Assembly: GCA_947306495.1 (NCBI GenBank)
Contig: CAMZGT010000001.1
Span: 62,001-126,000, forward strand
Source: an uncultured Acinetobacter sp.
Lineage (GTDB): Bacteria > Cyanobacteriota > Vampirovibrionia > Gastranaerophilales > Gastranaerophilaceae
Length of the DNA: 64,000 bases
Direction of reading: 5' to 3'
How positions within the stretch are numbered: position 1 is the first letter of the stretch; each line of letters begins with the position of its first letter. The notes under the pieces are model-generated. The model was not told where the DNA came from and did not search any database. It was given only the letters and a program-made list of their open reading frames with translations. The translations under genes and the position numbers were made by a program. This document shows positions 1-64,000 of the stretch, piece after piece.

Positions 1-1
1 T

Positions 2-172
2 CCTACTGCAACATATGAGTATTATCATAATTATATAAAACCTAAAAAACAGGAAGAAAAACACGGATGGAGATGTAAAATATGCGGCTATATCTATGAA
101 GGAGAAGAGCTGCCCGCAGACTATATCTGTCCGCTCTGCAAACACGGAGCTGCTGATTTTGAAAAAATCTAG
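2..172 (+). CDS. flavin reductase-rubredoxin fusion, C-terminal end (partial)
   Basis: Only the last 56 codons are inside the window, ending at TAG 170-172, and they are not in the ORF track. The fragment reads as a linker (YYHNYIKPKK) followed by a complete rubredoxin domain with two CxxC knuckles, CKICGY and CPLCK, that bind one iron. A linker of this style before a C-terminal rubredoxin is typical of high-molecular-weight rubredoxins, NAD(P)H:flavin reductase-rubredoxin fusions that pass electrons to flavodiiron proteins or rubrerythrins in anaerobes. The flavin domain is upstream of the window, so the fusion partner is inferred. The stop overlaps the stop of the convergent dehydrogenase by 3 nt. 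A reverse rubrerythrin, a possible electron acceptor, is encoded at 45 kb. Confidence 0.75.
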   Translation, partial: PTATYEYYHNYIKPKKQEEKHGWRCKICGYIYEGEELPADYICPLCKHGAADFEKI

Positions 173-1173
173 CCAATTTTAATATATGCTTTAAAAATTT
201 TATTGTTTACAGTATCTTCGAACGCTTGTTGAATTTTTTCAAGCGGGTAAGTTGTTGTGAGGTTTTTTACATTAACTTTTCCTGAGACCAAAAGATTAAA
301 AGAGTCATTTAAATCTTGCGGAGAAGGAGAATAGCTCCCCAGTATTGTTAACTCATTATAATATATTTCATTATTCGGATACCCGTTATTATTCGGAGTG
401 CTTGAAAATACAAGAATTTTTCCGCCTTTTCTTATTACTTTGAGTGCAACATCAATAGCTTTATCTGCGCCAGAAGTCATAAATACAGCATCAATACCGC
501 AGCTTTTTTTCTGTATTTTAGTATTGAATTCTTCAAGGTTTTTAGAATTATATGACTCTATTCCCATAGAATTTGCAAGCTCTATCCTGTCTTCTATAAG
601 GTCACATCCGTATACTTTATAGCCGCTGGCTTTTATACCCTCGCTCATAAGTAACCCTATGGAACCCAACCCGACAACAAGAACTTTATCACCTTCAATC
701 AGATTACATCTTTTAATAGCGCGTATGCAGCATCCAAGCGGTTCATAAAATGATATCTCTTCATCTGAAATTCTATCCGGGACTTTGTATGCAACATTTT
801 TCAAGTGTTCTTCCGAAAGATACACAAACTCGCTAAACCCTCCGGGAAAAATATTTGTTTTCTTAAAATGAGCACACATAGAAACATTACCATGTCTGCA
901 ATAAACACATTCTCCGCACGGAATATGATGTGAAGAAACAATTTTATCACCGGCAGAAAATTTTGTATCAGAGTTTATTTCAACAACTTCAGCAACAATT
1001 TCATGGCCTAATACAGTACCGTCTTTTGAAATTTTTTCGCGGAATTTAACTATATCAGAACCGCAAAGTCCGCAACCGAGAACTTTAACAATGGCTCCTT
1101 TTCTATTATCCAGAGTTACTTTTTCTATATCATTAATAACAATTTTGTTTTGTTGAATTTGCGCTGCTTTCAC
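169..1173 (-). CDS. zinc-dependent medium-chain alcohol/polyol dehydrogenase
   Basis: 334 aa MDR-superfamily oxidoreductase. The N-terminal GroES-like domain carries the catalytic zinc site (GLCGSD near residue 36 and GHE near 56) and a full structural-zinc lobe of four cysteines (CGECVYC...MC, about 86-100). A Rossmann NAD(P) domain follows with the VLVVGLGSIG fingerprint near residue 165. Overall it resembles threonine, sorbitol or galactitol-1-phosphate dehydrogenases; the substrate cannot be told from sequence. The start is GTG, preceded by GAGGA about 8 nt upstream. It follows the SpoIID-like gene on the same strand with a 15-bp gap and converges on the rubredoxin gene. Confidence 0.85.
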   Translation of the reverse strand: MKAAQIQQNKIVINDIEKVTLDNRKGAIVKVLGCGLCGSDIVKFREKISKDGTVLGHEIVAEVVEINSDTKFSAGDKIVSSHHIPCGECVYCRHGNVSMCAHFKKTNIFPGGFSEFVYLSEEHLKNVAYKVPDRISDEEISFYEPLGCCIRAIKRCNLIEGDKVLVVGLGSIGLLMSEGIKASGYKVYGCDLIEDRIELANSMGIESYNSKNLEEFNTKIQKKSCGIDAVFMTSGADKAIDVALKVIRKGGKILVFSSTPNNNGYPNNEIYYNELTILGSYSPSPQDLNDSFNLLVSGKVNVKNLTTTYPLEKIQQAFEDTVNNKIFKAYIKIG

Positions 1174-1188
1174 TTATTAATCCTCATA

Positions 1189-2049
1189 TTATTTTAATCT
1201 TGCAAATTTTGTATTAGCGTAAAAATATTTCAAAATTTGATATCCGTTGTAACCTCTTTTTGCGAGATTATTCGCCCCATATTGACTCATTCCGACTCCG
1301 TGACCATTCTTTTTTACTCCGTCATCATACGACGGAACTGATTTTAAAAACGGCAAATCTGTTGACCAAACTTGGCTTCCTGTATTTGTTTTACCTCCTG
1401 CAGAAGCTGAATAGTAGGCAGGGACTATTTTCCCCTGACAAACAAGCACAATTCCTTCAGTCTCAGATACCGCATCGTTAGTTTGCGAAGTTTCAGCACT
1501 TGCACCGCCATATGCCTGATCCTCAGGAGTATCTTTCAGATCATATCCGTATTTAGCACGTTTCCCCATATTTGCAACCGCATAACTTCTTGCGGCTATA
1601 GCTTGTGCCTTGTGTGCTTCATGTTCCCAGCCAGGAGGCATTTCAGAAGGAACGACTCCTCGAAGATACAGTTCAAGTTGAATATCGTTCATAACTGTGA
1701 GACCGGAACCATCATTGATAATTTTAAAATTCCCCCTGTACCATTTTCTTTTAACGCTGACAAAACCGTTTTCTTCAGGTTTGATTATTATTTTATCAGT
1801 TTTTATTTTTTTAAACTCGCCATCAACTTTTATTGCAATTAATCCTCTGTATGGTTTTAATTCATACCCTTTCATTTTTTCCATAACAAAGATTAATTTA
1901 TTGGTATTACAATCAATTATTTCGGCTTTGGTTGAAGCCCCTATAAAAGTTCTGTTTACATGTGTTTGCAACCCTATTTTTATTGCATGAACCGGCATAA
2001 CAAAAAACAACAATGCAAACAATATAAAAATAATTTTTCTCTTCCCCAT
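1189..2049 (-). CDS. SpoIID/LytB-domain protein
   Basis: 286 aa when started at the second ATG (MGKRK), which places a signal peptide directly at the N-terminus (IIFILFALLFFVMPVHA). The body is a SpoIID/LytB domain: ELYLRGVVPSEMP, the AIAARSYA segment, YYSASAGG and the C-terminal HGVGMSQYGA motif are all present. SpoIID enzymes are lytic transglycosylases acting on denuded glycan strands during sporulation; homologues in non-sporulating bacteria are envelope proteins with a presumed peptidoglycan role, which is the inference here. There is no Shine-Dalgarno; TATAAT on the minus strand (2056-2061) ends 6 nt before the ATG, so the mRNA is probably leaderless. Confidence 0.85.
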   Translation of the reverse strand: MGKRKIIFILFALLFFVMPVHAIKIGLQTHVNRTFIGASTKAEIIDCNTNKLIFVMEKMKGYELKPYRGLIAIKVDGEFKKIKTDKIIIKPEENGFVSVKRKWYRGNFKIINDGSGLTVMNDIQLELYLRGVVPSEMPPGWEHEAHKAQAIAARSYAVANMGKRAKYGYDLKDTPEDQAYGGASAETSQTNDAVSETEGIVLVCQGKIVPAYYSASAGGKTNTGSQVWSTDLPFLKSVPSYDDGVKKNGHGVGMSQYGANNLAKRGYNGYQILKYFYANTKFARLK

Positions 2050-2055
2050 ATGGTT

Positions 2056-2061
2056 ATTATA
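2056..2061 (-). promoter_or_regulatory. -10 element of a leaderless promoter for the SpoIID-like gene
   Basis: TATAAT on the minus strand, 6 nt upstream of the chosen ATG at 2049. Transcription would then begin at or next to the start codon. No ribosome binding site lies between. Confidence 0.5.
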
Positions 2062-2180
2062 CACTAAAATAACAGACCGTAAAATTAATAAAACCTTGAA
2101 TTATAAGTAATCGTGTTTTATACTGTAATATACGCACATTGAAAGGTCAAATTCACTTAATCACCTTTTTACATGTAATT

Positions 2181-2359
2181 CATGGGGATGTAATGGTTTT
2201 GACGCCGCGCGGCGAGCGTTATGGGCAAGCCAGAGGTGCGTTAGCACCGAAGGTGGAGCGTAATCAGCGGTGTCGTATTGCGAGAGCAATACGAGCAGGC
2301 TGATATAGCGGAGCCGTTTCCTCCAATCTGTTTTACATGGGGATGTAATGGTTTTGACG
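2181..2359 (+). repeat. 24-bp direct repeat of the tmRNA 5' end (2181-2204 and 2336-2359)
   Basis: CATGGGGATGTAATGGTTTT followed by GACG occurs twice, offset by exactly 155 bp. The right copy is the genuine 5' end of tmRNA (GGGGATG pairs with the 3' CATCTCC). The left copy is an orphan duplicate. The bases just before the repeat are also similar (TTTTACAT in both copies). The arrangement resembles attachment-site halves flanking an insertion, or a partial tandem duplication. Confidence 0.8.
2205..2335 (+). other. 131-bp GC-richer structured insert upstream of tmRNA
   Basis: This segment is clearly richer in GC than its surroundings and full of complementary blocks: the palindrome GCCGCGCGGC at its left edge, GGTGC/GCACC with a GTTA loop, CGTATTGC/GCAATACG closed by a GAGA tetraloop, and ATCAGC/GCTGAT enclosing that hairpin. 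It lies between the two copies of the tmRNA 5' end. No convincing protein is encoded; the ORFs reported across it run through the tmRNA. It could be a small mobile or satellite element or a processed 5' extension of pre-tmRNA. Confidence 0.55.
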
Positions 2360-2725
2360 TGGTGATTGATAGATTCTGGTTGCGAGTCCGAGAGCTGTTC
2401 TCGGTTATCAACGGGCAAACTAAATTAAATGCTAACGACAACGTTATCGCATTCCCTTCTAGAGCACAAGCTCTTGCTGCCTAATTGCAGTATGGGACCT
2501 CATAGTTGACCAGCTTGCCGTTTACTATGATGAAATTATGCAAGACGCAGTACGCAAATGATGGTATGCGTATCAAGATTACCATTGGAGGTTAGGTTTC
2601 CGTAAAAAATCTTTGGCTTAATAAAGGTTAGTAACTTTCCGTATCAAGCCGAGACAAAAGTTACTACACTCGTAGATATCAGCTTTTATCCGCTATGGAC
2701 AGGGGTTCGACTCCCCTCATCTCCA
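2339..2725 (+). ncRNA. ssrA: tmRNA (transfer-messenger RNA)
   Basis: One-piece tmRNA of about 387 nt. The 5' GGGGATG pairs with 3' CATCTCC to form the acceptor stem, followed by discriminator A; CCA is not encoded. The T arm is visible as ACAGGGGTTCGACTCCCCT. The tag reading frame is 2431-2484 and encodes ANDNVIAFPSRAQALAA followed by TAA, with the usual Ala start and a hydrophobic -ALAA degron recognised by ClpXP-type proteases. tmRNA with SmpB rescues ribosomes stalled on broken mRNAs. A hairpin terminator follows directly. The 5' end is duplicated 155 bp upstream. ORF-track entries across this region are artefacts. Confidence 0.95.
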
Positions 2726-2731
2726 GATTTT

Positions 2732-2758
2732 AAAAGGACTTTTCAAGAGAGTCCTTTT
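2732..2758 (+). terminator. intrinsic terminator of ssrA
   Basis: AAAAGGACT and AGTCCTTTT form a 9-bp stem around a 9-nt loop immediately after the tmRNA 3' end, followed by a T-rich stretch. Confidence 0.75.
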
Positions 2759-2762
2759 CTTG

Positions 2763-2887
2763 TTTGTCGGCATTAAACGTGCCTTCGTATTATGCTGACG
2801 CAAAACTTACCTCTCACAAAACTGTCCACAGGACACTTTTGTTCGGCAGAGTGCACTCTGCCGACAAGCCGCTTTTTAATGCCAAAA
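2763..2887. repeat. nested inverted-repeat region
   Basis: Three complementary pairs are nested here: TTGTCGGC (from 2764) with GCCGACAA (about 2860-2867), GGCATTAA (2769-2776) with TTAATGCC (2876-2883), and a perfect 22-bp palindrome TCGGCAGAGTG/CACTCTGCCGA at 2843-2864. A small GTCC-ACA-GGAC hairpin lies just upstream. No ORF is present. It could be a folded RNA or a remnant of a miniature transposable element. Confidence 0.5.
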
Positions 2888-2978
2888 TATTCCGACAGTA
2901 GCGGGGTTTCAGGAAAAGAGAGAATCAAAAATTTCTTAACAATCCATAGGTGATTTTTGAAAATAGATATAAAAAAGT

Positions 2979-3230
2979 ATGAAAAGACTTACTCTTTATA
3001 TCTTAATAGTTATATTATTTACTTGTGGCTGTACTAAATCAAATTTAAACAGTGACGAGACATTTTCTCAATCAAAAAATCAAGAAATCACAAATCATGA
3101 AATAAGTTTAAATAAAGAAGAACCCCAACCCCAAGAAAAAGAACAAAAAGAATATGGATTTGATATGACCCAAAAAAAGGTGCCTATAGTAATACACATA
3201 ATAATGAAGCAGATACTTTTTTGTTTATGA
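2979..3230 (+). pseudogene. small putative lipoprotein, probably frameshifted
   Basis: 83-codon ORF starting with a lipoprotein-type signal (MKRLTLYILIVILFTCGC) whose cysteine could be lipidated. A low-complexity polar stretch rich in Glu, Gln, Lys and Asn follows. After residue 67 the frame crosses a run of seven A and the composition changes from polar to hydrophobic. Adding one A would continue the polar style (GAYSNTHNNEADTF). The gene may therefore be broken, have a sequencing error, or use slippage. No recognisable family and no clear ribosome binding site. Confidence 0.35.
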
Positions 3231-3273
3231 GGAGTCAAGCCCGACATAACTTTCGTGACGTTGGGGTTCTTCT

Positions 3274-3711
3274 TTATTTTACAACCTTCTGAACATCAGC
3301 AGTTATATCATCACCGCCAAATACAACAACTCCTTTTGATATAACCATATCATATCCTTTTGATTTTGCTGTAGCAGAAATCGTATCTGTTATACTCTTA
3401 TCAACAGCTTGTAATCTTGTTTGATAATCTTTTGCTATTGCTTCTTTTTTCTTTGCAAAATCAGCATTATATTTTTTTAATAACTTTTCTTTTCCCTCTT
3501 GCGTATTTTGTTTTTCAACATCAGCTTTCGCTGTTTTTAACCATTTTTCCAAATCTTGAATTTTTGCTTGCTGCTCCTTTTTTAAAACCTTAACTTGCTC
3601 AGATTTTGCAACAACAGCACCGACATCGATTACTGCAATTTTTTGTTCCGCCATACTAACACCTGTACCTAATATTAATGCAGTTAAAACTAATGATAAT
3701 ATCTTTTTCAT
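3274..3711 (-). CDS. OmpH/Skp-like periplasmic chaperone
   Basis: 145 aa starting at the internal Met (MKKILS), preceded by AGGAG. The signal peptide MKKILSLVLTALILGTGVSMA is followed by the Skp-type opening KIAVIDVGAVVAKSEQVK and a long charged helical region (about residues 40-105) matching the coiled-coil tentacles of Skp. The C-terminal strand region DMVISKGVVVFGGDDIT matches the family's closing beta segment. Skp chaperones unfolded outer-membrane proteins in the periplasm, so its presence argues for a two-membrane envelope. It follows the hydrogenase gene on the same strand with a 43-bp gap. Confidence 0.8.
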   Translation of the reverse strand: MKKILSLVLTALILGTGVSMAEQKIAVIDVGAVVAKSEQVKVLKKEQQAKIQDLEKWLKTAKADVEKQNTQEGKEKLLKKYNADFAKKKEAIAKDYQTRLQAVDKSITDTISATAKSKGYDMVISKGVVVFGGDDITADVQKVVK

Positions 3712-3754
3712 TCCTATTCTCCTATTTCGATAGCAAACCAAAACTCTATCTTAA

Positions 3755-5299
3755 TTAATTTATTTTTTTAATATTCTCACTTGTTTCCGACAAATTCTGA
3801 ATTTGCTTTTTCGCTATCCTTTGATTATTTATTGTAGCATTGCCTCCGATACATCCGCCTTCACAGCACATGACTTCTACCAGATTGCAACCGTTTTCAC
3901 ACTCACCGGTTTTTGCATAATTTCTTAATTTTTTAATACTGTCTTTGTCAAGACCATTTATAATACATGGTTTAACAATATTATCTTCTTTTAATGAAGC
4001 TTTTACGGACTCTGTAACACCCCCTGAAAAACCGAAATTACGAGCCTGCTTGGATGATTCTACAACATATTTTCCTTCCGGCATATTTAAAATTTGAATT
4101 TTTTGAGCGACGAATAATGAGCCAAGCTCTTCGTAGTTCATAACATAGTTAACATTTGGATTTTCAAAACTCTCAGCACGTTTTGCAACACAAGGGCTTA
4201 TAAATACAGTTACAGCATCAGGGAAATCTTTTTTTACAATTTCAGCTGTGTAATATAAAGGAGTTTTTGTATCCGATACATAAGGCTTTATTTCCGGCAT
4301 ATGTTTTTTTATTAATTGATTATACCCTGCACAACAAGATGTTGTCATAAAATTATGCACTTTTTCATCTTCAACGGTTTCGTCATATTCACCATATCCG
4401 CCTGCATTTGCCCATTCTGTAACCCACTCTGAATTCTTTTCATTTACGGCTTCCATTCTTTCAAGAAACTCTTGCGCTTCATTATTTGCCGTAATATCAG
4501 CGCCCTGTGCAACTTCATAAACATCATCAAAACCTGATTTTATTATCGCATTTTTCAATTGATATATATTTCCGGGAAATTGTCCCGCAATTGACGGAGC
4601 TATCATTGCAATAACTTTCTTATTTGATTTTATTGCCTTAAGAATATCAACTATTTGACTTCTTTCATGAACTGCACCAAACGGGCAAGCTGCAATACAT
4701 CTTCCGCAATTTATGCATTTATCATAATCTATACTTGCAAATCTTGTTTCATCTTTCTTAATTGCTCCTACAGGGCATGCATCTTCACATGGTACGGTAA
4801 TTTTTACAATAGCATTATAAGGACATGCTTTTACGCACATTTGACATTTTTTACATTTTGAATCATTAATAATTGATCTTCCGTCAACAATAGATATTGC
4901 CCCAAATTTGCAAGCTGACTGACAAGGACGCGCAACACATCCTTGACATAAATCCGTAACATAAATTCTATTGGTAGCACAACCTTTACAGGCCGTTTGT
5001 AATACGGTTAAGTTTTTATCGCTTATTTCTTTTCTTTCAAGAGCTTTCTGTGCATATGTTTTCAGAGAAACTGTTTCATCATCTTCTTCGATAGGGAATC
5101 CCAAACCTGCAATTGTTCTGTCTTTTATAATTGCACGTTCCTTGTATACGCAGCATCTGAACGGAACTTCCATACCCTTAGGCCTCATTGAATATGGAAT
5201 AAGCCTTGCCTGCTCCTCGAAATTATCCGAAAGAAATGCTTTTATTATTCTTACTAATATTTCTTTTTTTATGTGTATTGCTTGTCCCGCATTATTCAT
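3755..5299 (-). CDS. [FeFe] hydrogenase, ferredoxin-rich monomeric type
   Basis: 514 aa. The N-terminal half carries several [4Fe-4S] cysteine groups: CKGC and CQGC (about 104-120), CKKCQMCVKACP (about 149-160), CEDACP (about 171) and CINCGRCIAACP (about 195-206). The C-terminal half has the three H-cluster signatures: TTSCCAGYN (about 319), ISPCVAKRAE (about 367) and EVMCCEGGCIGG (about 475). These place it among [FeFe] hydrogenases, with signatures diverging from canonical TSCCPAW and ending GGN rather than GGG, more like group B than group A. Expected role: proton reduction or H2 oxidation coupled to ferredoxin. Maturases HydEFG are not in the window. It is paired with the [2Fe-2S] gene 2 bp upstream. 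Confidence 0.8.
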   Translation of the reverse strand: MNNAGQAIHIKKEILVRIIKAFLSDNFEEQARLIPYSMRPKGMEVPFRCCVYKERAIIKDRTIAGLGFPIEEDDETVSLKTYAQKALERKEISDKNLTVLQTACKGCATNRIYVTDLCQGCVARPCQSACKFGAISIVDGRSIINDSKCKKCQMCVKACPYNAIVKITVPCEDACPVGAIKKDETRFASIDYDKCINCGRCIAACPFGAVHERSQIVDILKAIKSNKKVIAMIAPSIAGQFPGNIYQLKNAIIKSGFDDVYEVAQGADITANNEAQEFLERMEAVNEKNSEWVTEWANAGGYGEYDETVEDEKVHNFMTTSCCAGYNQLIKKHMPEIKPYVSDTKTPLYYTAEIVKKDFPDAVTVFISPCVAKRAESFENPNVNYVMNYEELGSLFVAQKIQILNMPEGKYVVESSKQARNFGFSGGVTESVKASLKEDNIVKPCIINGLDKDSIKKLRNYAKTGECENGCNLVEVMCCEGGCIGGNATINNQRIAKKQIQNLSETSENIKKIN

Positions 5300-5301
5300 T
5301 A

Positions 5302-5559
5302 TTAATGTCCCAGTTTTTTGTCTATAGCTTCTAATACCTTTTCTACCGTTGCTTCGTTAACAACTTCATCATCAACTTTAACATAAGGTGCTTTTGAGTA
5401 TTCCCAATTTATGGAACAAAGTCCCAAACAATTATTTGATGTTACTTCAACCTTATCACCATATTTTTTAGGAATGATATCATTTAATTCTTGCAGATTA
5501 TTTCCACCCATAACAAAGCAGGTTGTACCCAAGCATACTTTTACTTCAATCTTTGTCAT
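5302..5559 (-). CDS. thioredoxin-like [2Fe-2S] ferredoxin (NuoE-type)
   Basis: 85 aa. The four ligand cysteines are spaced CLGTTC (C-x4-C) and CLGLC (C-x3-C), the pattern of the [2Fe-2S] thioredoxin-like fold found in NuoE, HydC-type subunits and small ferredoxins. It precedes the hydrogenase in the same transcript, separated by 2 bp, so it is probably its redox partner or an electron-transfer subunit. AAGGAGT lies upstream of the ATG. No flavin-binding diaphorase subunit is nearby, so an electron-bifurcating multimer cannot be concluded. Confidence 0.8.
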   Translation of the reverse strand: MTKIEVKVCLGTTCFVMGGNNLQELNDIIPKKYGDKVEVTSNNCLGLCSINWEYSKAPYVKVDDEVVNEATVEKVLEAIDKKLGH

Positions 5560-5600
5560 ACCAGACTCCTTGTTTTTGTATTTATAAAATATGTATAAAG

Positions 5601-8228
5601 TTAAACAATACCTTCATAAGCGTCAAGGAATAACTGTTTTATTTCACTCATAAGCGGATATCTTGGGTTAGCGCCTGTACACTGGTCATCAAATGCTCTT
5701 TCTACAAGCATGTCCAAATTTGCTTTAAAATCTTTTTCCTTAACCCCGAATTCTTTTATTGACTTCGGTAAATTAATTTCTGTCATAAGCTTATCAACTG
5801 CCTCAATCAGCAATTTAACTTTTTCATCATCATTTTTACCGCCTAAACCGAGTTCGTCAGCAACTTGACCATATTTAGTCTTAGCATTCGGATATTTATA
5901 TTGAGGGAAAATTGCTTGTTTAGTAGGTTTATCTGTTGAATTGTACTTGATAACTTGACGAATTAACAGAGCATTTGCAACACCATGTGGAATATTATAC
6001 ATGGCCCCAAGCTTGTGAGCCATTGAGTGGCATAATCCTAAGAATGAATTTGCAAATGACATCCCCGCAATTGTTGCCGCATAGTGCATTTTCTCTCTTG
6101 CTAAAGGATCGTTAGCTCCCTCCTTATATGAACGTGCAAGATATTTGAATACTAATTTTGTTGCTTCCAAAGCATTTGAATTAGTAAAGTTCGTTGCCAT
6201 ACAAGATACATACGCTTCTAAAGAGTGAACCAACGCGTCAATACCTGATGCTGCAGTCAATCCTTTCGGCATGCTGTCAACAAAGTTAGGATCTACAATT
6301 GCCATATTAGGAGTTAAAGCGTAATCAGCTATAGCGTATTTATAATGCGTTTTTTCATCCGTAATAATTGAGAAAGGTGTAACTTCAGAACCTGTTCCTG
6401 ATGTAGTCGGAATACAAACCATTTCAGCCTTTTTGCCCAAATCAGGAATTTGACAAATTCTCTTTCTGATATCCATAAATCTCATTGAAATGTCTTCAAA
6501 ATTTGTATTCGGCTGCTCATATAATAACCAGATAATTTTAGCCGCATCCATAGGAGAACCTCCGCCAAGTGCAATAATTACATCCGGTTCATAAGGTCTT
6601 ACTATTTCCATTGCCTGTTTAATTGTTGCAATTGTTGGGTCAGGTTTTACATCAAAGAATACCTGATGGTCAATATCAATTTCATCTAAAACTTTAGTTA
6701 TATTCTCTACTGCGCCTGAATTAAATAAGTAACGGTCAGTAACAATAAACGCTCTCTTTTTACCTTTTAATTCTCTAAGAGCTAAATCCAAACAACCTCT
6801 TTTGAAGTAAACTTTTGGAGGAACCTTGAACCATAACATATTTTCTCTCCTTTCAGCTACAGTTTTATAATTTAATAAATGTTCTACACCTATGTTACCT
6901 GATACGGAATTTCCGCCCCAAGAACCACAACCCAGCGAAAGTGACGGTTCAAGTTTGAAGTTGAATAAATCACCAATACCCCCTTGAGATGATGGCGAAT
7001 TGACGAGAATTCTGCAGGACGGCATTTTTTCAGCATAAGCATTAATTCTTTCAGATTTTCTTTCATCAGTATAAAGCGATGACGAATGCCCCGCTCCGCC
7101 TTTTATAACCAATTCATAAGCCATATCGGCAGCTTCCTCAAATGATTTTGCCTTGTACATAGTTAAAATCGGCGACAATTTTTCACGGCTGAATGGGTCA
7201 TTCCAATCCATTTTTGCTCTTTCACACAATAATATTTTTGAATCTTCCGGAATTGAGAACCCTGCCAGCTCTGCAATTTTATGCGCAGGTTGACCAACTA
7301 TAGACGGATGGGCAGTTCCCCTTTGATGGTCAATAAACGGAAGCTCCAACAATTTCTTTTCGTCGGATTTTTTTACAAGATATGCTCCGCGATATATAAA
7401 TTCTTTTTTCACTTCTTCATAAATATCATCAACAACAATAACCGATTGTTCTGAAGCACAAATCATACCGTTATCAAAAGTTTTTGACATAAGGATTGAT
7501 GATACAGCCATCTTGATATCCGCAGTTTCGTCAATAACTGCTGCAACATTACCGGGACCGACACCTAATGCAGGTTTACCTGAAGAATAAGATGCTTTCA
7601 CCATCCCAGGACCGCCTGTTGCAAGAATACAAGCTATATCAGGATGATGCAGCAAAGCTGCGGATAAATCCATAGAAGGTACATCTATCCAACCTATAAT
7701 GTCCTTTGGTGCGCCTGCTTTTACAGCAGCTTCCAATACAACTTTTGCGGCTTCAATAGTTGATTTTGTTGCACGGGGATGTGGTGAAAATATTATAGCA
7801 TTTCTGGTCTTTAATGAGATTAAAGACTTAAATATTGCTGTTGATGTCGGGTTGGTCGTAGGAATAATTCCGGCCAATATGCCAAGAGGTTCGGCAACTA
7901 TTTTTATGCCGTTTTCTTTATCTACGCTAATAATTCCGCATGTTTTTGCATTCTTATGTTTATTATAAATATATTCTGAAGCATAATGGTTTTTAATAAT
8001 TTTATCTTCTAAAACACCCATGCCTGTATCTTCAACTGCCATTCTTGCAAGAGGAATTCTCATCTTGTCGGCAGCTGTTGCTGCGGCTTTAAAAATTTTG
8101 TCTACATCTTCTTGAGAGAATTTTGAATATTCTTCTTGTGCTTTTTTTACTCTGCAGATTAAATCGTTCAAAGCATCAACATTATCAACAAGCCCTGATG
8201 ACTTTCGAATATTTTTTTTCTCTGGCAT
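5601..8228 (-). CDS. adhE: bifunctional acetaldehyde-CoA/alcohol dehydrogenase AdhE
   Basis: 875 aa, the usual AdhE length. The N-terminal aldehyde dehydrogenase domain (about 1-430) contains the catalytic Cys in GMICASEQS near residue 256. The C-terminal iron-dependent alcohol dehydrogenase domain (about 455-875) shows [10 protein letters not shown] and the metal-binding histidines in HSMAHKLG and PHGVANALL. Together they reduce acetyl-CoA to ethanol with two NADH, regenerating NAD+ during fermentation. AdhE normally assembles into filaments (spirosomes). The start has a clear AGGAGAG site. It is the first of a same-strand run with the hydrogenase pair, which links ethanol and possibly H2 production. 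No Rex operator was recognised upstream. Confidence 0.96.
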
Positions 8229-8301
8229 TATATCTCTCCTTTTGCTAAATAATCGCTAAAACCCTATATTCAATATTATTACTTACGCCGAACGGTGTCA
8301 A

Positions 8302-9534
8302 CTATTTCATAATTTCGGCACCTTTGGGAATAGTAAGCCAACCTTGCTTTTCAGGTATATTTTTATTGACAAAACCAGTACGTACAATATTTCGTCCGAA
8401 TTTTTGCTCTAATTTATCAAGGCTTTTTCCCAAATTTTCATTCTGAATCCTCTTAGGATTATCATCAAAAATAGTAAGCTGCTCTTCACCGTTCAAAGAA
8501 AAATCTTCCAATACTACACCAATACTTCTGTATAACGTTGTTTTAGAATACATTCCATCCAGAATCTTAAAAGCGATTTTAGATATATCAAACTCAAAAT
8601 CCAAAGGTGTTTTCAAATTTTCTTTCTCATAAAACGTTTTAAAATCTTTTGTTCTTACTATTACTCCTATTGTTGAACATCTACAGCCTATTTTACGTAA
8701 TTTTGTACAAGTGCTGTGTATATGAATTGATAATTCGTTTCTCAAAAAATTTAAATCAGAAGTAAATTCTAAAAACGACTTGGTATCACTGATTGATTTT
8801 GGGAGTTCAATTTCATTGGATATCGGAGATATCATAATTCCTAAAAGCTCAGATTTAATCTCAAGTCCGTTTTTACCAAGATGTTTTTTTATCCATCCAT
8901 TGTCACGTTCAACAAAGTCTATAGCAGTCTTTATACCGTATCCGCGAAGCTTTACACCTAATCTTCGACCAATTCCCCAAACTTCTTGTATATCAGTTTT
9001 TGCTAAAAGGTTTTGACGTGTTTGTTTTCCTGCCAGAGCAATTCTGTCTTTCGAGTTCTTAGCTTTATCGGAAGCAAGTTTTGCAAGAGTTTTCGTTCTG
9101 CTTACTCCTATTGTCACAGGCATTTGAGTTTCGTTCCAAATTTTTTGCTGAAGCATAAGCGCCAAGTTATAATAATTTTTCCCATAAAGTTTTGTAAGTC
9201 CGGTAAAATCTACAAATGCTTCATCTATAGAATATACCTGAACATTAGGACTAAAATCTTTTAAAATAGCCATAACCATCTTAGAAATTTTTCCGTACGC
9301 ATGGTGATTTGCACTAATATAGATACATTCCGGATACTTTTCAACAGCCTGAAAAAGCGGAATTCCCATAGGAACACCAAGTTCTTTAGCTTCGCGAGAG
9401 CGTGCGATTACGCACCCCCTTTCTCCGGATACAACACTTACAGGCAATCCGTTCAGTTCGAGATTAAGCTTGCGTTCACAGGAAACAAAAAAGCTGTCAC
9501 AATCTACTAAAGCTATGTATTTTTGATTTGTCAT
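8302..9534 (-). CDS. umuC: Y-family DNA polymerase, UmuC-type
   Basis: 410 aa. The Y-family catalytic motifs are intact: DCDSFFVSCE at the N-terminus and YSIDEAFVD near residue 103, followed by the finger and little-finger regions. The C-terminal tail (KQGWLTIPKGAEIMK) has the style of UmuC rather than DinB. Such enzymes carry out translesion synthesis after DNA damage. The gene lies 3 bp after a small ORF on the same strand with no obvious Shine-Dalgarno, so translation is probably coupled. No umuD homologue is visible in the window; the small upstream protein does not resemble LexA/UmuD. No SOS box was recognised with confidence. Confidence 0.88.
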   Translation of the reverse strand: MTNQKYIALVDCDSFFVSCERKLNLELNGLPVSVVSGERGCVIARSREAKELGVPMGIPLFQAVEKYPECIYISANHHAYGKISKMVMAILKDFSPNVQVYSIDEAFVDFTGLTKLYGKNYYNLALMLQQKIWNETQMPVTIGVSRTKTLAKLASDKAKNSKDRIALAGKQTRQNLLAKTDIQEVWGIGRRLGVKLRGYGIKTAIDFVERDNGWIKKHLGKNGLEIKSELLGIMISPISNEIELPKSISDTKSFLEFTSDLNFLRNELSIHIHSTCTKLRKIGCRCSTIGVIVRTKDFKTFYEKENLKTPLDFEFDISKIAFKILDGMYSKTTLYRSIGVVLEDFSLNGEEQLTIFDDNPKRIQNENLGKSLDKLEQKFGRNIVRTGFVNKNIPEKQGWLTIPKGAEIMK

Positions 9535-9537
9535 AAA

Positions 9538-9762
9538 TTATTCGAAAGTATAATCTACCTTCTTTTCCTTCCAGTCATAAACTTTTTTCTTCGGCAAAAT
9601 CTCAGTTAAAAGACCTTCCTTGTAACGCTTCACATACCATCTGTGAAATCTTAATGCACGATTAATGTCCGTAGTTTGGAATTTTTCAATTCGCTTACCA
9701 CCCTTAATTTGAACCATTTTATATAAGGCTTCTATCTGTTCGCCAGTATCAATATCTAACAT
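9538..9762 (-). CDS. small protein of unknown function co-transcribed with umuC
   Basis: 74 aa, basic and rich in Lys, Arg, Tyr and Trp (RALRFHRWYVKRYKEGLL). Family not recognised. It precedes umuC with a 3-bp gap, so it is probably in the same transcript. The promoter is unusually clean: TTGTTT, 17-bp spacer, TGC-TAAAAT on the minus strand, then 6 nt to the ATG, implying a leaderless mRNA. A role in translesion synthesis or its control is only a positional guess. Confidence 0.6.
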   Translation of the reverse strand: MLDIDTGEQIEALYKMVQIKGGKRIEKFQTTDINRALRFHRWYVKRYKEGLLTEILPKKKVYDWKEKKVDYTFE

Positions 9763-9768
9763 AATAAT

Positions 9769-9797
9769 ATTTTAGCATGGGACAAATTAGTAAACAA
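9769..9797 (-). promoter_or_regulatory. leaderless promoter of the small gene-umuC operon
   Basis: On the minus strand: -35 TTGTTT (9792-9797), 17-bp spacer, extended -10 TGCTAAAAT (hexamer 9769-9774), then AATAAT complement and the ATG at 9762. The 6-nt gap leaves no room for a 5' UTR. Confidence 0.6.
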
Positions 9798-9814
9798 AAT
9801 GGCTAATAAATATT

Positions 9815-9844
9815 AAAAAGCTGCTTCATAAGAAACAGCTTTTT
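9815..9844 (-). terminator. intrinsic terminator of nrdD
   Basis: AAAAAGCTG/CAGCTTTTT, a 9-bp stem with a 12-nt loop, 33 bp downstream of the nrdD stop. It separates nrdD from the umuC operon promoter. Confidence 0.7.
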
Positions 9845-9877
9845 AGTATTTTATCTTTTATTTGTCTATATTTATCA

Positions 9878-12160
9878 CTACATAGATTTTCTGTCTGCAA
9901 TTTCTTCCATCTTGTGGTCTGCTAGACGAGAATCACCTTTTACACGTGAATATGAAAGGTATCCGTTCATACGGTCAATCTTTGTAAGGTTTCTGCTTCC
10001 GCATTTCGGACATACATCCATATTCAATTCTTCGTGACCGCAGTCATCACAGTATGAAAGTGACAAGTTAACCCCTTCATAGAAACCCATATCCATTGCT
10101 CTCAAAACAAGAGTTTTAACAGCGTCTGTATTATAATCAAGCGGGTATTTTACATATTGAATTTTTCCGCCGTTCATCAAATCCCAGAAACGTTTTTCTA
10201 AATCTTGTTTTTGGATAGGTGTAATATTTTCACTTACGTGGCAGTGGAAGCTGTTTGAAACGTACGGTTTATCAGATACGTGAGAAACAACACCATATTT
10301 TTTACGGAATTGTTGAACTTGAAGTCCGCAAAGGTTTTCAGCCGGAGTTCCGTATAATGCATAGAGATTTCCATCTTCTTTCTTGAACTCAGCAACTTTC
10401 TTGTTTATGTATTCCATAACTTCGATTGCAAATTGACCGTCTTCTACCAAAGATTTTCCGTTATATAATTCTTGCAATTCATTTAATGCTGTAATACCAA
10501 ATGATGCTGTAGCTGCTTTCAATAAAGGTTTAATCTTATCATGAATACCTAAATGACCGCCTAAGAAACCGCCTTCGCAGTATGCAAGAGGGTTAACTGA
10601 TGCTTTCATTTCTCCCAAGTATTCATAAGTTCTTATGTGAAGTTGTCTGATTAATTCCAAATAGTAATCAAGAACTTCATAAAAATCTTTACTTTCCTTT
10701 TTAGCTTTAGCATAAATCATAGGTAAGTGTAAGCTGATTGCACCTATGTTGAAACGACCTACGAAAATTGGTTTGTCATTTTCATCAGCCGGTTCCATAC
10801 CGCCTCTTTCGAACCAAGGAGAAAGGAATGCTCTGCAGCCCATCGGAGAAACAACTCTGCCGTATTTTTTGTACATACTTGCAACATATCCTTCACCTGA
10901 TAATGACAACCAGTCAGGATACATAGCTTTCTTGGAGCATTCAACACCTGCTTCGAACAAGTCATAATTAACCTTGCCTTCACCGTGGATGTTTTCATCA
11001 TATAAGAAAACTATCTTAGGGAATAATACAGGTTTTTTGTTACCTTTCTTACCTTGACCGTTCATACGAATTTTTAACATAGCTTTTGTAGCCATTTTTT
11101 CGTATAATTCAGTTCCAAGACCGGCTGTAACTGTGATGAACGGATAGTCCCCACGAGAAGATGCTACTGTATTAAATTTATATTCCCAACCTTGGAAACC
11201 TTGTTCAAAATCTTTTTCTACATCTTTTAAAGCTTCTTCTCTTGCCTTTTCAAAGTCCAGACCCATGCAAAGGTATTTTTCGTTTTGTCTTGAGAATGTT
11301 TTTTCTGCGTATGGTGCCAAAATTTTATCAACTTCCGGAACAGTAAAACCGCCGTATTGTTGACTTGCAGCAGCCATAACGATATCACCGATTACATCAA
11401 AGGCAACATCAAGTGATTTTGGTTCGTTGTACCATAGGTTACCCATTTCAAAACCACCCTTAAGAACTGTTGCCACATCAAATAAACAGCAGTTCATAGT
11501 ATCACGTCTTGCTGACATATCGTGAATATAAATATAACCATCTCTTATTGCTTGAAGTTCATCTACTGTTAAGAAGAACTTTTTGTATAATTCCTTGTTG
11601 AGTTCGTTGAATATTAAAGAACGTTTTGTTGAAACAAGAGTGGAATCAGCGTTTGAGTTTTCTTTATCACCTATGTACATAATTCTTTGAGATTCCTGAT
11701 AAACTTTATCAAGCATGTGTACAAAATCTTGTTTATAGTTTCTGTAATTTCTGTAACTCTGCGCTACGCTAGGATTAAGAGCTTCTAATGCTCCTTCAAC
11801 AAGATTATGCATTTCTGCAATAGGAATTTCGGTTTTACCGATTCTTGCAATATTTGCTTCCACAAAGTCACATATGTCTTTAAGTTCTGTATCTGTGAGC
11901 TCAACCAACATTCTTGTTGCAGATTTTTTAACGGCATTAACAATTTTAGAAGCATCGAATTCTTCTTTTGTACCGTCTTTTTTAATTACATAAACATGTT
12001 CTAATTTCGCAGGTTTGATTTGCGCTGCTTTTAGCTGTGCAACCTGAGATATGAATTCCTTGTTTGGATTTGCTGAACCACGCATCATATCTGTAGCAAC
12101 ACCTGATTTAGTTGATGAGAATTCTACTACATTTCCTTCCTTATTCAAACTGTTTTGCAT
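9878..12160 (-). CDS. nrdD: anaerobic ribonucleoside-triphosphate reductase, class III
   Basis: 760 aa. An N-terminal ATP-cone (KDGTKEEFDASKIVNAVKKS, about 60-80) provides allosteric control. The body matches NrdD with MNCCLFD and a large glycyl-radical barrel. Near the C-terminus a four-cysteine zinc site (CDDCGHEE...CPKCGS) precedes the radical-glycine region MNGYLSYSRVKGD. NrdD makes deoxyribonucleotides without oxygen and needs the radical-SAM activase NrdG, which is not next to it here. A strong TAGGAGG lies upstream of the ATG. It is a hallmark of strict or facultative anaerobic growth. Confidence 0.93.
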   Translation of the reverse strand: MQNSLNKEGNVVEFSSTKSGVATDMMRGSANPNKEFISQVAQLKAAQIKPAKLEHVYVIKKDGTKEEFDASKIVNAVKKSATRMLVELTDTELKDICDFVEANIARIGKTEIPIAEMHNLVEGALEALNPSVAQSYRNYRNYKQDFVHMLDKVYQESQRIMYIGDKENSNADSTLVSTKRSLIFNELNKELYKKFFLTVDELQAIRDGYIYIHDMSARRDTMNCCLFDVATVLKGGFEMGNLWYNEPKSLDVAFDVIGDIVMAAASQQYGGFTVPEVDKILAPYAEKTFSRQNEKYLCMGLDFEKAREEALKDVEKDFEQGFQGWEYKFNTVASSRGDYPFITVTAGLGTELYEKMATKAMLKIRMNGQGKKGNKKPVLFPKIVFLYDENIHGEGKVNYDLFEAGVECSKKAMYPDWLSLSGEGYVASMYKKYGRVVSPMGCRAFLSPWFERGGMEPADENDKPIFVGRFNIGAISLHLPMIYAKAKKESKDFYEVLDYYLELIRQLHIRTYEYLGEMKASVNPLAYCEGGFLGGHLGIHDKIKPLLKAATASFGITALNELQELYNGKSLVEDGQFAIEVMEYINKKVAEFKKEDGNLYALYGTPAENLCGLQVQQFRKKYGVVSHVSDKPYVSNSFHCHVSENITPIQKQDLEKRFWDLMNGGKIQYVKYPLDYNTDAVKTLVLRAMDMGFYEGVNLSLSYCDDCGHEELNMDVCPKCGSRNLTKIDRMNGYLSYSRVKGDSRLADHKMEEIADRKSM

Positions 12161-12564
12161 TTGACAACGAACCTCCTAATCTTGTTGAAAGGTTAGCTAT
12201 TATATTTCACATTAAATTATTTTGCTACCTTCTAATAAGAGAATAACATTCTCTTCCCAAAATCTAATCCACTATATAAATGATAATTCAAAAAGTCATT
12301 CTAATCAAATAGTTTAATAAAACTTATCAATCGACTCAAATTCAATAGAATCAACATGTTTACATTTCTAAATATTATTAAAAATGTAACAATTTTTGCA
12401 TGAAAAAAACGTAAATTTCTTGACAAAATCCATAACTGTTATTAATTGTGAATTTGACACTTGTGGCAGTAAAAAAGAATAGGCATGGATAAAAACATGT
12501 TGAGTCAAAAGCAAAATAATGTTATTATGTAATAGCGGATACAAAATTAAAAGAGGCTTTATAT
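12161..12564. other. intergenic region between divergent nrdD and prepilin genes
   Basis: About 400 bp, very AT-rich and without a gene. It must hold the divergent promoters. Two TTGACA hexamers are visible on the plus strand (12420 and about 12454), the first followed 17 bp later by a poor -10; assignment is uncertain. No paired NrdR boxes or other operator could be recognised by eye. Confidence 0.4.
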
Positions 12565-13311
12565 ATGAAAAAAAGAGGATTTTCACTTGTGGAAGTTTTA
12601 ATTACACTGGGAATTTTCGGAATTATATCCGCTCTTGTAATGCCGACAGTTTCAAGCTTAAAGCCAAATAAAAACAAAATAATGTTCCTGAAAACATATG
12701 ATACAATTGCCGTAATAATTAACCAATTTGCCACTAACACAAGATTAAATCCTCCGTGCCAAGAGTTAAGTATTGATGGCCAAACAGAAAACAAATGTTT
12801 TCCTAACAATTTATTATTTAATTCAATGTTAACTGAAAACAATCAGCCTACGGATGTTGGCGCAAGGAAACTTTGTGAAACATTAAAAGCGCAATTGAAT
12901 GCTGATTTCATAGGCAATCAAACTTGTTCATCACAAGGTTTTTATACAACCCCAGCAGATTTTCAATTTGAAACAACGGAAGGGATAAGGTTTTTTGTAC
13001 ATACAGACAGACAAGTTTTAAGCAATCCTACATATTATTCACAAATTGTTTTTGACGTTGACAACTCCAATAATAATTCTGATGCAGCTAACGAAAACTG
13101 CGTATTTAATGCATTAAACCCCGATAGTTGCCCTAATCCGGACGTTTTCAAATTATGGGTATACTCTGACGGTTCTATACAATATGGAGATCACGGAACT
13201 GAAAATTATCTGCAAACAAGAACAAATTTAAAGCAAAAAGTTATCAAAACAAATGCACTTCCTGATCCTGACTATGACCAAAATAAATATAAATTTGATT
13301 TTAAATCATAA
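12565..13311 (+). CDS. type IV pilin-like prepilin (pseudopilin)
   Basis: 248 aa. The N-terminus is a textbook class III signal: MKKRG|FSLVEVLITLG, with the cleavage site after Gly5, Phe+1 and Glu+5, followed by about 20 hydrophobic residues. The globular part has several cysteines (about 67, 77, 102, 117, 170, 178), suggesting disulfides. Processing by prepilin peptidase and assembly by a type IV pilus or type II secretion machine is expected, but no pil or gsp gene is nearby. It may be a minor pilin or a stand-alone substrate. AGAGG lies upstream of the ATG. It is not obviously in an operon with ispE, which has its own promoter. Confidence 0.8.
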   Translation: MKKRGFSLVEVLITLGIFGIISALVMPTVSSLKPNKNKIMFLKTYDTIAVIINQFATNTRLNPPCQELSIDGQTENKCFPNNLLFNSMLTENNQPTDVGARKLCETLKAQLNADFIGNQTCSSQGFYTTPADFQFETTEGIRFFVHTDRQVLSNPTYYSQIVFDVDNSNNNSDAANENCVFNALNPDSCPNPDVFKLWVYSDGSIQYGDHGTENYLQTRTNLKQKVIKTNALPDPDYDQNKYKFDFKS

Positions 13312-13318
13312 GTTTATT

Positions 13319-13348
13319 TTGACATTCGATATTATTTTTACGTAAGAT
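13319..13348 (+). promoter_or_regulatory. leaderless promoter of ispE
   Basis: TTGACA (13319-13324), 18-bp spacer, TAAGAT (13343-13348), then 6 nt to the ATG at 13355. No Shine-Dalgarno is present. Confidence 0.55.
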
Positions 13349-13354
13349 TAATAT

Positions 13355-14203
13355 ATGCAAAAAATCAAAATTAAATGTCCTGCAAAAATAAATCTTACGC
13401 TGGAAGTTGTTAACAAGCGCTCTGACGGATTTCATAATATTAAAAGCGTTATGCAGCTTATAAGTCTGTATGACTTTCTTTATATTGAATGTTATGAAGA
13501 TTTAGAACCCAAAATTCTTTTAGAGGGAAATAGCTGCGATATTCCTTATGATTCAAAAAATTTAGTTTATAAAGCAGCAGAACTGTTTTTGAAAACGACT
13601 GAAACAAAAAACAGAACCGTCAAAATATATATAGAAAAGAACATTCCCATTGCAGCAGGTCTTGCCGGTGGAAGCACTAATGCTGCAGGAACTTTGTACG
13701 GATTAAATGAACTTTGCGGGAAACCGTTAACAAAAAAAGAACTGCACAATCTATGTGCGGAATTAGGTTCAGATTTGAATGTATGCTTAGAAGGCGGAAC
13801 TCTTCTTGCAACTTCAAGAGGGGAAAAAATTGAAAAACTGAAAACAATTGAAATGCCCGTAACCTTAATTAAACCTAAAAATCTTGGAATTTCTGCAAAA
13901 GAAGCTTATACAAAATATGCGGCAAAAGAATTTAAGCCTCAAAATAATATGACGGAAAAATTATGCAACGCTTTAAAAAATAAAACCGACATAAGAGAAT
14001 TTTTATACAACGATTTGGAATATGCTGTTTTTTATGACTATCCTGAATTGCAATACATCAAATCAAAACTCCCCGACTCAATAATGTCAGGCTCCGGCTC
14101 AACATATTTTGTCTTAGGCATGGTAGAATCCCCTGATTTTTCTGAAGAATATCAAGTGATTAGCGGATTAAAATTTATAAATAATGGAATATGTGCAGTA
14201 TAA
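13355..14203 (+). CDS. ispE: 4-diphosphocytidyl-2-C-methyl-D-erythritol kinase
   Basis: 282 aa GHMP-family kinase. The substrate-side opening KINLTLEVVNKRSDGFHNI and the ATP-binding glycine loop PIAAGLAGGSTNAA (about residue 92) are intact, as is the C-terminal MSGSGSTYF. IspE phosphorylates CDP-methylerythritol in the MEP route to isoprenoids, used for undecaprenyl and quinone chains. Cytoplasmic. The gene stands alone between the prepilin and the convergent cyclase and appears to be read from a leaderless promoter. Confidence 0.95.
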   Translation: MQKIKIKCPAKINLTLEVVNKRSDGFHNIKSVMQLISLYDFLYIECYEDLEPKILLEGNSCDIPYDSKNLVYKAAELFLKTTETKNRTVKIYIEKNIPIAAGLAGGSTNAAGTLYGLNELCGKPLTKKELHNLCAELGSDLNVCLEGGTLLATSRGEKIEKLKTIEMPVTLIKPKNLGISAKEAYTKYAAKEFKPQNNMTEKLCNALKNKTDIREFLYNDLEYAVFYDYPELQYIKSKLPDSIMSGSGSTYFVLGMVESPDFSEEYQVISGLKFINNGICAV

Positions 14204-14222
14204 ATAAAAACCCAAAAACTAT

Positions 14223-16211
14223 TTATTCAGCTAAAGAACCTACACCTACAACTTCGTAAATATCAATTTTTTCCGATTTACCTCGAATTTCAACATCAGA
14301 AATTCTGTTCACTTCGATTATTTCTTTAGAAGCCTCATAAGTTGATGAACTTATCAGCATATGTGTTTTATACATTTTGTTATAACTTTCAAGCCTGCTT
14401 GCAAGGTTCACCGTATCTCCTATTACAGTGTATTCCATCCTGTTAACAGAACCGATATTTCCGACAAAAACTTCTCCTGTATTCACTCCTATACCTATTT
14501 CTACCTTGGGTTTTCCTTCTTTCTCCCATTTTTCATCAAGTTCTTTTACTTTTTGAAGCATTTCAAACCCGCATTTTACTGCTTTTAGAGGGTGTTTTTC
14601 GTCTTGAATAGGCTCGCCAAACACTGCCATAATAGCATCACCAATAAATTTGTTAATAATACCGTTATACTTTGTAACAATCGGCTCCATTTCAGAAAAA
14701 TATTCATTGAGGAGTTCAGAAACCTGACTTGCAGACATTTTTTCAGATAAAGATGTAAACCCTCTGATATCAGAAAATACAACAGTCACTGTTGATTTTT
14801 TACCGCCTAAACCGAGATTATCAATATTTTTCATTACACTTTTCATAACATCTTCAGACATGTACTTACCCATCGCATTTTTAACTTTTTCTTTGTTCCT
14901 GCTTTCAATAAGATACCTGTGTACATATGCAATAATCATTGTTACAACAAACATTACAGGCGGTGTAATAACATTTATAACTACGTTGTAATAAAAACAT
15001 GTCGCCGCAATAAACAAGTATAAAACAATTACCAGTATTGTATAACTTATTGCCTTAAAAAGCTCATGAGTTCTGATTGTACAGTAAACAAATGCCATAC
15101 CTAATAAAATTATAAAGATATTAAACCATTTTGGAATAACCTTCAAGAAATCATTATGCATAATATTATCGATGGCTGTAGCTTGCATATCAACACCTGG
15201 ATGATTAACCGACACAGGCGAATTTTTATTATCATTAAGCCCTGTTCCGGCAGGAACATTTGCACCTATAACAACTATCTTTTCTTTAAATTTTTGAGGA
15301 TCAATTACAGTTTTTTTCCCCTGCCTGATATTGTCATATGAATCCATAATATCCACCGCAGAGTATTTAATATGAGAATACCCGTTATCATACATTTTGT
15401 AAAATTTCAAAGGAGAAATCATTTGAAATGTAGTTTGATTCATATTTATTTCTAAATTACCAATTCGTAGCTTATTATTTTCAAGTGTAACTTTCGGATT
15501 ATTATGAGCCTGCAAATAAGTTGCCATGGCAAGAGAAGGAAAAAGCGCTTTATTATAATTAATAATATATTCGTGAGTTCTAAAAACTTCATCCAGTGCA
15601 TAATTACTTAAATTTCCGTCAATAAATCCCGGAATTAAAGCTACAGAACCAACATGCTTAATAATATCAAAATATGGTTTTGGGAATGGCATGACGCTTG
15701 AATATAATTTTGATATAAAATTAGAGTTATTCGCTACATTTAGGGCATATTTATTTGTAAACATATTATCGTAGACTTTACCTGAATCAACATTTTCCCA
15801 TTCCGTTATTCTTGGCATAAATCCTTCAACTAAATTGTCAATTTTGCTTAAAGATTGAAAAAATTTGTAATCTGACTCCGGATTTTCTTTATCCAAAGTA
15901 ACTAATACAGAATCGTGTACAACTACTTTTGGCTTAGCATACTCAGAGAAAAAATTAAAAATTTTACAATTAATATCTCTTTTCCACGGCCAACGATACT
16001 TTTCTATAGTATTGGCATCTATGACAACTAAAACAATATCATCACTACCATAGATATTTTTTTTGTTATCAAACGGCAACCTTTGAGTTAAAACATTTTT
16101 TGTCATAAAATCGTATGCTTTCGGTTCAACAAAAGTATACGTAATAAAGTAAACAAAAATTAGCGCCAATAATACAATAAGACTGAACAAAATATATTTT
16201 ATTTTTTTCAT
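14223..16211 (-). CDS. CHASE2-domain class III adenylate/guanylate cyclase
   Basis: 662 aa. A single N-terminal membrane helix (about 5-27) is followed by a roughly 330-residue extracytoplasmic CHASE2 sensor containing VVVHDSVL and VVIGANVPAG. Three further membrane segments lie at about 370-440. The C-terminal cyclase domain shows the metal-binding FSDIRGFTSLSE and NKFIGDAIMAVFGEP, and YTVIGDTVNLASRLE. The Lys in NKFIGD favours ATP over GTP. It should convert an extracytoplasmic signal into cAMP. GTAGGAAG precedes the ATG. It converges on ispE with a 19-bp gap; no terminator hairpin is evident between them. Confidence 0.9.
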   Translation of the reverse strand: MKKIKYILFSLIVLLALIFVYFITYTFVEPKAYDFMTKNVLTQRLPFDNKKNIYGSDDIVLVVIDANTIEKYRWPWKRDINCKIFNFFSEYAKPKVVVHDSVLVTLDKENPESDYKFFQSLSKIDNLVEGFMPRITEWENVDSGKVYDNMFTNKYALNVANNSNFISKLYSSVMPFPKPYFDIIKHVGSVALIPGFIDGNLSNYALDEVFRTHEYIINYNKALFPSLAMATYLQAHNNPKVTLENNKLRIGNLEINMNQTTFQMISPLKFYKMYDNGYSHIKYSAVDIMDSYDNIRQGKKTVIDPQKFKEKIVVIGANVPAGTGLNDNKNSPVSVNHPGVDMQATAIDNIMHNDFLKVIPKWFNIFIILLGMAFVYCTIRTHELFKAISYTILVIVLYLFIAATCFYYNVVINVITPPVMFVVTMIIAYVHRYLIESRNKEKVKNAMGKYMSEDVMKSVMKNIDNLGLGGKKSTVTVVFSDIRGFTSLSEKMSASQVSELLNEYFSEMEPIVTKYNGIINKFIGDAIMAVFGEPIQDEKHPLKAVKCGFEMLQKVKELDEKWEKEGKPKVEIGIGVNTGEVFVGNIGSVNRMEYTVIGDTVNLASRLESYNKMYKTHMLISSSTYEASKEIIEVNRISDVEIRGKSEKIDIYEVVGVGSLAE

Positions 16212-16246
16212 AATCTTCCTACAAAGTTAGTACAATTCATTCTTTA

Positions 16247-16255
16247 TGATATAAT
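16247..16255 (+). promoter_or_regulatory. extended -10 promoter of the eda operon
   Basis: TGATATAAT, an extended -10 (hexamer 16250-16255), with a weak -35. Transcription would start about 20 nt before the ATG of the aldolase gene, which carries an AAGGA ribosome site. Confidence 0.5.
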
Positions 16256-16281
16256 GAATTGGATAAAAAGGACACATACAA

Positions 16282-16914
16282 ATGACTGAAAATTATATGC
16301 AAATAATAGAGGAAAGCAAAATATATCCGATAATAAGATGCAAAGATGCTCAACAAGTATTAGATGTTTCTAAAGCTCTCGCTGAAGGCGGAATAAAGAT
16401 TATAGAAATAAATGTGGAACATCCTTCAATTTATGAAGCAATAAAAGAAGTTTCCGGATTTGCACACGTTTGCGCAGGAGGAATAATAACTTCTTCACAA
16501 GCAAACCTTGCTTTTCAGGCAGGAGCCAAAGTCTTTTCATCTCCTATTTTCCAAATAAACTTAATTAAAATATCCAAGAATAAACGAGTTCCGTATATTG
16601 CAGGTGCGACTACCGCAAACGAAGCATATACAGCTTGGAAATCCAGAGTTCCCTTGATAAAATTATTTCCTACTGAAGCGATGGGTGGTGTCCGGTATAT
16701 AAATGATATCCTCAGACAAATGCCGTTTCTTAATCTTGTACCAACGGGAAATATTAAACTTAATGAGGTAACTAACTATCTAAAAGCTGGAGCTGTTGCT
16801 GTAGGTGTCGGAAGAGATTTTTATCAGGGATTTACTACTCAAGAAATTACTCAAAGAACAAAAGATATTCTCAGACAAATTAAGGATTATAAAACATGGA
16901 ATCGCAAAAAATAG
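16282..16914 (+). CDS. eda: KDPG/KHG (2-keto-3-deoxy-acid) aldolase
   Basis: 210 aa class I aldolase. The key positions are visible: Arg in PIIRC, Glu in IEINVE, and the Schiff-base Lys in IKLFPTE near residue 131. The family cleaves 2-keto-3-deoxy-6-phosphogluconate into pyruvate and glyceraldehyde-3-phosphate (or 4-hydroxy-2-oxoglutarate). The sugar kinase overlapping its 3' end by 19 nt is the expected preceding step (KDG to KDPG), so uronate or ketodeoxy-sugar use is likely. Edd and uronate isomerases are not present in the window. Confidence 0.88.
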   Translation: MTENYMQIIEESKIYPIIRCKDAQQVLDVSKALAEGGIKIIEINVEHPSIYEAIKEVSGFAHVCAGGIITSSQANLAFQAGAKVFSSPIFQINLIKISKNKRVPYIAGATTANEAYTAWKSRVPLIKLFPTEAMGGVRYINDILRQMPFLNLVPTGNIKLNEVTNYLKAGAVAVGVGRDFYQGFTTQEITQRTKDILRQIKDYKTWNRKK

Positions 16915-17828
16915 ATATTGCCATTATTGGTGAATGCTTAATAGAGCTATCTTCCAACGGTACTCTTGCAGAAAGTTCAACTCTTAACAAATATTTTGGT
17001 GGTGATACAGTTACCACTGCAGTTGCAATAGCACGCTTAGGCGGAAATGTTGCATACGTTACTAAAGTCGGCAATGATGGATTTAGTGAATTTATTCTTT
17101 CGTGTTTGCAAAAAGAAAACATTGATACATCACTTATTTCAACTAACGACGAACAAAACGGCATGTATATAGTTTCTAAGAGCCAAGATAAAAAAGAATT
17201 GCTTTATTATAAGAGAAAAACCGCTGCTACAAAATTGTCAGTAGAAGATTTGTCAGAAGATTATATTAAAAAACTAAAATTGTTATACTCTACAGGCGTT
17301 GTTCAGTCGTTAAGCGCTTGTTCAAGAGAACTTGTCAGAGAAAGTTTTAGGATTGCGAGAGAGAATGATATTTTAACGGCTTATGACCCGAATTATACAT
17401 CTTGTTTTATGAGCTCTTCAGATACAAAAGAATATATGGAAGAAATCGGTGAATACACAGATATAATATTTTTAAGTCTTAAAGGTGATGCTGTAAGATT
17501 GTATGACTTGGATTCCGTTGATCAAATTATGAAATATTTCTGGGATAAGGGAATAAAAATTGTTATAATAAAATCTCACGTCGACAACGGATATTACACA
17601 GGTTATCGTGGAGAAATAAATTTTACGGAATTCTACAATTCTTCCAAAGCAATAGATACAACAGCATCAGGAGATGTCTTCAACGGCGGATTTTTATATG
17701 CAATAACCCATGGCTATTCACCTAATGATGCTACCAAATTTGCTTCTGTTGTTTCAGGATTGCAAACCCAAAATTATGGAGCCATTCAGTCAATACCTTA
17801 TATCAGCACTGTTTTGGAGAATGTATAA
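16896..17828 (+). CDS. kdgK: PfkB-family sugar kinase, probable 2-keto-3-deoxygluconate kinase
   Basis: 310 aa ribokinase-fold kinase. The N-terminal GECLIELS and GGDTVTTAVAIARLGG and the C-terminal DTTASGDVFNGGF are the two PfkB signatures; the usual GAGD anion hole reads ASGD, with the catalytic Asp retained. The start ATG lies 19 nt inside eda with AAGGA inside the eda coding region, so translation is probably coupled. Paired with the aldolase it most likely phosphorylates 2-keto-3-deoxygluconate; a fructokinase activity cannot be excluded. Confidence 0.78.
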   Translation: MESQKIDIAIIGECLIELSSNGTLAESSTLNKYFGGDTVTTAVAIARLGGNVAYVTKVGNDGFSEFILSCLQKENIDTSLISTNDEQNGMYIVSKSQDKKELLYYKRKTAATKLSVEDLSEDYIKKLKLLYSTGVVQSLSACSRELVRESFRIARENDILTAYDPNYTSCFMSSSDTKEYMEEIGEYTDIIFLSLKGDAVRLYDLDSVDQIMKYFWDKGIKIVIIKSHVDNGYYTGYRGEINFTEFYNSSKAIDTTASGDVFNGGFLYAITHGYSPNDATKFASVVSGLQTQNYGAIQSIPYISTVLENV

Positions 17829-18757
17829 TGACAAGGTATATAGTATCGGGATATATCGGATTTGATAATTTTGGTGATGAAGCTATTGCAAAAGTCTTAA
17901 CTGATTCTTTAAAAAGAAACGGTGCCGATAAAATCACACTCATATCTTCAAACCCTAAAAAAACATCAGAACTTCATCATGTAGAATCTTGTTCTATGCT
18001 GAATTTTATAAATCCGTTATTAAATTCTGACGTTTTGATATCTGGAGGAGGAAGTCTTTTACAAGATGTAACAAGTTTTAAAAGTCTTATTTATTATTTA
18101 TCTGTAATATATATAGCTTTGATTTTCAGAAAAAAAGTAGAAATTTATGCTCAAGGCATAGGACCTATACGCTCAAAAATAGGAAGATTTTTAACCAAAA
18201 CAGCGTTAAAACATGCAGAAAAAATCTCTGTAAGAGATGAAAAATCTCAACAACTTTTATCCGAATGGAACATAAAATCAGAATTAGTAAAAGACCCCCT
18301 TTTTCTGATAGATTTACCGCATAAAGAACATAAAAAAATTGTGGGTGTACAATTAAGAGATTTTCCCGGAATAAGTCAGAAATTTTTAGAAAAACTTGCT
18401 TGCGAAATAGCTTCCCGATTTGGAGAAAAACAAATTATTATTTTTTCTTTGCAAGATTCTATTGATACAAATATTTGCAACAGCTTTGCAAATATTCTTA
18501 GAAGTAAGGGGTTAAACAATACAGAAATACTTACAAACCTTTCAACTGACAAGGTTTTTGAAAAATTTTCAGAATTGGAATATTTAATTGCAATGAGATT
18601 TCACGCTAATGTTGTCGGTATAAAATCCGGAGTAAAAACACTTGCAATTAACTACGACCCAAAAGTTAAAAAATTAGCTGATGAATATAACTTACCGTTA
18701 ATAAATTTGGATGATACAAATTTTTCCGACGCTTTTAACAAATTAGTTTTATCTTGA
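17828..18757 (+). CDS. csaB: polysaccharide pyruvyl transferase, CsaB-like
   Basis: 309 aa. GYIGFDNFGDEAIAKVL at the start and ISGGGSLLQD near residue 73 are characteristic of the pyruvyl-transferase family. The C-terminal half includes MRFHANVVGIKSG. CsaB adds ketal pyruvate from PEP to secondary cell-wall polysaccharide, the anchor for SLH-domain surface proteins; cyanobacterial-type envelopes also use SLH anchors. The ATG overlaps the stop of the sugar kinase (TAATG), so it is in the same operon. The pyruvate-generating aldolase upstream does not directly supply PEP, so the metabolic link is unclear. Confidence 0.82.
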   Translation: MTRYIVSGYIGFDNFGDEAIAKVLTDSLKRNGADKITLISSNPKKTSELHHVESCSMLNFINPLLNSDVLISGGGSLLQDVTSFKSLIYYLSVIYIALIFRKKVEIYAQGIGPIRSKIGRFLTKTALKHAEKISVRDEKSQQLLSEWNIKSELVKDPLFLIDLPHKEHKKIVGVQLRDFPGISQKFLEKLACEIASRFGEKQIIIFSLQDSIDTNICNSFANILRSKGLNNTEILTNLSTDKVFEKFSELEYLIAMRFHANVVGIKSGVKTLAINYDPKVKKLADEYNLPLINLDDTNFSDAFNKLVLS

Positions 18758-18782
18758 TTTAGTTAAAATAACATGATAATTT
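18754..18782 (+). promoter_or_regulatory. leaderless promoter preceding the GTG start of the GT5-like gene
   Basis: TTGATT (18754-18759), 17-bp spacer, TAATTT (18777-18782), then 6 nt to GTG 18789. It begins within the last codons of csaB, so the gene may also be read through from the upstream operon. Confidence 0.4.
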
Positions 18783-18788
18783 TATTTT

Positions 18789-20615
18789 GTGGAAGATATT
18801 GTATCATCAGATAACAAAATTACTGAAGAAGAACTTGACGAAGCAGAAGAATACTTTGTCAAAGACGATTTTGTGTATGAAGTGAAAATAAACTATCGAT
18901 TTTTGCGCAAAAAGTTTTTTGCATTCGTTAGAAATTTTTGCAAAAAAGGTTTCAAAAAAATTTTATACATAACTTTGAAGGCTCCACCTTATGATTATAT
19001 TAATGCAGTACAAAAACAATATCCTGATAAAGAAATACAGGTTTTGATTCCGATATTCAACGAAAAGGAAATAATCGGAAAAGTTATTCACAACTTTGTA
19101 TATTTTTACCAAAACAAAAAACAAATTGCTAAGTTATATAAAATACAAAAGAGTATTAACAACATCCAAACTTACGGAATTTTATCTTCTGTATTCACAG
19201 CTTCGGATTCTGCTGATGATATAAGTTTTATAGGTGCATACGCAAAATGTGCAAGAATAGCTGTTTCAAAACTAAAACCTGACATTGTTCATTCAGATGA
19301 AATTCCCATTATGCTGGGCGCAGAATTTGAAAAAAAACAAATAAAATTTAAATCTGTACAACAAATTTCCGATTTCAATCAATTTAATGAAATTGATCCG
19401 TTTTGGGCAATAATAAATATGGCCGAGGCAAAAGGAATCAGGAGACTTCAAAAGGATAAATTTATACAAAAATATATTTCCCTATATTTGAACAAACAAA
19501 AAAATTTAAAACAAAAAGATTTTGAAAATTTTCTGGAACAACTGTACAAGAATTATAAACAAATACGAGAAATTTCAGAACAAAATGAAAACAAACAAGC
19601 AGAAATTCTTTTTAATCAAATTAACAGCAGAGTATTAAAACTGTTTTCAAATTGTTTTGAAGCTGATACATATAAATACAATCCGTACTTTTATACTCTA
19701 AAGAATGTTGATTACTGGTTTGTAGTATCTAAATCATATTATAAATACTTAAAAGATAATATTACACCATCTGAGAAAATTATAAATATTACGAATAACA
19801 TTATTAACAAAGGAAACTATATAAGAAAAGGAGTTGAAACTTCATCCGAACCTATATTTTTTCCGTTTACATCAAGCGATTTCAGAGAAAAACGAATAGA
19901 AAACAAGAATTACTTGGTAAAAGAATTTTCTGAAAGCCGCATAGAAACAGGGTTTACTAATATTAATCTGTTTGATGAAGAGGAAGTTAAATTATACGGA
20001 TACTTAGATTCTTATTATGAATCACCGCTGATTTATTGCAACATTTCCAATGATATAAAAAAGTTTGGAACAGATATATCGATTTGTACTATCCTAAAAC
20101 TTTTTGAAATAAGAAAAAATATACGTGTAATTATTAACATTCCCGAAAAAATTCAAAATAATAACATTCGTTCGTTTATAGAATTCTGCGAAGAATATTC
20201 AACAATTAACGGCAGATGGCTGCTTATTGAAGGGAAAGTAAAAGAAGCGCAATTTTTGGCAGCTTCAGATATGATTATGTTACCGTTTAGAACTAACTGC
20301 TGTAAAAATCTGCTGCAAACAGCACTAAATTTTGGCTGTGTACCTATAGTTCCAAAATATGGAATTTATGACGATAATATAAGAGATATTTTAGACGATA
20401 TGACCCTAGGATGCGGTTTTAAAACTAATACTAAACTCACTAACACTCAAAGCGGTACGGAAATGTTTGCTTCTGCATGCCTACGTGCTGTGCATTTTTA
20501 CTTTGAAAACAATTCTTGTTGGAATTTATTAATTGAAAATTGTTTAAAACATCGTTTTGAATGGGACTTTCGAACAATTGAAAAAATTAATAACGTATAT
20601 GAAGAATTACTTTAA
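18789..20615 (+). CDS. divergent glycogen/starch-synthase-like glycosyltransferase
   Basis: 608 aa with a GTG start; there is no in-frame ATG until deep in the protein, and the ATG at 18772 is in another frame. The central KPDIVHSDEIPIMLGAEF resembles the PDIVHxHD segment of GT5 enzymes. The C-terminal segment from LAASDMIMLPFRTNCCKNLL to the following VPIVPKYGIYDD resembles the SDxxLxPSxxEPCG...VPIV nucleotide-sugar site, but the canonical Glu and the N-terminal KxGG loop are missing. It is therefore a relative of glycogen synthases with altered donor or acceptor, or an inactive one. It follows csaB by 31 bp, which suggests cell-surface polysaccharide work rather than storage. Confidence 0.55.
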   Translation: MEDIVSSDNKITEEELDEAEEYFVKDDFVYEVKINYRFLRKKFFAFVRNFCKKGFKKILYITLKAPPYDYINAVQKQYPDKEIQVLIPIFNEKEIIGKVIHNFVYFYQNKKQIAKLYKIQKSINNIQTYGILSSVFTASDSADDISFIGAYAKCARIAVSKLKPDIVHSDEIPIMLGAEFEKKQIKFKSVQQISDFNQFNEIDPFWAIINMAEAKGIRRLQKDKFIQKYISLYLNKQKNLKQKDFENFLEQLYKNYKQIREISEQNENKQAEILFNQINSRVLKLFSNCFEADTYKYNPYFYTLKNVDYWFVVSKSYYKYLKDNITPSEKIINITNNIINKGNYIRKGVETSSEPIFFPFTSSDFREKRIENKNYLVKEFSESRIETGFTNINLFDEEEVKLYGYLDSYYESPLIYCNISNDIKKFGTDISICTILKLFEIRKNIRVIINIPEKIQNNNIRSFIEFCEEYSTINGRWLLIEGKVKEAQFLAASDMIMLPFRTNCCKNLLQTALNFGCVPIVPKYGIYDDNIRDILDDMTLGCGFKTNTKLTNTQSGTEMFASACLRAVHFYFENNSCWNLLIENCLKHRFEWDFRTIEKINNVYEELL

Positions 20616-20633
20616 ATTTTAATGAAAAAAAGA

Positions 20634-20656
20634 GGCACGAACTAAAAGTTCGTGCC
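20634..20656. terminator. bidirectional terminator between glycosyltransferase and groEL
   Basis: GGCACGAACT/AGTTCGTGCC, a 10-bp stem with an AAA loop. It has A-rich sequence on the left and T-rich on the right and sits between convergent genes. Confidence 0.85.
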
Positions 20657-20680
20657 ACTTTCTTATATTTATTGGATGAG

Positions 20681-22333
<1,653 letters not shown>

Positions 22334-22368
22334 TTATGTATCCTTTCTTTCTTTATTTATTTTTGTTT

Positions 22369-22589
22369 CGTGAATTGTGAATTGCGAGCCGTGAGTCAAA
22401 ATATATTTGAAGGTATAGATATTGCAGTTCTTCTCATTTGTGAAGCGATATCAAATTTTTTATCATTTGGAAATTTTCAGTTAAAGAATATACTTTGGTT
22501 ACCAAATTTATTGATTCTTTCCAAACATCTAACTCTTTGTGATTCATATTCTATAACTCCGATTCACGATTTACAAATCACGATTCACG
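22369..22589. repeat. inverted-repeat element inside the groES-groEL operon
   Basis: A 221-bp block bounded by imperfect terminal inverted repeats: CGTGAATTGTGAATTGCGAG on the left and a right arm ending CAAATCACGATTCACG. About 20 of the outer 28 positions are complementary. The same heptamer family recurs between accB and accC. The interior is AT-rich and non-coding. It begins only a few bases after the groES stop. Probably a miniature inverted-repeat transposable element. Confidence 0.6.
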
Positions 22590-22595
22590 TTATAC

Positions 22596-22883
22596 TTATT
22601 CAACTATTGCAAGTGCATCTTTGATGGACAAAATCTTGTATTCTACTCCATCAATCTTAACTTCTGTACCGGCATATTTAGCGTAAAGAATTACATCACC
22701 TACATTTACGCCTAAAGGTTCTTTTTCTCCTTTATCGTTAGTTTTACCTTCACCAACAGCAACTACTTCACCTTTTTGAGGTTTTTCTTTTGCGCTGTCC
22801 GGAATAAAAATCCCTCCTGCTGTTTGTTCGGTATCTTCAATAACTTTGATAACGATTCTGTCTTGTAACGGTTTTAATGCCAT
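22596..22883 (-). CDS. groES: 10-kDa co-chaperonin GroES
   Basis: 95 aa from the internal Met ([13 protein letters not shown]), chosen because AAGGAGG lies directly upstream; the longer ORF start lacks a ribosome site. The mobile loop ([20 protein letters not shown]) and the ending [14 protein letters not shown] are typical. It forms the heptameric lid of GroEL. No CIRCE operator (TTAGCACTC-N9-GAGTGCTAA) was seen upstream, so control is not by the classical HrcA site. Confidence 0.97.
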
Positions 22884-23074
22884 AATATAATCCTCCTTCT
22901 TATATGTTTGCAAGTTTACAATTCTATTTATACTATAAATTCGACTGTTAATGTTAAATATTAATGAAAAATTAATATTTTATTTTAAAGAAATCAAGAT
23001 TATATAAAGACAAGCAAAAAGTATGGTAAACTTGAATTAGGGAGAAAGTTATTTTTAATATTTAGGAGGGAAAT

Positions 23075-24193
23075 ATGATTCCAATTTTAGATTCAAAAAG
23101 ACAATACGCAAAAATCGGCAGCGAAGTTGAAAAAGCTGTTTGTGAAGTACTTCGTTCAGGTTCTTATATTTTAGGGCCAAATGTTAAAGCTTTGGAGAAC
23201 GAACTTGCAAATTACATCGGATGTAATTATACAGTAGGTTTAAATTCAGGTACAGATGCTCTTCACATTGCACTTCGAGCTCTTGACATAGGAGCAGGCG
23301 ATGAAGTGATTACAACTGCATTCACATTTGTTGCAACAACAGAGTCTATAGAAATAGTTGGCGCTACCCCTGTATTCTGCGATATTAATCCTGATACATT
23401 TAATATTGATGCCGACAAAATTGAAGAATTAATAACACCAAGAACAAAAGCAATCATGCCTGTACATTTATACGGCCAACCTTGCGATATGGATAAGATT
23501 ATGGATATTGCTAAACGCCATAACTTATATGTAATTGAAGACTGCTGCCAAGCAATCGGTGCTAAATACAAAGGTCAGATGGTCGGTACTTTCGGTGATA
23601 TCGGATGTTACAGTTTCTATCCGACTAAAAACCTTGGCGGTATGGGTGATGGTGGCTTAATTACGGTTAACAGTGAAAACCTTAAAAACAGAATTGTTGC
23701 TCTTCGTAACCACGGCGGTGCAATTCGTTACCATCACGACGAAGTTGGTGTAAACTCTCGCCTTGACGAAATCCAAGCAGCCATCCTAAGAGTAAAACTT
23801 AACTATATTGATGAATGGAACAAATTAAGAAGAGAGCACGCTTCAACTTATAATGAATTACTTTCAAGCTGTTCAGATATCCAAACACCAAAAGAATTAG
23901 ATGATACATATTGCGTTTATCACCAATATACAGTTAAGATTCCTAACCGTGATGAAATTCATAAAATGCTTCAAGAATCAGGTATTGGCGCTATGTTATA
24001 CTACCCGATTCCTCTCCACATGCAAAAAGTTCATTCACATTTAGGTTATAAAATGGGCGATTTGCCTATTACAGAAAAAAATACGGAATGCGTTATTTCT
24101 CTTCCAATGTTCCCTGAATTAACATTAGAAGAACAAAAAACAGTTGCATCGACTCTTATCAGCTGTTTAGAAAAATCAAAAGCGTTGATATAG
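23075..24193 (+). CDS. DegT/DnrJ/EryC1-family sugar aminotransferase
   Basis: 372 aa PLP enzyme. NSGTDALHIALRAL near residue 57 binds the cofactor phosphate, VIEDCCQAIGA holds the pyridine-contacting Asp, and the Schiff-base Lys is in SFYPTKNLGGMGDGG. It belongs to the family that converts nucleotide-keto-sugars to amino sugars for surface glycans; the sequence looks closest in style to WbpE/PglE-type enzymes. AGGAGG sits before the ATG. Monocistronic, followed by a strong terminator. Confidence 0.88.
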   Translation: MIPILDSKRQYAKIGSEVEKAVCEVLRSGSYILGPNVKALENELANYIGCNYTVGLNSGTDALHIALRALDIGAGDEVITTAFTFVATTESIEIVGATPVFCDINPDTFNIDADKIEELITPRTKAIMPVHLYGQPCDMDKIMDIAKRHNLYVIEDCCQAIGAKYKGQMVGTFGDIGCYSFYPTKNLGGMGDGGLITVNSENLKNRIVALRNHGGAIRYHHDEVGVNSRLDEIQAAILRVKLNYIDEWNKLRREHASTYNELLSSCSDIQTPKELDDTYCVYHQYTVKIPNRDEIHKMLQESGIGAMLYYPIPLHMQKVHSHLGYKMGDLPITEKNTECVISLPMFPELTLEEQKTVASTLISCLEKSKALI

Positions 24194-24206
24194 TTTAAAA
24201 AATAAC

Positions 24207-24246
24207 AACAAGAAGGCTCGGACAAAATTTTCCGAGCCTTCTTGTT
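24207..24246 (+). terminator. intrinsic terminator of the DegT-family gene
   Basis: CAAGAAGGCTCGGA/TCCGAGCCTTCTTG forms a stem of 14 bp around an 8-nt loop. The flanking A and T extend the stem. Confidence 0.9.
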
Positions 24247-24364
24247 TAATTTCCCAAACATTTCTGTTTTCGATTAAAACAGCTCATATACAATTAACGT
24301 TGTATTGAGTTTTGTTTTTAAATTTGATATAATTTGCTTGTATTTGAGAAATAAGAGGAAGATT

Positions 24365-25237
24365 ATGAGCAATATTATTATTTATTCTAAAAAACCAATG
24401 CCTGAATTACAGGCTGCATTGACAGATATCGATGAAGCTGAATCAAGAGTTGTTTCTATTGATCAAATGAAAGATTATGCCGTTTTAAATCCATCATTAA
24501 TAATCGTAGAAAATATAGACTTGGCAAAAGATGCCTTAATGACAAATAAATTTTCTTGTCCGATACTTTTCTTCGGTCCGACAAGACGGGATGTTACTGT
24601 AAGAGCAGAAGGCTACGATTTCATTCAAGATCCAGCAAAAACCGATGAACTTATTGTTCGTGTAAATGCTTTACTCAGGATAAAAGCTATAAAAGATAGA
24701 CTTGAAACTGTTTCTACAACAGATGAATTAACAGGTTTACATAACAGAAAATATTTGCAAGAACGTTTAGAAGAAGAAATTTCACGTTCTCGTCGTTACG
24801 GAACAAAGCTTTCTTGCATACTTTTTGATATTGACTTCTTTAAAGTTGTGAATGATATGTACGGATACGAATGGGGAGATATTCTTCTTAAGAATATTGC
24901 TAATAAATTAACTGCAATGGCAAGAAAAGAAGATATTGTTACAAGATATGGAGATGAAGAATTTTTACTTGTTCTTCCGAATACATCAGAAGACAATGCT
25001 TTCTTGTTTGGCGAAAGATTCCGCAGAGAAGTTGAAAAAATGGAATTTATTCCTGCCGGAGAAGAAGAAGCACACAGAGTAACAATTTCAGGAGGAATAT
25101 CAACATATCCTTGCATGACAGATGTAGATGAAGATGCTAATACAGTTATCCGCTACGCCGAACACGCTTTATACAATGCTAAACACAGAGGCAAAAACAA
25201 AATTATTCAATTCTCTCAAATGAATTTGGAAATGTAA
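24365..25237 (+). CDS. GGDEF-domain diguanylate cyclase with receiver-like N-terminus
   Basis: 290 aa from the internal Met (MSNIIIYSK), which has AGAGGAAG upstream. The first 120 residues resemble a degenerate response-regulator fold: the acidic pocket is not obvious, while LIIVENID and the later segment IKAIKDRLETVSTTDELTGLHNR are typical of the receiver-to-GGDEF junction. The catalytic motif reads RYGDEEF, so the second Gly of GGDEF is Asp. An inhibitory RxxD (RKED) lies five residues before it. Likely makes or senses cyclic di-GMP. No EAL domain gene is in the window. Confidence 0.85.
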   Translation: MSNIIIYSKKPMPELQAALTDIDEAESRVVSIDQMKDYAVLNPSLIIVENIDLAKDALMTNKFSCPILFFGPTRRDVTVRAEGYDFIQDPAKTDELIVRVNALLRIKAIKDRLETVSTTDELTGLHNRKYLQERLEEEISRSRRYGTKLSCILFDIDFFKVVNDMYGYEWGDILLKNIANKLTAMARKEDIVTRYGDEEFLLVLPNTSEDNAFLFGERFRREVEKMEFIPAGEEEAHRVTISGGISTYPCMTDVDEDANTVIRYAEHALYNAKHRGKNKIIQFSQMNLEM

Positions 25238-25250
25238 AAAAGTTTATAAA

Positions 25251-25289
25251 ATAACGGAGGCGGGGAAAATTTTTTCCCGCTTCCGTTAT
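25251..25289 (+). terminator. intrinsic terminator of the GGDEF gene
   Basis: ATAACGGA-GGCGGGGAAAA with TTTTCCCGC-TTCCGTTAT makes a long hairpin with one mismatched position, followed by a T run. Confidence 0.85.
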
Positions 25290-25363
25290 TTTTGTTACAA
25301 ATAGGCAATTTTTCATAAGAAAAATACTTTATAAATATAAGGATATATTAATAAGGGAAAATC

Positions 25364-25900
25364 ATGCCGATACCAAAACTTACGGGACAAATTTCAGTAA
25401 ATAACTACTATGCTTCTAACGGAAGTAATGAAAATTTAACGCTTCTGCAAGCAGGATTAAAACCTTGTAAAAATTTAAATGTAACTTTTGGAGTTGGTAA
25501 TGATTTGAATATTTCAGCAGACGGAAAATCCGAAAACAAACCCGCAATTGAATTAAAATGCAAATACAATATAGGTGAACACTTAAATGCACAAGCCAGA
25601 TTCCGTGAAATTGGAGGAAAAGAACAATATCGTCTGACTTTTGGAAGTTCATACGGTTTTGATCGTCACCATTCTGTATATGCAGCTGTTCACGCAACAA
25701 CAAATGATTTTAGAAAAGGAAAAACAGGCGGCTGGGTCGGATATACATATGCAACTAATAGCGGAATATCACTATCTGCTGAAGTTCAACAAAACTTTGC
25801 TATTAATAACAAAACTGCCAAAAATACTTTTGAAACATTAGGCAGCTTTGATGATGGTAATAAATTATTTAACGTTATGATATCTATACCGATTAAATAA
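25364..25900 (+). CDS. beta-strand-rich protein of unknown function
   Basis: 178 aa, family not recognised. Alternating hydrophobic and polar residues with regularly spaced aromatic and glycine residues (NLNVTFGVGND, QYRLTFGSSYGFD, GWVGYTYATNSG) suggest a series of antiparallel strands, as in a small beta-barrel. There is no signal peptide, so export is doubtful or needs another route. Upstream AAGGG serves as ribosome site. It converges on mscL with a 2-bp gap. Confidence 0.55.
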   Translation: MPIPKLTGQISVNNYYASNGSNENLTLLQAGLKPCKNLNVTFGVGNDLNISADGKSENKPAIELKCKYNIGEHLNAQARFREIGGKEQYRLTFGSSYGFDRHHSVYAAVHATTNDFRKGKTGGWVGYTYATNSGISLSAEVQQNFAINNKTAKNTFETLGSFDDGNKLFNVMISIPIK

Positions 25901-25902
25901 AA

Positions 25903-26364
25903 TTATAAATCAGAAGTACAATTCGGACATTTATGTGCATTGATAGGAATTTGTGTGCAGCAGTGAGGACATTCTTTTTCTGTTGCTGCAACTTCTGCTT
26001 TTTCTTCCTTGCAAGCTCTATCCTTAATTGTATTTACGGCTTTTACAAGAGCAAAAATAGCACAAGCTACTATTAAGAAACTTATAACTGTATTAATAAA
26101 CAGACCGTAATTAATAGTTACTGCACCTGCAGCAGCTGCAGCATCAAGTGAATCATATTTTTCTCCAAGTGGGAATAATGTTACATACAAGTTTGAAAAA
26201 TCAACCTTACCTAACACAAAACCAATCGGAGGCATGATAATATCTTTAACCAAAGAGTCAACAATTTTACCAAATGCAGCACCAATAATGATACCTATAG
26301 CCATGTCCATAACGTTTCCGCGTAAGATAAAATCTCTCAATTCTTTTCCTAAATTTTTAAACAT
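25903..26364 (-). CDS. mscL: large-conductance mechanosensitive channel MscL with C-terminal zinc ribbon
   Basis: 153 aa. The N-terminus [24 protein letters not shown] with KIVDSLV and IIMPPIG forms TM1 and the gate; TM2 is at about 72-100. The pore-forming pentamer releases solutes on hypo-osmotic shock. The canonical cytoplasmic helix is followed by a compact CPHC...CPNC motif (about 135-150), a predicted zinc ribbon absent from E. coli MscL. AAGGAG precedes the ATG. Confidence 0.93.
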
Positions 26365-26448
26365 AGTAAACTCCTTTTCTCTTATAGAATAATGTTATCA
26401 AACATTTTTAAGAAACACAACATAATATATTTTTGCAGATGACAAAGT

Positions 26449-27390
26449 TTATTTAAATTCTTCTCCGATTTTGGGGTTAACAATTCTTATAAAATCTTTG
26501 CTATCACCCATAAAGAAACTTCCAAACTGCATAACAGTAGGGACAATTAAACCTTTAGAGGTTGCTATAAAAAATTTGTCATCTTCAATTTTTGCAACAG
26601 TCCCTGCCGGATGAGGCACACAAAACGCATCCGAAGCAACTTCCGCTTTCATAATTTTCATCATATTTCCGCGAAACGTTGTACTAGCGAGTATAAATGG
26701 ATTTAGAGCCCGTATAAATCGTTCAATTTCCTCTGCTGATTTATTATAATTAATGAATAAATCCTGCTCACTTAAACCTTTACCGGAAACAAAATCTCCT
26801 CTCGGCTGAGGGAGTCTTGGAAGCGGCTCTGTTTCGTATGACATTAAAACTTGTAAAAGAAGCTCAATTCCTATCACGTTTAATTCATTAAAAATAGTTC
26901 CCATTGTTGCTTTTGAGTGAATATGGTATGGCTTTTGAGCAATAATGTCACCAGTATCAAATCCTTCATCCATAAAATGAATTGTGACGCCTGTTTCCGT
27001 TTCACCGTTCATAATTACTCTTGAATAAGGATTTCCGCCTCTGTATTTCGGAAGCATAGAAGGGTGAACATTTATAAATCCGTCTTTAGTGGTTTCCAGA
27101 AGAATCTTAGGAATCTTATAATTAAATGAACAAACAACTGCTGCATCAACCTCCAAAGAGCGCACCGTTTCTATAAGATTAGCTTCATCAAGTTCGTCAT
27201 AATCTATATAATTTAGTCTTCTTGAAAGAACAAAATTCTTAAAATCATAATACATATTATGGTCTTTTTTAGGCCCCAAAACACCTACGATATTTACTCC
27301 TGCCATTAGAAGTCCGTCAAGCCCAATGTATGCCATATCTGGAATTCCGACAAATAATATTCTCTTTTTGAACGTTGTTCTGTTAAACAC
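26449..27390 (-). CDS. formyltransferase, methionyl-tRNA formyltransferase-like
   Basis: About 313 aa. The N-10-formyl-THF transferase fold shows the catalytic Asn and His in INVHPSMLPKYRG and the catalytic Asp in GFDTGDI; the C-terminal third (AEEIERFIRALNPF, AGTVAKIEDDKFFI) matches the Fmt C-terminal domain. It is either Fmt or a sugar N-formyltransferase with a related tail; the N-terminal FVGIPDMAYIGL differs from the usual GTPxFA. The track start is a TTG immediately abutting GAGGA, which cannot work as a ribosome site. The GTG four codons later (27390) has that GAGGA 12 nt upstream and is preferred. Confidence 0.75.
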   Translation of the reverse strand: MFNRTTFKKRILFVGIPDMAYIGLDGLLMAGVNIVGVLGPKKDHNMYYDFKNFVLSRRLNYIDYDELDEANLIETVRSLEVDAAVVCSFNYKIPKILLETTKDGFINVHPSMLPKYRGGNPYSRVIMNGETETGVTIHFMDEGFDTGDIIAQKPYHIHSKATMGTIFNELNVIGIELLLQVLMSYETEPLPRLPQPRGDFVSGKGLSEQDLFINYNKSAEEIERFIRALNPFILASTTFRGNMMKIMKAEVASDAFCVPHPAGTVAKIEDDKFFIATSKGLIVPTVMQFGSFFMGDSKDFIRIVNPKIGEEFK

Positions 27391-27532
27391 GTGCTTGCTC
27401 AATCCTCGTTTCTAAATTCTATATTATCATTAAATTTGATTTTATACCAGTATTTAAATTGTTGATTAATAACTTTTTCTTGTCTGTTTGTGTTAAACTG
27501 AAAACAATATAAGTATAAGAGGAGATTGAGAA

Positions 27533-28855
27533 ATGGATTTGATACATACCTTTGTATCAGCGCACAATGTAGTGATTTCAGCAAGTTTACTGATTTTAGC
27601 ATATATTTTTATTGCAACTGAAAAAATTCCTAAAGTTACTATTGCGCTTTTGGGGGCCGGCATAACAATTTTACTTGGTTTAGTCAGTCAATCAAAATTA
27701 ACCGGAGGAGAAATAAATCCGCATTATTTTATCAATTTTGTTGATTTCAACGTAATATTTTTGCTCGTATCAATGATGATAATTGTTAATATTTCAACAA
27801 GAAGCGGTGTTTTCACTTATATTGCGAATGAACTTTTGAAACATACTAAGGGACATCCGATAAAAATACTTGTTGCTCTTGGTATTTTTACTGCCGTTAC
27901 CAGTGCTTTTTTGGATAATGTTACTACAGTAATACTTGTCTTACCAATAACATTTGCAATTGCTAAAAAATTAGAAATTGATCCGTTGCCTTACTTGTTA
28001 ACTGAAATCTTTTCATCAAATATTGGCGGAACTGCGACACTAATAGGCGATCCGCCAAATATAATTATCGGAAGTGCTGCAGGATTTTCGTTCTTGGACT
28101 TCCTAAAGAATCTGACTGATGTTGTTGCAATTATTTTATTCGTTGTTATAACAATTTTAGCAATTCTGTTTAGAAAAAATTTGCACGCTGATGCCGAAAA
28201 AATGCTAGAAGTAGCCAATATTGATAACTCTAATACTATAACAGACAGAAACTTAATGATTCGTTCAATGCTGGTTTTGGGTTTGGTTATTCTAGGATTT
28301 GTAACGCACGATATTACACATATAGAAACTTGTATATGTGCAATGCTTGGCGCAAGTGTACTGCTTTTATTTGAAAAACCGACTGATATTTTAAAAGATG
28401 TTGAATGGAATACTATATTTTTCTTTATCGGTTTATTTATAATAATCGGTGGAGTTGAAGCATCCGGCGGAATTAAACTTATGGCCGAATGGATTTTGAA
28501 TGTTACTCAAGGTTCTCAACAAGCTGCTTCAATGCTTATTCTGTGGGCTTCAGGATTAATATCAGGTGTAATAGATAATATTCCTTATACAGCAACCATG
28601 GCACCAATGATTCAAGTAATCGAACAAGCAAAAGGAGCAGATTACGCATTCCCTCTTTGGTGGTGTTTGTCTTTAGGAGCATGTCTTGGCGGAAATTTAA
28701 CAATAATAGGTGCGGCAGCAAATGTCATTGTTTCCGAAAATGCAGCGCATGAAGGTCATCCAATTGCATTTATGAGATTTTTAAAATACGGCTTTGCAGT
28801 TGTTTTCATTTCATTATTAATCTGCACTGCTTACATCAATATAAAATATCTGTAA
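27533..28855 (+). CDS. NhaD/ArsB-superfamily ion transporter
   Basis: 440 aa with about eleven hydrophobic segments. The signature NIGGTATLIGDPPNIIIGSAAG near residue 165 is the conserved hairpin of the ion-transporter superfamily containing ArsB and NhaD Na+/H+ antiporters; a second such motif, LGGNLTIIGAAANVI, is near residue 385. Cytoplasmic membrane. No ars regulator or arsenate reductase accompanies it, so sodium/proton exchange or a carboxylate substrate is as likely as arsenite. GAGGAG is placed well before the ATG. Confidence 0.85.
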   Translation: MDLIHTFVSAHNVVISASLLILAYIFIATEKIPKVTIALLGAGITILLGLVSQSKLTGGEINPHYFINFVDFNVIFLLVSMMIIVNISTRSGVFTYIANELLKHTKGHPIKILVALGIFTAVTSAFLDNVTTVILVLPITFAIAKKLEIDPLPYLLTEIFSSNIGGTATLIGDPPNIIIGSAAGFSFLDFLKNLTDVVAIILFVVITILAILFRKNLHADAEKMLEVANIDNSNTITDRNLMIRSMLVLGLVILGFVTHDITHIETCICAMLGASVLLLFEKPTDILKDVEWNTIFFFIGLFIIIGGVEASGGIKLMAEWILNVTQGSQQAASMLILWASGLISGVIDNIPYTATMAPMIQVIEQAKGADYAFPLWWCLSLGACLGGNLTIIGAAANVIVSENAAHEGHPIAFMRFLKYGFAVVFISLLICTAYINIKYL

Positions 28856-28879
28856 ATCTATTTCTGAAAGGTTTATGTT

Positions 28880-29509
28880 TTGAGTACAAATTTTAAATTT
28901 TTAAAAAAGACTGATGAAAATCTTTTCAATATAATACAAGATGCTGAAAAATTATATCGTGATGAATATTTTGACCAATGTATGATTCAAACCAGAAGAT
29001 TTGGTGAAAACATATGTAGGAATGTTCTCGGTTCAAGACGCACAACCGAAGTTACGTTTGACGCCATGCTTGCAACACTTAAAGACTGCACTCTGGGAAG
29101 TTCTGATGAAGCAAAAGAATTTGTGGATGATTTATATTTTTTAAAAAAACACGGAAATGAAACTGCACATTCTATTACTGTTAAAACAGACGGAATGGAG
29201 GCTCTGGAATGTCTTAAACGTGCATTTGAAATTGCCATAAACTATTGTGTTTATTCTATGGGAGAGTCCCGTTCATTACTTAATTTAAATTATGATACAG
29301 AGCTATTGGTAACAGCTAAAAAGTCTAAAAAAAGCCTTGCAGAAAAATACCAAAATGAAAAAGCAAAAAGTAAAAAGAGTAAAAAGTCTAAAAAACAATA
29401 TTGTACTGTAAAATCAGACTCAAAAGAGAAAAAACCATACTTCTGGTATTTTGTAGCGGTTTCAGGGATAATTTCATTAATAATGCTAATAATCCTGGCA
29501 CTCATTTAA
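28880..29509 (+). CDS. DUF4145-like membrane-anchored protein
   Basis: 209 aa starting with TTG; the ATG just upstream is followed by a stop, and GAAAGG supports the TTG. Residues 5-125 resemble the DUF4145 helical domain (YRDEYFDQCMIQTRRFGENICRNVL and LKKHGNETAH), known from type I restriction HsdR and other defence or nucleic-acid proteins. A lysine/serine low-complexity linker (KSKKSKKSKKQ) leads to one C-terminal membrane helix at about 188-207. This looks like a tail-anchored cytoplasmic domain. Function unknown. It follows the transporter by 24 bp. Confidence 0.6.
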   Translation: MSTNFKFLKKTDENLFNIIQDAEKLYRDEYFDQCMIQTRRFGENICRNVLGSRRTTEVTFDAMLATLKDCTLGSSDEAKEFVDDLYFLKKHGNETAHSITVKTDGMEALECLKRAFEIAINYCVYSMGESRSLLNLNYDTELLVTAKKSKKSLAEKYQNEKAKSKKSKKSKKQYCTVKSDSKEKKPYFWYFVAVSGIISLIMLIILALI

Positions 29510-29550
29510 TGCCAAGATTATTAAACAAACTTTTATTTTAGAACAATAAT

Positions 29551-31110
29551 TTATTTTTTACTGCCTTTGTCAGCAAGTTCGCTATCCATCCTCAAGAAAA
29601 CAGGTTTAATGTTTTCTTTGTCAATTAAATGTCCTGCTTTTATATTTGAACAAGTTAAATCATCCAATTTAATATTAATATCAAAGCTTAACTGTTCGGC
29701 CATTTTTTGTGCAATATTCGGACAGAACGGATAAATAAGTGAAGTTATTACACACATCACTTCAAGTACATTTGTCAAAACTTCTCCACATTTTTCAATA
29801 TTGCCCTCTTTTGCAAGGGTCCAAGGAGCATTATCCGTAACGTATTTATTGGTAATATCAACCAGCTCTATAATCTTTTGAGCTGCTTCTGTTACTTCAT
29901 AATAATCAAAATGGTGTTTTACTGCTTTAACTGTATCAATAGCAGCTTGAGCCAGTTCATTTTTTCCTAAAAATTCAGGCTTAATGTTACCTTCAAAATA
30001 TTTTACAAGCATTGAAAGAGTTCTGTTTAGAAGATTTCCCATTGAATTAGCCAAATGTGCATTAACCTTTTCTTTGAAATCTTCGTCAGAGTAGTTTCCG
30101 TCCTTTCCGCAAGGTGCAGCTGACGCCATATAGTATCTTAAAGGATCAGAAATCTCCAAATTAAAAGCTTCCATAATGCTTGTCGGTGAAATCACGTTTC
30201 CTAAAGATTTTGACATTTTAGTCTGGTCAATAGTAATCCAACCATGTGCTAAAATATGTTTAGGAAGAGGTAAATCAAGTGCCATAAGTATTCCAAGCCA
30301 ATAAATACTGTGGAATTTCAAGATATCTTTACCTATTACTTGAACATCAGCCGGCCAAAAATCTTCAAACAAATCACTGCTTCCATCCGGATCGTATCCT
30401 AGCGCTGTTATATAATTAGAAAGCGCATCAATCCAAACATAAATTCCTTGTTCGTCATCACCTAAAACAGGTATATTCCAGCTTACATTAGATTTAGAAC
30501 GTGAAACTGATATGTCCTCAATATTTTCCAATTGGTTTAATACTTCGTTTGCTCTATAAGATGGAACTATAAAATCAGGATTTATTTTTATATGTTTAAT
30601 AATTGCATCCTTGTATTTTGTAAGACGGAAGAAATAATTTTCTTCGGAAACGACCTCAGGCTTCTTTTGATGGTCAGGACAAAGTCCGTCTTCCGTTAAA
30701 TCTTTTTCACTTAAAAACGCTTCGCATCCGGAACAATAAAGTCCTGTATAAGAATGTTTATATATATCACCTTTGTCTAAAAGTTTTTTGAATATTTTTT
30801 GTACAACTTTTTCATGCGCTTCGTCAGTTGTTCTGATAAATTTAGTATAATCAATATTTAAAGCTTTCCATGCATCTTTAAATTTTTGAGCATTCATGTC
30901 ACAGAAATCTTTTTCACTCATATTATTTTCTTTGGATGTTTTTTGGATTTTAATGCCGTGCTCATCAGTACCTGTCAAAAAATACGTTTTGTCACATCTT
31001 TGAGTAAAATGACGATATATAACATCCGTAAGAATTTTTTCATAAGCATGCCCGATATGCGGAGCACCGTTGACGTAATCTATTGCCGTTGTGATATAGA
31101 ATTTTTCCAT
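29551..31110 (-). CDS. metG: methionyl-tRNA synthetase
   Basis: 519 aa class I synthetase. The HIGH motif appears as HIGHAYEK near residue 18 and KMSKS as TKMSKSLGNVISP near residue 297. A one-knuckle zinc insertion CSGCEAFL...CPDH lies at about 127-145. The C-terminal dimerisation EMAPII-like domain is absent, as in many short MetRS. AGAGG before the ATG. It follows gtrA on the same strand after 67 bp. Confidence 0.97.
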   Translation of the reverse strand: MEKFYITTAIDYVNGAPHIGHAYEKILTDVIYRHFTQRCDKTYFLTGTDEHGIKIQKTSKENNMSEKDFCDMNAQKFKDAWKALNIDYTKFIRTTDEAHEKVVQKIFKKLLDKGDIYKHSYTGLYCSGCEAFLSEKDLTEDGLCPDHQKKPEVVSEENYFFRLTKYKDAIIKHIKINPDFIVPSYRANEVLNQLENIEDISVSRSKSNVSWNIPVLGDDEQGIYVWIDALSNYITALGYDPDGSSDLFEDFWPADVQVIGKDILKFHSIYWLGILMALDLPLPKHILAHGWITIDQTKMSKSLGNVISPTSIMEAFNLEISDPLRYYMASAAPCGKDGNYSDEDFKEKVNAHLANSMGNLLNRTLSMLVKYFEGNIKPEFLGKNELAQAAIDTVKAVKHHFDYYEVTEAAQKIIELVDITNKYVTDNAPWTLAKEGNIEKCGEVLTNVLEVMCVITSLIYPFCPNIAQKMAEQLSFDINIKLDDLTCSNIKAGHLIDKENIKPVFLRMDSELADKGSKK

Positions 31111-31177
31111 AGTTTTCCTCTCTTTTGTAACTATGATAACACAAGAATATATGCTTTAACATATTCACTTGCTTCGT

Positions 31178-31585
31178 TTAGTTTACCCCTTTGCTCCTAA
31201 AGGCAAATTTCTTGAATAAAATGTAGGTACAAACAGCAGCTGCAAGTGTCGCAATAAACTGAGAAATAAATACGTTCATATGAATGTATTTTACAAAGAC
31301 CTCCAATAAAACCGCATTAACAACGTAGCTAAAAAACCAAGTAGTACAGCATTTCAGATATTCTTTAATCCAGTCATTTCCACCCTTAAAAACCAGAAGT
31401 TTTTGTGTTGTAAAAGATACTATCGAAGACACTGCCCGATCTAAAACCAAAGCAAATTGGTACATTGAATTACCGAGTAAAAGGCAAAATGCCACATATA
31501 ATAAGTATGCTACGCAAAAATTAAACCCGCCTACAAACAGGAATCTTATTTTATCATTTAAACTAAACCAATATTTCTTTATCAT
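31178..31585 (-). CDS. GtrA-family membrane protein
   Basis: 135 aa with four hydrophobic helices. FLFVGGFNFCVAYLLYVAF, the conserved Phe/Lys-rich loop (TTQKLLVFKGG) and the C-terminal YILFKKFAFRSK identify the GtrA family, thought to flip lipid-linked sugars (undecaprenyl-phosphate-glucose) for cell-surface decoration. The start overlaps the stop of the phosphohexomutase by 4 nt, so translation is coupled. The pairing with a sugar-phosphate mutase supports a glycan role. Confidence 0.85.
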   Translation of the reverse strand: MIKKYWFSLNDKIRFLFVGGFNFCVAYLLYVAFCLLLGNSMYQFALVLDRAVSSIVSFTTQKLLVFKGGNDWIKEYLKCCTTWFFSYVVNAVLLEVFVKYIHMNVFISQFIATLAAAVCTYILFKKFAFRSKGVN

Positions 31586-33837
31586 ATCTTGTATTCCGGA
31601 ATTATAAACTCTTCATTATTAGCATCTTTTTCTACAAATTTCAAATAATGATTCAAAGCTATTTCTTTAGAATTGTTGTAGAATTCATCTGTTAACAAGT
31701 TTTTATGCAAATCAGTCCTGTCTCCGGAATAATTTCCTAAAATCCTTGAAAATCTTTGAATATCATCAAGTTGTTCACCGCCTGAATAAGCTTTTGTTTT
31801 AGCATCTGTCCCTGACGGCCTGATTTCAACATATTTATCGCTAAATTTGAGATATGTTCCGTCACCTACAAATTTTACGTCTACAAGGTTATCAAATCTC
31901 AGTTCTTTAAATGCGTCATTGAGAACTTCTTTTACGTCATTTAAGCTAATTTTACCTTCTTTTATTCCTATAGCTAAAGAAAGATAAAACAAATCATTCT
32001 TTGTTCTTTGTTTTTCACCTTCTATTTTAGCCACCTTCAACTTATCTATATCAGGTTCTGATTCATTATAATAAGATATATCTTCTCTTACGTCATATTT
32101 TGCTATAATATTATTTTCTTCAAAAATATCTGCTAAATATTCAGAAAGAGTTTTATTTTCTTCTTCCAGTTTTGCAGCCAGAGAAGAAGCTACAATTATA
32201 GCTTCTGTAGCACTTTTTTCTCTCATAGCAATAGCTTTTCTGCCCGATAAAGATTCTATCAAATCTTCAGAACCCATAATCATACCGCCGGATTCTTCTC
32301 CGCCAAATATCATTCGTGGCTGAATACCAAGATTTATAGTGTTTCCAAAAACATCATCAACTTTAACTTCATCATTAGGATTATTTTTAATTTGAAGCTC
32401 AACCTTTTTCATTATGTTAGCAATTTCTTTAAAACCAACCGGTACATTTATAACCCTAATATCATTTGCTTTAGCCCACTCATCCCAAGATAGAGCCGAT
32501 GCTGTTGTTTTTATCATAAATCTCGGATGATTTTTAAATTTGCCGCTGTGTTTGAGTTGTTTTACACGATAATCCATTAACATTAAAAATGCTTGGTTAG
32601 CACTGTAAACCGTTAAAATTCTGTTTTCATCAAGTTTAATATAAGAAATTCCGAATTCATCCAGCATAGGAATATTGCCTGCTGCTTCTATCTGACAAAC
32701 AGTTAATCTGTCATGGTCAGGATCTGTTATCAAAACAATCATTCCCATTTGACAATCAGCAAGAACTCTTTCATAATGCAATGATTCTATAACAGGAAAG
32801 AAAGATTCTCCGTTTCGTCGTTTTGCAAGTACAGTTGCATCAACGGAATAATCATAAAAAACTTTGTTCCCTTTAGGGTCTGTATCATATTTACCAATAG
32901 AATGGAAAAACGGGTCTTCTTGAGTATTATTCCAAATGTACTTGTCAGAAATTTCTAATTTATCTAACACTCTGCTCAGAGTTCTGTATGCACAACCTCC
33001 GACACATTCTATGAACAATTTTGAGTTCATTTTTTTAACGTTATCAAGATTTTCTGCAACGCCTGATTTCAAGTATTCTACATATAAATCTATACCATCA
33101 TTAATTTTTTCCATAACAGATTCATCGATAAGCGGATTGTTTTTTGCTGAAACTTTTATTTCATATGAGCCTTCTTTCTCAATAATATCAAAGATTTCTT
33201 GAATCTTATCGACAAATTCCAGAGATTCTTCCGGTAAATATTGGCTGCCTTGAGAATTGAGGTCTTTTGTTGCTGTTTTTACGGAAATTCCATGGCTTGA
33301 AGTTATGTATTCACCACCTACCAAATCAAGTTTAAACGCTAAAAAGGACGCAAGCCATATAGGAATAGTTTTCCTTTCCTTCGGCGTAAGAGTTTTTATG
33401 CCTTGAGCAGCTTGAATTCTGGATATAGCGTCAAGATAAAGTTCTGAATTATACCTAACTTCGCTGCCTGCAAGTTTACGAATCTCTTTGCCTCTATATT
33501 TATCTGTCGCTACAAGAGCTTTTGCAAGCGTTGCAAGCACAATTCCCACAAGATTAATAGGAAATCTTGTATCTTGAGGATACAGGATATTTTGAGGCCC
33601 TCTGATACCTGCTGTGGAAACTTTAGCTTCTTTAGCATAATTTGCAAACCATTCCAATAGGTTTAAACCTTCAGGATTGTCCTCAGAATGAGGATAAAGA
33701 TGAGTTTTTTTCAATGTAAAACTAAATTCATCTTCATTATCAAGATTTATCAGGTTTAAATTTTTTATATAATCCGGTGTTTTATCAAAAACATTTTTAA
33801 ATAATTGATTTTCCAGTTCACAAGTCGCTTTTTTCAT
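31582..33837 (-). CDS. phosphoglucomutase/phosphomannomutase-family enzyme, long form
   Basis: 751 aa, longer than the 450-600 aa usual for alpha-D-phosphohexomutases. The phosphoserine loop reads ITSSHGISVKTAT (about 178-190) instead of TASHNP. Metal-binding DPDHDRL is near residue 365, sugar-binding GGEESGG near 515 and the phosphate-binding RPSGTDAKTK near 675. All four domains are recognisable, so activity is plausible, but the altered Ser loop and long inserts make the substrate uncertain (glucose, mannose or glucosamine phosphate). AGGAGAG before the ATG. First gene of a run with gtrA and metG. Confidence 0.8.
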   Translation of the reverse strand: MKKATCELENQLFKNVFDKTPDYIKNLNLINLDNEDEFSFTLKKTHLYPHSEDNPEGLNLLEWFANYAKEAKVSTAGIRGPQNILYPQDTRFPINLVGIVLATLAKALVATDKYRGKEIRKLAGSEVRYNSELYLDAISRIQAAQGIKTLTPKERKTIPIWLASFLAFKLDLVGGEYITSSHGISVKTATKDLNSQGSQYLPEESLEFVDKIQEIFDIIEKEGSYEIKVSAKNNPLIDESVMEKINDGIDLYVEYLKSGVAENLDNVKKMNSKLFIECVGGCAYRTLSRVLDKLEISDKYIWNNTQEDPFFHSIGKYDTDPKGNKVFYDYSVDATVLAKRRNGESFFPVIESLHYERVLADCQMGMIVLITDPDHDRLTVCQIEAAGNIPMLDEFGISYIKLDENRILTVYSANQAFLMLMDYRVKQLKHSGKFKNHPRFMIKTTASALSWDEWAKANDIRVINVPVGFKEIANIMKKVELQIKNNPNDEVKVDDVFGNTINLGIQPRMIFGGEESGGMIMGSEDLIESLSGRKAIAMREKSATEAIIVASSLAAKLEEENKTLSEYLADIFEENNIIAKYDVREDISYYNESEPDIDKLKVAKIEGEKQRTKNDLFYLSLAIGIKEGKISLNDVKEVLNDAFKELRFDNLVDVKFVGDGTYLKFSDKYVEIRPSGTDAKTKAYSGGEQLDDIQRFSRILGNYSGDRTDLHKNLLTDEFYNNSKEIALNHYLKFVEKDANNEEFIIPEYKI

Positions 33838-33943
33838 ATATTTCTCTCCTACAAGTATCTATTATAGCATAAGTTATTAATAAATGTTTCTGCAAGTTGC
33901 GCATAGCGGATATTTATGTTAATATCAGTAAAAATGTATAGAT

Positions 33944-33949
33944 TATAAT
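33944..33949 (+). promoter_or_regulatory. -10 element upstream of efp
   Basis: TATAAT ending 16 nt before the ATG at 33966, with AAGGAG between. It probably drives the efp-accB-accC operon with a short leader. Confidence 0.5.
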
Positions 33950-33965
33950 GAACTAAGGAGTTTTT

Positions 33966-34523
33966 ATGATTTCAGTAAACGATTTAAAGAATGGCTTAAC
34001 TTTAGAACTGGATAACGGTCTTTGGACTGTTATTGAATTTTTGCACGTTAAACCCGGCAAAGGTGCAGCATTTGTAAGAACAAAACTTAAAAATGTTGAA
34101 TCAGGTAACGTTGTAGAAAAAACATTCAGAGCCGGCGAAAAAGTTGCAAAAGCAATGCTAGACAGACGTGAAATGCAATATTTATATAAAGAAGGTTCTG
34201 ACTACGTTATGATGGATAATGAAACATACGAACAAATCCAAATAACAGAAGAACAAGTTGGCGACGGCAAGAAATACCTTAAAGAAAATATGATGGTTCA
34301 AGTTTTAAAACATGATACGAGAATCATTGGTGTTGATATTCCTGCTCACGTTGAACTTGAAGTTGTTGATACTCCGCCTGCAGAAAAAGGTAACACGGCT
34401 CAAGGCGGCACAAAACCTGCAACTCTTGAAACAGGTGCAGTTGTAAACGTTCCTTTCTTCGTATCAAATGGTGATGTAATCAGAGTTGATACCAGAACAA
34501 ATGAATACCTTGACCGTTGTTAA
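33966..34523 (+). CDS. efp: translation elongation factor P
   Basis: 185 aa. KOW-like N-terminal domain with the tip loop HVKPGKGAAFVRTK (Lys at the usual modification site is KPGKGA), middle OB domain and C-terminal OB domain ending RVDTRTNEYLDRC. EF-P relieves stalling at polyproline stretches. It directly precedes accB, the order known from cyanobacteria. AAGGAG lies before the ATG. No epmA/epmB or other modification gene is visible. Confidence 0.97.
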   Translation: MISVNDLKNGLTLELDNGLWTVIEFLHVKPGKGAAFVRTKLKNVESGNVVEKTFRAGEKVAKAMLDRREMQYLYKEGSDYVMMDNETYEQIQITEEQVGDGKKYLKENMMVQVLKHDTRIIGVDIPAHVELEVVDTPPAEKGNTAQGGTKPATLETGAVVNVPFFVSNGDVIRVDTRTNEYLDRC

Positions 34524-34538
34524 ATGGAGATAAAAAAA

Positions 34539-34991
34539 ATGAAATTCGAACCGGAATATATTGAAAAATTAGCTAAAATAATTACAGACAATGGCTTAAC
34601 TGAAATTTCAATGGAAGATGGTGAGCAAGCTATTACCATCAGAAAGGATTTACCCGAAGTAATGGTAACTCCTTCTGCCGCATCAGTTACGCCTGCAGCT
34701 GTCGCACCTGCCATTAGTGCAGAAGCTAAAGAAACAAAAACAGAACCGACTCAGAAAGGAAAACCTATAACTTCACCTATGGTCGGCACTTTTTATACTG
34801 CTCCGTCTCCTGATGCTGCACCTTTCGTTGAAATAGGCAGTGAAGTTAAAACAGGTGACGTTGTTTGTATTATTGAAGCAATGAAATTAATGAATGAAAT
34901 TAAATCTGAAGAATCCGGCAGAGTTATAAAAATTTGTGTTAAAAATGGTGACCCTGTCGAATTCGGTCAAGTTTTAATGTATGTAGAATAA
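34539..34991 (+). CDS. accB: acetyl-CoA carboxylase biotin carboxyl carrier protein
   Basis: 150 aa from the second Met (MKFEPEYI), because GGAG (34526-34529) is well placed for it while the track's first ATG directly abuts the efp stop. The N-terminal region helps AccC binding, an Ala/Pro/Thr linker spans about 50-70, and the biotinyl domain carries the acceptor Lys in [12 protein letters not shown]. It delivers carboxybiotin to the carboxyltransferase AccAD for fatty-acid synthesis. accA and accD are not in the window. Confidence 0.96.
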
Positions 34992-34993
34992 TA

Positions 34994-35055
34994 CGTGAAT
35001 CGTGAATTGTGCATCGAAAATATTTGAATCACTAGTCACAATTTACTAATCACGA
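34994..35055. repeat. short CGTGAAT inverted-repeat element between accB and accC
   Basis: Left arm CGTGAATCGTGAATTGTGC and right arm ending in ACTAATCACG are imperfect inverted repeats over a 62-bp block. It shares the CGTGAATYGTGAATTG core with the groES-groEL element. It begins 3 bp after the accB stop. A shortened copy of the same family. Confidence 0.5.
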
Positions 35056-35066
35056 CAAGGATAATT

Positions 35067-36419
35067 ATGTTTAAACGAGTATTAATAGCAAATCGAGGGG
35101 AGATTGCGGTAAGGGTCATTAGAGCCTGCCGTGAACTTGGAATTCCGACGGTAGCAGTATATTCACAAGCAGATGCTGAATCTTTACACGTAAGATTAGC
35201 AACAGATGCTTTTTGTATAGGACCTGCGCCAAGTATAGACAGTTATTTAAATATTCCTGCAATAGTTTCAACAGCTTTAACTACAGGTTGTGATGCAATT
35301 CATCCCGGATACGGTTTTTTGTCTGAAAGAGCCGAATTTGCAGAGATTTGCGATATGCATGGCATAAAATTTATAGGACCTACCGCTGCATCTATGCGCA
35401 AAATGGGCGATAAAGCTACCGCGCGCAGAACAATGATTGAAAATAACGTTCCTGTTACCCCCGGCACAGGGATTCTAAAATCTGTAGAAGAAGCAAAAGA
35501 ATTTGCGCACAAAGTCGGATACCCTATAATCCTTAAAGCTACTGCAGGTGGCGGCGGAAAGGGAATGAGAATCGTTAGAACTAATGATGAATTAGAAACT
35601 AATTTGAATTTGTGTCGTCAGGAAGCTCAAAGCTTCTTCGGAAATGCGGGAGTTTACGCAGAAAAATTTCTGGAAAACCCTCGACATATTGAAGTACAAA
35701 TTTTAGGTGATTCTTTTGGAAATGTTATTCATCTTGGTGAACGCGACTGCTCAATTCAAAGGCGTCACCAAAAACTTCTGGAAGAAGCCCCTTCTCCGGC
35801 AATTGACGAAGAAACGCGTAAAGAAATGGGTGCTGCTGCCGTAAGAGCTGCAAATGCCGTGAAATACGAAGGAGCAGGCACTTGCGAATTTCTGCTTGAC
35901 CACGACGGCAAATGGTATTTTATGGAGATGAATACTCGTATTCAGGTTGAGCATTGCGTTACGGAAATGATTTCTCAAATTGATATAGTTCGTGAACAAA
36001 TTTTGATAGCATCAGGAGAAAAACTCAGTTACACACAAGATGACGTAAAGCTTAGAGGACATGCTATAGAATGTCGAATTAATGCGGAAGATCCTGAAAA
36101 CGACTTCATGCCTTGTCCAGGAAAAATAGATGGTTATTTCACTCCCGGTGGTTTTGGTATTAGAGTTGATTCACATGTATACCCCGGATACTCTATTCCG
36201 CCATATTACGATTCTATGATAGGAAAACTTATTTGTTGGGGCGAAAATCGTAAACAAGCAAGACGCCGAATGTATCAGGCTTTAAAAGAATACGTTGTAA
36301 CCGGAGTTAAGACAACTATTCCTTTCCATCAGGAAATCATAGAAGATGAAGTATTCAAAACAGGCAAGTTTAATACCGGTTTTATTGAAGATTTTTATAA
36401 AAGAAAAGAAGAAAAATAG
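35067..36419 (+). CDS. accC: acetyl-CoA carboxylase biotin carboxylase subunit
   Basis: 450 aa ATP-grasp enzyme of normal length. KRVLIANRGEIAVRVIRAC opens the pre-ATP-grasp domain; the ATP loop is ATAGGGGKGMRIV (about 160-172) and the active-site segment MEMNTRIQVEHCVTEM is near residue 288. It carboxylates the biotin on AccB using bicarbonate and ATP. AAGGA before the ATG. Its stop codon is immediately followed by a tRNA-Gly 5' fragment, indicating that the tRNA gene once abutted the operon. Confidence 0.97.
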   Translation: MFKRVLIANRGEIAVRVIRACRELGIPTVAVYSQADAESLHVRLATDAFCIGPAPSIDSYLNIPAIVSTALTTGCDAIHPGYGFLSERAEFAEICDMHGIKFIGPTAASMRKMGDKATARRTMIENNVPVTPGTGILKSVEEAKEFAHKVGYPIILKATAGGGGKGMRIVRTNDELETNLNLCRQEAQSFFGNAGVYAEKFLENPRHIEVQILGDSFGNVIHLGERDCSIQRRHQKLLEEAPSPAIDEETRKEMGAAAVRAANAVKYEGAGTCEFLLDHDGKWYFMEMNTRIQVEHCVTEMISQIDIVREQILIASGEKLSYTQDDVKLRGHAIECRINAEDPENDFMPCPGKIDGYFTPGGFGIRVDSHVYPGYSIPPYYDSMIGKLICWGENRKQARRRMYQALKEYVVTGVKTTIPFHQEIIEDEVFKTGKFNTGFIEDFYKRKEEK

Positions 36420-36460
36420 GCGGACGTAATTCAGTGGTAAAATGCAACCTTCCCAAGGTT
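36420..36460 (+). pseudogene. tRNA-Gly 5' fragment (left boundary of inserted element)
   Basis: These 41 nt equal the first 41 nt of the intact tRNA-Gly at 38839, with one mismatch in the D loop (GGTAA versus GGTAG). The match covers the acceptor 5' strand, D arm and most of the anticodon arm through the CCC anticodon, then stops abruptly. The orientation and distance make this fragment and the intact gene the two boundaries of a 2.4-kb insertion. Confidence 0.85.
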
Positions 36461-36622
36461 TTAAGGGGTTCTCTTCATATTTTTCACATTCTTCATAGAC
36501 TTTACAAATCAAGCATTTTGCCTATTTTATATTTTTCACAAATCTCACATTTTTCACTTGTTTTACGAAAAAATGTTATAAAAATGTTATAAAAAGTCTA
36601 ACCAAATTAAAGTCCTAAAAAG

Positions 36623-36650
36623 TTGCAAAAAGAACAAAATATTGTATAAT
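36623..36650 (+). promoter_or_regulatory. promoter of the DUF3800 transcript
   Basis: TTGCAA (36623-36628), 16-bp spacer, TATAAT (36645-36650). The predicted start, near 36657, is just before the structured leader. Confidence 0.65.
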
Positions 36651-36658
36651 ATAAATAT

Positions 36659-36708
36659 GGGCTGAGCGTATGCTCTGGGTCCACCGTAGGCGAGGGATGA
36701 CCCTCGCC
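36659..36708 (+). ncRNA. structured leader RNA upstream of the DUF3800 gene
   Basis: Two hairpins are visible: GAGC-GTAT-GCTC (36664-36675) and a perfect 8-bp stem GGCGAGGG/CCCTCGCC with an ATGA loop (36689-36708). The block is far more GC-rich than its surroundings and sits between a good promoter and the start codon. Conserved RNA motifs associated with DUF3800 genes have been described as several DUF3800 motif classes; whether this belongs to one of them needs a covariance-model search. The second hairpin is not followed by a T run, so it is not a simple terminator. Confidence 0.6.
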
Positions 36709-36741
36709 ATTTTAATATTGAGATTTAGAATAGAGAAAATA

Positions 36742-37425
36742 ATGAAAGATTTAAGTATATTTGTAGATGAGTCAGGTGATTTTGGTGAATATAACTACAA
36801 TTGTCCATATTATATTGTTACATTTGTCATTCATGAACAAGACAATTCTATAGAAGAACAAATAAATAAGCTCAATCTCCGTTTTAATATTTCTAATTCA
36901 AATATCCCCGCAATGCATACTGCACCATTAATAAGAAGAGAGGAAATGTATAGGCATTATGATATAAAAGAACGTAAAGCATTGTTTAGTACATTTTTTC
37001 ATTTTACAAGAAAAGTTGGCATAAAATACAAAAATATAGTTGTCGATAAAAAGCATAAAACAGCAATTGATATGAATATGGATATATCAAAACAGTTATC
37101 TAATTTTGTAAAAGAGAATCTTTCATATTTTCAAAATTTTGATAAAATAATCACTTATTATGATAATGGGCAGAACCAACTTGCCAATATCCTTGTATCG
37201 GTATTCAGTTCTTGGTTTCATGAAAAATTTGAATATCGTGTAGTTTCTCCTTATGATTATAAATTATTTCAAGCGGCAGACTTTATTTGCACATTATCAT
37301 TAATTGAACATAAAAAACTATGTGGACAAACATTTACTAAATCAGAGCAATTCTTTTTCGGTTCTTACCGAAATCTAAAAATAAACTACTTAAAGCATCT
37401 TAAAAAGTTGGAGTTTCAGGGGTAA
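36742..37425 (+). CDS. DUF3800-domain protein
   Basis: 227 aa from the internal ATG (MKDLSIFVDESGDFG); the upstream part of the track ORF is leader RNA. The N-terminal FVDESGDFG and the C-terminal KLFQAADFICTLS are the two acidic signatures of DUF3800, a family with an RNase H-like appearance, common on mobile elements and defence islands, whose biochemical role is unsettled. The ribosome site is weak (AGAGAA). It lies just inside the left boundary of the tRNA-Gly element, so it is probable cargo. Composition is more AT-rich than its neighbours. Confidence 0.8.
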   Translation: MKDLSIFVDESGDFGEYNYNCPYYIVTFVIHEQDNSIEEQINKLNLRFNISNSNIPAMHTAPLIRREEMYRHYDIKERKALFSTFFHFTRKVGIKYKNIVVDKKHKTAIDMNMDISKQLSNFVKENLSYFQNFDKIITYYDNGQNQLANILVSVFSSWFHEKFEYRVVSPYDYKLFQAADFICTLSLIEHKKLCGQTFTKSEQFFFGSYRNLKINYLKHLKKLEFQG

Positions 37426-37565
37426 AAGGTAAAAAAATAAATAAATTTCCTAATAGTTTTACGGAAAAATGTTGGAAAATGTTGGAAAAAGAAATGTATT
37501 CTATTTTTACTATAAAAAACTCAACATTATAATAAATTTATCAATTTAAACAATTTTATAAAAAA

Positions 37566-38642
37566 TTAAATTCCAAAACCACCTGCTACTCCTTGACAAG
37601 TTATTTTTATACCTTTATTTCTTTTTATATATTTTTCCACTTCATTATAATTTACTTCATTACCACTTGCATCATAAAATTTATTATTCTTTTTTGTATA
37701 TACAATATTATTTGAGGAATCCTTTATTTCTGCATCACCCAATCTATTATCATCCCAAGGAAAATCATGTTCTTTATCAAAGAATAATTCACCTAATCTG
37801 TCATTTTCTGATAATTTGTCACCATCGATTTCGGTGGTTTTATTTTGCATATCCCATTTTCGGGTTCCATCAGATTTAATTGCTTCTTTAGTTCTACCAT
37901 CATAGTAAAACACATCTTTATATCCATATACACCATAATCAACTGTAAAGGTTCCATCATGATTATCCTTTACGCTATGTTCATCAAATTGTTCCCAATA
38001 TGGTTTTTCAAATTTACCATTTTTATTCGCTGTAATTGCTTGTTCATATTTTTCTAAAAATGTTTTTTCATCTACTTCTTGACCATCAGCAATATATTTG
38101 CCATTCAGTGAGATAAAACTTATTTCTTTGTCATCACTAATTTGTATATGCTTTAATGCATATTTTGAAAACCCTTTAGATTGTATTTCATCTCTTAAAG
38201 TTTGTACTTCTTCTGATGATGGTGCATTAGCTTCTTCATCTTTAGCTTTTTCTTTAGCAATTTGAATTTCATTATTGATCTCATCTTGAGCTTTTGTCTT
38301 ATATTCTGTTGCTAATTTTTCAAATTCTGCATCTGCATTATCTGCACTTTGTTGAGTTGATATATCATATTTTATCCCAGCAAATTTCATTGCATATTTA
38401 TTATAAGTACATTTAATAAATCTTGTGAAATCCCTAAATTGTGATACCCAATTGGAGTTATTGCTTATATTTGTGTTTGTTGAGACTAATTCATTTTTAG
38501 CAGTATCAAAAATACTAATAACAGCTTCGTCTTGTAAATTAATTAAGCCAATAGGATCACTGTCTGATATACCTTGACGGCTATAATCACGGTTACTATC
38601 GTATTTTGCATAGTAGAATTGTTGTTGAATTTCGTTTGCCAT
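37566..38642 (-). CDS. protein of unknown function carried by the tRNA-Gly element
   Basis: 358 aa from MANEIQ, chosen because GAGAGAG lies just upstream. No family recognised. The middle (about 100-145) is a charged, Ala/Glu/Lys-rich predicted coiled coil (KTKAQDEINNEIQIAKEKAKDEE). The C-terminal half is polar with repeated D/N-G turns (NGKYIADGQEV, YYDGRTKEAIKSDGT), suggesting strand-turn-strand units, and ends GVAGGFGI. No signal peptide or membrane helix. It lies at the right end of the element, opposite in strand to DUF3800. Confidence 0.6.
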   Translation of the reverse strand: MANEIQQQFYYAKYDSNRDYSRQGISDSDPIGLINLQDEAVISIFDTAKNELVSTNTNISNNSNWVSQFRDFTRFIKCTYNKYAMKFAGIKYDISTQQSADNADAEFEKLATEYKTKAQDEINNEIQIAKEKAKDEEANAPSSEEVQTLRDEIQSKGFSKYALKHIQISDDKEISFISLNGKYIADGQEVDEKTFLEKYEQAITANKNGKFEKPYWEQFDEHSVKDNHDGTFTVDYGVYGYKDVFYYDGRTKEAIKSDGTRKWDMQNKTTEIDGDKLSENDRLGELFFDKEHDFPWDDNRLGDAEIKDSSNNIVYTKKNNKFYDASGNEVNYNEVEKYIKRNKGIKITCQGVAGGFGI

Positions 38643-38838
38643 AATAACTCTCTCATTATTAAAAAGTATATTTTTTTTTAATAATTTCATAAAAAATGCT
38701 TTTTGTAACATAAATTAATAATTAAAGTAATTATAACTAACGCAATCACAAATACGATTTGTTATAAAAATGTTATAAAAATTCAAAAAAATAGAAACAT
38801 GTTAACAGCCTGAAATGTTTGTTATAAAATAATCATAT

Positions 38839-38910
38839 GCGGACGTAATTCAGTGGTAGAATGCAACCTTCCCAAGGTTGACGTCGCGAGTTCGAGTCTC
38901 GTCGTCCGCT
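38839..38910 (+). tRNA. tRNA-Gly(CCC)
   Basis: Full cloverleaf of 72 nt: acceptor GCGGACG/CGTCCGC, D arm with AGTGGTA, anticodon stem CAACC/GGTTG with loop TTCCCAA (anticodon CCC) and T arm GCGAG-TTCGAGT-CTCGT. Discriminator T; CCA not encoded. Reads GGG codons. Its first 41 nt are duplicated at 36420. A TATAAA about 11 nt upstream, inside the element, may now serve as promoter. Confidence 0.97.
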
Positions 38911-39131
38911 TTTATATATTGAAAATAGTATAACAAAAGACGAGAACTCGCCATAAAGCAAAGCCGTATTTGAGTTCGAGCGACTTGTGAGCAGAGGTTG
39001 AAGAGCATTTGCAAAAACTACACTATCATAGTTTATTTAAAAATTCGTTCCTCATCCCTTCTTTACTTCCTATTTACGGAAAGAAAAAAATAGGCAAAAA
39101 TTGACATAATAGCCAAATGTAAAACTTCCTA
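38911..39131. other. non-coding stretch after tRNA-Gly
   Basis: No gene seen. GACGAGAACTCGCC at about 38939 is complementary, with a 4-nt interruption, to the T arm of the preceding tRNA (GCGAGTTCGAGTCTCGTC), giving an imperfect inverted repeat that might affect folding or be a remnant. The rest is AT-rich and leads into the cysK promoter. Confidence 0.35.
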
Positions 39132-39140
39132 TGTTATAAT
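39132..39140 (+). promoter_or_regulatory. extended -10 promoter of cysK
   Basis: TGTTATAAT with hexamer 39135-39140. No good -35 at 17 bp; TTGACA at 39103 is too distant. Predicted start is about 38 nt before the cysK ATG. Confidence 0.5.
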
Positions 39141-39184
39141 ATTTATAATAATTGAATATATTTTTCTATATGGGAAAGGTGAAT

Positions 39185-40051
39185 ATGATATACAACAATG
39201 TTTTAGAACTTATAGGAAATACACCGCTTGTCAGATATTCTGATAACATTTGTCTCAAGCTTGAATATTATAATCCGTCTAACTCCATAAAAGACAGAGC
39301 TTCTTATTCAATGATTAAGGGCGCTATAGATAGAGGCGAAATTAATAAAGAAACTATAATTATAGAACCAACCAGCGGAAATACAGGGATAGGGCTTGCT
39401 ATGTGTTGCGCTGTTTTGGGGCTCAAGCTCATTATCTGCATGCCTGAAAGCATGTCGGAAGAGCGCAAAAAAACGATGCGGGCATATGGTGCTGAACTGG
39501 TTTTAACTCCCAAAGAACAAGGAATGCAAGGTGCCGTTGATAAAGCTAATGAATTAAAAGCAAAGTTTACTAACAGTTATATACCTATGCAGTTTTCAAA
39601 TCCAGATAATCCGAATGCTCATAAAAAAACAGCCCAAGAAATAAGGTCAGCCGTCGGCGACAAAAAAGTTGTAGTAGTTGCTGGAATTGGCACAGGTGGG
39701 ACCGCCTGTGGGATAAAAAAATATTTAGATAATGCTATTGTTTATGGTGTTGAGCCAAAAGAGAGCCCTTTGTTTACGGAAGGAAAAGCCGGTTCGCATA
39801 AGATTCAGGGAATCGGCGCTAACTTTAAACCTGAAATATGCAACGGACATAATTTGGACGAAATACTAACTGTTAGCGGTGATGATGCGATGAATACTGC
39901 TTGTGAACTTGCAAAAAATCACGGAATATTCTGCGGAATCAGTGCAGGAGCCAACTTATATGCCTCAAAACAACTTGCAAACAAGCATAAAGACCGAATT
40001 ATTATTTCAATTGTTCCGGATTCCGGAGAACGTTATTTATCAGTGTGGTAA
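39185..40051 (+). CDS. cysK: cysteine synthase (O-acetylserine sulfhydrylase)
   Basis: 288 aa from the Met after GGGAAAGGTG ([18 protein letters not shown]); the track's TTG start has no ribosome site. PLP-Lys in SNSIKDRAS near residue 33, the substrate loop PTSGNTGIG, the cofactor phosphate loop [10 protein letters not shown] and the C-terminal SGAN segment are intact. Converts O-acetylserine and sulfide to cysteine. It is followed 10 bp later by cysE, giving a two-step cysteine operon. Confidence 0.95.
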
Positions 40052-40061
40052 AGGATTTAAT

Positions 40062-40703
40062 ATGATAATACGTGCATTAAATAAAATTAAAGAGGATATA
40101 AAAGTCATTTATGAGAAAGACCCTGCTGCTAATAATCTTGCAGAAGTAATATTCTGTTATCCAGGTTTTCAAGCTCTTTTACTTCATAGAATAGCTCACA
40201 AGCTTGCTTACTGGAAAATACCTTTTATTCCGAGATATATTTCTTATCTTACAAGAATTATCACAGGCATTGAAATTCATCCGAAAGCCAGTATCGGTAA
40301 CAGATTTTTTATTGACCACGGAGAAGGTGTTGTAATAGGAGAAACAACCGTTATAGGTGATGACGTTTTAATATATCAGCAAGTAACTTTAGGAGGTACC
40401 GGTTCTGAACACGGAAAACGACACCCTACCATCGGCAATAATGTTATTATAGGTGCAGGCGCAAAAGTGTTAGGGAATATTACAATAGGAGATAATGTAA
40501 GAATCGGTGCAGGTTCTGTGGTTATAGAAAATGTTCCGGAGCACTCCACGGTAGTAGGTGTTCCCGGAAAAGTTGTGCAACAAAAAGTTATGAATAATGA
40601 TGGTGTATTAATGCACAACAGGATTCCTGATCCTATATCTTGTGAGTTAAATCGACTAAAGTATGAGGTTCAAGATTTAAAAGAGAAAATCAACAATGTC
40701 TAG
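40062..40703 (+). CDS. cysE: serine O-acetyltransferase
   Basis: 213 aa. Start chosen at MIIRALNKI because AAGGA precedes it; the longer track ORF lies over cysK. N-terminal helical domain (about 1-75), then left-handed beta-helix hexapeptide repeats ([33 protein letters not shown]) containing the catalytic His-Asp (IDHG). Makes O-acetylserine for CysK. CysE with this context may form the cysteine synthase complex. It overlaps the following phosphatase gene by 8 nt. Confidence 0.95.
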
Positions 40704-41328
40704 ATATATTGCAATAACTGATATACATGGGGAATTAGGCAAGCTCGAAAATTTGTTAAGCAAAATCAAATCCAATTCTGACGATATATTTATTTTTATG
40801 GGAGATTATATTGACAGAGGCCCTAATTCAAAAGGTGTTATAGATAGGGTTATTGAGCAATCCAATTACAATAAATGTATTTATTTAATAGGTTCTCACG
40901 AATACGCTTTAATGCATGCCGAAACAGATGATTATTACCAATTCTTATTTGATAATTATGGCGGGCCTGCAACTGTTAGAAGTTACGGGGGCTTTCAAAA
41001 TATCTTTCGCATACATGGTGAATTTCTGAAAAACCTCAAATTTTATTATCTTACTGATAGATATCTTTTTGTGCATGCCGGAATTGAACCAAACTGCAGT
41101 TTGGAAAATCAGAACAAAGTAGATTTGGTGTATATACGGGGAAGATTTATCTACTCGAAGCACAACTTACCGCAAAAAATCATATTTGGTCATACTGAAT
41201 TTGACAAACCTTATATTGATAACTGTAAAATCGGCATTGACTTAGGCTGCGGAAAGTATCCTTATGCAAAATTATGCGGTTTGATTTTGGATGAAAACGG
41301 TAAAGAAGAATTTGTTTATTCTGACTAG
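40696..41328 (+). CDS. PPP-family metallophosphatase with a GSHE variant site
   Basis: 210 aa. Metal-binding motifs of the serine/threonine phosphoprotein phosphatase (PrpE/ApaH) superfamily: [17 protein letters not shown], then LIGSHEYAL where the universal GNHE has Ser for Asn, then VHAGI and FGHTEFDKP. The Asn normally helps coordinate metal 2, so activity may be reduced or altered. The substrate may be phosphoprotein or diadenosine tetraphosphate. The start lies inside cysE, so translation is coupled to the cysteine operon, an unusual association. Confidence 0.8.
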
Positions 41329-41360
41329 CAAAAAAAATTTTTTCGGTTTTTAGTTTAAAT

Positions 41361-42182
41361 ATGCAAATACTAAACACTCATTACCCATATGCGAAACCTG
41401 CATTTAAAAGCTGCGTAAGAACTTATACGCACGATTTTTCCACATATCCTGAAAGTACAAGAAAATTAGTAGAAGCTAATAAAACAAAAAAAGGTATCCC
41501 GGTAAATACAAGTGTTTTAACTGCTACACACATGTTTAGAGGAGATTTAAACTGGTTTGAACTGGTAGAATTTATAAATAAAAATTTTGCCGATAAACCA
41601 AAAGTTCAGTCTTATTCGATTGCTGCTTCTGATGGCTCAGAAGCATATACATATGCAATTTCAGTAATGGACAGATTGCCTAAAGAGGTGTGGTTAAAAT
41701 ATCTCCCTGTTTATGCTTCAGACATTGACGCTGAAGTAATAAAAGCAGCCCAAACAGGAAAAATAAACCTAAAAGATTCTGATATTTGGATTATGGATGA
41801 GTCTTTGAAGCGTCCTACTGAGTATTTCAAATGCTGCGGGAATGCATTAAAAATAGAAAATGACCTTCATGATGCCGAATTAGTCAGTAAAGCATATGAA
41901 CCGATTCCAATTCTTAAAAATGCTGTAAAATTTGAGCAAGATGATATTTTACATAAAATTTCGAGCATTAAAGACGAAGGAAATTCTGTAATATTATGCC
42001 GCAATGTAACACCATATTTAGGTCAGTCATATGTAAAAGCCATAGTAAAAAAAGTTAATCAAATTTTACAAAAAGGAAGCCTTTTTATAATTGGTGAATT
42101 TGATTGCTGTACCGGAATTGATGAGCTTTTAAAACAAACTAAGTTTAAACAATGTGCAGATTTTGTTTTTCGTAAAATATAA
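41361..42182 (+). CDS. CheR-type SAM-dependent methyltransferase domain protein
   Basis: 273 aa. SYSIAASDGSEAYTYAI aligns with the CheR SAM motif (AGCSTGEEPYS), VYASDIDAEVIKAAQTGKI with the ATDIS...A..G segment, and VILCRNVTPYLG with the CRNV(L/M)IYF motif. The N-terminal all-helical CheR domain is missing; instead there is a short Tyr/Pro-rich leader (PYAKPAFKS). No chemotaxis receptor or CheB is nearby, so the methyl acceptor is unknown. No ribosome site is obvious. It ends exactly where the convergent AsmA-like gene ends. Confidence 0.65.
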   Translation: MQILNTHYPYAKPAFKSCVRTYTHDFSTYPESTRKLVEANKTKKGIPVNTSVLTATHMFRGDLNWFELVEFINKNFADKPKVQSYSIAASDGSEAYTYAISVMDRLPKEVWLKYLPVYASDIDAEVIKAAQTGKINLKDSDIWIMDESLKRPTEYFKCCGNALKIENDLHDAELVSKAYEPIPILKNAVKFEQDDILHKISSIKDEGNSVILCRNVTPYLGQSYVKAIVKKVNQILQKGSLFIIGEFDCCTGIDELLKQTKFKQCADFVFRKI

Positions 42183-44930
42183 TTATTTAATTCTTTTCAG
42201 TAATGATAGAAAATTATTGTTTAAAATATCACCATCAACTTTGGTCAAAAATACTTGCGCTCTTTCTTCTCCGTTTTTGAGCTTAGGTATCATAGAAAGC
42301 TCATTTGCATAATAGTTACTGTCATTTCTCGAGCTTATTGATATCTTGGTTGCTAAGGTATTTAAAGAAATATTTCTTAAAACCCCTGCAAAACCTTTGG
42401 TTTTATCAGAGAATTTTGTGTATACTCTGAGCATTGCGTCGTTAGTATTTAAATCATATCTGCCAAAAATCAGAGTAGCAAGTTCGTCGGATGTAGATTC
42501 TATCTTCATTCTCTTAATAACATTATCTTCAAGCTTCATTTCGCCTTGAATTTCATCAAAATTTCCGTCCGGTATTGTTACCAAATCAATAACTGTAGAA
42601 GGACTAATCATAGCAAGAGGATTCCGGAATAATGAAGCTGCTTTTAGGATATATTCAACGTATCCGATTTGTTCAATGCTGCCGTTTGATATTCGAAATT
42701 TTATATCTCCGTTCATTTTTAACGATTCATCAGATGAAAGTTCAATTAACCCTTTGGCTTTGCCGCTGATTTGACGGGGCATGCCTAAGATAGAGGTCGC
42801 CATAATATTTGAATCAACGTCTTTGATGCCAAGTTTCATGTAATAATGCTTCTGCGCTAAATCCGCCTTTACTTTCAATGTTGATATTCCGTCTGCAATA
42901 TCAAACCTGTTGGATTTTAGATTCATTATGCCGTCTTTATCAAGAGTCATATTGGCATTAATATTACCGAATTTTATTTCTTTATAAATTCCTTTTGCAA
43001 TATTCAAAGAACTGTTCTCAATAACAACAAGTCCCTTTGTGAATTCAAGCGAGTCTTTGTCTTCTTCTCCATCTTCACCCGTAGAAACCAAAGCTTGTTG
43101 AGCAGAAGAACTTTCATGATTTTTTTGAGGTTGTGCAAGAATTCTTTCTACGTCAACATTATCTAAGTTTAAGTTCATGTCCTTAACAATTATAGGAAAT
43201 CTTAATTCATTAAGAATTTTTCCGTCAAATTTATATTCAGAGCGTTTAAACCTTCCTTGAGAAGTCATTGATATAGTATTATTTTCTGCAGTCAATTTTG
43301 CTGCCCTTATAAACATCCTTTGAGCCGGCACAAAAACCTTATCTAAAGCTATTTCGCCTTTCATTACAGGATAACTGCCATGATTATCAATGTGCATTTG
43401 ACCGGAGACTTCACCTTTTTTGAAAATATTTTGACAAGTTAAAAAGTTTAGTATCTCACTGGGAAGCGGACGAGGAATATCAAGATTGATGTCCAAAATC
43501 CTCATATTGTCAGCCATATCTATATTGCCGTTCGCAGTTAATATCGGTTTTATTCCACGCTTTAGTTCACTATTAATATAATAATTAATTGTGTTAATCT
43601 TTAATATATTTTTTACAACGCTTAGGTCAACTTTAAATAAAGTTTTGTACTTTTCTAAAACCATAGATTGCTCGCCGATCTTAAATCCTTCATTCTCATC
43701 AAGTTTGAAAAACCATAGGATATCACAGGAACCGTTTTTAGATTTTAGAATCAATCTTGAACCTGCCTCGCCAAACATACCTAAACTGTAACCAAGCATT
43801 TTTGAGAGATAATTTTTGAAAAAATCATCTGTTATATATATATCAGAGATTATTTTTGTATCACACGTTTTCTGATAATCTTTTGTTTCTCTATGCATGG
43901 TAAGTTTGTTATTTATAAGATTATTATAATATCCTTCAAAATCTGAATATTTGATATCATTATTTCCAATATCAATAACACCTTGTGTGATTTTTACAGG
44001 TAAATCAAGTAGTTGAACCAGTTTAAAATCAATATTATGAATTTTTATATTCCCGTTTGTGTTTCCTTTTTTAATACTTAAATTAAAATCAACTTTTCCG
44101 TGTACATCTCTAATCGGCGCAAGCATTTTGCTTCCGTTATGAATAAAAATATCTGAAACTATTGCATTCGATATAACATTAGCATCAAAATCTCTAGAAA
44201 CTATATTTAACTCATGCCTACCTTTGTTATCCATAAAAGCATTTATAATAATGTTTGAATTGTCTACTGTTATAGGGAAATCTTTCACATACGCAACGTG
44301 ATCTTCCATAAAAATTCTATTTTTGTCATTTGCCGAAACAATAATTCGTTTATTGCCTTTTCTTAGTTCAAAGTCAAAATCAAAATGTAAAAATTTTCTT
44401 AACTCAGTTCTGTCAAAAATCATGTTTCGAGCTTGAAAGTTCATATTGAAATCAGGATTATTATACGAGATTATACATTTTTTTACCCCTAGCAAAACAT
44501 TATAAAAATCTAAATTAATAAAGCTTTTAGACTCTTTATTTTTTTTCGTCGGAGTTAAATCAGATATATTATAGGCATCGACAAAAATATCATCTGCAAT
44601 CATTTTCTTTACAATAATTCTGCGCTTAATAATATCTTCCAATGAAAATAAGGTATCTATATTTGATAAAGTCAGGAGATTTTTACCCTCTTTTGTTATA
44701 GATAAATTTTTTACCGTAAAAGCAATCTCAGAACCTGTTTTTAACTTTGGTTCAATGATATTCACATCTACATTTAAGGATTTTTTTGCTTGAGTTTCTA
44801 TTAAGGATATTATTTGGTTGTTAGAAACAGCATATGGCAAAGCATATCTATAAATCGCAAATAGAGCAAAACCCAATATTATTACAAAAAAACAAGAATA
44901 TATAATACTTTTTTTGATAAAGCTTCTCAT
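42183..44930 (-). CDS. AsmA-like/TamB-type envelope protein
   Basis: 915 aa from MRSFIKK. A single N-terminal membrane helix (about 8-30) anchors a long periplasmic body of repeated amphipathic strands (NGNIKIHNIDFKL, GRFKRSEYKFDGKIL, GIMNLKSNRFDIADGISTL). That architecture and the DUF-like C-terminus (GLIELSSDESLKMNGDIKFR, FGRYDLNTNDAMLRVYTKF) match the AsmA/YhdP/TamB class, proposed hydrophobic-groove bridges that carry lipids between inner and outer membrane. Its presence supports a didermic envelope. A minus-strand TATAAT (44938-44943) lies 7 nt before the ATG and there is no ribosome site, so the mRNA is probably leaderless. Confidence 0.75.
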   Translation of the reverse strand: MRSFIKKSIIYSCFFVIILGFALFAIYRYALPYAVSNNQIISLIETQAKKSLNVDVNIIEPKLKTGSEIAFTVKNLSITKEGKNLLTLSNIDTLFSLEDIIKRRIIVKKMIADDIFVDAYNISDLTPTKKNKESKSFINLDFYNVLLGVKKCIISYNNPDFNMNFQARNMIFDRTELRKFLHFDFDFELRKGNKRIIVSANDKNRIFMEDHVAYVKDFPITVDNSNIIINAFMDNKGRHELNIVSRDFDANVISNAIVSDIFIHNGSKMLAPIRDVHGKVDFNLSIKKGNTNGNIKIHNIDFKLVQLLDLPVKITQGVIDIGNNDIKYSDFEGYYNNLINNKLTMHRETKDYQKTCDTKIISDIYITDDFFKNYLSKMLGYSLGMFGEAGSRLILKSKNGSCDILWFFKLDENEGFKIGEQSMVLEKYKTLFKVDLSVVKNILKINTINYYINSELKRGIKPILTANGNIDMADNMRILDINLDIPRPLPSEILNFLTCQNIFKKGEVSGQMHIDNHGSYPVMKGEIALDKVFVPAQRMFIRAAKLTAENNTISMTSQGRFKRSEYKFDGKILNELRFPIIVKDMNLNLDNVDVERILAQPQKNHESSSAQQALVSTGEDGEEDKDSLEFTKGLVVIENSSLNIAKGIYKEIKFGNINANMTLDKDGIMNLKSNRFDIADGISTLKVKADLAQKHYYMKLGIKDVDSNIMATSILGMPRQISGKAKGLIELSSDESLKMNGDIKFRISNGSIEQIGYVEYILKAASLFRNPLAMISPSTVIDLVTIPDGNFDEIQGEMKLEDNVIKRMKIESTSDELATLIFGRYDLNTNDAMLRVYTKFSDKTKGFAGVLRNISLNTLATKISISSRNDSNYYANELSMIPKLKNGEERAQVFLTKVDGDILNNNFLSLLKRIK

Positions 44931-44937
44931 AAGTAGA

Positions 44938-44943
44938 ATTATA
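44938..44943 (-). promoter_or_regulatory. -10 element of leaderless promoter for the AsmA-like gene
   Basis: Minus-strand TATAAT with extended TGG, 7 nt from the ATG at 44930. The -35 is weak. It lies back to back with the rubrerythrin promoter. Confidence 0.45.
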
Positions 44944-44965
44944 CCATACAAACATTTACAAAAAC

Positions 44966-44994
44966 TTGCTAGGGTAATTTATGCGTGGTATAAT
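44966..44994 (+). promoter_or_regulatory. rubrerythrin promoter
   Basis: TTGCTA (44966-44971), 17-bp spacer, extended -10 TGGTATAAT (hexamer 44989-44994). Predicted leader of about 38 nt containing AAAGGAA. Confidence 0.75.
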
Positions 44995-45038
44995 TTCTTT
45001 GTGTATCATATATTTTTTAAAAAAGAAAGGAATTAATT

Positions 45039-45581
45039 ATGGCAAAATACGTATGTTCTGTTTGCGGTTATACTGTAGAAGGTGAAGCTCCAGAAACATG
45101 TCCTGTTTGTGGTGCTGTAAAAGAAGTTTTCACAAAAATGGAAGAAGGCAGCAAAAATTACGCTGACGAACACAAAGTAGGTATCGCAGCAGGTGTTGAT
45201 GCTGAAATCTTGGAAGGATTAAGAGCAAACTTTAACGGCGAATGTGCAGAAGTCGGAATGTACCTTGCAATGGCAAGACAAGCAGATAGAGAAGGTTATC
45301 CTGAAGTTGCTGAAGCTTACAGAAGATACGCTTTTGAAGAAGCGGATCACGCTTCGAGATTTGCAGAACTTTTAGGCGAAGTACTTACAGGTTCGACTAA
45401 AAAGAATCTTGAACTTAGAGCAGAAGCTGAATTTGGTGCTTGCGACGGTAAAATGAAATTAGCAAGAAAAGCTAAAGAATTAGGTTTGGATGCTATTCAT
45501 GATACAGTACACGAAATGGCTAAAGACGAAGCTCGCCATGGTAAAGGTTTTGATGGCCTTTTAGCAAGATATTTTGCGTAA
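45039..45581 (+). CDS. reverse rubrerythrin (peroxidase)
   Basis: 180 aa. The rubredoxin-like domain comes first ([10 protein letters not shown]...CPVCGA, about 5-28), followed by the ferritin-like four-helix diiron domain with ligands in [17 protein letters not shown] and [10 protein letters not shown]. This reversed domain order defines the revRbr family that reduces hydrogen peroxide in anaerobes such as clostridia. A strong promoter and ribosome site suggest high expression. Electron donors are probably NADH-linked rubredoxin proteins such as the one ending at position 172. Confidence 0.93.
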
Positions 45582-45595
45582 TAAAGTATTAAGAT

Positions 45596-45636
45596 AATAA
45601 TCGAAGGCGCAGGCAAAGCCTGCGCCTTCGATTATT
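45596..45636. terminator. bidirectional terminator between rubrerythrin and rimO
   Basis: A 19-bp perfect stem, AATAATCGAAGGCGCAGGC with its complement around an AAA loop. A-rich on the left and T-rich on the right, between convergent genes. Confidence 0.95.
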
Positions 45637-45657
45637 ATTTTGACTACGCTAATATAC

Positions 45658-46956
45658 TTATATTTCACCAACTAAGTCATACTCTGTCGCACCAATTATT
45701 TTAACTTGTTCAATATCACCCGGAGTAACAATTTTATCTGTTTTAATACTTACTATACCGTCAACTTCAGGAGCATCAAACTCACTGCGTGCAACAATTT
45801 CACCATCATCTGAATATGCTTCGATAATACATGGAATAGTTTTACCGACAAAACTTTTATTACGCTCAAGAGATATATCTTGCTGAATTTCCATAAGCTT
45901 TCTATATCTCTCTTTTGCAATCTTAGCAGGAACTCTATTTTTCATATTATAAGACGGAGTACCCTTTTCTCTTGAATACGTAAAAACACCGACTCTGTCA
46001 AATTTCATGTCTTTCACAAATTGTACAAGATGCTCAAAATATTCTTCTGTTTCTCCCGGATATCCAACTATAAATGTTGTTCTGATTGAAACATCCGGAA
46101 TTTGTTTCCTTAGATTTTCTATCATAGGACGATAGTCAAAACTTGGTCGATTCATAAGTTTTAACATTTCAGGGTGTGAATGTTGAAGCGGAATATCTAT
46201 GTATTTTACCACTTTATCCAGTGTTGCTATGGCATTAATAAGTTCATCATTTAATGTAGTCGGGTATGCATACATAAAACGTATCCAGCCTAAATCTTCT
46301 ATTTTATTAAGCTCTTTCAACAATTCTACAAGCATCGGTTTTTTATATAAATCAATACCGTATCCTGTTGTATCCTGCGCGATCAAAATAATTTCAGTTA
46401 CACCCTTTTTGACGAGTTTTTTAGCTTCTGAAATTATATCTTCCATTCTTCTAGAATGATAATCGCCTCGCAAATACGGAATTACACAGTAACCACAGCG
46501 ATAATGACAACCGTCAGCTATTTTTATATAAGAGCTTGCACCCATCGTAATTTGTTGTCTTTCAACTATTTCAGGGTAAATATAGTTAGGCTTTTCGCTA
46601 ACTTCAACTTCATAACCCTTATCAATATTTTTGATTACATCCACTATCTTATTGAAGTCAGTTGCTCCGACCATTCCTACTATTTCAGGAATTTCCTTTT
46701 TTAGTTCTTTAGAATGTTTTTGAGCAAGACAACCCGCTACAATCACTTTTTTACCTTGTTCAACCAATTCAAGGATTGTCGAAATTGATTCTCTTTCCGC
46801 ATCACAAATAAAAGAACAAGTATTAACAATAACAATATCTGTTTCGTTTTCGTCAAGAGTTATTTCGTACCCGTTTTGAGTAAGTATACCCAATATCAAT
46901 TCAGAATCAACTAAATTTTTTGCACATCCGTGACTTATAAGAGCTATCTTTTTCAT
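45658..46956 (-). CDS. rimO: ribosomal protein S12 methylthiotransferase
   Basis: 432 aa radical-SAM methylthiotransferase. The N-terminal UPF0004 domain has cluster cysteines in SHGCAKNLVDSE, NTCSF and VAGCLAQ. The radical-SAM CxxxCxxC is CHYRCGYC near residue 149, followed by the RimO-style VIPYLRGDYHSR. A C-terminal TRAM domain covers about 365-432. It methylthiolates Asp of ribosomal protein uS12. Minus-strand TGG-TATTAT lies 6 nt before the ATG with no ribosome site, so probably leaderless. It follows the DUF486 gene by 23 bp. Confidence 0.93.
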   Translation of the reverse strand: MKKIALISHGCAKNLVDSELILGILTQNGYEITLDENETDIVIVNTCSFICDAERESISTILELVEQGKKVIVAGCLAQKHSKELKKEIPEIVGMVGATDFNKIVDVIKNIDKGYEVEVSEKPNYIYPEIVERQQITMGASSYIKIADGCHYRCGYCVIPYLRGDYHSRRMEDIISEAKKLVKKGVTEIILIAQDTTGYGIDLYKKPMLVELLKELNKIEDLGWIRFMYAYPTTLNDELINAIATLDKVVKYIDIPLQHSHPEMLKLMNRPSFDYRPMIENLRKQIPDVSIRTTFIVGYPGETEEYFEHLVQFVKDMKFDRVGVFTYSREKGTPSYNMKNRVPAKIAKERYRKLMEIQQDISLERNKSFVGKTIPCIIEAYSDDGEIVARSEFDAPEVDGIVSIKTDKIVTPGDIEQVKIIGATEYDLVGEI

Positions 46957-46979
46957 AAAATTATAATACCATGCGTACT

Positions 46980-47315
46980 CTATTTTTTAAATATGAAAAA
47001 TACGGCAAGAATTATAAAAATAAAACCTATAAGATAGTTCCATTTGAATTGCTCTTTTAAGTACAAAACCGAAAAAAATGAAAAAACCAAAAGAGTTATA
47101 ACTTCTTGAATAGTTTTGAGTTGAGTCGCATTATAACAATCATATCCAATTCTGTTTGCAGGCACCTGAAAACAGTATTCAAAAAAAGCAATACCCCAAC
47201 TTGCAAGAATCACAACAAATAACGGTAACCCTCTGAATTTTAGATGTCCGTACCAAGCAAATGTCATGAATATATTTGATATAAGCAATAAAACAATCGG
47301 TGTTAAATATCTCAT
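46980..47315 (-). CDS. DMT-family small membrane protein (DUF486)
   Basis: 111 aa with four membrane helices. FMTFAWYGHLKF, FFEYCFQVPANRIGY and LKTIQEVITL are characteristic of DUF486, small four-helix relatives of the drug/metabolite transporters. Function unknown; possibly dimeric transport. Minus-strand TGT-TAAAAT lies 6 nt before the ATG, giving another leaderless candidate. Confidence 0.85.
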   Translation of the reverse strand: MRYLTPIVLLLISNIFMTFAWYGHLKFRGLPLFVVILASWGIAFFEYCFQVPANRIGYDCYNATQLKTIQEVITLLVFSFFSVLYLKEQFKWNYLIGFIFIILAVFFIFKK

Positions 47316-47366
47316 ATAAAAATTTTAACAAAAAATACAATATTTTGTTATTTTTTATATTTTTAA

Positions 47367-48017
47367 TTATTCGCCTATTTTCATAACCATAGGTATCTTA
47401 CCAATTTCACGAATTTGGCGTTCAAATTCTGTAATATCAACACTAATAGCATCAAAAGTATTATAATGCATAGGAATAATAGCACTTGCACCAAGCCATT
47501 CTGCTGCTTTTACAGCATGTTCAATATCCATAGTGTATTTTCCGCCTATAGGTAATATAGCTATATCTGGTTGATAAACCTCTCCTATCATCTTCATTTC
47601 TGTGCTTAAGCTTGTATCACCGGCATGATAGATTGTTTGACCATCTATATCAAAAACAAAACCGCAAGGAGACCCGGCATAATGTCCGTCAGGAGTTGTG
47701 CTAGAGTGAAAAGCTGGAACTGCAACAACTCTTCCCCAACTATATTCCTGCCAAGCTCCCAACCCTATATCTATCGCTTTTGCTCCTTGTTTTGAACAAT
47801 AGTTCGCAAGTTCAAAAATAGCAGTAATAGGAGCACTTGTCATTCTTGATATTTCAATTGCGCTTCCCAGATGGTCGCCATGTCCGTGGGTTACAAAAAT
47901 ATTGTATATATTTTCAGGCTTATAATTTTGCACACAAACCAAAAACGGGTCTATAAGAAATTTTTTTCCATTCGTTTCTATTTCAAATGCGCTATGTCCT
48001 AAATAATGTATTTTCAT
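47367..48017 (-). CDS. UPF0173 metallo-beta-lactamase-fold hydrolase
   Basis: 216 aa. The metal motif FVTHGHGDHLG near residue 43, the second His in AVPAFHSS, IYHAGDTSLS and the C-terminal PMHYNTF give the full set of ligands for a di-metal MBL site. The family (UPF0173, YtkL-like) is widely conserved with unknown substrate. AGGAAG before the ATG. It follows the HxlR regulator by 11 bp and is probably in one transcript with it. Confidence 0.9.
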   Translation of the reverse strand: MKIHYLGHSAFEIETNGKKFLIDPFLVCVQNYKPENIYNIFVTHGHGDHLGSAIEISRMTSAPITAIFELANYCSKQGAKAIDIGLGAWQEYSWGRVVAVPAFHSSTTPDGHYAGSPCGFVFDIDGQTIYHAGDTSLSTEMKMIGEVYQPDIAILPIGGKYTMDIEHAVKAAEWLGASAIIPMHYNTFDAISVDITEFERQIREIGKIPMVMKIGE

Positions 48018-48028
48018 GTTCTTGCTTC

Positions 48029-48370
48029 CTATCTGTTTAATTTCTCTTGTAATTTTCTCAATTTTTTATACTCTTGGCCCCATTTTTGCATAGCTTCTAC
48101 AACCGGCCTTAGCGTATACCCTATATCTGTTAAATAATATTCTACACATTTTTCTTTTGTGTCTGCTTCTTCTCTGATAACAAGACCGTCTTCTTCCATC
48201 TCTTTAAGACAAGCACTAAGAACCTTTGGCGTGCATCCCAATTTTTTCTTAAGCTCGGAAAATCTTAATTCTTGTTTAAGTAATTCTTTGACTATTAATA
48301 TTTTCCACCTTGCTCCGACAAGTTGTAAAATAACACTTACCGGATTTGATGAAATATCTTTGTAATCCAT
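48029..48370 (-). CDS. HxlR-family transcriptional regulator
   Basis: 113 aa winged-helix protein. VGARWKILIVKELL, LRFSELKKKLGCTPKVLSACLKEMEEDGLV and the wing region EYYLTDIGYTLRPV are typical HxlR features. Members sense redox, aldehydes or electrophiles and often control adjacent genes, here perhaps the MBL-fold hydrolase. The family's sensing Cys near the N-terminus is absent; a Cys is present in the recognition helix (LGCTPKVL). Confidence 0.9.
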   Translation of the reverse strand: MDYKDISSNPVSVILQLVGARWKILIVKELLKQELRFSELKKKLGCTPKVLSACLKEMEEDGLVIREEADTKEKCVEYYLTDIGYTLRPVVEAMQKWGQEYKKLRKLQEKLNR

Positions 48371-48400
48371 AATTATACCTAAATCTAACCTAACAATTTT

Positions 48401-48715
48401 TTAATTATCTTTTTCTGCAGAATTCCATAATTCCGTTAACTTATCTTTAATCCCCATTCTTCCGAACCATTTTGATACAAAACGTTCCTCATAACCGAGT
48501 CCCCCATTAATTTTAGTACAATCATTCAAAGCAAATACAGCTTCAGAGATAGATATTCTGACAAAAAAATGAGGTTGAGTATATTTGGATAAATCCATCC
48601 AGATTTTTATATTATTGTATTTTGCAACACTTACGTTTCTGGAACTGTGCGCATCTGATTGCTCTTGTATAAGAAAATTTTTAAAACTATCTTCCAAATC
48701 TTTAAATGTAGCCAT
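48401..48715 (-). CDS. protein of unknown function
   Basis: 104 aa, no family recognised. Mixed alpha/beta composition with aromatic patches (KIWMDLSKYTQPHFFVRISISEA); no signal peptide or membrane helix. AAAGGAA precedes the ATG. It sits 16 bp after the UPF0210 gene on the same strand and probably shares its transcript. Confidence 0.6.
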   Translation of the reverse strand: MATFKDLEDSFKNFLIQEQSDAHSSRNVSVAKYNNIKIWMDLSKYTQPHFFVRISISEAVFALNDCTKINGGLGYEERFVSKWFGRMGIKDKLTELWNSAEKDN

Positions 48716-48731
48716 TTTTTATTACTTTCCT

Positions 48732-50099
48732 TTAATTATTTAAACTATGAATAGGAGCAGGAATTCTGCCGCCTCTTAAGACGAAATCCGCAGAAGAAAG
48801 TTTGTTAACTTTCATTATAGGAGCTTCTCCAAGAAGTCCACCATATATTACCTTATCACCTTCTTTTTTATTGGGCGCAGGTATAATCCTTGCCGCTGTA
48901 GTTTTTTTATTTATCATACCAATTGCCATTTCATCCGCTATCATACCGGCAATCGTGGTATAAGGTGTATCTCCCGGTATTGCAATCATATCCAACCCAA
49001 CAGAGCAAACACAAGTCATTGCTTCTAATTTATCAAAAGTCAAATATCCTTTTTCTGCAGCTTCTATCATGCCTGCATCTTCAGAAACAGGAATAAATGC
49101 ACCTGACAAACCGCCGACATACGAACTTGCCATAATTCCGCCCTTTTTAACGGCATCATTAAGCATAGCAAGCGCAGCTGTTGTTCCGTGTGCACCCGCG
49201 TGTTCAAGTCCCATTGCTTGGAAAATTTGCGCAACACTGTCTCCTACCACAGGAGTCGGAGCTAATGATAAATCAATTACACCAAAGGGAACATTAAGTT
49301 TTTTTGCAAGTTTTCTGCCGACTAACTCTCCGGTACCCGTAATTTTGTATGCTGTTTGCTTAATCTTATTTGATAATTCACCCATATCAGCCTTTTTGTC
49401 TAAATCCAAAATAGCCGCTCTTACTACACCGGGGCCGGAAACTCCAATATTTAGAGCACATTCCGGTTCTCCATATCCGCAATATGCGCCTGCCATAAAC
49501 GGATTATCGCTAACTGAATTACAAAAAACTACAAGTTTTGCTGCGCCAATTCCATCTCTTTCGGATGTTAACTCTGCTGATTTTTTAATTGTTTCCGCCA
49601 TCTTTAAAACAGCATCCATATTTATACCTGCTTTAGATGTGCCTACGTTTACAGACGAACAAAGTTTTTCAGTTATAGCCAAAGCTTCGGGAATTGATTC
49701 AATAAGAGCTGAATCGCCTTTTGTGAAACCTTTCTCCACAAGTGCTGAATACCCGCCTATAAAGTCTATACCTAAGTTTTCGGCACAACCATCCAACGTT
49801 TTAGCTATTTTCAAATAATCCTTAACTTTACAAGCTTCGCCTACCAAAGAAATCGGCGTTACAGCAATTCTTTTGTTTACAATAGGAATTGAATAGTCAT
49901 TTTCTATTTCATCAGCATATTTAACAAGATTCTGAGCATATTTGTCCAATTTGTATTTTATTTTGTCACAGACAATATTTACATCTTCAGACAAACAATC
50001 TCTCAGGCTTATTGTAAGCGTCACAGTTCTTATATCAAAATTGTGAAGCTTTATCATATTAATTGTTTCAAGAATTAAATTTTCGTCAAAAATAGTCAT
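48732..50099 (-). CDS. UPF0210/DUF711 family protein
   Basis: 455 aa. It matches the DUF711 (PFL-like fold) family in length and in segments such as [42 protein letters not shown] and the glycine-rich [17 protein letters not shown]. The family is usually encoded beside a small ACT-domain protein; that partner is not recognisable here. Function unknown. The region upstream has TATAAT 23 nt from the ATG without a ribosome site, giving a short unusual leader. Confidence 0.88.
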
Positions 50100-50201
50100 A
50101 GTCCAAACAATTGTAACATATTATAGGGTATAATAGCAAAATATTTTTCTCTATTAAGCAAAGGTTAATATATGATACAATTTAATAAAAAGAGGTGTAA
50201 T

Positions 50202-51749
50202 ATGGATAAACAAGAAATTTTTATAAACTTAAGAGAAGAATTTTCCAGAAAATTAGAACCTGCAAATTACGAAGCAAACATATCAAGTTGGAATTTTTAC
50301 ACAAATTCGACGGAAGAAAATATGCAAAAAATGCAAGAAGCTGATGATACTGTTTCAAATTTATACAAGGATAAAATTTTTTATGAAAAATTTCTTTCTA
50401 TTGATAAAAGTAAGCTCTGTAAACACGAAGCCAAACAGTTAAAAGATATTTTGCGCATCTTTGATGAAGAATTGAACACAGGTGATGCAAAAAAAGCTTT
50501 ACGGGAAAAAGAAAATGAGATAGCAAGAAAATATAATTCTTATATTCCCATGCTGGACGGAAAAGAAATTACAAATGTTAAAATTGCCCAAATACTTCAA
50601 ACAGAAGTCGACTCTGAAATCAGGAGAAAAGCATATGAGGCCAAAATAAAAGGTGGTGATTTAATCGCTAATGATTTAATTGAATTTATAAAAATGCGCA
50701 ATAATTATGCTAAAACGAAAGGATATAATAACTTTTTTGAATATAAACTAAAAGAAGCCTATGACGTTAATATAGAACAATTAGAAAAACTTATAGACGA
50801 AGTTTACTCAAACGCTCATGATAAAATTGCTTTCATACAAAAAGAAACTCAACAAGAATTAAAAGATTTTTTTCAAGTTGAAACCTTAAAACCGTGGCAT
50901 TATGGTTTTCTGTTGGATTCTAATCCTGAAAAAGGTGTCAACGAAATTCTTAAAAAGAATAATATTGAGGAAATTTCAAAACAAACTTATATGGGAATGG
51001 GTTACAATATTGATAAAATGATAGAAGACGGGAAACTGACTCTTGATTTATATCCGAGGAAAGGTAAAAATACTCACGGTTTTTGTTTTGGAATTAAAGC
51101 CGGTGAAGATTCAAGAATTCTTGCAAACCTGATAAACAACACGAATAGCCTGGATACCCTAAACCACGAAATGGGTCATTGCATATACGATTTAGGAATT
51201 TTAAATACATTACCGTATTTTGACCAAGAACCTGCTTCTTCAGCTTTCACGGAAGCTATTGCTATGATGATGGGTGATATTATAAAAAAGGAAAATATTT
51301 TAAAAGATTTAATTCCACAAAATTTATTCATAAAATTCCAAAACTCGCACAAAAAAGACGAAGCAAAATTTATATCACGAAGCCTGCAAATTATAGACTT
51401 CGAACGTGAATTTTATAAAAATCCCGACCAAAATCCGGCAAATTTATGGCAAAATATTAAACAAAAATATTTAAACAGAAACGAGGAAGCAAATAATGAA
51501 TGGGCAACTATTCCGCACTACTTATCACATCCTTCGTATTATCAAAACTATTTTAGGGCAACGCTTATGAAAGCTCAAATATATAATCACCTGAAATCTG
51601 TTTTAGGTAATATTACAGAAAATAAATCTACTGCTGAATATTTAATAAAAAATATTTTTTCTTACGGCGCATCTGTTGATGAATATGATCTGATTAAGCA
51701 GTTAACAGGTAAAGATTTTTCGGCAAAAGATTTTATAAAATCATTATAA
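50202..51749 (+). CDS. M2-like (gluzincin) metallopeptidase
   Basis: 515 aa from the second Met (MDKQEIF) because AGAGGTG lies just before it. Zinc motif NHEMGHCIYD near residue 323 with the third ligand Glu in FTEAIAMMMGD, 29 residues downstream, the spacing of angiotensin-converting-enzyme-like M2 peptidases; oligoendopeptidases (M3) are the alternative. No signal peptide, so it is probably cytoplasmic and trims oligopeptides. It converges on uvrB with a 1-bp gap. Confidence 0.8.
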   Translation: MDKQEIFINLREEFSRKLEPANYEANISSWNFYTNSTEENMQKMQEADDTVSNLYKDKIFYEKFLSIDKSKLCKHEAKQLKDILRIFDEELNTGDAKKALREKENEIARKYNSYIPMLDGKEITNVKIAQILQTEVDSEIRRKAYEAKIKGGDLIANDLIEFIKMRNNYAKTKGYNNFFEYKLKEAYDVNIEQLEKLIDEVYSNAHDKIAFIQKETQQELKDFFQVETLKPWHYGFLLDSNPEKGVNEILKKNNIEEISKQTYMGMGYNIDKMIEDGKLTLDLYPRKGKNTHGFCFGIKAGEDSRILANLINNTNSLDTLNHEMGHCIYDLGILNTLPYFDQEPASSAFTEAIAMMMGDIIKKENILKDLIPQNLFIKFQNSHKKDEAKFISRSLQIIDFEREFYKNPDQNPANLWQNIKQKYLNRNEEANNEWATIPHYLSHPSYYQNYFRATLMKAQIYNHLKSVLGNITENKSTAEYLIKNIFSYGASVDEYDLIKQLTGKDFSAKDFIKSL

Positions 51750-51750
51750 G

Positions 51751-53733
51751 TTATACCATCTCACGTAATTTCTTTAACTGATCACGAATTTCTGCCGCAC
51801 GCTCAAAATCAAGTATTTTGGCAGCTTTGTGCATATCTTTTTCAAGTTTTGTTATAAGTTTTGGTAAATCTTTTTTATCAATGCCTAAATCCACCATCTC
51901 TTCAGCAACAATATCTTCTAAATCACGATAACTTGCAACCAACGACAACAAATTATTCTCGATAGGCTTTTTAATAGTTTTAGGAATAATTCCGTATTTT
52001 TTGTTATGCTCAAGTTGAATTTCCCGTCTGCGTGTTGTTTCTTCAATTGCTCTTGCCATCGAATCTGTTATTTTATCAGCATACATAATAACCTCACCGC
52101 AAGAATTTCTTGCCGCACGACCTATTGTTTGAATCAGACTCGTATCAGACCTTAAAAATCCTTCCTTATCAGCATCCATAATTGCAACAAGCGAGACTTC
52201 AGGGATATCAAGTCCTTCTCTTAGAAGGTTTACACCAATCAAAACATCAAATTCACCCAGCCTTAAATCTCTCAAAATTTCAACACGCTCAATTGACTTG
52301 ATTCCGCTATGCAGATATCTTACTCGTATTCCATCCTGTAAGAAATAATCGCACAAATCCTCTGCCATACGTTTGGTTAAGGTAGTTATCAAGACTCTTT
52401 CATCCTTCTTGGCACGTTTGGCTATTTCAACCTTTAAATCTGCAATCTGTGTTTCAATAGGTCTGACACTAATCTTAGGGTCAACTAATCCCGTAGGACG
52501 AATAATTTGTTCAACAAGCTGCTCTGATGTTTCTTTCTCAAAATCTCCGGGAGTTGCGGAAATATATATCTTCTGCCCAACTTTATTAAAAAATTCATCC
52601 CATTTTAAAGGCCTGTTATCCTTTGCACATGGAAGCCTGAATCCAAAATCTATAAGGGTCTGTTTTCTTGAAGCATCACCATGGTACATTCCGTTTAACT
52701 GAGGAAGAGTTACATGGGATTCGTCTATAACTGTTAAAAAATCGCCCCTGAAATAGTCTAATAAGGTTGCAGGTGCAGAACCTACAGGACGACGTTCAAT
52801 GATTCTGGAATAATTTTCAATTCCTGTGCAATAACCCATTTCCTTTATCATTTCCATATCGTATTTTACGCGCTGCTGAAGTCTTTGAGATTCAAGAATT
52901 TTGTTTTCAGCTTCAAGCTCTGCAACACGGTTCTTTAACTCTGCTCGAATCATATCCAGAGTTTCGTCTTCATTTTCATCATACGCTATATAATGCACAG
53001 CAGGGTATATATACACAGATTCCGGTGCTTCAATAATTTCTCCGGTTAAGTGGTCAATCCTTACAATTTTTTCTATTTCATCTCCAAAGAAATAAATCCT
53101 TGTTACAACCTTTTCAAATGCAGGCATAATCTCTAAAATATCGCCCCTTGCTCTGAAAGTTGAACGTTCAAGCTCTAAGTCATTCCTTGTATAACGTGTC
53201 ATTACAAGGTGCTTAATTAAATCATTCCGCTCCAAAGTATCACCTACGGAAATTTTGATAGTTCCCTTAAAATAACTTTCCGGCAACCCTAAACCATATA
53301 TACAACTCACTGAAGCCACAATGATTACATCGTTACGCTCATAAAGACTTCTTGTTGTATTATGCCTCAATCGGTCAATTTCATCATTAATACTTGCAGA
53401 TTTTTCTATATAAGTATCTGTTCTCGGAATATAAGCCTCCGGTTGGTAATAATCATAGTATGAGATAAAATATTCAACCGCATTATTAGGAAAAAGCTCT
53501 TTAAATTCATTATATAATTGAGCAGCAAGAGTTTTATTGTGTGCAATAATTAAAGTAGGTTTCTGAACACGCTCAATTACATTAGCAATAGTAAATGTTT
53601 TACCTGAGCCTGTTATACCTAAAAGAGTCTGCGCATCATCACCATTATTCAACCCGTCAACCAACTGCTCTATAGCCTTTGGCTGGTCGCCTGAAGGACG
53701 ATATTTTGAAACTATCTCAAATTTCCTTTGCAT
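51751..53733 (-). CDS. uvrB: excinuclease ABC subunit B
   Basis: 660 aa from [17 protein letters not shown]; the longer track start has no support. Walker [11 protein letters not shown] near residue 37, the damage-wedging beta-hairpin [12 protein letters not shown], helicase motifs ([29 protein letters not shown]) and a C-terminal UVR domain ([20 protein letters not shown]) are complete. UvrB verifies lesions in nucleotide excision repair with UvrA and UvrC. Minus-strand TATAAT (53740-53745) lies 6 nt before the ATG, so the mRNA is probably leaderless. Confidence 0.97.
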
Positions 53734-53739
53734 GACAAC

Positions 53740-53745
53740 ATTATA
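53740..53745 (-). promoter_or_regulatory. -10 element of leaderless uvrB promoter
   Basis: Minus-strand TATAAT, then GTTGTC and the ATG. No LexA-like operator was identified by eye. Confidence 0.5.
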
Positions 53746-53829
53746 CACAAAAAGGAGTTGCTTTTTTACAAAAAAGAAAGCGAAAAATAACATTACAAAA
53801 TAGTTCTTAAGGACTACTTCCTAAGTAGA

Positions 53830-53858
53830 TTAAGAAGAGGTGAAACCAATGCTATAAT
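53830..53858 (+). promoter_or_regulatory. promoter of the candidate RNA at 53865
   Basis: TTAAGA (53830-53835), 17-bp spacer, extended -10 TGCTATAAT (hexamer 53853-53858). It points into a region without a protein gene. Confidence 0.5.
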
Positions 53859-53864
53859 AGTAGT

Positions 53865-53944
53865 GTAAGTCGAAGGCAGCGAGTGATATTGTCGGTTGTT
53901 CGACGAAAAAAATGATTAGGCATTTGTGTGTGTGTTCGGCTTAC
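53865..53944 (+). ncRNA. candidate small structured RNA
   Basis: Starts about 7 nt after a good promoter. The ends GTAAGTCGAA and TTCGGCTTAC pair over 10 positions (one G-U), closing an 80-nt domain. The same 5' GTCGAA can alternatively pair with TTCGAC at 53899-53904. No ORF of note. No Rho-independent terminator directly after it. It does not show the SRP-RNA GGAA motif or other features that would let me name it. Confidence 0.4.
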
Positions 53945-54105
53945 TTCTTTAGAAACCAAAATCTTTTCTTCATAATAATTAGCCTTGCTCCTTTTGCTTC
54001 TCTTCCGAAAGGGGCTTTATTATCGGCAGGAATAAATATAAGAGTATATCGTCCGGCTTTTGTTAAAACTACCGTTCTTGTTTAAATCTTTTTAAATGAT
54101 ACTGT
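53945..54105. other. intergenic remainder between uvrB and the orphan gene
   Basis: No gene seen. GCTCCTTT (about 53996) and AAAGGGGC (about 54009) can pair over 8 positions and are followed by TTTATTAT, a possible terminator of the candidate RNA about 65 nt downstream of its closing stem. Confidence 0.3.
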
Positions 54106-54738
54106 TCAATTATCATTTTGAATTAATTCCTGATTTTTTATAGCCTCTATTTCCATTTCAATGATATTCGCTTTATTCGCCCAGTATTCCGGATTAGGAA
54201 TATCGTCACAAGACAACATTCTTGCAATATATGCCAGTGCTAATCTTTTTTCGTCAACAGTAGACGTTCTATTTGGTATATTTTTTTTCATTTCTGCAAA
54301 AACATCATTAAACGATTCCGTTTTAATTCCATTTTCATTTTTCCAGTTGTTCAAATCCCTGTAATGGTTACTTCTGTCAATCATAGCATTGTTTTTCATT
54401 CTGCTCCATTCAGTTTTAACATCTTCCGGAAGATCATTACACGCTAACACTTTATCACAATATTCTATGTATGTATCGTAATAATTAATCCAATATTTCT
54501 CTCGTTGCTCTCTGGAATCAAAGTTAGGTTCCGGTTTATTCCAAACACTATCAGTATATTCTTTCCATTCTTTTACAATATCTTGCCAATTTTCAGTATT
54601 TTTTGTTGCAAAACTCACTGTATCTAATCCGCCACCTTGTTCTAGTAATGAAACTTCTTTTTGAGTTAATTCCAATTTCTTTGCTTTATTTTCATTAGAT
54701 AATTTTATAACTCCAAATAAACGATTAATTTGCACCAT
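54106..54738 (-). CDS. protein of unknown function
   Basis: 210 aa from MVQINRLFGVIK, preceded by AAGGAG; the longer ORF start is in AT-rich non-coding sequence. No family recognised. Rich in Trp, Asn, Glu and Lys with several predicted helices (NWQDIVKEWKEYTDSVW, YDTYIEYCDKVLACNDLPEDV), apparently soluble and all-alpha. Lone gene with its own ribosome site, divergent from the M16 peptidase. Confidence 0.6.
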   Translation of the reverse strand: MVQINRLFGVIKLSNENKAKKLELTQKEVSLLEQGGGLDTVSFATKNTENWQDIVKEWKEYTDSVWNKPEPNFDSREQREKYWINYYDTYIEYCDKVLACNDLPEDVKTEWSRMKNNAMIDRSNHYRDLNNWKNENGIKTESFNDVFAEMKKNIPNRTSTVDEKRLALAYIARMLSCDDIPNPEYWANKANIIEMEIEAIKNQELIQNDN

Positions 54739-54887
54739 ATTTATACTCCTTATTTTTTTAATTATAAATAATTTTATATAATGTATTACGGCACAAATTT
54801 TCAAAACTTTAACTAAAGATATTCTCTCTTTACAAATATTTACAATCATAACAATTTTAAGCTATAATGATTCCTAGAGAGGTTAAT

Positions 54888-56213
54888 ATGAAGAAAACAT
54901 TAGTAAAATACCCATTCTTGACTAAGGATGTTGAAATATATGAACAAGAGAACGGACATAAGATTGTTTTAGCACACAAAGAAGGTGACATGGTTAATGT
55001 GTCATCATGGGTTAAAACAGGTTCAATAAACGAAAATGACAAAAATAACGGCATTTCTCACTTTCTCGAACACCTTATGTTTAAAGGCACTCACAAGCAT
55101 AAAGCCGGCGAATTTGACCATATACTTGAAGCTCGCGGAGCTATCGTTAATGCAGCGACTTGGAAAGACTATACTTTCTACTATGTTACTCTGCCAAAAG
55201 GTGAAAACGAAGAAAACTTTAACCTCGCAATAGAACTCCACGCAGATATGATGACAGACCCTATTGTACCTGATTACGAAATGGGAGCACCGTTTGATAT
55301 TAACGATAAAACTGTTACCGACAAACGTGAACGTCACGTTGTAATAGAAGAAATTCGTATGCGCAAAGACCAACCTTGGACAAAGGTTTATAATGCCGTT
55401 AATAATGCTATGTACACTTCACATCCTTATAAACGTGACGTAATCGGAACCCCTGAAATTATTTCACAAGTTTCTCAATCCGAAATAATGGATTACTATA
55501 GAACTTTTTATTCGCCAAAGAACGTTACAACAATAGTTGTTGGCGACTTTGATTCGGAAAAAGTTTTGCAAAAAATAGTCAATGAATTCAATTGGGGAGA
55601 ACGTCCGGAACCGCCTGAAAGAAATATTCAGCCGGACAAACCTATTGAAAAACAAGCTTATATAGAAAATAAAGCAAATATTAATTCTTCATTTATGATG
55701 TTTGGCTTCCTGGGTGTTCCTGCCAAAGACCTTAAAAATCTTATTGCATTAGAAATGCTGTCTGTTATTTTAGGAGAAGGAACCAGTTCAAGATTATATC
55801 AAAATCTAATTGAAAACCAAGATAAACAAATCTTTAATATTATTGATTCAGAAAATTATGCCTTCCGTGACGGATCTAATTTCTTTATACAGGCCAACTT
55901 TAACCCTGAATACAAAGAAAAAGCCATTGAACTTGTAAAAACAGAAATTGAAAAACTTAAATGCGGAATTTCAGAAAGAGAGCTAAATAAAGCTAAGAAA
56001 AAATTGAAATCAGAATTTGCTTGTGAAGTTGAAACAGTTTCAGATATTGGCGAATCAATAGGTTACTACATGACTGTCTGTGATGATTTATCTTTGGCAG
56101 AAGATTATATTCCTATCTGTGAAAGTATTACTGCCAATGATTTAACAGAGGCTGCAAAGAAATATCTCAATCTTAACCACGCAGCTATTTCGCTTTTGCT
56201 GCCGAAAGCATAA
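54888..56213 (+). CDS. M16-family zinc peptidase (pitrilysin/processing-peptidase type)
   Basis: 441 aa from MKKTLVKYPF, with AGAGAGG upstream. The inverted zinc motif HFLEHLMFKGT (HxxEH) is near residue 57 with the downstream Glu ligand in RHVVIEEIRMR. The second M16 domain (about 200-441) lacks the motif, as expected. Homologues degrade peptides or process precursors. No signal peptide, so it is probably cytoplasmic. A 2-bp gap separates it from the convergent phosphoesterase. Confidence 0.92.
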   Translation: MKKTLVKYPFLTKDVEIYEQENGHKIVLAHKEGDMVNVSSWVKTGSINENDKNNGISHFLEHLMFKGTHKHKAGEFDHILEARGAIVNAATWKDYTFYYVTLPKGENEENFNLAIELHADMMTDPIVPDYEMGAPFDINDKTVTDKRERHVVIEEIRMRKDQPWTKVYNAVNNAMYTSHPYKRDVIGTPEIISQVSQSEIMDYYRTFYSPKNVTTIVVGDFDSEKVLQKIVNEFNWGERPEPPERNIQPDKPIEKQAYIENKANINSSFMMFGFLGVPAKDLKNLIALEMLSVILGEGTSSRLYQNLIENQDKQIFNIIDSENYAFRDGSNFFIQANFNPEYKEKAIELVKTEIEKLKCGISERELNKAKKKLKSEFACEVETVSDIGESIGYYMTVCDDLSLAEDYIPICESITANDLTEAAKKYLNLNHAAISLLLPKA

Positions 56214-56215
56214 AA

Positions 56216-56995
56216 CTATTCTGCTCGTCTTATTTCTGCCCATATTATCGGATTTTCATCAGTGCAATCCGTAATATCTATTATTCTGTAATACGGTGCA
56301 GGTGCTGTAGAAATATGGCTTACACCGTTTCGTTCAATTTCTTTATTAACTCCAAAATGTCCCGATATTACTGCCTTGACATTTTTATGATTATCTAATA
56401 TTTTAAAATAATTCTCAGGTTTATAAGTATAATAAAGTTCTTTTTCTGCAGGTGGAATTAAAGGATAATGTTGTAAAATTATTACATTTTTTTTAGAATA
56501 CAATTCCAAGTTTGCATCAAGCCATTCAAGAACATCATCTTTATAATAACCTACCGTATCATTAACAACATCTTTAGAACCATCAACAACAATAAACACA
56601 ACTCCATTCTTTTCAAAAACATAATTTGGAGTTTTAGGTTTATAAAATCCTACATGTTTATGTACAAATTTTGCATAATCTTTTTTGCCAAGCTCTTTGC
56701 GTTTATTTACATCTCTCTCTCCTATTACAACATAAAAAGGTGCGTTGAGCTTTTTGGCCTTATTAAGAAAAGCCTTTAAATCATCTTTGTTTGCTCGGTT
56801 TATGTTATCACCAGTAAAAACAACAAAACTTATGTCTTTTTGTTTATTAATATCATTGACAATGCATTCTAATCCGACTCTGTTAGTTTCATTTGAGAAT
56901 CTTAAATCAGTCACTTGAGCAAACCTTATGTCTTTTGCTTGTACAACAGAACAGAAAAATAACATAGCAAAAACAAAACTTATAATTTTTTTCAT
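56216..56995 (-). CDS. secreted calcineurin-like metallophosphoesterase
   Basis: 259 aa with the signal peptide MKKIISFVFAMLFFCSVVQA. Metal motifs are variant but ordered: FAQVTDLRF (D-x-H position occupied differently), FTGDNINR, VIGERDVN in place of GNHD, ILQHYPLI and ISGHFGVN. It is probably a periplasmic phosphodiesterase or phosphatase, possibly with altered metal loading because the first His and the GNHD are replaced. GAGGGG before the ATG. Confidence 0.75.
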   Translation of the reverse strand: MKKIISFVFAMLFFCSVVQAKDIRFAQVTDLRFSNETNRVGLECIVNDINKQKDISFVVFTGDNINRANKDDLKAFLNKAKKLNAPFYVVIGERDVNKRKELGKKDYAKFVHKHVGFYKPKTPNYVFEKNGVVFIVVDGSKDVVNDTVGYYKDDVLEWLDANLELYSKKNVIILQHYPLIPPAEKELYYTYKPENYFKILDNHKNVKAVISGHFGVNKEIERNGVSHISTAPAPYYRIIDITDCTDENPIIWAEIRRAE

Positions 56996-57108
56996 AAACC
57001 CCTCAAAAATTTAAATAATACGATAGAATGATTTTAACACGAAAACAGTAGAAAAAGTTCAAAAAAGAGTTATAATATACATGCAATGTATGAATCAGAG
57101 GCAAAGAC

Positions 57109-57366
57109 ATGTCTTTTGATTTTGGAAATATCAACCCAGCATTTAAAGCCGGTGCAGCATACAAAGACGGAAGCGGCATGGGCGGCGGTGGCATGTACTT
57201 TCAACAAAAAGGAAAGCGTAAAGAACAACCAGATGATGATTTGTTTGAAAAAAGTGATGATAAAAGAGAAGATGAAATCACTTTTGATAAAGAACCTATA
57301 GAAGAAATTCCTCAGGAAAATATTGTTAATAAATTTGTCAACTGGTTCAGAATAAATAAAGAATGA
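57109..57366 (+). CDS. small acidic/glycine-rich protein of unknown function
   Basis: 85 aa. A short conserved-looking head (MSFDFGNINPAFKAGAAY) is followed by a GSGMGGGGM glycine run, a highly charged middle and an amphipathic C-terminal helix (NIVNKFVNWFRINKE) that could bind membrane. AGAGGC lies 8 nt upstream and a strong terminator follows, which supports a real gene. Overlapping ORFs on either strand are shadows. Family not recognised. Confidence 0.6.
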   Translation: MSFDFGNINPAFKAGAAYKDGSGMGGGGMYFQQKGKRKEQPDDDLFEKSDDKREDEITFDKEPIEEIPQENIVNKFVNWFRINKE

Positions 57367-57408
57367 TAAAAAAGGGCGCGAAGCAAAATGCTTCGCGCCC
57401 TTTTATTA
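57366..57408. terminator. bidirectional terminator between the small gene and gyrB
   Basis: AAAAGGGCGCGAAGC/GCTTCGCGCCCTTTT, a 15-bp stem with a 5-nt loop. It is extended by GATAA and TTATC and lies between convergent genes. Confidence 0.95.
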
Positions 57409-57423
57409 TCAATCAGATATTAA

Positions 57424-59865
<2,442 letters not shown>

Positions 59866-60005
59866 TCAATCTGTTATTAATGTAAATTTTAAATCTTTAG
59901 TGAGTTATATTACCCATTCTATATATATTGTAGCATAAAAAGCATTTTAGAAGCAAGAATTTACATATATCAGACTTAGTTGTAACAATATTTATTAACG
60001 CCTTT

Positions 60006-60707
60006 TTACTCTCCGGTATAAATTTGTGCTTCAACTGTTTTATGCGGAAGAATGAAATCTTCCATACTGTGAAACAGTTGTGCACGTGTCTTTGCTTCAC
60101 TAAAATGACCACCTGTAACATCAGCAGTACATTTTAATTGTGCTAAATCATCATCATCCGTTACATCAAACGCAATTACGTCAATCTTGATATCACGCCT
60201 TGTTTTCATCAGCCCTATTGCATAATCGCAAGGACTTTCGTCGCAGTTTTCTCCTCCGTCAGTAAGCAAAATTATATGTTTAATCCCGCTAAAATTATTT
60301 AAATCCTTCTTTACTGCTTGCTTTAATGAATATGTAATTGGCGTCATGCCTCGCGGACGAAGTCTTATAAGTTCTGAAGATATTAAGCGGGCATTGTTTA
60401 AACCTAAAGGAACGACAAGCTCCGAACTTCTGCAAGCGTTATATGCTATTAAATTACAAGTGTGACCATACACCCGCATGCCGACTTTTGTGTCAGGAGA
60501 AATCTTTGGCAAAATATAATTCATCATATCTTTAACCTGATTAACTTTGGTCTTATACTCCAAAAAATCACCCATGCTGTTTGAAAAATCCAATACAAAT
60601 AAAAGTTTATCTCCTTCCTGACGGTATTCGTATTCGTTGGGGAAATAAACTTCATAAGCCACAACCGGTAAAACAATTAAAAACAATAAAACTAAAATTT
60701 TTTTCAT
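60006..60707 (-). CDS. secreted von Willebrand factor A-domain protein
   Basis: 233 aa. Signal peptide MKKILVLLFLIVLPVVA, then a VWA domain with MIDAS FVLDFSNSMGDF (DxSxS) near residue 35 and a second site in LLTDGGENCDES. VWA domains bind ligands or partner proteins through a metal ion. Four to six cysteines could form disulfides in the periplasm. Minus-strand TATAAA lies 7 nt before the ATG without a ribosome site (leaderless candidate). It diverges from the PLP-enzyme gene. Confidence 0.85.
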   Translation of the reverse strand: MKKILVLLFLIVLPVVAYEVYFPNEYEYRQEGDKLLFVLDFSNSMGDFLEYKTKVNQVKDMMNYILPKISPDTKVGMRVYGHTCNLIAYNACRSSELVVPLGLNNARLISSELIRLRPRGMTPITYSLKQAVKKDLNNFSGIKHIILLTDGGENCDESPCDYAIGLMKTRRDIKIDVIAFDVTDDDDLAQLKCTADVTGGHFSEAKTRAQLFHSMEDFILPHKTVEAQIYTGE

Positions 60708-60761
60708 ACCACAATTTATATTAAAATATTAAAAAATATAATTGCTCCGTTTGGTTATTTA

Positions 60762-60790
60762 TTGACGGAAGATTTTAGTTGCAATATGAT
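60762..60790 (+). promoter_or_regulatory. leaderless promoter of the PLP lyase-family gene
   Basis: TTGACG (60762-60767), 17-bp spacer, TATGAT (60785-60790), then TCTTGT and ATG at 60797. Confidence 0.65.
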
Positions 60791-60796
60791 TCTTGT

Positions 60797-62020
60797 ATGG
60801 AATATAATTTTAAACTGGCTGAAAAATCATTAGAAAAAGAATTTGATGAAATAAACGAGATACGGGATTTTAACCAGAGAAAAGTTTTAAGGGCTTTTTT
60901 TGACAACAAAGTAGCTCCGGAACATTTTTATACAGTATCAGGTTATGGTCATGATGATTTAGGACGTGAAATTTTAGACAAAACTTTCGCACAAGTTTTT
61001 GGAGCTGAAAAAGCAATAGTCAGAATACATTTTGCTTCAGGAACACATACGCTTGCTTGTGCATTGTTTGGGAACTTAAGAGCAGGCAATAAACTTATTT
61101 CTGTTGCAGGTGCGCCTTATGATACTATGCAAGAGGTTATAGGCACGGCAGGAGATAGTGAAACTAAACGTTCTTCATTAATTGGTAACGGCATTTTGTA
61201 TGACGAAGTACCGCTTTTGAATAACACTGACATAGATTTTAAAACTCTTGAACAAATGGTTGACAAAAATACTACAATGGTACTTATACAACGCTCAAAA
61301 GGTTATTCTACAAGAAAGTCACTCTCGATGGAAACAGTAGAGCGCATATGTAAGGTTGTTAAATCTAAAAATCCTGATTGTATATGTTTTGTTGATAATT
61401 GTTATGGTGAATTTACAGATAAAAAAGAACCTTTAGAAGTTGGTGCTGACTTGATTGGCGGCTCTTTGATTAAAAATCCCGGAGGCGGAATTGTAGAAGC
61501 AGGAGGATATATTGCAGGCAAATCTATATTAGTTGAACGCGCTGCTACAAGACTAACTGCTCCGGGAATCGGCTCTGAAGGCGGAGCAATGTTTAACCAA
61601 CACAGATTGATTTTCCAAGGATTATTTATGGCACCATCCGTTGTATCAGAAGCTCTTAAGGGTGCAATTCTTGCTGCAAAGGTTTTTGAAGATATCGGAT
61701 TTAATTCTCATCCAAGGTACAACGAAAAAAGAACAGATATAATACAAAATATCATTTTTAATTCTCCCAACAAGCTGGAAGAGTTTTGCAGAACTATACA
61801 GTCACTTTCACCTGTTAACGGGTATGTAACTCCTATTCCGGAATATATTCCCGGATACGAAGACAAAGTTATTATGGCTGGAGGTACTTTTATCGAAGGC
61901 TCAACGATAGAACTATCCGCAGACGGTCCAATGCGCCCGCCGTATGCTGCTTATATGCAGGGCGGATTAAATTATGCACATGTAAAAATTTGTTTAGAAG
62001 AAATAGTCAAGAAGTTATAA
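60797..62020 (+). CDS. methionine gamma-lyase-family (aluminium-resistance type) PLP protein
   Basis: 407 aa from MEYNFKLAEKSL, favoured by the promoter geometry over the TTG in the track. The segment FASGTHTLACALF, CFVDNCYGEFTD and GGSLIKNPGGG (putative PLP-Lys) mark the family annotated as methionine gamma-lyase-like or aluminium resistance protein (YnbB), found widely in Firmicutes and Cyanobacteria. The true substrate is uncertain. Monocistronic with a terminator. Confidence 0.88.
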   Translation: MEYNFKLAEKSLEKEFDEINEIRDFNQRKVLRAFFDNKVAPEHFYTVSGYGHDDLGREILDKTFAQVFGAEKAIVRIHFASGTHTLACALFGNLRAGNKLISVAGAPYDTMQEVIGTAGDSETKRSSLIGNGILYDEVPLLNNTDIDFKTLEQMVDKNTTMVLIQRSKGYSTRKSLSMETVERICKVVKSKNPDCICFVDNCYGEFTDKKEPLEVGADLIGGSLIKNPGGGIVEAGGYIAGKSILVERAATRLTAPGIGSEGGAMFNQHRLIFQGLFMAPSVVSEALKGAILAAKVFEDIGFNSHPRYNEKRTDIIQNIIFNSPNKLEEFCRTIQSLSPVNGYVTPIPEYIPGYEDKVIMAGGTFIEGSTIELSADGPMRPPYAAYMQGGLNYAHVKICLEEIVKKL

Positions 62021-62025
62021 AAAGA

Positions 62026-62050
62026 AAAGCGGAGAAAAGTTCTCCGCTTT
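62026..62050. terminator. bidirectional terminator between the PLP gene and ileS
   Basis: AAAGCGGAGAA/TTCTCCGCTTT, an 11-bp stem with an AAG loop, between convergent genes. Confidence 0.9.
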
Positions 62051-62072
62051 AAAGCTCTCTTGTTACTAAATA

Positions 62073-64000
62073 TTATTCTGAAATTGCGTCATAGCAATCT
62101 GAACATATTGTTTCATGTCCTTCGTGTTTACCTAATGGACGATACTTCCAACAACGTTCACATTTTTCACCTTCCGCTTTTACAACCCAAATTGTTGTAT
62201 CACCTTCAGTATACTCATTTAACACGTCTGCAGGTGCGGAATCTGAAACATATGCTTGAGATACAATAAATATATCCGCTAAATCTTTTTCATTAGCTTT
62301 TAGAATTTCATTATCGGCAGACTTAACATAAACACCTACTTCTAAAGAACTTCCTATAGTCTTTTCCGCTCTGAGTGGCTCAATAGCACGTGTTACAACT
62401 TCTCTGGTTTTAAGAATTTTTGTAAAATCTTCTTCCAGCTTTTCGTTGTTCCAATCTTTATTTACCCCTACCCAAGAAGCTAAAAGAACGCTTTCCAAGC
62501 CACATTTTTGGCATTCAGGTGTATTTTGCCACATATCTTCTGCTTGGAACGGCATAACAGGAGCTACAATTCTGACTAAAGTTTGGAATGTTTCATATAG
62601 AACTGTTTGACAAGCCCTTCTTGAAAGTGATTTTTTGCCTGCCGTGTATAATCTGTCTTTTACAATATCAAGATAAAATGCACTTAAATCAACCGCCGCA
62701 AAATTTTGAAGAACTTGGAAATACTTATAAAACTCATAGTTTTCAAATGCTTCCGTAACTTCTGCAGCGACCTTATTCAATTTGTGTAAAGCAAACTTAT
62801 CTATAGGCTTAAGCTCTTCGTATTTGACATAATCCTTTACAGGATCAAAATCAAAAATGTTACCAAGTAAAAATCTTGCAGTGTTTCTTGTTTTCTTAAA
62901 TATTTCCGCAAGTTGTTTAACTATGTTATCACCAATCTTAGTATCATTTTTATAGTCTACAGAAGCCGCCCAAAGCCTTAAAATATCAGCGCCATAGTTT
63001 TTAATAATATCATCAGGCCTTATATAGTTACCTAAAGATTTTGACATTTTTCTTCCGTCTTCTCCAAAAACAAAACCGTGTGTCAAAACTTGCTTATAAG
63101 GTGCTTTTCCTTGAGTTGCAATTGAAGTTAAAAGTGATGATTGGAACCAACCTCTATGTTGGTCAGAACCTTCAAGATACATATCTACAGGGGTATGACC
63201 AAGCTCGTCAGCTCTTTTTTCCACAACAGCTCTCCAAGATATACCTGAATCAAACCAAACATCCATAATGTCTTTTTCTTGGCGGAAATGCGTTTTTCCG
63301 CAAGCCGGACATTTGAAACCGTTTGGCAAAAGTTCTTCAGCTGTTCTGTTCACCCAAGCATCCGAACTCTCTTTTTCAAATATTTCTGCTATATGTTCAA
63401 TTGTTTCATCAGTACAAATAACCTCACCACAATCTTCGCAATAGAATATCGGAATAGGAACACCCCAAGCTCTTTGGCGCGAAATACACCAATCCGTACG
63501 ACTCGCTACCATATTTCCGATTCGGCTTTCACCACTTGACGGAATCCACTTAACATTGTGAATTTCTTCCATCGCTTTATCACGGAATTTATCAACCTTA
63601 ACAAACCATTGAGGTGTAGCTCTATATATTACAGGATGTTTACATCTCCAACAATGAGGGTAAGAATGGTTTATCTCATTTTGATGTACAAGTGCTTTCT
63701 TTTCAAGAAGCATATCTATAACCATGTCATTACCTTTATAATACGGAACTCCGATTAATTCAGAGATTTGTCCTTCTTCTGTCCAGCAGCCTTTGCTATC
63801 AAGCGGAGAAAGAACTTCTATACCATACTTGCAACCGACTTCATAGTCTTCAAGACCGTGTCCCGGAGCTGTATGTACTAAACCGGTACCTGCATCCAAA
63901 GTAACATGTTCACCAAGGATTATTTTAGACTTTCTGTTTACAAGCGGATGCTCAACTTCCATAAGTTCAAAATCTTCACCAAGTGCAGTTTCAATCAGCT
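62073..64000 (-). CDS. ileS: isoleucyl-tRNA synthetase (partial, C-terminal two thirds)
   Basis: About 642 codons are inside the window. The track starts at an internal Met, but the frame is open to the right edge (LIETALGEDFEL upstream of that Met), so the N-terminal part with the HIGH motif is outside. Visible parts are: the editing-domain piece HTAPGHGLEDYEVG, the catalytic GRKMSKSLGNYI, an anticodon-binding helical domain, and a C-terminal zinc finger CERCWKYRPLG...CSDCYDAI. Charges tRNA-Ile. The zinc-finger ending is typical of the bacterial form. Confidence 0.96.
   Translation of the reverse strand, partial: LIETALGEDFELMEVEHPLVNRKSKIILGEHVTLDAGTGLVHTAPGHGLEDYEVGCKYGIEVLSPLDSKGCWTEEGQISELIGVPYYKGNDMVIDMLLEKKALVHQNEINHSYPHCWRCKHPVIYRATPQWFVKVDKFRDKAMEEIHNVKWIPSSGESRIGNMVASRTDWCISRQRAWGVPIPIFYCEDCGEVICTDETIEHIAEIFEKESSDAWVNRTAEELLPNGFKCPACGKTHFRQEKDIMDVWFDSGISWRAVVEKRADELGHTPVDMYLEGSDQHRGWFQSSLLTSIATQGKAPYKQVLTHGFVFGEDGRKMSKSLGNYIRPDDIIKNYGADILRLWAASVDYKNDTKIGDNIVKQLAEIFKKTRNTARFLLGNIFDFDPVKDYVKYEELKPIDKFALHKLNKVAAEVTEAFENYEFYKYFQVLQNFAAVDLSAFYLDIVKDRLYTAGKKSLSRRACQTVLYETFQTLVRIVAPVMPFQAEDMWQNTPECQKCGLESVLLASWVGVNKDWNNEKLEEDFTKILKTREVVTRAIEPLRAEKTIGSSLEVGVYVKSADNEILKANEKDLADIFIVSQAYVSDSAPADVLNEYTEGDTTIWVVKAEGEKCERCWKYRPLGKHEGHETICSDCYDAISE

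Follow-up and report, generated by a model that had tools for sequence, protein, structure and literature searches.

The tRNA islands collected by Islander are bracketed by an intact tRNA gene and a displaced end fragment, with a crossover in the anticodon region and an attP of about 250 bp; the program requires an internal integrase gene and a length of at least 2 kb (PMC4383910). Integrase-less islands that retain attL and attR fall under the definition of CIMEs (PMC5704250, which cites Pavlovic 2004 and Bellanger 2011 for the concept). In tRNA-dependent lysogeny the mobile element provides what the host tRNA loses, promoter included (PMC10865867), and DUF3800 proteins, which have an RNase H-like fold and are found in rare CRISPR loci, form modules with a structured RNA (RF02975; PMC10910872).

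Here we describe an insert at the 5′ half of a tRNA-Gly(CCC) gene, within a window (the whole stretch of DNA that was analysed) of 64 kb, which resembles each of these systems in part. Its borders, its probable crossover region and its predicted attP are those of an Islander island. It shares with CIMEs the attL and attR flanks, the absence of integrase and transfer genes and traces of possible accretion, but it belongs to a whole integrase-less family within one genus with members of only 1.0–2.4 kb, it sits at a tRNA 5′ half, where CIMEs occupy the 3′ end of their target gene, and it has no known parental ICE. As in tRNA-dependent lysogeny the element appears to replace what the host tRNA loses, although here the junction would rebuild the tRNA from an element 5′ half and a host 3′ half and no separate tRNA gene is carried. 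The RNA and protein families and the RNase H-like fold of the DUF3800 modules recur here, in this case as cargo of a minimal tRNA element. A first-pass annotation of the sequence had stressed that the 5′ and not the 3′ half of the tRNA is duplicated; such insertions are indeed a minority, but they are precedented, since 5′ fragments account for 159 of the 3919 islands in Islander (PMC4383910). An integrase-less family aimed at the tRNA 5′ half is nevertheless unusual. We favour, with a probability of about 0.68, the view that the insert is a non-autonomous integrative cassette with an attP of about 255 bp, mobilized in trans by the integrase of another element.

Organization of the insert

ARAGORN and Rfam identify a single intact tRNA-Gly(CCC) gene in the window (Table 1). 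A second copy of its nt 1–41, differing only at nt 21 (G to A), starts 2419 bp away from it and abuts accC, the stop codon of which ends at 36419. The first-pass annotation had noted this 41-nt copy with its one mismatch directly after accC. The best ungapped alignment scores 40/41, whereas 60 shuffled versions of the region gave no more than 23/41. The tRNA and the end fragment have the same orientation, and the fragment lies on the correct side for a site-specific tRNA genomic island. The 2.4 kb of DNA between them is AT-rich, as had also been recognized, with 26.9 % G+C, the window as a whole having 33.7 % and accC 40.1 %. To these features we add a DUF3800-XI RNA and arm-like tandem repeats, one close to each end and a third, of variant sequence, lying between the genes. 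An Rfam match to cow-rumen-3 at 36553–36685 is far under its gathering score and was discarded.

Table 1. Features of the insert and its borders, in positions of the 64-kb window
Feature	Position	Strand	Remarks
Displaced tRNA-Gly(CCC) 5′ half, nt 1–41 (attL core)	36420..36460	+	Original chromosomal half left beside accC; in the G018/G005 pair, its left flank equals that of the empty site
Conserved non-coding left arm (P′ arm)	36461..36594	+	Ends in TGTTATAAAAATGTTATAAAA at 36574–36594; first unit 114 nt past tRNA nt 41
DUF3800-XI structured RNA (RF02975)	36658..36704	+	Rfam match of 40.2 bits, above the gathering score of 37.8
Cargo gene, DUF3800 protein, 227 aa, RNase H-like fold	36742..37425	+	PF12686, E=7e-12
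Internal relic resembling the G062 right end, after the DUF3800 gene	37448..37489	+	TTCCTAATAG...; TGTTGGAAAATGTTGGAAAA at 37470–37489
Cargo gene, orphan 358-aa protein	37566..38642	-	One homologue (45 %) among 97 relatives
Right-arm tandem motif TGTTATAAAAATGTTATAAAA	38760..38780	+	Spacing of -79 relative to the tRNA, as in G013 and G100
Conserved right end CTGAAATGTTTGTTATAAAATAATCATAT; -10-like box immediately 5′ of the tRNA	38810..38838	+	Predicted replacement promoter from the element
Intact tRNA-Gly(CCC) (attR)	38839..38910	+	Element 5′ half and chromosomal 3′ half; 3′ halves host-specific

We also considered the possibility that the element is larger and that the native tRNA 3′ half is to be found beyond it on the downstream side, and rejected it since no such half is present elsewhere in the window. 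That arrangement is seen in a second tRNA element of the same genome (G000:C17, about 364–10730; L268, L227), in which a native tRNA-Met 5′ half is followed 45 nt on by a complete tRNA-Met and a gene for a 357-aa tyrosine integrase, with a tRNA-Met 3′ half (nt 31–68, 87 %) approximately 10 kb away. It looks like a case of tRNA-dependent lysogeny in which the element brings its own whole tRNA.

Shared ends define a family

The left end, composed of tRNA nt 1–41 and an ungapped non-coding arm, is present in eight of 65 same-genus genomes: G000 (which contains the window), G018, G029, G059, G062, G063, G098 and G100. The G098 copy runs off its contig, leaving seven fully assembled members with fragment-to-tRNA lengths of 2419 bp (G000), 1261 bp (G018), 1613 bp (G029), 1689 bp (G059), 1325 bp (G062), 1032 bp (G063) and 1323 bp (G100), and the integrase and length requirements of Islander would thus filter out most of the family. 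From the core to the motif the left arms span 126 nt without a gap in seven members, with 64–93 % identity, and the changes are spread 20/21/20 over the three codon positions with no bias; the arm is therefore non-coding and constrained in length. The possibility that it is an eroded coding sequence was dismissed on the same even distribution and on the presence of stops in all frames in several copies. In a sample of 383 genomes of the family, searched at low sensitivity with two candidates scored per genome, the weak left-end matches in other genera are AT-rich chance matches, so that the left end is only provisionally absent from those genera.

A tandem TGTTATAAAA/TGTTGGAAAA motif starts 114 nt past tRNA nt 41 in G000, G018, G029, G059, G062, G063 and G100. 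The right-end motif is 79 nt before the tRNA in G000, in G100 and in G013, a genome in which right ends were found; G062 has a GG variant of the motif 77 nt before its tRNA, and G029 has one unit. The right end is shared by five genomes, and the conserved right arm is missing from G018, G059 and G063, whose right ends have thus diverged or differ. In 97 relatives, every occurrence of the exact 21-nt tandem motif is at one of these elements, which retain both attL and attR.

Several other configurations were seen around tRNA-Gly genes. Four displaced fragments (L111:12955–13011, L118, L125 and L152) contain different inserts of about 50–60 bp that start with GGGGTAAA and sit between the D-loop and anticodon regions, and these copies may therefore be old and immobile. 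Two G013 contigs (L109:5131–5272 and L110:1–141) have an exact 141-nt overlap across the right end and tRNA nt 1–41, which resembles an assembly-graph branch and could correspond to a tandem or excised form. In many relatives (L027:2925–3170 and similar loci) about 55 bp spanning the tRNA-Gly 3′ end is repeated about 180 bp downstream.

Empty sites, crossover and probable movement between species

Thirteen same-genus genomes have the tRNA-Gly directly after accC with neither fragment nor insert. The downstream flanks vary between species, so that the window can be matched to these empty sites on the accC side only. In another pair of species, G018 and G005, a filled and an empty site can be compared on both sides: the end of a MarR-like gene lies 2 bp ahead of the tRNA fragment that opens the 1261-bp insert in G018, and 2 bp ahead of the intact tRNA in G005. 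Identity between the two over 100 bp is 88 % in the left flank and 90 % in the right, as against 54 % for the control, the sequence that precedes the intact tRNA of the filled site; it is thus the displaced fragment that has the native left flank. The first-pass annotation had proposed that an element lacking its own integrase had integrated site-specifically at the 5′ half of the tRNA, and the empty sites and the lack of an integrase in the insert agree with this; the contrary case that it raised, in which all relatives share the filled arrangement and an empty site is found nowhere, is contradicted by the 13 genomes and by the G018/G005 pair.

In G063 and G100 the identity between fragment and tRNA ends at nt 38, which places the crossover inside nt 1–38. 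In the anticodon arm, CAACC-TTCCCAA-GGTTG, inverted repeats flank a 7-nt loop; by analogy with the Islander class (PMC4383910) this is the type of sequence that integrases would use there, and the anticodon stem-loop is the most likely position of the exchange. The tRNA 3′ halves are host-specific down to the two strands of the T stem, consistent with a 3′ half supplied by the host. In the common right end a -10-like box precedes the tRNA, and the sequence is similar to native tRNA promoters, for example the one in G017, suggesting that it may be a replacement promoter; one is expected to be carried, since the insertion removes the native promoter or upstream operon.

The left end of G000 is 93 % identical to those of both G018 and G029, whereas accC is 79 % identical between these genomes, and about 50 % at third positions. 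Together with the different genes found upstream of the tRNA among the carriers, these sequence comparisons favour transfer between species, although constraint on the non-coding ends could in part account for their high identity.

Cargo

In the window, the RF02975 match lies just upstream of the DUF3800 gene, and the same RNA precedes DUF3800 homologues in three relatives; homologues with the RNA are also found outside these elements. The structural model of the DUF3800 protein (pLDDT 87.9) has RNase HII and RNase H3 as its best PDB matches, and RNA and protein probably constitute an RNA–nuclease module maintained as cargo. The 358-aa protein yields a model (pLDDT 56) too poor to interpret. 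Relatives of the two proteins are absent from viral contigs, and the phage and plasmid records contain one partial phage match and one plasmid match to DUF3800.

The other members carry different genes, namely an HI1420-type antitoxin with a weak Gp49/ParE-like toxin match (G059), a CheR-like methyltransferase (G100), two small proteins with apparent signal peptides (G018), orphans (G029 and G063) and a broken DUF3800 gene with a diverged RNA copy (G062). The resemblance of the sequence following the DUF3800 gene to the right end of G062 suggests that the window insert is composed of two fused cassettes from which the internal tRNA fragment has been lost.

We note three further settings of these cargo families. 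In L127 (G073:C11), tRNA-Met and a perfect copy of its nt 29–72 enclose 7.9 kb that include a DUF3800 homologue, and another DUF3800 gene is near Rfam abiF and RT-18 RNAs, suggestive of a defence region (L144:1723–11000, G011:C2). The sole homologue of the 358-aa protein (L145:7536–9095, G064:C43) adjoins, at a contig end, a fragment similar to the zinc-ribbon end of serine recombinases.

Source of the recombinase and alternative explanations

No integrase was found inside the elements or at any tRNA-Gly(CCC) locus examined, and the possibility of one hidden in the cargo was rejected following Pfam, PHROGs and PADLOC scans and tblastn searches with the integrases of the genus. The elements contain no transfer genes, and their cargo includes none of the capsid-remodelling, packaging or replication families that mark phage satellites. 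Element ends and arms are absent from phage collections, viral contigs and IMG/VR, and our searches found no helper integrase, circular junction or larger version. Elsewhere in the window genome (L226:5251–5423, G000:C2), a near copy of the promoter and of tRNA nt 1–18 lies upstream of tRNA-Gly(TCC), together with an inverted D-arm copy, and adjoins a prophage integrase.

Each copy could instead be a decayed CIME, the fossil of a larger integrase-carrying element that has kept its att sites and lost its integrase and transfer genes, much as the first-pass annotation had suggested in speaking of a remnant. The retained attL and attR conform to the CIME definition (PMC5704250), and the internal end relic in the window, the broken DUF3800 gene of G062 and the inserts in some displaced fragments would fit such decay. 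However, none of the seven fully assembled members, which have conserved ends and differ in cargo, contains an integrase, and seven independent decays to 1.0–2.4 kb would be needed, each keeping an ungapped left arm and a distinct, intact cargo. The larger, integrase-carrying versions that the first-pass annotation proposed to look for were not found in the 65 same-genus genomes or in the 383-genome family sample, the latter searched at low sensitivity, and we regard general decay as unlikely.

It is much less probable again that the recombinase is host XerC/XerD, as for elements that exploit dif. Tyrosine recombinases are found elsewhere in most carriers, and G100, with a full element, has only two, both Xer-like; but its genome is about 96 % complete, so that an integrase could be missing from the assembly, the target is a tRNA anticodon arm and not dif, and an att region with long, repeat-bearing arms is in the style of an integrase. 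Exchange of cassettes by homologous recombination between conserved ends, after rare ancestral integrations, would explain the common ends, the differing cargo and the way in which the two arm variants, TGTTATAAAA and TGTTGGAAAA, are mixed among left and right ends, but is similarly improbable, since the different upstream genes and the clean filled/empty pair indicate that new insertions did occur.

A model for trans-mobilization

The family is characterized by conserved ends, fixed spacing, empty sites, several cargoes and no integrase, and on the preferred reading, mobilization in trans, these are properties of a cassette whose circular form would contain an attP of about 255 bp made up of the right arm with the tRNA promoter, tRNA-Gly nt 1–41 and the left arm. 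The predicted junction reads from the right end (...ATCATAT) through tRNA nt 1–41 into TTAAGGGGTTCT. Recombination with the host tRNA within nt 1–38, most likely in the anticodon stem-loop, would insert the cassette upstream and push the native promoter or upstream gene leftward along with the native 5′ half, and the tRNA would be restored from the cassette promoter, the cassette 5′ half and the host 3′ half. The enzyme is presumed to be a tyrosine integrase that binds the tandem arm sites and that another element provides in trans; some vehicle would carry the cassettes from species to species.

More tentatively, and with somewhat less than an even chance, the members may together form a trans-mobilized cassette system, comparable to integron cassettes without a resident integrase. 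Minimal elements of 1–2.4 kb, equipped only with a complete attP that includes the tRNA promoter and 5′ half, would use one shared integrase from other elements, and toxin–antitoxin, RNA–nuclease and other cargo would be shuttled between species at a single tRNA-Gly gene.

Families of this kind are invisible to island finders such as Islander that require an integrase and at least 2 kb. If the cassettes are mobile, an integrative element needs as little as one attP of about 255 bp, and the family makes clear why an element that inserts at a tRNA 5′ half has to bring a promoter with it. The common arms offer a concrete handle toward identifying the helper integrase.
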